From a virus, in IMG/VR virus record IMGVR_UViG_3300043465_001504, positions 1 to 22,028 of that record: DNA of 22,028 bases; one strand, given 5' to 3'. Each line of letters starts with the position of its first letter. Position 1 is the first letter of the stretch. Shown here piece after piece: positions 1 through 22,028 of this stretch. The translations under genes were made by a program, and so were the position numbers. Under the pieces are notes generated by a model. That model did not search any database and was not told the DNA's origin. It saw only the letters and a program-made list of their open reading frames with translations.

Positions 1-594
1 AAGTGGGGTTCCTTTTTAGGTCGTGAGACTTTTGAAGATTGCAAGGTTTCTTTACAACGACCGATGCAACTTCTTGAAGTGTTTGAGAGGGCGGGTCGTG
101 CAGCCGAAGCTCGCGGAGAGTTTCTTTCTTGGACTGTTCCAGTGACAGGCTTTCCTGTTGTTCAAAACTACACACAAGGTAATGTTAAGAAAATCTGGGT
201 GCAATACGGACCTCCAAAAGGAGAACGTCGTAGCACAGGTTATTACGAGAACACTTTGCAAATAGCAATTTCGTTCATAGAAGACGTAACACCTTCCAGA
301 GGTAAACAAGCATCAGGTGCAAGCCCTAATGCCATTCACAGTCTTGACGCTGCTCACCTTGCTTTGACAGTGTATCGTTGTGAATTTTCAGTAACAACGA
401 TTCATGACTCTTTCGGTTGTTTGCTTGCAGACATGCCGGCCCTGTTCAGCTGTATACGTTCGACATTTGTTGAACTCTATGCAGCTGACCCGTTGACATC
501 TCTTATGAGAGACATCGATGGCGATCTAACTCACGTTCAAATTGGGACGCTTAATATTGACCTAATACGTGATTCTGAGTATAGCTTTGTTTAA
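1..594 (+). CDS. T7-like single-subunit RNA polymerase, C-terminal part (5' end outside window)
   Basis: This is the C-terminal 197 residues of a single-subunit DNA-directed RNA polymerase, which transcribes the phage's own promoters. The frame is open from base 1, so the start lies upstream. Visible landmarks match the end of T7 gp1: a GFPVVQNY stretch (T7 GFPVWQEY), SGASPNAIHSLDAAHL (T7 SGIAPNFVHSQDGSHL), then the catalytic TTIHDSFGCLLAD motif whose Asp corresponds to T7 D812, and an extreme C-terminus ...DSEYSFV like T7 ...ESDFAFA. The terminal hydrophobic/aromatic foot, which lies next to the active site in T7 RNAP, is therefore kept. The stop is followed at once by AAGGAG, the ribosome binding site of the next gene. 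Family assignment is firm; promoter specificity cannot be read from this part alone. Confidence 0.96.
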   Translation, partial: KWGSFLGRETFEDCKVSLQRPMQLLEVFERAGRAAEARGEFLSWTVPVTGFPVVQNYTQGNVKKIWVQYGPPKGERRSTGYYENTLQIAISFIEDVTPSRGKQASGASPNAIHSLDAAHLALTVYRCEFSVTTIHDSFGCLLADMPALFSCIRSTFVELYAADPLTSLMRDIDGDLTHVQIGTLNIDLIRDSEYSFV

Positions 595-606
595 GGAGTA
601 CTGCAA

Positions 607-1050
607 GTGAAGGTATATCGAACAATGCAAGAAATGGGCGAAGATCAAACGCTCCCAATTTTTGCACCTGAAGTGCTTGCGTTCCAAGAGGCAATGAGCA
701 AGCAGTCTAACCTGAGTGGTTTCTTTGAAGCCGATTTTGGCGGAGACGTCTTTCTTGTCGAAACTTTAGAAGACCTGGATCAAATAGACACGCTCGAAGA
801 TGATCCTGCAAATAAAGCGCGTAGACTAAACATTAGAGAAACTGCCTCTACGTTTGACCAAGCTGCATACCTACCTGGTCGTACTTGGGCAATTATTTGG
901 ATGGCGACAAACAACAACGGTGGTAATGCGTATTTCATTCCTAAGTGTGTTGTAGAGCAGTGCCCCAACATTGAAATCAGCATGAAGTTATCGTCAGTAG
1001 ACGGACGCGTTGAAGAAATGAATAAGGATAACCGTTATGAAGATCACTAA
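607..1050 (+). CDS. Hypothetical phage protein, 147 aa, GTG start
   Basis: I do not recognise this protein. The GTG start is supported by AAGGAG at 593-598 with an 8-nt spacer, and the ORF follows the RNA polymerase stop by 12 nt. The product is acidic in its first half (VETLEDLDQIDTLEDD) and has a more hydrophobic centre (TWAIIWMATNNNGGNAYFIP). It shows no transmembrane segment, signal peptide or metal-binding motif that I can see. The 3' end overlaps the next gene by 14 nt, which suggests translational coupling. Position right after the RNA polymerase suggests an early gene, but no function can be given. Confidence 0.8.
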   Translation: MKVYRTMQEMGEDQTLPIFAPEVLAFQEAMSKQSNLSGFFEADFGGDVFLVETLEDLDQIDTLEDDPANKARRLNIRETASTFDQAAYLPGRTWAIIWMATNNNGGNAYFIPKCVVEQCPNIEISMKLSSVDGRVEEMNKDNRYEDH

Positions 1051-1237
1051 GATCTCTATGATTAGCGGTAAAGAAAACACGCTCGACTTGAATATAACAG
1101 AAGAGCAACTAACACGTTATAACGCTGGTGACGGTCTCATTCAGAACATTTTTCCTGATCTTACTCCAGGTGAAAGAGAGTTTCTGATGACGGGCATCAC
1201 TGAGGAAGAGTGGGATAAACACCTTAGGCCGGGATAA
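1037..1237 (+). CDS. Small conserved phage protein (MKITKISMISGK family), 66 aa
   Basis: This is a 66-residue acidic protein starting MKITKISMISGKENTLDLNI and ending in an LTPGEREFLMTGITEEEWDKH helix-rich part. The pattern (N-terminal I-S-M-I-S-G-K, ITEEQ, then EREF-MTGIT-EEWD) is one I associate with a small protein of unknown function found in many tailed phages, often near replication genes. The ATG lies inside the preceding gene (14-nt overlap), so translation is probably coupled. After its stop comes an 82-nt noncoding gap with the candidate promoter for the SSB gene. Its function is unknown. Confidence 0.82.
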   Translation: MKITKISMISGKENTLDLNITEEQLTRYNAGDGLIQNIFPDLTPGEREFLMTGITEEEWDKHLRPG

Positions 1238-1257
1238 GTCCACGGCAACGCAACGGC

Positions 1258-1279
1258 GAACCCGTTAACTTAACCCTCT
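1258..1279 (+). promoter_or_regulatory. Candidate phage RNA polymerase promoter upstream of the SSB gene
   Basis: The stretch GAACCCGTTAACTTAACCCT at 1258-1277 matches 19423-19442 (GACCCCGTTGACTTAACCCT) at 18 of 20 positions, and both are followed by [C/A]T. I found this motif nowhere else in the window. Both copies are in the same orientation, in noncoding gaps, upstream of the two genes with the most optimised codon usage. That is what promoters of a phage-encoded T7-like RNA polymerase should look like. The sequence does not fit the T7 consensus and no start site can be assigned. The promoter role is inferred. Confidence 0.6.
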
Positions 1280-1319
1280 CCCCACAACTACAACATTTAA
1301 TCCAAAAGGCACTATCCAA

Positions 1320-1973
1320 ATGGCGATTATCAAGAACGCTGAAATCTGGTACTTGAAGTGTGACGAAAAGCGTCCGAACGCAAAGTACAATAAAAAGAAC
1401 CCGACTTGGGAAGTTGAGATTCGGACTAACGTCCTTGAAGAAAAGAAGGCTTGGGAGGCTCTTGGCCTTGAGCCCAAAGCAGTCACCGACGAAGAGACCG
1501 GTGCGCGGCTTTACTGGCGTGTCAAGCTGCGGCGTAAGTCGATCAAAGTTGACACCAAGACTAACCCGCCAACTGAAACGCCGAATCCGGCACCAGAAGT
1601 CAAGAACGGCGCTCTGCAACCGATTGACCCTAACACGGTCGGTAATGGTTCTATCGCGAACATTCGTATCTTCCAATATGACTTTACTGATGACGATGGT
1701 CAAAAGAAACAAGTCAGTGTACTCATGGAAGTTCAAGTCATCAAGCACAAGGTCTACAAGCCCAAGAAGCGCGAAGATGAGTTCACGCCGACTGACACTG
1801 AAACCATTCAACCCGCCAAAATGGATGACGACGACAATCCTGAAGGCGACTCGGCTCCTGATCACGAAGATGACGGCTACATTGCGCCGCCTGTAAAAAA
1901 GCCGCTGGCTGACGACGACATTCCGTCGTTTACCCCACCGTCAAGTCCTGCTGCGCCTAAAGAAGGCTTTTAA
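1320..1973 (+). CDS. Single-stranded DNA-binding protein, T7 gp2.5-like
   Basis: This is a 217-aa protein that I read as the phage ssDNA-binding protein: it would coat single strands at the fork and recruit replisome partners. The N-terminal about 145 residues contain alternating beta-strand patterns and lysine/arginine/aromatic-rich segments (YNKKNPTWEVEIRTNV, YWRVKLRRKSIKVDTKTNPP, VSVLMEVQVIKHKVYKPKKR), consistent with an OB fold. The last about 60 residues form an acidic and proline-rich tail (MDDDDNPEGD, LADDDIPSF) ending in Lys-Glu-Gly-Phe. A C-terminal acidic tail with a terminal Phe is the hallmark of T7 gp2.5 (232 aa). Position between RNA polymerase and DNA polymerase fits. AAAAGG at 1304-1309 precedes the ATG. 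Codon usage is more CTG/GCC-rich than in neighbours, suggesting high expression. Sequence similarity to gp2.5 itself is low by eye, so this is structural-pattern recognition. Confidence 0.78.
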   Translation: MAIIKNAEIWYLKCDEKRPNAKYNKKNPTWEVEIRTNVLEEKKAWEALGLEPKAVTDEETGARLYWRVKLRRKSIKVDTKTNPPTETPNPAPEVKNGALQPIDPNTVGNGSIANIRIFQYDFTDDDGQKKQVSVLMEVQVIKHKVYKPKKREDEFTPTDTETIQPAKMDDDDNPEGDSAPDHEDDGYIAPPVKKPLADDDIPSFTPPSSPAAPKEGF

Positions 1974-1984
1974 CTAAAACTACA

Positions 1985-2012
1985 AGAGGGTCGTCTTAAC
2001 GGACGGCCCTCT
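1985..2012 (+). terminator. Stem-loop after the SSB gene, terminator-like without a clear U-tract
   Basis: AGAGGGTCGTC (1985-1995) pairs with GACGGCCCTCT (2002-2012) through 11 base pairs, one of them G-U, around the six-base loop TTAACG. It starts 11 nt after the SSB stop. The downstream sequence ATTAGCTTACG is not a proper U-run, so it may be a partial terminator, an RNase processing site or an mRNA-stabilising 3' hairpin for the SSB message rather than a classic Rho-independent terminator. Confidence 0.6.
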
Positions 2013-2037
2013 ATTAGCTTACGAGAGGGAAACATCA

Positions 2038-2418
2038 ATGCGATTTACTTATGAACTAAAGAACAAAGACGGCAGTCGTAAAGATATTCATACGCGGCTA
2101 CGCTATGAAGACTTTGCTGCGCACATTCGCACCGGCGGCTGGATAGACGTAACAGATCAAGAACGCGTGGCTAAAATGGGACAAAACTACGATTACATTG
2201 ATTACTCTTTCCACACGGTTATGCAATTAAACTTCTTTGTAGAAAATAATCGGAATGAAGCAAACGTTTGGGCAAAAAACGAGCCTAAACCAGTAGAGCT
2301 TCCGATAGTCGTACAAGAGGAAATTGCGTGGCTGCATGAATTGCTAGATGTACTTGTTCGCTGTCCTCGTCCGTCTTTGTTGAGCACAGTAAGCAATATT
2401 CTGTCAGGTCGTAGCTAA
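2038..2418 (+). CDS. Hypothetical phage protein, 126 aa
   Basis: This protein is not recognised. It starts MRFTYELKNKDGSRKDIHTRL, has an aromatic-rich middle (GGWIDVTDQERVAKMGQNYDYIDYSFHTVMQLNFFVENNR) and a helical C-terminus (EEIAWLHELLDVLVRCPRPSLLSTVSNIL). GAGAGGGA at 2023-2030 is a good ribosome binding site 7 nt from the ATG. The stop TAA shares its last base with the ATG of the DNA polymerase (TAATG), so the two are coupled and a replication-linked role is possible. There is no catalytic motif visible. In T7 the slot between SSB and the replication enzymes holds endonuclease I and lysozyme, but this protein resembles neither. Confidence 0.82.
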   Translation: MRFTYELKNKDGSRKDIHTRLRYEDFAAHIRTGGWIDVTDQERVAKMGQNYDYIDYSFHTVMQLNFFVENNRNEANVWAKNEPKPVELPIVVQEEIAWLHELLDVLVRCPRPSLLSTVSNILSGRS

Positions 2419-4472
2419 TGTGGAAACGCATCTACTTCGACATTGAAGGTGACGCGCTGCTTCGTCACGTAAGTCGTATGTGGTTGCTGTTTGCAATTGA
2501 TCTTGATACTGGAGAAAAGCGTTATTTTCTAGAAGGCGACCACGGTTGGCGCGCGCTGTTTGATAACGCCGATCTTGTTGTTGGTCATAACATCACAGGT
2601 TACGATCTAAAGGTGCTTAAAAAACTCTTTGGATATGTCCTAAAACCACATACAAAGAAAATTGACACTGCGCTTCTTTCTCGTGTTCTTAACTGGAAAC
2701 GCTTCGGTAACGATGTTCGCCACAGCCTTGAAGCGTGGGGTCTTGCTCTTGGTTATCCTAAGATTGAGTTTGACGACTTCTCTAAGTTTAGTCCTGAAAT
2801 GCTCACTTATTGTGAGCGTGACTGCGACCTTGGCGTCATGGTATTTAACGTTGTTATGGGTGAGTATGTCGCAACGCGTGAACGGAGCCCGGTAATTGCG
2901 GAATACCTTCGCGCTGAACACGCTGTTGCTGATTGGTCTGCTGAAGCCGAGCTGCAAGGCTGGCCTTTTGACCTTGAAGCAGCAATTGAGCTAGAAGAAA
3001 TTCTTCAAAAAGAACTTGACAGAGCGCATGAGCTGCTGTCCCACAAGCTTGGAATGAAAGCCGTGATTGTTGATCGTGTACCTCACGAAGGTATCGGTGA
3101 GCCAATGTCGATGCTCTATACTAAGCAAGGCATCTATCACGCAGCTAAAGCTTCGTGGTTTGGTATTGAGCCTATTGAAGCTTGGATGGAAGTCGAAGAA
3201 CGCCCGTATCAACGTGAGTTTGTCGGTCCTTACTGCCGTGTCAAGTTTGAGGACCTCAGTCTTGACTCAAGCGACGATGTCAAAGTCTTTCTTTACAGAC
3301 AAGGCTGGGAGCCTGATGAGTTCAACTACAAGAAAGATCCTGTAACAAAGCGTAGAACGAAAGAAATTTCTTCAGCCAAGATTACAGAAAGTTCTCTTGA
3401 ATTTCTTGGTGGTGATGGTGTTCTTTATCGTGAGTTTGTTGTAGCTAAGTCAAGACACTCTAATCTTAAAACATGGATTGAAGAGTGCGACGCAGACGGT
3501 AATCTTCACGGTAGTTGTATGACGGTTGGAACACCTTCAATGCGTTCTACTCACAAGGTTATCGTGAACATTCCTTCCAGCGATTCCGCTTGGGGTCGCC
3601 AAATGCGCTCACTGTTTAAGTGCAAGCCTGGTTGGAAGCTCATCGGTTGTGACTCTGCATCTAACCAAGCACGTGGTCTTGCTCATAACCTCGGTGACCC
3701 TGTCTTTACAGACAACTTGATCAACGGTGATATTCACAAATACAATGCTGTACTGCTTGACGGCGTTCTTGCAAATATGCGTTTTAACTGGACAGACTTT
3801 GTAGTCCGTACAGACAAGGCTCGTATTCCTGAAACGCTTGAACGCTGGCTACAACAACGTGGCTTTACCAAAAAAGAGTATCTTGAAAACCGACTACGGT
3901 CTAATCGTAAAGGGGCGCGTAAATGGGCTGAGAAGTTCATATTCGCGGTTAAGAGAGCCGCCGCTAAGCGCATTCTCTACGCCTTTCTTTTCGGTGCTGG
4001 CGGTGCTAAACTTTGGCTTTATATCACAGGCGCATCCGACGTTACACAAGGTAACAAACTAAAGAACGGTTTCACCAAAGCAGTTCCAGGCTTTAAAGAC
4101 TTAATTGACAAGCTGGAACGTATTTATAATAGTACTAAAAAGTACGGTGACGGCTACATTCCTGGAATCGGTGGGAACCGTATTTATGTAGATAGCAATC
4201 ACAAGTTGCTAGTTTATCATCTTCAAGCAACGGAAAAAGCAACGTGTGGAGCGGCTTTGATGCTCACAATGGAGAGACTTGAAGCTGCAGGTATTCCTTA
4301 CGTTCCTTGTATTATGATGCACGATGAGATTGATTTCATGGTACCTGAAGAGCACGCTGAGACAGCTCGCTTGATTGGTAAACAAGCATTCATGGATGGT
4401 CCGAAGTTGTTTGGAATCACTATCATGGACGGTAGCGGCAAGGTCGGAGATAATTGGTTTGACGTCCATTGA
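2418..4472 (+). CDS. DNA polymerase, family A, T7 gp5-like with 3'-5' exonuclease
   Basis: This is the replicative polymerase, 684 aa against 704 for T7 gp5. The N-terminal proofreading domain shows the exo motifs: DIEGDALL (D8, E10), HNITGYDLKVL, and YCERDCDLGVMVF (about residues 131-143). The polymerase motifs are: motif A GCDSASNQARGLAH with catalytic D412; motif B RAAAKRILYAFLFGAG with R513, K517 and Y521 (Y521 sits where T7 has Tyr526, the residue linked to poor ddNTP discrimination); motif C MMHDEIDF with H635-D636-E637. Two oddities stand out. The usual steric-gate Glu of motif A (T7 E480) is Gln417, and about 58 extra residues lie between motifs A and B compared with T7. The start is coupled to the preceding gene (TAATG). 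An HNH endonuclease gene follows with a 14-nt overlap. The polymerase itself is continuous, with no intron or intein visible. Confidence 0.97.
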   Translation: MWKRIYFDIEGDALLRHVSRMWLLFAIDLDTGEKRYFLEGDHGWRALFDNADLVVGHNITGYDLKVLKKLFGYVLKPHTKKIDTALLSRVLNWKRFGNDVRHSLEAWGLALGYPKIEFDDFSKFSPEMLTYCERDCDLGVMVFNVVMGEYVATRERSPVIAEYLRAEHAVADWSAEAELQGWPFDLEAAIELEEILQKELDRAHELLSHKLGMKAVIVDRVPHEGIGEPMSMLYTKQGIYHAAKASWFGIEPIEAWMEVEERPYQREFVGPYCRVKFEDLSLDSSDDVKVFLYRQGWEPDEFNYKKDPVTKRRTKEISSAKITESSLEFLGGDGVLYREFVVAKSRHSNLKTWIEECDADGNLHGSCMTVGTPSMRSTHKVIVNIPSSDSAWGRQMRSLFKCKPGWKLIGCDSASNQARGLAHNLGDPVFTDNLINGDIHKYNAVLLDGVLANMRFNWTDFVVRTDKARIPETLERWLQQRGFTKKEYLENRLRSNRKGARKWAEKFIFAVKRAAAKRILYAFLFGAGGAKLWLYITGASDVTQGNKLKNGFTKAVPGFKDLIDKLERIYNSTKKYGDGYIPGIGGNRIYVDSNHKLLVYHLQATEKATCGAALMLTMERLEAAGIPYVPCIMMHDEIDFMVPEEHAETARLIGKQAFMDGPKLFGITIMDGSGKVGDNWFDVH

Positions 4473-4911
4473 TTGGAATAAGTATTTTGATTACGTAGAA
4501 GGCTTTCTCGTTTGGAAGGTATCGCGTGGACGTGTCAAAGCAGGTCAGATTGCTGGAAATGTGAATGGTGCCGGTTACTGGCAAGTTATGCTTGATGGTC
4601 GTAATCACATGGTTGCTAGAATCGTTTGGGAGTTACACAATGGCGCAATAGCAGCAGACTGTGAGATTGACCATTTCGATCGCGATCGACAAAACAATCT
4701 GATAGAGAACCTTCGCGAAAAGACACCATCGCGTAATTGCCATAATCGAGAGAATCCAGCGAACAAACACGGGTTTCCTGGAGTTCAGAAGGTAGGCACA
4801 CGCTTTTCTGCGTCTATTCAGGATAACGTTGGACGTCGATATCTCGGTCGTTTTGATACTGCCGAAGCAGCCTCTGCAGTGTACCAAGCAGAAAAAGCTA
4901 AATACAGCTAA
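4459..4911 (+). CDS. HNH homing endonuclease with C-terminal AP2 DNA-binding domain
   Basis: This is a free-standing homing endonuclease of about 150 aa that would nick or cut a phage target and spread by repair. The start of homology is the typical phage HNH opening IDWNKYFDYVEGFLVWK, followed by a GYWQVMLDGRNHMVARIVWELHN region, the HNH core CEIDHFDRDRQNNLIENLR...RNCHNR (His, Asn and Asn present), and an AP2-like C-terminus (GVQKVGTRFSASI...RRYLGRFDTAEAASAVYQAEK). I chose TTG at 4459 because GGAG at 4446-4449 lies 9 nt upstream and homology begins three residues later. An in-frame ATG at 4375 exists, but it lies deep in the polymerase gene and its extra residues are only polymerase shadow. 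ATT at 4468 is another option. It sits at the 3' end of the polymerase gene, a common homing site. Confidence 0.88.
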   Translation: MTSIDWNKYFDYVEGFLVWKVSRGRVKAGQIAGNVNGAGYWQVMLDGRNHMVARIVWELHNGAIAADCEIDHFDRDRQNNLIENLREKTPSRNCHNRENPANKHGFPGVQKVGTRFSASIQDNVGRRYLGRFDTAEAASAVYQAEKAKYS

Positions 4912-4923
4912 GAGGAGAACATA

Positions 4924-5250
4924 ATGAAAAAACCAGTACCGTGGGCGCTAAAGAAAGCGCGAGACCTTGCCTGTGAAAAAGCAGACACAACCACTATGGA
5001 GCGTCACATTGTTAATGGCGACTTTGACAACACACCCATGATGATGGCACTTACTTCGTTGGTTGAAAGTCATTTTCCAGACCCGTATCTTATAGCAGCA
5101 CGACAGCTTGCTGTTGACGTCTACAAAGAAGCAGGATCACCTTGTTTAGGCGCGCTTGCTAGCGACTACCTCAACGGCAGCAAAGACACCTCCCTGGAAG
5201 TTCGTGTTGCTTACCGTGCTTTGCTTCACTTGGAGAATCCACCATCATGA
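4924..5250 (+). CDS. Hypothetical phage protein, 108 aa
   Basis: This small, mostly helical protein is not recognised (MKKPVPWALKKARDLACEKADTTTMERH..., SHFPDPYLIAARQLAVDVYKEAGSPCLGALASDYL). AGAGGAG lies just upstream of the ATG. The stop overlaps the start of the MazG-like gene (ATGA), so the two are translated together. It contains three cysteines in no metal-binding pattern that I can identify. The location among polymerase, MazG-like and exonuclease genes suggests a role in nucleotide or DNA metabolism, but nothing in the sequence proves it. Confidence 0.82.
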   Translation: MKKPVPWALKKARDLACEKADTTTMERHIVNGDFDNTPMMMALTSLVESHFPDPYLIAARQLAVDVYKEAGSPCLGALASDYLNGSKDTSLEVRVAYRALLHLENPPS

Positions 5251-5549
5251 TGACACGAGAACAATACCTCTTTCAGTGTCTCGCAGAAGAGCTTATTGAA
5301 GTCGCCAAGGAGTGTCTCAAAGCATCTCGCTTTGGGCCTCTCTGTGACTGGTATGAAGGTCAAACAAATCTACAACGGGCCAACGTCGAATGGTCGCAAG
5401 TCAGCGCGATTATGGACATCATTGAGTGTGAGTTCGGACACAAATTCATTACTGATCAAACAGAAGTAGAAAAGAAACTAAATACCTTTGAAATGTTCTA
5501 TGATCATTCGGTTCGCCTAGGGATGGTAAAGGGGGCGCAAAGATGCTAG
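5247..5549 (+). CDS. MazG-like nucleotide pyrophosphohydrolase-fold protein
   Basis: This is a 100-aa all-helical protein with the opening pattern REQYLFQCLAEELIEVAKECLKASRFG that I know from phage MazG-like proteins. MazG enzymes hydrolyse NTPs or dNTPs to monophosphates using Mg bound by an ExxE...ExxD set. Here the first part is present as E14-E15-x-x-E18. The second part reads E48-W-S-Q51 where E-x-x-D is expected, with an Asp only at 57, so catalytic activity is uncertain. The start is ATG 5247 (ATGATG; 5250 is equally possible), overlapping the previous stop. Its 3' end overlaps the exonuclease start by 7 nt. A role in nucleotide pool or alarmone turnover is inferred from the family. 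Confidence 0.72.
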   Translation: MMTREQYLFQCLAEELIEVAKECLKASRFGPLCDWYEGQTNLQRANVEWSQVSAIMDIIECEFGHKFITDQTEVEKKLNTFEMFYDHSVRLGMVKGAQRC

Positions 5550-6397
5550 CAATCATTGACGGTGACGTTCTCGCTTACCAAGCTTGTCGTTCCCGTTACG
5601 TCAAAAACGATCTTGGCAATGGCTCTCAACTTGTCCCTCTTGACGAAAACGGTCAGCGCATTTATGAAGAGTTTACAAAAGAGCAAGATACGCAGTACAT
5701 GAAAGAATGTTGGCGTAACTTTCAAAAAGAACTTGAAAGGTTGCTTGAAACAGTCTTTGCTGACGATTTCGTTATGGCAGTTAAAGGAGAAGGTTGCTTT
5801 CGAAAGCTAATCTTTCCTGAGTACAAGATGAACCGCCATAAAGAAAACGCGCCGGAACGATATCTCACTAACTTTGTTCCGGCACTTCGTGAATTGGCTG
5901 TAATGAACGAGCTCGCCATACCGTCACACTTCTGTGAGGCTGATGACCTTATCCGTATCTGGGCAGAAGAAGCGCGTCGTGCAGGTCAAGACTATGTTAT
6001 TTGCTCTATTGATAAAGATCTTCAATGCATTCCTGGTTTGCACTATGTTATGCATTACATAGACGAAAAACGAGGTCCGTTAACTGTCACTGAAGACGAC
6101 GCAAAGCGCTTCTATTACAAACAACTTATAATGGGCGACTCGACTGACAACATCGCCGGTGTTCCCGGTATCGGTAAAGTCAAGGCCGGTAAAATGATCG
6201 AGAAGTGTGTCACTGAGGCTGACATGCAAGAGGCTGTTGTGAACGCTTACTTGACAGCTTACCCACCAGACGTTCACGGTGACCGTGCATGGTACGAGCA
6301 ATTTATCCTAAATGGTAAGTTAATTCACATTCAAACACACTGGAACGACTACTTTGAGTGTGATAAGTGGCCTATCATAAAGGAGCTTAGAGGCTAA
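5543..6397 (+). CDS. 5'-3' exonuclease, FEN-1/T7 gp6-like
   Basis: This is a 284-aa flap/5'-exonuclease of the PIN-like FEN superfamily, which in T7-like phages removes RNA primers and degrades host DNA into nucleotides. The acidic metal ligands are visible in order: LAIIDGDVLAYQ at the N-terminus; FRKLIFPEYKMNRHKENAPE, the conserved basic arch region; CEADDLIRIW; CSIDKDLQCIPG; and MGDSTDNIAGVPGIGKVKAGKMI, a helix-hairpin-helix (H3TH) DNA-binding motif carrying the last Asp pair. The length is close to T7 gp6 (300 aa). It overlaps the MazG-like gene by 7 nt and is followed after 1 nt by the GIY-YIG gene. All key residues I look for are present. Confidence 0.95.
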   Translation: MLAIIDGDVLAYQACRSRYVKNDLGNGSQLVPLDENGQRIYEEFTKEQDTQYMKECWRNFQKELERLLETVFADDFVMAVKGEGCFRKLIFPEYKMNRHKENAPERYLTNFVPALRELAVMNELAIPSHFCEADDLIRIWAEEARRAGQDYVICSIDKDLQCIPGLHYVMHYIDEKRGPLTVTEDDAKRFYYKQLIMGDSTDNIAGVPGIGKVKAGKMIEKCVTEADMQEAVVNAYLTAYPPDVHGDRAWYEQFILNGKLIHIQTHWNDYFECDKWPIIKELRG

Positions 6398-6398
6398 T

Positions 6399-6887
6399 AT
6401 GAAACCTTTCACCGGCATCGTGCCTCCTGCACCTGAAATCGTCGTACCTCGTTTCGACAACGGTCGCTGGCACTTTGAAGAACAAATGGGCGGTAAAGAG
6501 TTTGTTGGCTTCGTTTATGTAATCTACGATAATGTGCTCAATCGTGCGTATCTGGGTAAGAAGTTATACCGCGGTCATGGTCAAGTTAATAAAGGCCTAG
6601 AAAGTGACTGGCGGCGTTACAAGTCATCATCTACGCTGCTTAAAGACATGTGGAAAGAACGTCCCATGTCAGAGTTTGAATTTGTTTGTATTGAGCAATA
6701 CCGTACAAAAGGTGCATTGTCTTATTCTGAATCGTGGTCGCTAGCGTTTGTTGAAGCACCTACGACTAAATACTTTTATAACACACGCTTAGAAGGTGTG
6801 TCTTGGAAAGTTTCAGAGGCAATCACAATTCGTCACAAGCAGCACTTAATTAATCTTCTGGAGAGAATGAATGAGAATCGTATTTAA
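6399..6887 (+). CDS. SegE-like GIY-YIG endonuclease
   Basis: This 162-aa protein has GFVYVIYDNVLNRAYLGKK (about residues 35-53), a GIY-YIG signature in its divergent form (VY...YLG), followed by GLESDWRRYKSSSTLLKDM, which matches the [E]SDW-x-YxxSS pattern I associate with the SegE-like GIY-YIG group of T-even and other phages. Further on come a YSESWSLAFVEA segment with a Glu positioned as in GIY-YIG active sites, and a YYN-like FYNTRLEGVSWK end. The predicted function is a site- or structure-specific DNA nuclease. It could be a homing enzyme or do the work of the missing T7 endonuclease I. AGAGG at 6389-6393 is its ribosome binding site. Its last 17 nt overlap the next small gene. Confidence 0.75.
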   Translation: MKPFTGIVPPAPEIVVPRFDNGRWHFEEQMGGKEFVGFVYVIYDNVLNRAYLGKKLYRGHGQVNKGLESDWRRYKSSSTLLKDMWKERPMSEFEFVCIEQYRTKGALSYSESWSLAFVEAPTTKYFYNTRLEGVSWKVSEAITIRHKQHLINLLERMNENRI

Positions 6888-7032
6888 CGCCTTGTTTGGA
6901 TTGACTGCACTTGTTGCTCCACAAATAGGTCTTTACTTTCTGTATGTGCAAGAAGGCTGGCAAAGTCCTCTTTTCTGGACTGCTGTGTCTGTTGACGCAC
7001 TTTACATTTTGTATACATTTCGTGAGGACTGA
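6871..7032 (+). CDS. Small membrane protein, 53 aa
   Basis: This is a short gene squeezed between the GIY-YIG nuclease and the primase-helicase. It begins MRIVFNALFGLTALVAPQIG and has two hydrophobic stretches, roughly residues 3-25 (FNALFGLTALVAPQIGLYFLYV) and 35-49 (PLFWTAVSVDALYILY), separated by a short polar turn (QEGWQS) and ending TFRED. That is a two-helix inner-membrane hairpin. GGAGAG at 6860-6865 supports the start. Its stop shares a base with the helicase ATG (TGATG), so translation of the helicase is likely coupled to it. The function is unknown; tiny phage membrane proteins may act on lysis timing, superinfection or host membrane targets, but nothing here tells which. Confidence 0.75.
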   Translation: MRIVFNALFGLTALVAPQIGLYFLYVQEGWQSPLFWTAVSVDALYILYTFRED

Positions 7033-8978
7033 TGGGAAAAATCGTTGAAAATGATCAACCTTGCTTAGATCAGGTTGGCTGTTGTTCAAGCGACGGTGTT
7101 CAAGTCTATGAAGATGGTGCTGGTTTTTGCTTTTCTTGTAAAAAGCGGTGGGGTGACTATGTCTTAAAAGCTAACGGTGTTGAGCTGCCTCGTAAAACTA
7201 ATAAATCAACTTTTAGAGAAAGCAGCCAGAGGGTGACTGACACACTAGCAGAAGTATTAGAATACCCTATCCGGCCACTTAAAGATCGTAACATCCCTCG
7301 CGAAATTTGCGATTTCTTCGGGGTCCGTGTTTCATTTAACGAAGAGCAAAAACTTACACACCACTACTACCCTTATGAAGGTGATGCTAACTTTAAAATT
7401 CGACGCATCACAGACAAAAAGTTTTTCTGGGCAGTGCCGGGTAAGGTTTCAAAAGACCTTTTCGGACGTGATAAGTTTAACAGCGGTGGCAAGCGTGTAA
7501 TCGTTGTCGAAGGTGAAATTGACGTTCTCAGTGTAGCCGTGGCTCTCAAAGAACGCTACGGCAAAATCTATCCTGTTGTCGGTCTTTCGTCTGGTGTTAT
7601 GACAGACTCGCTCTTGCTGCATCGCGATTGGTTGCGTAGTTTTGACGAAGTCGTTCTGTTCATGGACCAAGATAAAGTCGGTGAAGAGGCTCTTTCAAAA
7701 GCACTCAAAATTGTGGGTACGGACAAGGCCAGAATCGTTAAAACGTCGCAATACAAAGACGCTAACGAAGTCCTCAGTGACGCCACTGCTGGTGGCTCAA
7801 AAATCTTGATGCAGCTTATCTTTGATGCTGCACCGTATGTGCCATCTGGTATCATCGCTAAAGATGAAATCAGAAAACGAATGATTGACAGGCAAAATCG
7901 TGTTGCCATCCCGTATCCCCCGTGTGTTCGCGGCCTAAATGTCAAACTCGGTGGCATGCGCGGCGGAGAGATTACGCTATTTATCTCGGGCACAGGCTCG
8001 GGTAAGACGACGTTGATGAAAGAAGATGTTCTTTGGCTGCTTGACTTCCAACCTAAACTGGAGCTGTTGATCGCTGAACGTAACTTACAGCTTGAAGAAG
8101 GGCAGGAGCCGCTCAAGCCGTTTAACATCAAAGTCGGCGCAGTAATGCTTGAAGAACCGCCTGAAGAAACGGCGGAAAAACTCGTTACGATGCACCTTAG
8201 ACGTAATCCTGAAGAAGAGTTTGTTTCCCAAAAGCTTATCTTAGATACTTTCGATGAAATCTTTGATGACGAGAAAATCATGCTGTTGGATCACCAAGGT
8301 TCGATGGGTGATGGCTCGATTATCGAAAAGCTCGAATACATGATTCTCAGTGGGTGTACGCACCTCTTTGTGGATCACATCACCATTCTTGTTTCTGAAG
8401 GCGCTGAAGGGCTTACGGGCAACGAAGCCATTGATAAAGTAATGAACGATCTGCTTCGGTTGGTCACACGTTACCCGCACGTTTGGATTGGTCTTGTGTC
8501 GCATCTTCGAAAAGCTGCAAGCGGTAAGCCTTTTGAAGCAGGTCACATGCCTACAATTGACGACATTAAAGGCTCAGGCTCTATCAAGCAGATTTCGTTT
8601 GATATTGTTGCTTTTTGTCGTGACATGACAGCAGCAACAGAAGATGAACAAAATCATATCATGATGTCTGTGCTAAAATGCCGTCGTACAGGCCGCACAG
8701 GTGAGACTCCTGGTGCGCGTTACCACCGACCAACTGGACGTCTTCAGTACGTCTCAGACGAAAGCTTTAGTACAGAAGCAACCGAAACCATTGTTGATAT
8801 TACGCCAAGATCAGATGACATCGTTATACAAGCCGTAGATGTCTCTATACCTAAGCAACTAAAGAATGCGGTAGTTGCACCAGACTTTAAAGCACCCTCT
8901 GTACCTCCTGCAGCGAGTACGCTACGTGTACCGCTCAAGGTACCTCCCGCACCGCCTCCAAGCGTAAAAGGTTTCTAG
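7032..8978 (+). CDS. Bifunctional DNA primase-helicase, T7 gp4-like
   Basis: This 648-aa protein combines primer synthesis and fork unwinding, as T7 gp4 does. The N-terminal zinc-binding domain has C11, C17/C18, C33 and C36 around CCSSDGVQVYEDGAGFCFSC (T7 CGSSDG...FCYVC), with a wider first Cys spacing than T7. The TOPRIM primase core shows VVEGEIDVLSV (E160) and LFMDQDKVGEEA (D212, D214). The RecA-like helicase has Walker A GTGSGKTT (K325), a MLEEPPEETAEKL catalytic-Glu segment, Walker B-like HLFVDHITILV, KGSGSIKQISFDIVAFCRD and CRRTGRTGETPGARYHRPTGRL. After the helicase comes an unusually long tail of about 70 residues, ending in a proline-rich stretch that finishes Val-Lys-Gly-Phe. T7 gp4 also ends in Phe, but its tail is acidic. 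The start is coupled to the preceding membrane gene. Confidence 0.97.
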   Translation: MGKIVENDQPCLDQVGCCSSDGVQVYEDGAGFCFSCKKRWGDYVLKANGVELPRKTNKSTFRESSQRVTDTLAEVLEYPIRPLKDRNIPREICDFFGVRVSFNEEQKLTHHYYPYEGDANFKIRRITDKKFFWAVPGKVSKDLFGRDKFNSGGKRVIVVEGEIDVLSVAVALKERYGKIYPVVGLSSGVMTDSLLLHRDWLRSFDEVVLFMDQDKVGEEALSKALKIVGTDKARIVKTSQYKDANEVLSDATAGGSKILMQLIFDAAPYVPSGIIAKDEIRKRMIDRQNRVAIPYPPCVRGLNVKLGGMRGGEITLFISGTGSGKTTLMKEDVLWLLDFQPKLELLIAERNLQLEEGQEPLKPFNIKVGAVMLEEPPEETAEKLVTMHLRRNPEEEFVSQKLILDTFDEIFDDEKIMLLDHQGSMGDGSIIEKLEYMILSGCTHLFVDHITILVSEGAEGLTGNEAIDKVMNDLLRLVTRYPHVWIGLVSHLRKAASGKPFEAGHMPTIDDIKGSGSIKQISFDIVAFCRDMTAATEDEQNHIMMSVLKCRRTGRTGETPGARYHRPTGRLQYVSDESFSTEATETIVDITPRSDDIVIQAVDVSIPKQLKNAVVAPDFKAPSVPPAASTLRVPLKVPPAPPPSVKGF

Positions 8979-8981
8979 TTA

Positions 8982-10760
8982 ATGATAAGAAAAGCAGCAG
9001 TAAAAATTGACCCGTCACGTGACGAGCTTTTTGACGAACTCGGTCTACGTCGTCTACGTGACTCTTACATGATGCCGGGTGAAAAATCTCCGCAAGAACG
9101 CTTCTCCTACGTTGCTCGTGCGTTTGCGTCTAATGAAGACCACGCACAACGCTTGTATGATTATATGAGTAAACACTGGCTTAGTGCTTCAACGCCGGTC
9201 CTTTCTTATGGTAGATCAAAACGCGGTCTTCCTATTTCTTGTTATCTTGTTTACATTCCGGATACAAGAGAAGGCCTTGTTCAATCACAATCAGAAACTA
9301 ACTGGCTTTCAATGCTCGGCGGCGGTGTTGGTCTAGGCTTTGGTCTTCGTTCAGAAGACCACACGTCTGTGGGTCTTATGCCACATGTCAAGACTTACGA
9401 GTCTAACTCAATGGCGTATCGCCAAGGTTCAACACGTCGCGGTACGTTTGCCGGGTATGTTGACATTAGTCATCCTAACGTTGTTCAGTTTATGGACATG
9501 CGTAAACCAACAGGTGACCCTAATCAGCGTGTTCAAGAAATGTTTAACGCTGTCAATATTCCGGATACTTTCATGCAGCTGATTATGGGCAGTATGGAAG
9601 ACGCAAACTTTGACGATTCTTGGCCGTTGATTGACCCTCACACTAAGAAAGTCAAAGAAGTAGTCTCTGCCAAGCGTCTTTGGGAAAATCTTATTGAGAC
9701 GCGAATGCGTACGGGTACGCCGTATTTGCATTTTATTGATGCTTCAAACAGAGCACTTCCTGACTATCAAAAAGCGCTCGGTCTCTCAATCAAGCAGTCA
9801 AACATTTGTACTGAAATCACGCTTGCGACTGACGCAGAGCGTACGGCCGTTTGCTGTCTTGCTTCAGGAAATCTTGAGTATTGGGAAGAATGGAAAGACA
9901 GCTATCAGTTCTACCGTGATTGCGCGGAAATGTTAGACAACGTCTTAACGAGCTTTATTAAGAAAGCTCCAAAACACGTTGCTAGAGCCGTGTTCAGCGC
10001 GTCTCAAGAGCGTGCCATCGGTTTCGGTGCTCTTGGTTTCCATGCGTTGCTTCAGAAAAAGAATGTTCCTTTCGAGTCAGCCGTTGCTGTTTCGATCAAT
10101 AAGAAGATCTTTGAGCGCTATAAAACCTACATGGATCAGGCGTCCTTTGAGCTCGCTAAAGAACGTGGGCCGTGTCCTGATGCCGCTTCTGCAGGTGTGA
10201 TAGAGCGTTTCTCTCACAAACTTGCAATTGCACCTAACGCGTCTACATCGATTATTATGCAAAATACATCGGCTTCGATTGAGCCGTTTCGTGCAAACGG
10301 TTATAAACAAGACACTTTGTCAGGTTCGTTTGTTAACAAAAATAGGTTCCTTGATGCAATCCTTAAGAAACGATTGGATAATGTGTCTTACGAGAGGGCT
10401 TGGAGCGTCATCATTGCTTCAGGTGGTTCTTGTCAGAGCCTCGAATGTCTCACCGACTACGAAAAGGCAGTATATAAAACCTTTTCTGAAGTAGACCAAA
10501 TGTGGGTTATACAACATGCAGCCGATCGTCAAGTATTTATTGACCAAGCTCAGTCGCTTAATCTGGCGTTCCGTGCCGATGCGCCGATTCAATATCTGCA
10601 CGCAGTGCACTTTGACGCCTGGCTCAAAGGTCTTAAAACTCTCTACTACTGCCGTTCTGACAAGCTTTACTACGGTGAATCAGAAAACAACCAACGGTCA
10701 GATATGCAGTATAACATTTCGACTACCCTTGGTGAACCCTCCTGTCTGGCTTGTGAGTAA
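8982..10760 (+). CDS. nrdA: Ribonucleotide reductase class I, large (alpha) subunit
   Basis: This is the 592-aa catalytic subunit that reduces ribonucleoside diphosphates to dNDPs. The active-site set is complete: C87 (PISCYL) and C291 (AVCCLASGN) as the redox pair, the N274-x-C276-x-E278 triad (SNICTEI) with the thiyl-radical cysteine, a tandem Tyr in TLYYCRSDKLYYG for radical transfer, and a C-terminal CxxC (C588, C591; EPSCLACE) that re-reduces the active site. It is about 170 residues shorter than E. coli NrdA, and the N-terminus runs almost directly into the reductase fold, so the ATP-cone (overall activity site that senses dATP) is absent. AAAAGG at 8966-8971 supports the start. It forms a unit with nrdB and dCMP deaminase downstream. 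Confidence 0.97.
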   Translation: MIRKAAVKIDPSRDELFDELGLRRLRDSYMMPGEKSPQERFSYVARAFASNEDHAQRLYDYMSKHWLSASTPVLSYGRSKRGLPISCYLVYIPDTREGLVQSQSETNWLSMLGGGVGLGFGLRSEDHTSVGLMPHVKTYESNSMAYRQGSTRRGTFAGYVDISHPNVVQFMDMRKPTGDPNQRVQEMFNAVNIPDTFMQLIMGSMEDANFDDSWPLIDPHTKKVKEVVSAKRLWENLIETRMRTGTPYLHFIDASNRALPDYQKALGLSIKQSNICTEITLATDAERTAVCCLASGNLEYWEEWKDSYQFYRDCAEMLDNVLTSFIKKAPKHVARAVFSASQERAIGFGALGFHALLQKKNVPFESAVAVSINKKIFERYKTYMDQASFELAKERGPCPDAASAGVIERFSHKLAIAPNASTSIIMQNTSASIEPFRANGYKQDTLSGSFVNKNRFLDAILKKRLDNVSYERAWSVIIASGGSCQSLECLTDYEKAVYKTFSEVDQMWVIQHAADRQVFIDQAQSLNLAFRADAPIQYLHAVHFDAWLKGLKTLYYCRSDKLYYGESENNQRSDMQYNISTTLGEPSCLACE

Positions 10761-10763
10761 ATT

Positions 10764-11795
10764 ATGAATAAACGTGTTAGTAAAACAATGTCTCGAGTCT
10801 TTCAAACTAGAGACACATTTAAGCCGTTCATCTACCCTTGGGCTTATCAATCGTGGCTAAAGCACGAACAAGTTCACTGGCTGGCGCGCGAAGTGCCGCT
10901 GCATGAAGACGTTCGTGACTGGAATAACAAGCTGACACTTGAAGACCAAGCTTTCTTGCGTGATGTGTTCTTGTTTTTCACGCAGTCAGATGTTGATGTT
11001 CTTGGTGGCTACATTAACGACTACTTTCCTTACTTTAAGCAACCTGAATTGCGCATGATGCTGGCAGGCTTCGCCAGTCGTGAGTGTGTTCACATTGACG
11101 CGTATTCATACTTGATTGAGACACTCGGTATGGAAGACAGCTTCTATAAAGAGTTCTTGAATGTTCCTGCTATGCGTCAAAAGCACGAGTTTTTCGAGAA
11201 CGTAGTTAGCAGCTGTCGTAAAGGTAAAACACGAGAACAACTTCTTACAACTATCACCGGTATTAGCGCCGGCACTGAAGGGCTGTTTTTGTTTTCGTCT
11301 TTCGTCATGCTTCTGAACTACCCGAAGAACAACCTAATGAAGGGTATGGGTCAGATCGTTTCGTGGTCCGTTCTTGACGAGCAAATGCATGTTGCCGGTC
11401 TAACAAAGATTGCCAACACTATTGTCGAAGAGAACCGTGGGTGGAAAAGTAGAGAATCTGACGCCGAAATCAGAGCCACAATTGAGCTCATGGTCGAGTT
11501 TGAGTTTGACTTCATTGACACAGTCTATAAGAAAAAGCTTGAAATGCGTGGTCTTCTTAAAGAAGACCTTAAACAATACATTAGGTGGACTGCTGATAAA
11601 CGACTTCGTGACCTCGGTGTGACACCTCTCTATGGTGTTACTGAAGATCCTCTTCCGTGGGTTGCTGAAATGATTGGCTCTCAAAGCCACGCCAATTTCT
11701 TTGAAGCTCGTGAAACAAGTTACGCCAAAGCATCTCTCACAGGCTCGTGGGGTGATGTTTGGGGTGCTTTTAAACGAGCATTACCGAAAGGATAA
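10764..11795 (+). CDS. nrdB: Ribonucleotide reductase class I, small (beta) subunit
   Basis: This 343-aa radical-generating subunit is the partner of the preceding gene. The di-metal site is recognisable: D78 (SDVDVLGG), E107 and H110 (RECVHIDAY), Glu in SAGTEGLFLF, and Glu/His in VLDEQMHVAG. Y114, four residues after H110, takes the place of E. coli Y122, so this should be a class Ia tyrosyl-radical type. A short C-terminus (GDVWGAFKRALPKG) would contain the alpha-binding tail. There is no ATP-cone here either, so overall activity regulation seems missing from both subunits. The gene starts 3 nt after nrdA with only a weak ribosome binding site, which suggests coupled translation and matched expression. 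Confidence 0.97.
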   Translation: MNKRVSKTMSRVFQTRDTFKPFIYPWAYQSWLKHEQVHWLAREVPLHEDVRDWNNKLTLEDQAFLRDVFLFFTQSDVDVLGGYINDYFPYFKQPELRMMLAGFASRECVHIDAYSYLIETLGMEDSFYKEFLNVPAMRQKHEFFENVVSSCRKGKTREQLLTTITGISAGTEGLFLFSSFVMLLNYPKNNLMKGMGQIVSWSVLDEQMHVAGLTKIANTIVEENRGWKSRESDAEIRATIELMVEFEFDFIDTVYKKKLEMRGLLKEDLKQYIRWTADKRLRDLGVTPLYGVTEDPLPWVAEMIGSQSHANFFEARETSYAKASLTGSWGDVWGAFKRALPKG

Positions 11796-11797
11796 CT

Positions 11798-12250
11798 ATG
11801 ACTGCTGACCGCAAGAAGGCATACTTCATGCGCGTTGCGGAGGAGACCGCTCTGCTTTCACATGCTGTAAAGCTGAAGGTTGGGGCGGTCGCCGTCCGAG
11901 ATAACCGTATTATTTGTACTGGCTATAACGGTACCGGTCCTGGTGAAGATAACTGTTGTGAGCATCGTGTTTGGGTGCCGTACGTTTTATCCGCTGGTGG
12001 ACAGTATGTACTTAAAACTAAAGACAACGTCACTCACGCCGAAAAGAACCTCATTGACTTCGCCGCTAGAAAAGGTATTGCTCTTGAAGGTGCCGAGCTT
12101 TTCGTAACTCACTCACCCTGTATGGCATGTGCGAGGTCAATTGCCAATGTCGGTTTTACTCACGTCTATTACAAAACTAAGTTCTCTCATCTTGAAGGGC
12201 TGGAGTACCTCGAAGAAGCTAGAGGCGTCACAGTCATCGCGCTTGCTTGA
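11798..12250 (+). CDS. Deoxycytidylate (dCMP) deaminase
   Basis: This is a 150-aa zinc enzyme converting dCMP to dUMP, the substrate of thymidylate synthase. The zinc site is H80-A-E82 (VTHAEKN) and P107-C108-M-A-C111, with the general-acid Glu82 in place. The N-terminal VGAVAVRDNRIICTGYNGTGPG matches the usual substrate-pocket strand-loop, and DNCCEHR carries the extra cysteines often seen in this family. The length is at the normal value for phage dCMP deaminases. The ribosome binding site overlaps the end of nrdB (AAAGGA) and the gene starts 2 nt after it. Together with NrdAB it makes a nucleotide-supply operon. No thymidylate synthase gene is seen in the window, so dTMP synthesis would rely on the host or on genes elsewhere in the phage. 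Confidence 0.95.
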   Translation: MTADRKKAYFMRVAEETALLSHAVKLKVGAVAVRDNRIICTGYNGTGPGEDNCCEHRVWVPYVLSAGGQYVLKTKDNVTHAEKNLIDFAARKGIALEGAELFVTHSPCMACARSIANVGFTHVYYKTKFSHLEGLEYLEEARGVTVIALA

Positions 12251-12521
12251 AGATCTTCAGGCGAAGGCTGCAACTCTTGTTAGGACATCAGCAGTTCACG
12301 TTGCCTTGTATGATGGCAGGTTTGCAACCGTTCGAGCAATGACAATTAAAGATTTGCTACTCGTTGAAGGCGTAAACAAGCCTATTGACAGAACAGTTAA
12401 ATTGCTGTCTTTACTGACACTTATTGAAAATAAACCAATTACAGTTTCGCAGTTACTAGACCTTCATCATACAGACCTCAACACCCTTGCGGTTGCAGCG
12501 TCTAAAGCCACAAAGATGTGA
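12243..12521 (+). CDS. Hypothetical protein, about 92 aa, faintly like phage tail-assembly chaperones
   Basis: The reading frame is clear but the start is not. TTG at 12243 overlaps the deaminase stop by 8 nt and is the start I favour. The nearest AGAGG (12221-12225) is rather far away, and an in-frame ATG at 12129 would bury over 120 nt inside the deaminase gene. The product reads LLEDLQAKAATLVRTSAVHVALYDGRFATVRAMTIKDL and so on (shown here only in part). The second half, with ITVSQLLDLHHTDLNTLAVAA, resembles the short helical pattern of phage tail-assembly chaperone (gpE/gp41-like) proteins: 'P-T--DL', then 'LT-L---PIT---L--L---D---L'. Such a protein would be out of place in a T7-like podovirus, so the likeness may be accidental. 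Confidence 0.6.
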   Translation: MLEDLQAKAATLVRTSAVHVALYDGRFATVRAMTIKDLLLVEGVNKPIDRTVKLLSLLTLIENKPITVSQLLDLHHTDLNTLAVAASKATKM

Positions 12522-12524
12522 TTT

Positions 12525-12791
12525 ATGAATCAAGCTAAACACCATTACTATGCGTCATCGTTAAATTGTTTTACGACAAGTGTTGATCTGGAAGACATCG
12601 TCGCGAGAATGAAAGTAGAAGCTTGTGACTTCACCGTGTGGTGGGTGCCGCTATCGCTGTTCTCTAACTACGAAATTGTCGACTACGCCCCGCAAGTTGA
12701 AGGCGCTCATACGTTGAATGAATGGCGTGTAATTCATGAAGCCGGTGTGAATCGTGTTATTGAAAAGCTGTGGTCAAATGCACCTATCTGA
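12525..12791 (+). CDS. Hypothetical protein, YAPQV family copy 1, 88 aa
   Basis: This unknown small protein has the arrangement HYYASSLNCFTTSVDLEDI, FTVWWVPLSLFSNYEIVDYAPQVEGA. The next gene encodes a paralogue with the same ordered elements (VDLE, F-x-x-W/Y-x-VP, YE-x-x-x-YAPQV-x-G), so this pair arose by tandem duplication. No catalytic motif or membrane segment is visible. The ribosome binding site is poor; the ATG lies 3 nt after the previous stop, which suggests coupling. I have the impression of related small proteins in other T7-like marine phages but cannot name a function. Confidence 0.8.
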   Translation: MNQAKHHYYASSLNCFTTSVDLEDIVARMKVEACDFTVWWVPLSLFSNYEIVDYAPQVEGAHTLNEWRVIHEAGVNRVIEKLWSNAPI

Positions 12792-13086
12792 GTTACCTGA
12801 AGACTGGCACTTTTTTAGTACGTCTGTGGCATACTGGCGTAGTGGTGTTGATCTAGAAGAGCAAATCCGATTCCATAAAAAACAAGGTTATACGTTCCTT
12901 ATTTATCTTGTGCCATGCGCCATAGACACGCCTTATGAGGTGCTTGAGTACGCACCGCAAGTTGATGGTTCTTTTATCATTGTTAAGTACGTTGTTGAAG
13001 AAGGGCTACTTAAAGCCGGTGTAAGAAAGCGAACTTGGACGATAACAACACATCGAAATAAACAACTAAGAGGTGATGAACTATGA
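12778..13086 (+). CDS. Hypothetical protein, YAPQV family copy 2, 102 aa
   Basis: This is a paralogue of the gene just upstream: WHFFSTSVAYWRSGVDLEEQIRFHKKQGYTFLIYLVPCAIDTPYEVLEYAPQVDGS parallels the upstream copy element by element (this sentence cites the full aligned span at about residues 10-65). I place the start at ATG 12778, which overlaps the upstream stop by 14 nt and yields MHLSELPEDWHFF. An upstream in-frame TTG/ATG alternative would only add shadow sequence. A basic C-terminus (VRKRTWTITTHRNKQLRG) distinguishes it from copy 1. The 3' end overlaps the Lar-like gene by ATGA. This is also the left edge of the GC-rich cassette. Confidence 0.8.
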   Translation: MHLSELPEDWHFFSTSVAYWRSGVDLEEQIRFHKKQGYTFLIYLVPCAIDTPYEVLEYAPQVDGSFIIVKYVVEEGLLKAGVRKRTWTITTHRNKQLRGDEL

Positions 13087-13616
13087 GCGAGAAACTGTTA
13101 CCTTGTCCGTTTTGTGGGGGCGAGGCCCGCACCTTTGAATACGACGGGGCCAATCAGGCGACCTGCGGAGGAAAACATATCGACTGCGCGGGAACCGACG
13201 TTGTGGCCCCTGTCGCTATGTGGAACCGCCGCACCCCTGCACCAGAGGGGGAGGCTTGCCCGCATGACGCTTACGAAACCGACGCGGCAGGTCAGCCTGT
13301 TCGTTGCGTGGATTGCGGAATGGCTATCGCGTCCGCAGCAGCTCCTGTCGTTCCTGTAGGGGTGAGAGAGCGGGTCTTGGACGAGCTTGACGGGGCGTGG
13401 CTTCATGGTCAGCGGCGGACTCCGTGGAGACGCGATGAATCCGCCGACGCCATTATGGCCGCTTGCCAACCTGCCGTTTCGGTAGAGATGAAAGAGCAGA
13501 TTGCGTCGATTATCGAGCGCGCTATGCGTGATGTAGGTCTTCGTCATAAAGTAATCGAACTGGCGAGCAAGGACATCCTCGCAGCCCTTTGCCCTACCGA
13601 TACAAGGAGTGAGTGA
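13083..13616 (+). CDS. Lar-like zinc-ribbon protein fused to repeat modules, 177 aa
   Basis: The N-terminal about 50 residues match the Lar (restriction alleviation) type of small zinc protein: LLPCPFCGGEA, ATCGGKHIDCAG, then AMWNRR. Known Lar of the Rac prophage modulates type I restriction; whether this one does is untested. A second possible zinc pair follows (EACPHDAYE...VRCVDCG). The rest is modular: PAPEGEAC, then APVVPVGVRERVLDELDG, then a helical end VSVEMKEQIASIIERAM...DILAALCPTDTRSE. The PAPEGEA, PVVPVGV and PTDT-x-x-E modules recur in the gene at 13930, with near-identical DNA. Base composition is clearly GC-richer than in the replication genes. The ATGA overlap with the previous gene and a good junction suggest in-frame cassette assembly. 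Confidence 0.8.
   Translation: MSEKLLPCPFCGGEARTFEYDGANQATCGGKHIDCAGTDVVAPVAMWNRRTPAPEGEACPHDAYETDAAGQPVRCVDCGMAIASAAAPVVPVGVRERVLDELDGAWLHGQRRTPWRRDESADAIMAACQPAVSVEMKEQIASIIERAMRDVGLRHKVIELASKDILAALCPTDTRSE
13240..13258 (+). repeat. Direct repeat A, copy 1 (CACCAGAGGGGGAGGCTTG)
   Basis: This 19-bp sequence is identical at 14045-14063. A shorter relative, AGAGGGAGGCTTGCC, lies around 13961. All copies are inside coding sequence, reading PAPEGEA or EREAC. Confidence 0.85.
13344..13366 (+). repeat. Direct repeat B, copy 1 (encodes PVVPVGV)
   Basis: This 23-bp repeat begins CCTGTCGTTCC and ends GTAGGGGTGAG. It occurs again at 14209-14231 and 14338-14360, with one mismatch here (T instead of G at the twelfth base). 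It encodes Pro-Val-Val-Pro-Val-Gly-Val. A half copy, CCTGTCGTT, lies at 14032-14040. Confidence 0.88.
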
Positions 13617-13618
13617 TG
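13581..13618 (+). repeat. Direct repeat C, copy 1 (gene-end repeat)
   Basis: The 38 bp starting GCAGCCCTTTGCCCTACCGA are repeated at 14467-14504 with three mismatches. The repeat covers the last codons (AAL-x-PTDT-x-x-E), the ribosome binding site of the next gene and its ATG. A unit that carries a stop, an SD and a start is a ready-made junction for adding or removing genes. Confidence 0.88.
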
Positions 13619-13933
13619 ACTATAGAACCGGATAACCTGTTGGCTGTCGAGGGCGCAGAACAAGCGCGTATCTCGCCAGCAATGGGTGTCGCAATGATTG
13701 CTCTAAACATGGCGCTAAAATACCACGACATTAACACTATTCAAGACGGAACCCTTTACCAGCAGTACAAAATGGAAGGAAAAAACATGGATACGCTGCA
13801 TCTCGACCATGTTTTTGAAACGGCCCGCAGCATTGAAGACCATCTACTGAAGTCTAATGACAGAATCACTCAACTGATGGTAGATGGTGTCATTGATGCG
13901 TTAGAAGGCCTTGTCGCAGAGGAAGCAGCATGA
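13616..13933 (+). CDS. Hypothetical protein, 105 aa, lower-GC gene inside the cassette
   Basis: This protein is not recognised. AAGGAG at 13604-13609 lies 6 nt before ATG 13616 (a GTG at 13613 is less well spaced). The product is helical (ISPAMGVAMIALNMALKYHDINTI, LHLDHVFETARSIEDHLLKSNDRITQLMVDGVIDALEGLVAEEAA in part) with an acidic C-terminus, possibly a dimeric helical bundle. Its base composition and codon choice resemble the phage's own replication genes rather than the GC-rich neighbours on both sides, so it looks like a native or independently acquired gene sandwiched between two repeat-bearing modules. Its stop overlaps the next start (ATGA). Confidence 0.75.
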   Translation: MTIEPDNLLAVEGAEQARISPAMGVAMIALNMALKYHDINTIQDGTLYQQYKMEGKNMDTLHLDHVFETARSIEDHLLKSNDRITQLMVDGVIDALEGLVAEEAA

Positions 13934-14502
13934 CCCCCGACGAACTCCCCGCTGATATGGAGAGGGAGGCTTGCCCGACCTGCAACGGCGTTCGCCCAGA
14001 GTTTTGCTCCAACGCTTTCCATCTCGCATCCCCTGTCGTTCCCGCACCAGAGGGGGAGGCTTGGACTGCTCGGCACATCGTTTTTGACGGTCCGCCAGAT
14101 CACAACGGTCCTCGGTTTATCGAGGTCGAAACACCGGAGGGCAAGAGCGTCAACGCCGGGGAATGGCGGCAGCGCCCCGACAATCTGTGGGAGTTGGTGA
14201 TTGCATCCCCTGTCGTTCCGGTAGGGGTGAGCGTTGACGCGTTGGCGCAAGAAATCCGCCGTGTCGATGGGCGCCATACCCTCGGAGCCGGTGCGCTGGC
14301 AGAGGCGTTGTTGCCGTTCCTCACAGCCCTTCGCCAGCCTGTCGTTCCGGTAGGGGTGAGCGAGGAACAGCGCCAGCGCGTCGCGGAGATCGTTGAGGCG
14401 GCTATCGAGCGTCATGCGCCCGCGAACAGCATCCGGCACACGCTGGACGACGTTGACGCCATCATCGCAGCCCTTCGCCCTACCGATACAGGGAGGGAGT
14501 GA
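13930..14502 (+). CDS. Modular repeat-containing hypothetical protein, 190 aa
   Basis: I do not recognise a function. The protein is a string of modules also found in the 13083 gene: EACPTCNGVRPEFC (possible zinc knuckle), SPVVPAPEGEAW, a unique central part (HIVFDGPPDHNGPRFIEVE...GEWRQRPDNLWELV), SPVVPVGVSVDALAQEIRR, QPVVPVGVSEEQRQRVAEIVEAAIERHA, and the shared ending DAIIAALRPTDTGRE. The PVVPVGV linkers join short helical segments like beads. AGAGGA at 13918-13923 gives a good ribosome binding site. GC content is high. The shared DNA repeats show recent duplication or recombination between this gene and 13083. Confidence 0.72.
   Translation: MTPDELPADMEREACPTCNGVRPEFCSNAFHLASPVVPAPEGEAWTARHIVFDGPPDHNGPRFIEVETPEGKSVNAGEWRQRPDNLWELVIASPVVPVGVSVDALAQEIRRVDGRHTLGAGALAEALLPFLTALRQPVVPVGVSEEQRQRVAEIVEAAIERHAPANSIRHTLDDVDAIIAALRPTDTGRE
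14045..14063 (+). repeat. Direct repeat A, copy 2
   Basis: This is identical over 19 bp to 13240-13258, and again encodes PAPEGEA in frame. Confidence 0.85.
14209..14231 (+). repeat. Direct repeat B, copy 2
   Basis: This 23-bp repeat is identical to 14338-14360 and encodes PVVPVGV. Confidence 0.88.
14338..14360 (+). repeat. Direct repeat B, copy 3
   Basis: This is identical to 14209-14231; the period between the two is 129 bp (43 codons), so the frame is kept. Confidence 0.88.
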
Positions 14503-14504
14503 TG
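14467..14504 (+). repeat. Direct repeat C, copy 2 (gene-end repeat)
   Basis: This matches 13581-13618 at 35 of 38 positions, again spanning the end of one gene, the SD and the next ATG. Confidence 0.88.
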
Positions 14505-14738
14505 GCCGTTTTTCTGACCGCCGCGTGGGTTTTGTTCGTTCTGGCCGCTTGGCCGCGCCTGACATGGGATGACATGGAGGAGCGCCACAAGCCGCTGACC
14601 GGCTTCATTTCCGCCGTCCTCATGCCGAGCATTCTGGTTGTCGGCCCGATAATGGTGGTCGCTATCCTTCTGGCCGTTGCAGTCACTGAAGAAGGCCCGC
14701 GCCGCGTCCGCAAATGGTGGAGCGCATCATGGTCATGA
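14502..14738 (+). CDS. Small membrane protein, 78 aa
   Basis: This unrecognised protein has two clear hydrophobic helices: MAVFLTAAWVLFVLAAW at the N-terminus and ISAVLMPSILVVGPIMVVAILLAVAV (about residues 36-61), joined by a polar stretch (DDMEERHKPLTGF) and followed by a basic tail (RRVRKWW). By the positive-inside rule the tail is probably cytoplasmic. Strong SD (GGAGGGAG) lies just upstream of ATG 14502; GTG 14499 is possible but too close. It is GC-rich like the cassette and shares its 5' junction repeat with the 13616 gene. Confidence 0.72.
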   Translation: MAVFLTAAWVLFVLAAWPRLTWDDMEERHKPLTGFISAVLMPSILVVGPIMVVAILLAVAVTEEGPRRVRKWWSASWS

Positions 14739-14986
14739 CCACCCCTGACATAGCCGGTCTGTGCGAGAGGCTGAAAACGCTCTGGCTTGAACTGAACGAC
14801 GCCCACGCCAAACCGCCAGCAACCGCGCGAATAATGAACGCGCTTCACCAGAGCGGCGTCGCCCTTGAACGCCAAGCCGCTGAGATAGAGAAACTGCGGA
14901 CTACACTAGGTTATTACAGCTACGCTGATGATGGAGGCAAACGTGCTATTGCCGCCCTTAAAGGAGACACACATGACCACCCCTGA
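14729..14986 (+). CDS. Hypothetical protein with TTPDIAGLCERL opening, copy 1, 85 aa
   Basis: This small helical, probably coiled-coil protein begins MVMTTPDIAGLCERLKTLW and contains ALERQAAEIEKLRTTLG. The next gene starts with almost the same nucleotides and residues, so the two are tandem duplicates. I chose ATG 14729 because GGAG at 14719-14722 lies 6 nt upstream; ATG 14735 would give exactly the MTTPDIAG start of copy 2. It overlaps the membrane-protein gene by 10 nt and copy 2 by 14 nt. I recall similar DIA-LCERLR / AADTLERQAAEIERLR proteins in many proteobacterial phages, all without known function. Confidence 0.75.
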   Translation: MVMTTPDIAGLCERLKTLWLELNDAHAKPPATARIMNALHQSGVALERQAAEIEKLRTTLGYYSYADDGGKRAIAALKGDTHDHP

Positions 14987-15443
14987 CATAGCGGGTCTGT
15001 GCGAGAGGCTGCGGGAAACCCGTTCAGTTTGGTCTGAAGCGAAAGAAGCCTCAATCAAACGGCGTCGTAACCCCGACGGCCCCGAAGCAGCCGACACCCT
15101 TGAACGCCAAGCCGCTGAACTTGTGGAGGCCCGAACGCTCGACAAGGGTTTCAGCGAGTGGATGATCGAACGCGACTTGCTCGCGCGTGGTGAAGAAGTT
15201 GAATGGGGCGATATTGTCACCGCCCTGACTGAACATGAAATCGAGCTTACGGGGGACGACCGGCTCGTTAAGCGCCAAGCCGCTGAGATAGAGAGACTAC
15301 GGAGCGATGTAGATTTTGCCGTATCGTGTCTTTGTTCTTTGCGGAAGAACTATGCCGACGGCCTTGGTATATGGGATGACGTTGACAAAGCAATTAGCGC
15401 CCGAGCCGCCCTTACAGAAAGAAATAAATCTGATGTCGTTTAG
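14973..15443 (+). CDS. Hypothetical protein with TTPDIAGLCERL opening, copy 2, 156 aa
   Basis: This protein begins MTTPDIAGLCERLRETRSVW with AAAGGAG well placed upstream. Its body holds DGPEAADTLERQAAELVEAR, a unique segment (FSEWMIERDLLARGEEVEWGDIVTALTEHEIELTGDDRLV) and a second KRQAAEIERLRSDVD module, so the QAAE[IL] coiled-coil element occurs twice here and once in copy 1. The C-terminal about 45 residues (from 15300) are encoded by DNA of lower GC, like the rest of the phage, so the gene seems to straddle the right edge of the cassette. Its end overlaps the ligase start by 11 nt. The function is unknown. Confidence 0.75.
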   Translation: MTTPDIAGLCERLRETRSVWSEAKEASIKRRRNPDGPEAADTLERQAAELVEARTLDKGFSEWMIERDLLARGEEVEWGDIVTALTEHEIELTGDDRLVKRQAAEIERLRSDVDFAVSCLCSLRKNYADGLGIWDDVDKAISARAALTERNKSDVV

Positions 15444-16350
15444 ACCAATTCTTTGTCCAATAGACGACCCTCAAAAGAATCCTAGGTTCTTTGACTTCTT
15501 TCAATACCCCATGTGGGTGTCGCCGAAAGTTGATGGGATTCGTGGCGTCACACCGCGTATGTACGGCATGGTCTCGCGGTCAGGTATCCAACTACCGTCG
15601 TCTCAAGTCCAGCAAAAGTTTGGCCGCTTCCAAGGGCTTGACGGCGAGTTAACTGCAGGTGTTCCTTACAACACACCTGGTGTCTATAACATAACACAAA
15701 GCCATGTTATGTCTGAAGACAAACCCGCTGAGTTGCTTCAGTACTACGTTTTTGACTGTATCCTAGAAGCGCATATTGGCCGTCCTTACTACGAGCGACA
15801 AGAAGCTCTTAAAGAACTCGTAACACATTACGCCAACCCAGATATTAAAATTCTGGAGCAAGTTGAAGTAGAGTCGCTCGAAGAACTACTAGCATACGAA
15901 CAAAAGCAACTCGCTGACGGCTTTGAAGGTATCATTGCTCGTAGTCCCGTAGGTCCCTACAAGAACGGTCGCGCCACAATGCGTGAGTGTAATATCTACA
16001 AGGTTAAGCGTTTCCAGGACCTTGAAGGTGTCGTCGTAGGTTTCTACGAAAAGATGACTAATACAAACGAAAAAGAGGAAAGCGAACTTGGTTACTCCAA
16101 GCGATCTACCGCCCAAGAAGGCATGGTTCCGGCGGGCACTCTTGGCGGGTTCCTCGTTGACTTCCAAGACGGCAACGATGTGGAACGAGTTGGGTGCGGT
16201 GCATTCACCCACCCTCAGCGACAACACATCTGGGATTCCAGAAATAGTTATCTCGGACAACTCCTTAAGGTACGCCGCTTTGCGCACGGCGCTAAAGACC
16301 GATCGCGCCAAGCACGCGCTATCGGTTTTAGGTCTAGAATGGATCTTTAA
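15433..16350 (+). CDS. ATP-dependent DNA ligase
   Basis: This 305-aa ligase (T7 ligase is 359 aa) seals nicks during replication and repair. Nucleotidyltransferase motifs are visible: motif I SPKVDGIRG with the AMP-accepting K32; motif III FQGLDGEL; motif IV DGFEGIIARSP; motif V YKVKRF. The C-terminal OB domain is recognisable by GAFTHPQRQHIW and the ending KDRSRQARAIGFRSR. I start at ATG 15433, overlapping the preceding gene, because MSFRPILCPI directly precedes the conserved core; the longer frame from 15316 only adds shadow of the upstream gene. The ribosome binding site is weak, so coupling is likely. A different-frame ORF begins inside its 3' end. Confidence 0.95.
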   Translation: MSFRPILCPIDDPQKNPRFFDFFQYPMWVSPKVDGIRGVTPRMYGMVSRSGIQLPSSQVQQKFGRFQGLDGELTAGVPYNTPGVYNITQSHVMSEDKPAELLQYYVFDCILEAHIGRPYYERQEALKELVTHYANPDIKILEQVEVESLEELLAYEQKQLADGFEGIIARSPVGPYKNGRATMRECNIYKVKRFQDLEGVVVGFYEKMTNTNEKEESELGYSKRSTAQEGMVPAGTLGGFLVDFQDGNDVERVGCGAFTHPQRQHIWDSRNSYLGQLLKVRRFAHGAKDRSRQARAIGFRSRMDL

Positions 16351-16447
16351 CGTCCCTTGGTGGGATGTTGATTGGGAAGACATCAATCGACTCGTCGAGT
16401 ACTACTACGAGGACGTCGTCATCGAAAAGATCGAAAGAGTCAAATGA
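16280..16447 (+). CDS. Possible small overlapping protein, about 55 aa
   Basis: An open frame (+1 relative to the ligase) runs 97 nt past the ligase stop and gives a distinctive end, WIFNVPWWDVDWEDINRLVEYY and YEDVVIEKIERVK, acidic and tryptophan-rich. No gene other than this explains 16351-16443. The start is uncertain: TTG 16280 has TTAAGG 9 nt upstream, but it would overlap the ligase by 71 nt. The stop is part of ATGA joining a tiny ORF, which fits the gene-packing style here. It is more likely real than not, with its 5' end unresolved. Confidence 0.5.
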   Translation: MRTALKTDRAKHALSVLGLEWIFNVPWWDVDWEDINRLVEYYYEDVVIEKIERVK

Positions 16448-16479
16448 TATACCTGACAAAGATTGAAAGAAAAGCCTGA
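16444..16479 (+). CDS. Possible 11-codon mini-ORF bridging two genes
   Basis: ATG at 16444 overlaps the preceding stop (ATGA) and encodes MIYLTKIERKA; its TGA then shares a base with the ATG at 16479 (TGATG). Both junctions are of the termination-reinitiation type. It may be a coupling device or a leftover of a longer gene rather than a functional peptide. Confidence 0.3.
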   Translation: MIYLTKIERKA

Positions 16480-16709
16480 TGACAATGAATATAGAAGGTC
16501 AAATTGTTGCGTCAGCCGCTGTTGAAGTAATCAAATTGATTGATGAACACGTTAAAGAGGGTGGGCCGTTTGATAATGAACTACTTCTTAGCGTGTCAGC
16601 GGCTCTCGGTGAGTGTCATCGCATTGAAATCATTCAGGACAGCGATTTAACCGCGTTTGTGGCCGAAAATGAAAACGCCACAATTGAGGCTGAAAATGGG
16701 TGTGAATAA
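16479..16709 (+). CDS. Hypothetical protein, 76 aa
   Basis: This protein is not recognised. It starts MTMNIEGQIVASAAVEVIKL, is helical and acidic (IDEHVKEGG, LLLSVSAALGECHRIEII, FVAENENATIEAENGCE) and has no membrane segment. The start at 16479 is coupled (TGATG); ATG 16485 is an alternative. It overlaps the following zinc-ribbon-like gene by 14 nt. It could be a small dimeric binding protein, but there is no evidence of function. Confidence 0.72.
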   Translation: MTMNIEGQIVASAAVEVIKLIDEHVKEGGPFDNELLLSVSAALGECHRIEIIQDSDLTAFVAENENATIEAENGCE

Positions 16710-17037
16710 ACGACATCGTAATGGCAACACCATGCGCGATGCAGATCGCAAACGAGCCTTCGGTCTTCAACCTAAAGACAGGTGGCCAGCCGCAGGGCTT
16801 CCTTTGCGTATTATAGAAACAGGTTGGGGGCCGGTCATTCACGAAGTTCGTTCAATAGGCGACCCTCTTCATCAAACTAAGCGTAAAGGACGACGAGCAG
16901 TTGCGCACTGTCCAAAGTGTGCCACTTGGGTCTGTGCCGGTCATCTAGGTCAACATATAGCAAAACATTATAAAGAAGATCCAAATGGGAATGAAATCAA
17001 CAACCGTCAAAAAAGTACTTCGGAAGAAACTCACTGA
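16696..17037 (+). CDS. Hypothetical protein with CxxC...C...H zinc-finger-like motif, 113 aa
   Basis: This small basic protein has a possible zinc site AHCPKCATWVCAGHLGQHIAKH (about residues 74-95): CxxC followed by Cys and a spaced His pair, as in C2H2-type folds. The N-terminus is rich in Arg/Lys (NKRHRNGNTMRDADRKR). That combination suggests nucleic-acid binding. GAGG at 16686-16689 lies 6 nt from ATG 16696, which I prefer to the longer ATG 16657 that would sit fully inside the preceding gene. Its last 53 nt overlap the start of the nucleotidyltransferase gene. Confidence 0.7.
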   Translation: MGVNKRHRNGNTMRDADRKRAFGLQPKDRWPAAGLPLRIIETGWGPVIHEVRSIGDPLHQTKRKGRRAVAHCPKCATWVCAGHLGQHIAKHYKEDPNGNEINNRQKSTSEETH

Positions 17038-18001
17038 CTGGCAGACGTCCATTACAGACGAGGCGCTTCGCTGCCTTGTGCGTCAAGACACAATTGTATC
17101 GGGTGGCTGTATTGCCTCTATGCTAATGGGTGATACTGTTAACGACTTTGACATTTACTTCAGAACGCGTGAAACAGCACGTGCCGTCGCTGAGTACTAT
17201 GTTAAAAACTTTAATAACACTAAGGGTCTACTTAAACACAAAGCTGCTCACCACATAAATCCTGAATTGCGCGACGAGCGCATCACTAACCTTCGGGGTG
17301 AAGAAGAAGATCGCATCATCATTTTTATGAAATCTTCAGGTGTTGCTGGAGAAGATCAGACTGAGTATACATACTTTGAGACGCATGCTTCGGAAGAAGC
17401 TGAAGACAACTTTATGGCGAGTCTCGGCCAGAATGAGTATGGTTACGACAGTCTTGTTGCTGATTCTTTGGGTGTTGCTGAAGAACTGCGTTCTGAAGTT
17501 CGTGGCGACCAAGGCGTTAAGGTAAAGAAAGCAGCGTATCGTCCTGTCTTCCTTACTGACAACGCAATTACTCTTTCTGATCAGGTGCAACTGATAATTC
17601 GTTTTTACGGCACGCCCTCAGAGATTCACGACAACTACGACTATGCGCACGCAATGTGCCACTATGATTGGTGTAATGACTCACTCGTTACGCCGCAAGA
17701 AGCTCTTCTTTCTATGATGTCTAAGGCGCTCATTTACCGTGGTTCTCTTTACCCACTGTGTTCGATGATGCGCCTTCGAAAGTTTTTAGGGCGAGGGTGG
17801 CGTATCTCTGCTGGTCAAATTATTAAGATTGCGCACCAAGTTCGTTCAATCGATTTTAACAATCCAAAAGTGCTTCGTGAGCAACTAATGGGTGTTGACG
17901 CCGCCTATATGGGCGAGTTGATCAGCGCTATCGAAACGGCTCCCGGCAAGATTGATGAAACGTATCTTGCTAAACTTATCGATGAGGTGTTTGATGCGTG
18001 A
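16985..18001 (+). CDS. Nucleotidyltransferase-fold protein
   Basis: This 338-aa protein has an N-terminal polymerase-beta-like nucleotidyltransferase signature: V-S-G40-G41-C-I-A-S-M-L-M-G-D-T-V-N-D54-F-D56-I-Y-F. The GG followed by D-x-D at the right spacing is the hallmark of the superfamily that includes CCA-adding enzymes, poly(A) polymerases, aminoglycoside nucleotidyltransferases and MNT-type toxins/antitoxins. A third acidic residue is not obvious. The rest is helical (DEALRCLV before the motif; QVQLIIRFYGTPSEIHDNYDYAHAM and SPLYP-type repeats after it), with a HxNYDYAHAMCHYDW stretch rich in His/Asp/Tyr. I recall this as a hypothetical protein in various phages. tRNA repair, RNA tailing or AMPylation are all possible; the substrate cannot be told. 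Confidence 0.72.
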   Translation: MGMKSTTVKKVLRKKLTDWQTSITDEALRCLVRQDTIVSGGCIASMLMGDTVNDFDIYFRTRETARAVAEYYVKNFNNTKGLLKHKAAHHINPELRDERITNLRGEEEDRIIIFMKSSGVAGEDQTEYTYFETHASEEAEDNFMASLGQNEYGYDSLVADSLGVAEELRSEVRGDQGVKVKKAAYRPVFLTDNAITLSDQVQLIIRFYGTPSEIHDNYDYAHAMCHYDWCNDSLVTPQEALLSMMSKALIYRGSLYPLCSMMRLRKFLGRGWRISAGQIIKIAHQVRSIDFNNPKVLREQLMGVDAAYMGELISAIETAPGKIDETYLAKLIDEVFDA

Positions 18002-18167
18002 AGTTGACTTTCTTGTCATTCACAGGTGGATTCAAGCTGAAGCAAAAGTAATTATGGCAAAGCGGACTTATACAAACGCTCGTGCTATCGGTGAAGCTGA
18101 AGCAAAAGCTGATGTACTTCGTGAAGAAGCTCGTCATATTCTGGTGACAGGTGATGCCGAGAGGTAG
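17994..18167 (+). CDS. Hypothetical protein, 57 aa
   Basis: This short helical, charged protein (MREVDFLVIHRWIQAEAK, then AKADVLREEARHILVTGDAER) is not recognised. GAGG at 17984-17987 is 6 nt before ATG 17994, and the start overlaps the nucleotidyltransferase stop by 8 nt, which favours it over a longer frame from 17952. The EAEAKADVLREEAR stretch is a likely amphipathic helix. It overlaps the following gene by 14 nt. Confidence 0.7.
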   Translation: MREVDFLVIHRWIQAEAKVIMAKRTYTNARAIGEAEAKADVLREEARHILVTGDAER

Positions 18168-18495
18168 AATTCCTATACGTCCTAAACCGGGTTACTACTA
18201 CGTTACTGACAACGGTATTGTCATGTACGTTATCAAGGTAACAGAAGATAAAATCTTTCCTCTAATTGTACGTGACCCGGACGGCGGTATGCATCGGTAT
18301 ACCGCCAAAGGGCGCTACTTTCACGGTTTAGGAAACCACCCTTTGCATTTCAATCGTGAGGTGCGCGATCAAGGAAACCCGTATGAACCAGAAGAACTCA
18401 ACACCGATAAGCCCGGACCAAAAGAACGTAACCGAAGAAATATCGGCTGGGTCGCTAAAATCCGAGCAATCAAGCCGCCAAAACGAGCACTTTAA
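18154..18495 (+). CDS. Hypothetical protein, 113 aa, basic C-terminus
   Basis: This unrecognised protein reads MPRGRIPIRPKPGYYYVTDNG, then a beta-rich core (VMYVIKVTEDKIFPLIVRDPDGGMHRYTAKGRYF) that looks like a small SH3-like or beta-barrel fold, then a basic tail (KERNRRNIGWVAKIRAIKPPKRAL). It might bind nucleic acid. Start is ATG 18154 (GTG 18151 possible); the SD is weak and translation is probably coupled. Its last 113 nt are overlapped out of frame by the next gene. The overlapped tail is the basic Arg/Lys/Pro part, so either this tail or the neighbour's N-terminus is probably under weak constraint. Confidence 0.68.
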   Translation: MPRGRIPIRPKPGYYYVTDNGIVMYVIKVTEDKIFPLIVRDPDGGMHRYTAKGRYFHGLGNHPLHFNREVRDQGNPYEPEELNTDKPGPKERNRRNIGWVAKIRAIKPPKRAL

Positions 18496-18802
18496 AGAAG
18501 CCGGTGTTTTGAAACTTAGCGAGGAAACTATCACAATCTCGCTAGAAGCTGATAAAGTCTGGAAAGCACCTTTACGGCTAAACAACACGCAGTTCATGGA
18601 ACGTCTCATGAACTTTTCGCCGTTTGGTGCGTTGGTTCAACCGTTTGTCATTACCGGTCTAAGTACTTATTGTGATTCTATTCTTGCAACACCTTGTCCA
18701 ACTGAACCTGGCACCGGCTTGGTTAACGAAATTGCATGGTGGCGTATTGCTGCAGATGTTAAACGTCAGCTTGACGAACAGTATGGACCTGAACCAACGT
18801 GA
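18383..18802 (+). CDS. Hypothetical protein, 139 aa
   Basis: This protein is not recognised. AAGGA at 18371-18375 lies 7 nt before ATG 18383, a good match, although this start overlaps the previous gene by 113 nt. The first 40 residues are polar and Ser/Gln/Lys-rich and look disordered; the folded part starts at about LKLSEETITISLEADKVWKAP and continues through FMERLMNFSPFGALVQPFVITGLSTYCDSI and EIAWWRIAADVKRQLDEQYG. A later start would remove the overlap, but I see no SD for one. The stop overlaps the GTG of the acetyltransferase. Confidence 0.7.
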   Translation: MNQKNSTPISPDQKNVTEEISAGSLKSEQSSRQNEHFKEAGVLKLSEETITISLEADKVWKAPLRLNNTQFMERLMNFSPFGALVQPFVITGLSTYCDSILATPCPTEPGTGLVNEIAWWRIAADVKRQLDEQYGPEPT

Positions 18803-19254
18803 TTCGTCCGGCCAGGCTTGAAGACATACCGGCGTTGATACCGATGGGGTTAGCTTTCCACTCGGCATCCGGTTATGGCTCTTTCATTTCAATAGACGCC
18901 ATAAGTCTAGCAAAATCCCTTCGGCGTATGATACGCGCCGAAGGGAACGCTCGTCTAATTGTTTATGAACGCGCCGGTGTCGTCATGGCAGCTGCCGGTG
19001 TTATCACTATGCCCAGCTTTTTTAATGCTGACGTTATTGTTGGCAGCGAACAGTTTATTTTTGTGTCGCCTGATTTTAGAGGTGCGTCACACGGTTCTAA
19101 ATTGATCGAGGCTTTAGAAAAAGTCGCTAAAGAGTTAGGTTGTCAAACCCTTTCTTTGGCTTGTCTAGAAACCCTTTCCCCAGAGTTGTTGCATAACGTA
19201 TACCTATCGCATGGTTATACGTTGATGGAACACATGTACATCAAACGGCTTTAA
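18799..19254 (+). CDS. GNAT-family N-acetyltransferase
   Basis: This 151-aa protein has GNAT architecture: MIRPARLEDIPALIPMGLAF (strand-helix 1), RLIVYERAGVVMAAAGVITM (strands 2-3), EQFIFVSPDFRGASHGSKLIEALEKVAKELG (strand 4, motif A with the acetyl-CoA pyrophosphate loop RGASHGS, where the usual RxxGxG has Ser at its first Gly), LSLACL, and the C-terminal LLHNVYLSHGYTLMEHMYIKR with the Tyr typical of motif B. It transfers acetyl from acetyl-CoA to an amine; the substrate is unknown. GTG start overlaps the previous stop. Acetyltransferases of this size occur often in T7-like phages. This gene ends the overlapping operon; a 271-nt noncoding gap follows. Confidence 0.88.
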   Translation: MIRPARLEDIPALIPMGLAFHSASGYGSFISIDAISLAKSLRRMIRAEGNARLIVYERAGVVMAAAGVITMPSFFNADVIVGSEQFIFVSPDFRGASHGSKLIEALEKVAKELGCQTLSLACLETLSPELLHNVYLSHGYTLMEHMYIKRL

Positions 19255-19362
19255 AACGAGACGTAAACTTTCTACCCCGCAAAAAACGCGCGTGGGCAGG
19301 CGTTTCTACCGCCGATGATGCACCCCTGGCCGACGCGAACTCGCTTGCGTCGCCCCCGGCCT

Positions 19363-19378
19363 CCCCGAAACGTCGGGG
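19363..19378 (+). terminator. GC-rich hairpin upstream of the second candidate promoter
   Basis: CCCCGA pairs perfectly with TCGGGG around AACG. The downstream TCTGTC is not a U-run. It sits about 45 nt before the candidate promoter, where a terminator for the upstream operon would be expected. Weakly supported as a terminator. Confidence 0.4.
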
Positions 19379-19422
19379 TCTGTCGGTCCACCCGGTCTGC
19401 GTGGCATCCAGCCGCTGCTCTT

Positions 19423-19442
19423 GACCCCGTTGACTTAACCCT
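19423..19442 (+). promoter_or_regulatory. Candidate phage RNA polymerase promoter, second copy
   Basis: GACCCCGTTGACTTAACCCT matches 1258-1277 at 18 of 20 positions and continues ATATCTTG. It lies 83 nt upstream of the 19526 ATG. See the first copy for the reasoning; it could instead be a binding site for a regulator shared by the two units. Confidence 0.6.
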
Positions 19443-19482
19443 ATATCTTGAAACCATTTCTGCGCAGATTAGGGTAACTTAT

Positions 19483-19506
19483 ATGATAGGAATCAATACC
19501 TATCAT
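19483..19506 (+). repeat. Inverted repeat in the 5' leader (8-bp arms, 8-nt loop)
   Basis: ATGATAGG and CCTATCAT are perfect inverted arms around AATCAATA. The hairpin ends 8 nt before the SD AAGGA, so it could stabilise the message, keep the SD exposed, or be an operator. Confidence 0.7.
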
Positions 19507-19525
19507 CAACCTTAAGGATGACACC

Positions 19526-20260
19526 ATGTCGCAACAACTGAAGCAAGTTTTCCAAGCCGCCGATGGCACGACTTTCGACACGCGTGCTGATGCTCTGGAT
19601 TACATGCGTCGGCCGCTGATCGCAGCTGCCTTCAATAAGCTGACCGCTGACAATGCGGACCTGACGAACTGGCTCATTGCTGAGCAAGACGAAATTGAGA
19701 ACGCCTTCGACACGGGTACGATTCGTCGTATCACCAAGACCGAGAAGAAGCATCTGGCTTCCGCGCTCGATCGTGTTGTTGAGCTTGCCAAGGACGACCG
19801 CAAGCTGGCCTTCCTGGCTGAGCATGCCGAAGGTCTCAAGACGACCTTCCGTTACCCGCCTGTCACGCGTATGTCGGACGACGAGAAAGCCGTTGCCGCT
19901 AAAAACACGCTTATGGCTCGCACCAACAACAACGCTCAACTGACTGACTGGATTCTGGGTAACAAGGACGCTATCCTTGCTGCCTACCAAGCCGGTGTTG
20001 AGAAGCGTGAAGTCTCGCCGAAAGCCACCGAGGCTCTGCTTGCGTACCGCATCAAGACTGCGGAAGAAAAGCTGGTCGCTTTGCGCGCCAATGCTGAAAG
20101 CAAGCCGGAAGACATCGCTGAGCTGGAAGGCAAACTTGCCGCTATGAAGTCGGGCGTTGCCCCGACGATGGCCGCACCTTCGGCTGCTCCCGCCGTGGAA
20201 GCTGAAGAAGTCGTTGAAGAGGTGGTTGAAGAAACCGCCGAAGAAACTGTCAACGAGTAA
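19526..20260 (+). CDS. Probably highly expressed phage protein with internal duplication and acidic tail, 244 aa
   Basis: I do not know a function. The protein opens LKQVFQAADGTTFDTRADALDYMRRP and then contains two related units: LTNWLIAEQDEIENAFDTG (about 46-64) and LTDWILGNKDAILAAYQAG (about 139-157), offset by 93 residues and each followed by a basic R-x-[IV]-[TS]-x-K-stretch. A coiled-coil segment follows (KTAEEKLVALRANAE...AELEGKLAAMKSG), then an Ala/Pro linker and a very acidic C-terminus (EAEEVVEEVVEETAEETVNE). Codons are strongly biased to CTG, GCC and CGT compared with the replication genes, which points to high expression. It has its own candidate promoter, a structured leader and a good SD, and is followed by a structured 3' RNA and terminator. 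I have seen similar proteins in other phages listed only as hypothetical. Confidence 0.85.
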   Translation: MSQQLKQVFQAADGTTFDTRADALDYMRRPLIAAAFNKLTADNADLTNWLIAEQDEIENAFDTGTIRRITKTEKKHLASALDRVVELAKDDRKLAFLAEHAEGLKTTFRYPPVTRMSDDEKAVAAKNTLMARTNNNAQLTDWILGNKDAILAAYQAGVEKREVSPKATEALLAYRIKTAEEKLVALRANAESKPEDIAELEGKLAAMKSGVAPTMAAPSAAPAVEAEEVVEEVVEETAEETVNE

Positions 20261-20273
20261 TCAACAAAATTTC

Positions 20274-20598
20274 GACCCAAGTGGGTCCCTCTAGTCAGAG
20301 GCTAACTGACAGTGTTAACGTCGATGGAGACACGCCTAAGCCGCGTGTCGTCAGAACTATTTGCAGGGCGTATCTTGTGTACGCTGCATGTCTAGCCTGA
20401 CTCTTAAACGAAGTGCGCTTCAATTGGAAGCACTCGTCCAGCGCGTTTAACGCACTCCTCTTGAAGGGAGCTTCACCCTACTTTGTCAAGAAAGTAATGT
20501 GGCTCTGGGACTTGACGCCTATGCTGTCGAAAGCATGAGGCTCCCTTCAAGCGGACTGCGTTCAGCCCATTGTCCAAAGTGACGGTGGGCTTTTATTT
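20274..20598 (+). ncRNA. Candidate structured noncoding RNA, about 330 nt
   Basis: No credible ORF exists between 20261 and 20639, yet almost every part can fold. Helices, in order: GACCC/GGGTC (20274-20287); CCTCT/AGAGG (20288-20301); GACACGC/GCGTGTC (20329-20349); TGCA-GG-GCGTA/TACGCTGCA (20362-20388); ACGA-GTGC-TTC/GAAGCACTCGT with bulges (20408-20437); a perfect 12-bp long-range helix CTTGAAGGGAGC (20460-20471)/GCTCCCTTCAAG (20540-20551) enclosing two 5-6-bp hairpins with related loops GTCAAG (20485-20490) and GTCGAA (20526-20531); and the final terminator. An alternative long-range pairing joins 20293-20304 with 20393-20402. It does not look like a tRNA, tmRNA or group I intron. It could be a separate sRNA or the 3' UTR of the 19526 gene. 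Confidence 0.65.
20564..20598 (+). terminator. Rho-independent-type terminator
   Basis: AGCCCATTGTC (20564-20574) pairs with GACGGTGGGCT (20581-20591) through 11 bp with two G-U pairs around CAAAGT, followed by TTTATTT. It is the strongest terminator in the window and ends the 19526 unit together with the structured RNA. Confidence 0.85.
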
Positions 20599-20639
20599 AG
20601 TCCGAAACCTAACAACCTAACCGCAAGGAGCGACCGTCT

Positions 20640-20906
20640 ATGAGTGATGACCAACAACGAGATGTAGCACCACCGCAACGTGGTCCGCACAAGCCTAAGC
20701 AACAAAAGCCACGTGTTTACAGAGTTGTTTCAGTGACGCGGTTCGGACGAACTTCTCACATCGATTACCATGACGCTGAGACAGCTTTCATGACGTATGA
20801 GAACAAAAGAAACCTCATCAACTTCATGTTTGTCGCGCTCTTTCGTGACGGCCATCTGCTGCTAAACGATATTAAAGAGTACGTTGAAACAGAAGAGGAA
20901 GCTTGA
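20640..20906 (+). CDS. Hypothetical protein, 88 aa
   Basis: This unrecognised protein has a basic, Pro/Gln-rich N-terminus (DVAPPQRGPHKPKQQKPRVYRV), then a beta strand (VVSVTRFGRTSHIDY) and helix (HDAETAFMTYENKRNLINFMFVALF), ending acidic (DIKEYVETEEEA). AAGGAG at 20625-20630 is 9 nt from the ATG. It is the first gene after the terminator, yet no copy of the promoter motif lies before it, so it probably depends on read-through. Confidence 0.78.
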   Translation: MSDDQQRDVAPPQRGPHKPKQQKPRVYRVVSVTRFGRTSHIDYHDAETAFMTYENKRNLINFMFVALFRDGHLLLNDIKEYVETEEEA

Positions 20907-20923
20907 AAGGCTGTTAGTTAACA

Positions 20924-21106
20924 ATGGCAAAAATCAGTGAAATCGTAGCGGCACTGCTGCTAGTCAAAGAAGAAGAAGGCAATCTAGAAGTTGTTGTTGT
21001 TAAAGAAAAAGAATTTCGAGCACCGACACTTGAAAGCGCTTTTGTAGAGCTTTGTGATATAAGAGGCAAAACTACAGCACGTGTAGTCATTATAAAGGAG
21101 CTTTAG
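20924..21106 (+). CDS. Hypothetical protein, 60 aa
   Basis: This is a very small protein reading MAKISEIVAALLLVKEEEGN, LEVVVVKEKEFRAPTLESAFVEL, ARVVIIKEL: alternating strands and one helix, a compact alpha/beta fold with no recognised motif. The SD is weak. Its stop TAG shares a base with the GTG start of the next gene, and the AAAGGAG that drives that gene lies inside this one, so the pair is co-translated. Confidence 0.68.
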   Translation: MAKISEIVAALLLVKEEEGNLEVVVVKEKEFRAPTLESAFVELCDIRGKTTARVVIIKEL

Positions 21107-21498
21107 TGACTAAACAAGTTCCAATTAAGCCTATTCGTCGTTTAATGCCTGTAACACCGTCATCGGCGTTACTTCGCAGTCAATTTATATACGACATTGT
21201 TCACTCTAAACGTAAACTTGCTGTAGACCTTGATACAGGCGTTTTAACGATCTTGTCAGGACGTCACCTTCTCGGACCTGAACCAAAGTACGTGTTTCGT
21301 TCAGGTGGTGCAATTATTAGTGTGCCGCTGTCACGTGATTGGGGTGAGGCAAAAGAGCAACTTTTAGAACTTTCAATTGACGTACCTCGTGGATCATTTT
21401 GTCATGGTTCACGCTGTGTGTCATTTTTAGGTTCCTGGAGAAATTTCAGAGATACCGTAAGTTTTATTTATAATAAAACAAGAAAAGCGAGCAATTAA
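21106..21498 (+). CDS. Hypothetical protein, 130 aa, GTG start
   Basis: This protein is not recognised. AAAGGAG at 21094-21100 is 5 nt from GTG 21106 (TAGTG overlap with the preceding gene). The N-terminus is basic and proline-containing (TKQVPIKPIRRLMPVTPSSALL); the core is beta-rich (KLAVDLDTGVLTILSGRHLLG, AIISVPLSRDWG) and the C-terminus has SFCHGSRCVSFLGSWRNFRD followed by a basic end. The Cys-x-His...Cys set is too sparse to claim zinc binding. Codon usage is AT-richer than in the cassette and like the replication genes. Confidence 0.75.
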   Translation: MTKQVPIKPIRRLMPVTPSSALLRSQFIYDIVHSKRKLAVDLDTGVLTILSGRHLLGPEPKYVFRSGGAIISVPLSRDWGEAKEQLLELSIDVPRGSFCHGSRCVSFLGSWRNFRDTVSFIYNKTRKASN

Positions 21499-21543
21499 AA
21501 TTATACCCACTCGGATGAGTGAGGCTTTGAGAGGAGTCTTAAA

Positions 21544-21567
21544 ATGCCTTTTAACAATACAAGCTAA
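21544..21567 (+). CDS. Possible 7-codon minigene
   Basis: ATG at 21544 is preceded by a strong SD (GAGGAG just upstream of GTCTTAAA) and reads MPFNNTS before TAA. Its stop lies within AAAGAGG, the SD of the next gene (TTG 21579). There is otherwise no reason for so strong a ribosome binding site here. It could be a leader peptide setting translation of the next gene, a true minigene, or chance. Confidence 0.3.
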   Translation: MPFNNTS

Positions 21568-21578
21568 AGAGGTCAACC

Positions 21579-21800
21579 TTGGAGCTACGAGAAGAAATTG
21601 AGCAATCTGCTGACGCCCTTGAAAAACTCTTTTACAAGGCTGCAGATGCACGCGACAAAGCCAAAGGCCCTGAAAAGACACGGCTACGTCGTATTACGAA
21701 AAGAATCGATGCGGCACTTTCTTTGATGGAGCACGCTGAAGATGAATCTGAAAGAAACACCAATGTTGCAAGTGCAAGAAATACTGGCGCAACTACCTGA
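21579..21800 (+). CDS. Hypothetical coiled-coil protein, 73 aa, TTG start
   Basis: This small, highly charged helical protein is not recognised: MELREEIEQSADALEKLFYK, ADARDKAKGPEKTRLRRITKRIDAALSLMEHAEDESER. Heptad-like Leu/Ile spacing suggests a two-helix coiled coil. AAAGAGG at 21566-21572 is 6 nt from TTG 21579, and no ATG gives a comparable product. The last 59 nt are overlapped by the following gene. Confidence 0.65.
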   Translation: MELREEIEQSADALEKLFYKAADARDKAKGPEKTRLRRITKRIDAALSLMEHAEDESERNTNVASARNTGATT

Positions 21801-22028
21801 GTCAACAAAAGAATATGTAGCTACACTTCTTGTTTGTCCTAGTCATCGTTTAGACAAAAACGCAAAACTGGCGCATAATGTTATTGTTGGTTACGCCAAC
21901 TGTACGCCGTCTGATGCAAAAGAAGTTTGTGATATACTTATTCGACTTGGTAGAGAGTGCAATAAATGGGAGCTTCGTGAAAAGTGGGAAGCTGCTTTTC
22001 ATGACATTAATACAAAACCACTTGGAAG
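21742..22028 (+). CDS. Hypothetical protein, N-terminal 95 residues (runs off window)
   Basis: An open frame begins at ATG 21742, with GGAG at 21728-21731 10 nt upstream, and continues past the window end. The visible part reads MNLKETPMLQVQEILAQLPE, STKEYVATLLVCPSHRLDKN, IVGYANCTPSDAKEVCDILIRLGREC, NKWELREKWEAAFHDI. It is helical, with four cysteines and no recognised motif. The gene overlaps the preceding coiled-coil gene by 59 nt. No stop is seen in 287 nt in this frame, and codon usage matches the neighbours, so it is likely genuine. Confidence 0.7.
   Translation, partial: MNLKETPMLQVQEILAQLPESTKEYVATLLVCPSHRLDKNAKLAHNVIVGYANCTPSDAKEVCDILIRLGRECNKWELREKWEAAFHDINTKPLG

Follow-up and report, generated by a model that had tools for sequence, protein, structure and literature searches.

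The region between gene X and its terminator in the window, i.e. the whole 22,028-nucleotide stretch of viral DNA analysed here (positions 1 to 22,028 of IMG/VR virus record IMGVR_UViG_3300043465_001504), is a real and strongly folded 3' untranslated region (UTR), which is peculiar in detail and belongs to a family of changing 3' UTRs. More surprising is a class of pseudoknots located behind stop codons, of which the window itself holds no clear copy. Within the gene-X family the gene and its promoter motif stay, and the RNA modules behind the gene change. Judged by its sequence context, the region 20261–20598 (+ strand) most plausibly represents the 3' UTR of gene X and not a separate sRNA gene, since the corresponding stretch of the relatives sits between gene X and a terminator and no promoter was found inside the region.

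Fold of the stretch behind gene X

A preliminary description of this DNA had pictured positions 20274–20598 as the longest gene-free stretch of the window and as a densely structured RNA, and both points were borne out. By a crude call of open reading frames (ORFs) the gap measures 379 nt, the longest of the window; elsewhere in the 67.8-kb contig that holds the window (G001, IMGVR_UViG_3300034093_002374) one gap of 695 nt is found. The folding energy of 20274–20598 is −131.5 kcal/mol versus −100.0 kcal/mol (standard deviation 5.8) in 100 dinucleotide shuffles, none of which reached so low a value (z −5.46), and a second set of 200 shuffles gave a z of −5.9. With the terminator removed (20274–20560) the z-score is still −4.7. 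When the window was divided into 67 consecutive tiles of 325 nt (40 shuffles each), the lowest z was −4.1 and the median −0.95. The minus strand of 20274–20598 folds nearly as strongly as the plus strand (z −5.7), as inverted repeats would lead one to expect; the plus strand is assigned since the T run of the terminator points there.

The first hairpin of the UTR begins 13 nt after the stop codon of gene X. At its other end the UTR is closed by an intrinsic terminator (20564–20598, + strand), as the preliminary description had it: a GC-rich stem of eleven pairs at 20564–20591 is followed by TTTATTT and a T-rich tail. The position of the folded region between stop codon and terminator is the same as in the relatives, and a similar terminator, CCCATTGTC..GTGGG, closes the UTR of the nearest relative, L021.

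The perfect 12-bp long-range helix reported before (20460–20471 with 20540–20551, 68 nt enclosed) could be reproduced and proved to be the core of a longer, 27-nt inverted repeat. Its 5' arm (20449–20475) and 3' arm (20536–20562), both on the + strand, are complementary at 24 of 27 positions and leave 60 nt between them. The 67.8-kb contig contains just two perfect inverted repeats of 12 bp or more whose spacer does not exceed 120 nt, this helix and a terminator-like hairpin; 20 shuffled versions of the contig contained 0–2 (mean 0.4). Between the arms, a hairpin read from the sequence (20479–20516, + strand) displays the loop GUCAAG (20485–20490), for which CUUGAC (20511–20516) is a perfect 6-nt partner, giving a candidate inner pseudoknot. 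Outside this genome, the 12-bp helix with its spacing was detected in no IMG/VR contig. When isolate phages were searched at the nucleotide level, the stretch returned short matches only, and the best one fell in the 3' end of gene X. The only other copy of 20274–20598 is the identical one in G001, and covariation is therefore uninformative for the helix.

Covariation in homologues is found for an inner part of the stretch. The element at 20354–20397 (+ strand), termed M2, is composed of three outer pairs, a UU bulge, a hairpin and a following AUGUC. In an alignment of ten gene-X 3' UTRs, window included, 97% of the cells pair and both sides change in five of the seven pairs; slid controls of the same alignment pair in 20–56%. 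As a structure predicted from sequence, M2 is thus supported by covariation over ten gene-X 3' UTRs. The final alignment omits L014, which has a long hairpin, and L067, a near copy of L066. A model built from it matches the window, itself among the rows of the model, with an E-value of 0.007. Besides the window, 11 loci have a match shortly after the stop codon of gene X, nine of which are again model rows; the two further ones are L044 (E 0.018) and L014 (E 0.18). M2 starts −3 to +14 nt from the end of the stop codon in these 11 loci and +93 nt from it in the window. The element was not detected in 39 loci that belong to other phages and to bacteria. Due to stray matches, one on the other strand of L018 (E 0.0095) and two weak ones, its specificity has to be considered imperfect.

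Gene X and the 3' UTRs of its relatives

Gene X (19526–20260, + strand) is an ORF of 244 aa, whose relatives were gathered with profiles, from 16 loci and then from 71 IMG/VR loci. Among isolate-phage records a match is found only in EBPR siphovirus 1 gp9, where the next gene starts 46 nt after gp9. Of the other relatives seen to share the gene order, IMGVR_UViG_3300037294_000176 (L011, L021) is the closest. A model of the protein based on 40 sequences is predicted to be almost all helix (mean pLDDT 87), and this fold has no match with E ≤ 0.001 in the PDB or in a viral library.

Upstream of the gene a promoter-like motif, CCCGTTGACTTAACCCT, is situated at 19426–19442 (+ strand). Its consensus CCCGTTAAATTAACCCT is a palindrome, GTTAA-N-TTAAC, between CCC blocks. 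Among 54 distinct loci, 53 have the consensus with up to four mismatches in the 400 nt that precede gene X (17 exact copies), compared with at least six mismatches in a control stretch of all 54. G001 carries five copies, all on the + strand: two in the window (1261–1277 and 19426–19442), which are the only sites of the window with two mismatches or fewer, and three at G001 positions 626, 21959 and 54041. Since a T7-type RNA polymerase is encoded in all six contigs searched (E 1.7e-63 or lower; positions 25788–27131 in G001), the motif is probably the promoter of the phage's own T7-type enzyme. A second large frame (460–1554 codons open) with weak RNA_pol matches was observed in five of the six contigs (G002–G006), G001 being the exception; there, a weak RNA_pol match lies in a frame interrupted by the contig end.

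The candidate promoter of the preliminary description accordingly stands as a motif in front of gene X; inside the stretch itself (20261–20600, + strand) none was found. This check comprised sigma-70-like sites and the phage motif, other promoter types being possible, and the nearest listed sigma-70-like site upstream, at 19695, lies within gene X.

Between motif and gene, a 5' UTR hairpin, ATGATAGG..CCTATCAT, can be read from the sequence at 19483–19506 (+ strand); L017 and others show, by eye, similar but different hairpins before gene X. The palindrome TCTGCGCAGA (19459–19468), also located between promoter motif and gene X, is kept in L011 and might be a regulator site. The 270-nt gap before gene X was considered as a second structured RNA and found unconvincing: the window gives a fold z of −1.6, L011 one of −0.6.

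In a simple scan of the 600 nt that follow gene X, 42 of 53 loci showed a terminator, 9–346 nt from the stop (305 nt in the window), and the other 11 showed none. With a promoter-like motif upstream and a terminator downstream in most loci, gene X there appears to form a unit of its own, whose 3' UTR varies in length. The family can dispense with a long UTR, as follows from the 11 loci lacking a terminator in these 600 nt and from a further 15 of the 42 in which it lies at most 15 nt from the stop. Where the UTR exceeds 100 nt (17 loci, window included), the median fold z is −2.0 versus −0.27 in the adjoining coding stretch. The window, at −4.6, ranks second after L039 (−6.9); the UTRs of L018 (−0.19), L022 (−0.62) and L084 (−0.68) show no unusual folding. 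Inspection by eye revealed CUCCU-rich stretches in the gene X 3' UTRs of L018, L019, L022 and L027, some of them in hairpin loops, which could meet Shine-Dalgarno sequences.

A pseudoknot behind stop codons

Several gene-X 3' UTRs of relatives contain units such as GAC-CU-GAGCA-U-GUC-ACAAAAC-UGCUC, which represent an H-type pseudoknot of about 26 nt, whose stems are free in sequence and whose CY and AAAC loops are fixed. When the 3' stretches of 53 gene-X loci were scanned for this general form, 16 of them yielded 22 units in total. The reverse strand gave a single unit and the final 500 nt of the gene gave none; 20 shuffles of the 3' stretches gave 0.85 units on average and three at most.

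Covariation was assessed in two tests, each of which left one stem free in the search pattern. Stem 2 pairs in 57 of 69 distinct viral units (among the stretches listed) and in 47 of 68 units from bacterial genome contigs, with about 3.6 expected in either set for even base use. Stem 1, with the usual GUC excluded, pairs in 44 of 51 contexts using nine different sequences, as compared to 2.7 expected and 0–4 for slid arms. Pairing of both stems is thus far above chance, and both are real. The viral units were drawn from at least 120 stretches, and the post-stop element was recorded in loci L088–L287 and L304–L369. Units with an unpaired stem 2 (12 of the 69 viral and 21 of the 68 genome units) were excluded from later counts, except for one separate placement count. 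As 17 of 41 contexts with unpaired stem 2 are situated within 30 nt after a stop, some of these units are probably real as well. Among isolates, close matches occur for example in Celeribacter phage P12053L, Roseobacter phage SIO1, and Lentibacter, Paracoccus, Lactobacillus and crAss-like phages. Both stems can form in all of six isolate records (three paired by eye), where stem 1 is GAC/GUC three times, CAC/GUG twice and GUC/GAC once.

The units are closely tied to stop codons. Of 150 contexts with paired stem 2, 82 begin no more than 30 nt downstream of a stop codon that ends a sense ORF of 60 aa or longer, versus 16 of 150 in antisense and 37 of 750 at random places; for the stem 1 set the figures are 23 of 44 and, in the control, 3 of 44. 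After removal of repeats by upstream C-terminus, 81 units remain within 60 nt of a stop, and the commonest spacings among them are 6 nt (14 units), 7 nt (13) and 9 nt (8). In five isolate records the unit follows an annotated gene by 7–49 nt, and in crAss-like cr7_1 by about 516 nt. The neighbour lies on the same strand upstream for 100 and downstream for 89 of 115 units outside ORFs, a count that omits 34 of 149 units lying inside an ORF by the crude caller.

The neighbouring genes are mixed. An Hsp20 match was obtained for 12 of 65 upstream proteins, and the downstream proteins include scaffold proteins, endonucleases and integrases; none of the 25 commonest PHROG families beside the units is named a toxin. 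A riboswitch for the downstream gene is unlikely, because no gene is common to either side among the 25 commonest families per list and the next start is far off after many units. As an account of the genome-contig matches, tRNA and tmRNA were discarded, with tRNAs in 10 of 56 loci scanned and tmRNA in none. Terminators are not enriched downstream of the units (5 of 185 within 140 nt versus 13 of 579 at random places), and post-stop pseudoknots elsewhere therefore need not share the job of the window UTR. As separate observations, the Rfam Proteo-phage-1 RNA (RF03044; L226:1324–1426, minus strand) and a unit are separated by 13 nt in a Thiodiazotropha contig, and in two Ktedonobacteria contigs a unit is found 38 and 11 nt upstream of a tRNA gene (L230:262–393 and L259:2244–2354).

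In the phage of the window, canonical units are present at G001 positions 23245, 24641 and 53894, on the + strand and all outside the window. Two of them follow the stops of frames open for 243 and 103 codons by 8 and 9 nt, respectively; the third lacks a stop of this kind in the neighbouring 60 nt and precedes a terminator-like hairpin and the promoter motif. Since the same scan gave three less typical matches on the minus strand, and 0–5 matches in six shuffled + strands, the number of units in G001 is not significant alone. A strict scan of 20261–20600 detected no canonical pseudoknot, and a loose scan two weak candidates, with 11 more elsewhere in the window. A weak candidate at 20514–20541 (+ strand), GAC-G-CCUAUGCU-GUC-GAA-AGCAUgAGG, found by the loose scan only, may be a divergent form of the post-stop type.

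Possible roles and known relatives

Computed features of the system are the fold excess, its position, the covariation of M2, and the covariation and placement of the pseudoknot. As to function, we give an even chance to the view that the window fold is a cis-acting end module, which closes and protects the message. Transcription would start near 19426, before gene X, probably by the T7-type RNA polymerase of the phage, read gene X and stop at the terminator (20564–20598), giving rise to a one-gene message. The long helix, M2 and the terminator hairpin would together form a resistant 3' end that keeps exonucleases from the coding region. In related phages other modules, including the short H-type pseudoknot, occupy the same place. 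The pseudoknot may be a barrier at the gene end that faces exonucleases or the terminating ribosome, a role in keeping with its position, its sense-strand bias, its free stem sequences and its mixed neighbours. A wider and more tentative proposal, to which we assign a lower probability, is that unrelated lineages (roseophages, lactobacillus phages, crAss-like phages, gene-X phages and Hsp20 contigs) share an undescribed class of phage post-stop modules acting on the last ribosome or on exonucleases, and that the 3' UTR of the window is an elaborated form that has replaced one. The pseudoknot, in which both stems covary in units from many hosts, is short, sense-stranded and tied to stops, so that a few base changes suffice to probe it in laboratory strains; the answer would help to explain how phages preserve their messages or guide ribosomes where genes end.

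The preliminary description had left two options, an independent RNA (sRNA, decoy, sponge or packaging RNA) or a stabilising 3' UTR released by RNase III. A structured 3' UTR is the better supported of these, and the independent RNAs have gained no positive evidence. A helix of 27 positions with 24 pairs has the length that RNase III requires, so that release at the long helix is possible, and the CUCCU-rich stretches seen by eye in the UTRs of some relatives could offer a liberated RNA access to Shine-Dalgarno sequences. That the 3' UTR is cut from the message in this manner to act in trans as an sRNA, sponge or protein decoy nevertheless seems rather unlikely, given a helix without homologue in IMG/VR and the absence of an Rfam match. 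Still less probable is a decoy in the manner of a type III antitoxin, directed like ToxI against a host ribonuclease and acting through the pseudoknot units seen in relatives: the units are H-type pseudoknots, several are present in some UTRs, and phage PhiTE employs ToxI-like repeats in this way, according to PMC3475682, but most units are single, their stems are free in sequence and the window lacks a canonical one. We regard this reading as very improbable.

A terminating ribosome would meet a structure placed 6–9 nt past the stop, which is where the post-stop pseudoknots peak. The element might act on this ribosome or on the coupling with the gene that follows, by slowing termination or blocking re-initiation, instead of on RNA decay. 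However, the first hairpin of the window UTR lies 13 nt past the stop and the UTR ends in a terminator; moreover, readthrough and −1 frameshifting do not fit, as in-frame extensions of at least 20 codons follow 25 of 102 units versus 29 of 102 in the +1 frame, and a slippery heptamer is found in two of 102. We consider such an action on the ribosome improbable for the window. A low probability is likewise assigned to the fold being a by-product of a long spacer with an intrinsic terminator, its structure having no further use. In favour of this account, the helix is not conserved and many relatives do without a long UTR; the fold excess outside the terminator (z −4.7), the covariation of M2 and the recurrence of folded UTRs at the same place speak against it.

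Messages of bacteria can carry an intrinsic terminator and a structured 3' UTR with REP-like stabilising hairpins. The UTR of the window resembles these in that a sense-strand fold is placed between stop codon and message 3' end, but it is much longer and branched, and has a 27-position helix and the covarying element M2, which is peculiar to gene-X phages. A known family was not recovered: in Rfam 15 the window has no match at gathering score, and three sub-threshold matches (E 0.35–2.1) all lie over the terminator end. The 12 gene-X loci scanned gave tRNAs only, the three units of L034 no match up to E 5, and the 18 of 82 genome-contig stretches scanned none to the pseudoknot units. The L17 downstream element (RF01708), located in the 3' UTR of a ribosomal protein gene in Lactobacillales and Listeria according to PMC2864571, is likewise a structured RNA in a 3' UTR; an Rfam match to it is absent here.

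With regard to the pseudoknot, one of the nearest published comparisons is STAXI (RF01728), described in PMC2864571 as a small pseudoknot with UUCG tetraloops, often in repeats of at least two, near DNA-binding protein genes of Enterobacteriales. The units are small pseudoknots as well. Of 193 units, 27 are accompanied by a second generic unit at a distance of up to 400 nt. The STAXI model matched neither the window nor the 12 gene-X loci, the 18 of 82 genome-contig stretches or the L034 units. Type III antitoxins (ToxI, CptI, TenpI) are marked by pseudoknots in tandem ahead of their toxin gene. ToxI, as described in PMC3475682 and PMC5086642, consists of 36-nt tandem H-type repeats of fixed sequence, tied to a toxin and phage-borne in PhiTE. 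Both are H-type, but the units described here measure about 26 nt, have free stems, are mostly single and follow stop codons. Like the pseudoknot of T4 gene 32, the units reside in phage mRNA; that of T4 is situated in the 5' leader and bound by the gene's own protein (PMC3014915), and the units lie after stops. A description of a post-stop phage pseudoknot was not found in the literature, a search of mostly open papers and main texts that gives weak evidence of absence; in the main text of PMC8040213, on structured RNAs of human microbiomes, the word pseudoknot is absent.

Apart from these RNAs, the window contains two adjacent ORFs (14714–14986 and 14928–15443) with the common beginning MTTPDIAGLCERL, and ORFs at 13083–14502 with a repeated PVVPVGV motif, both of them small local repeats.
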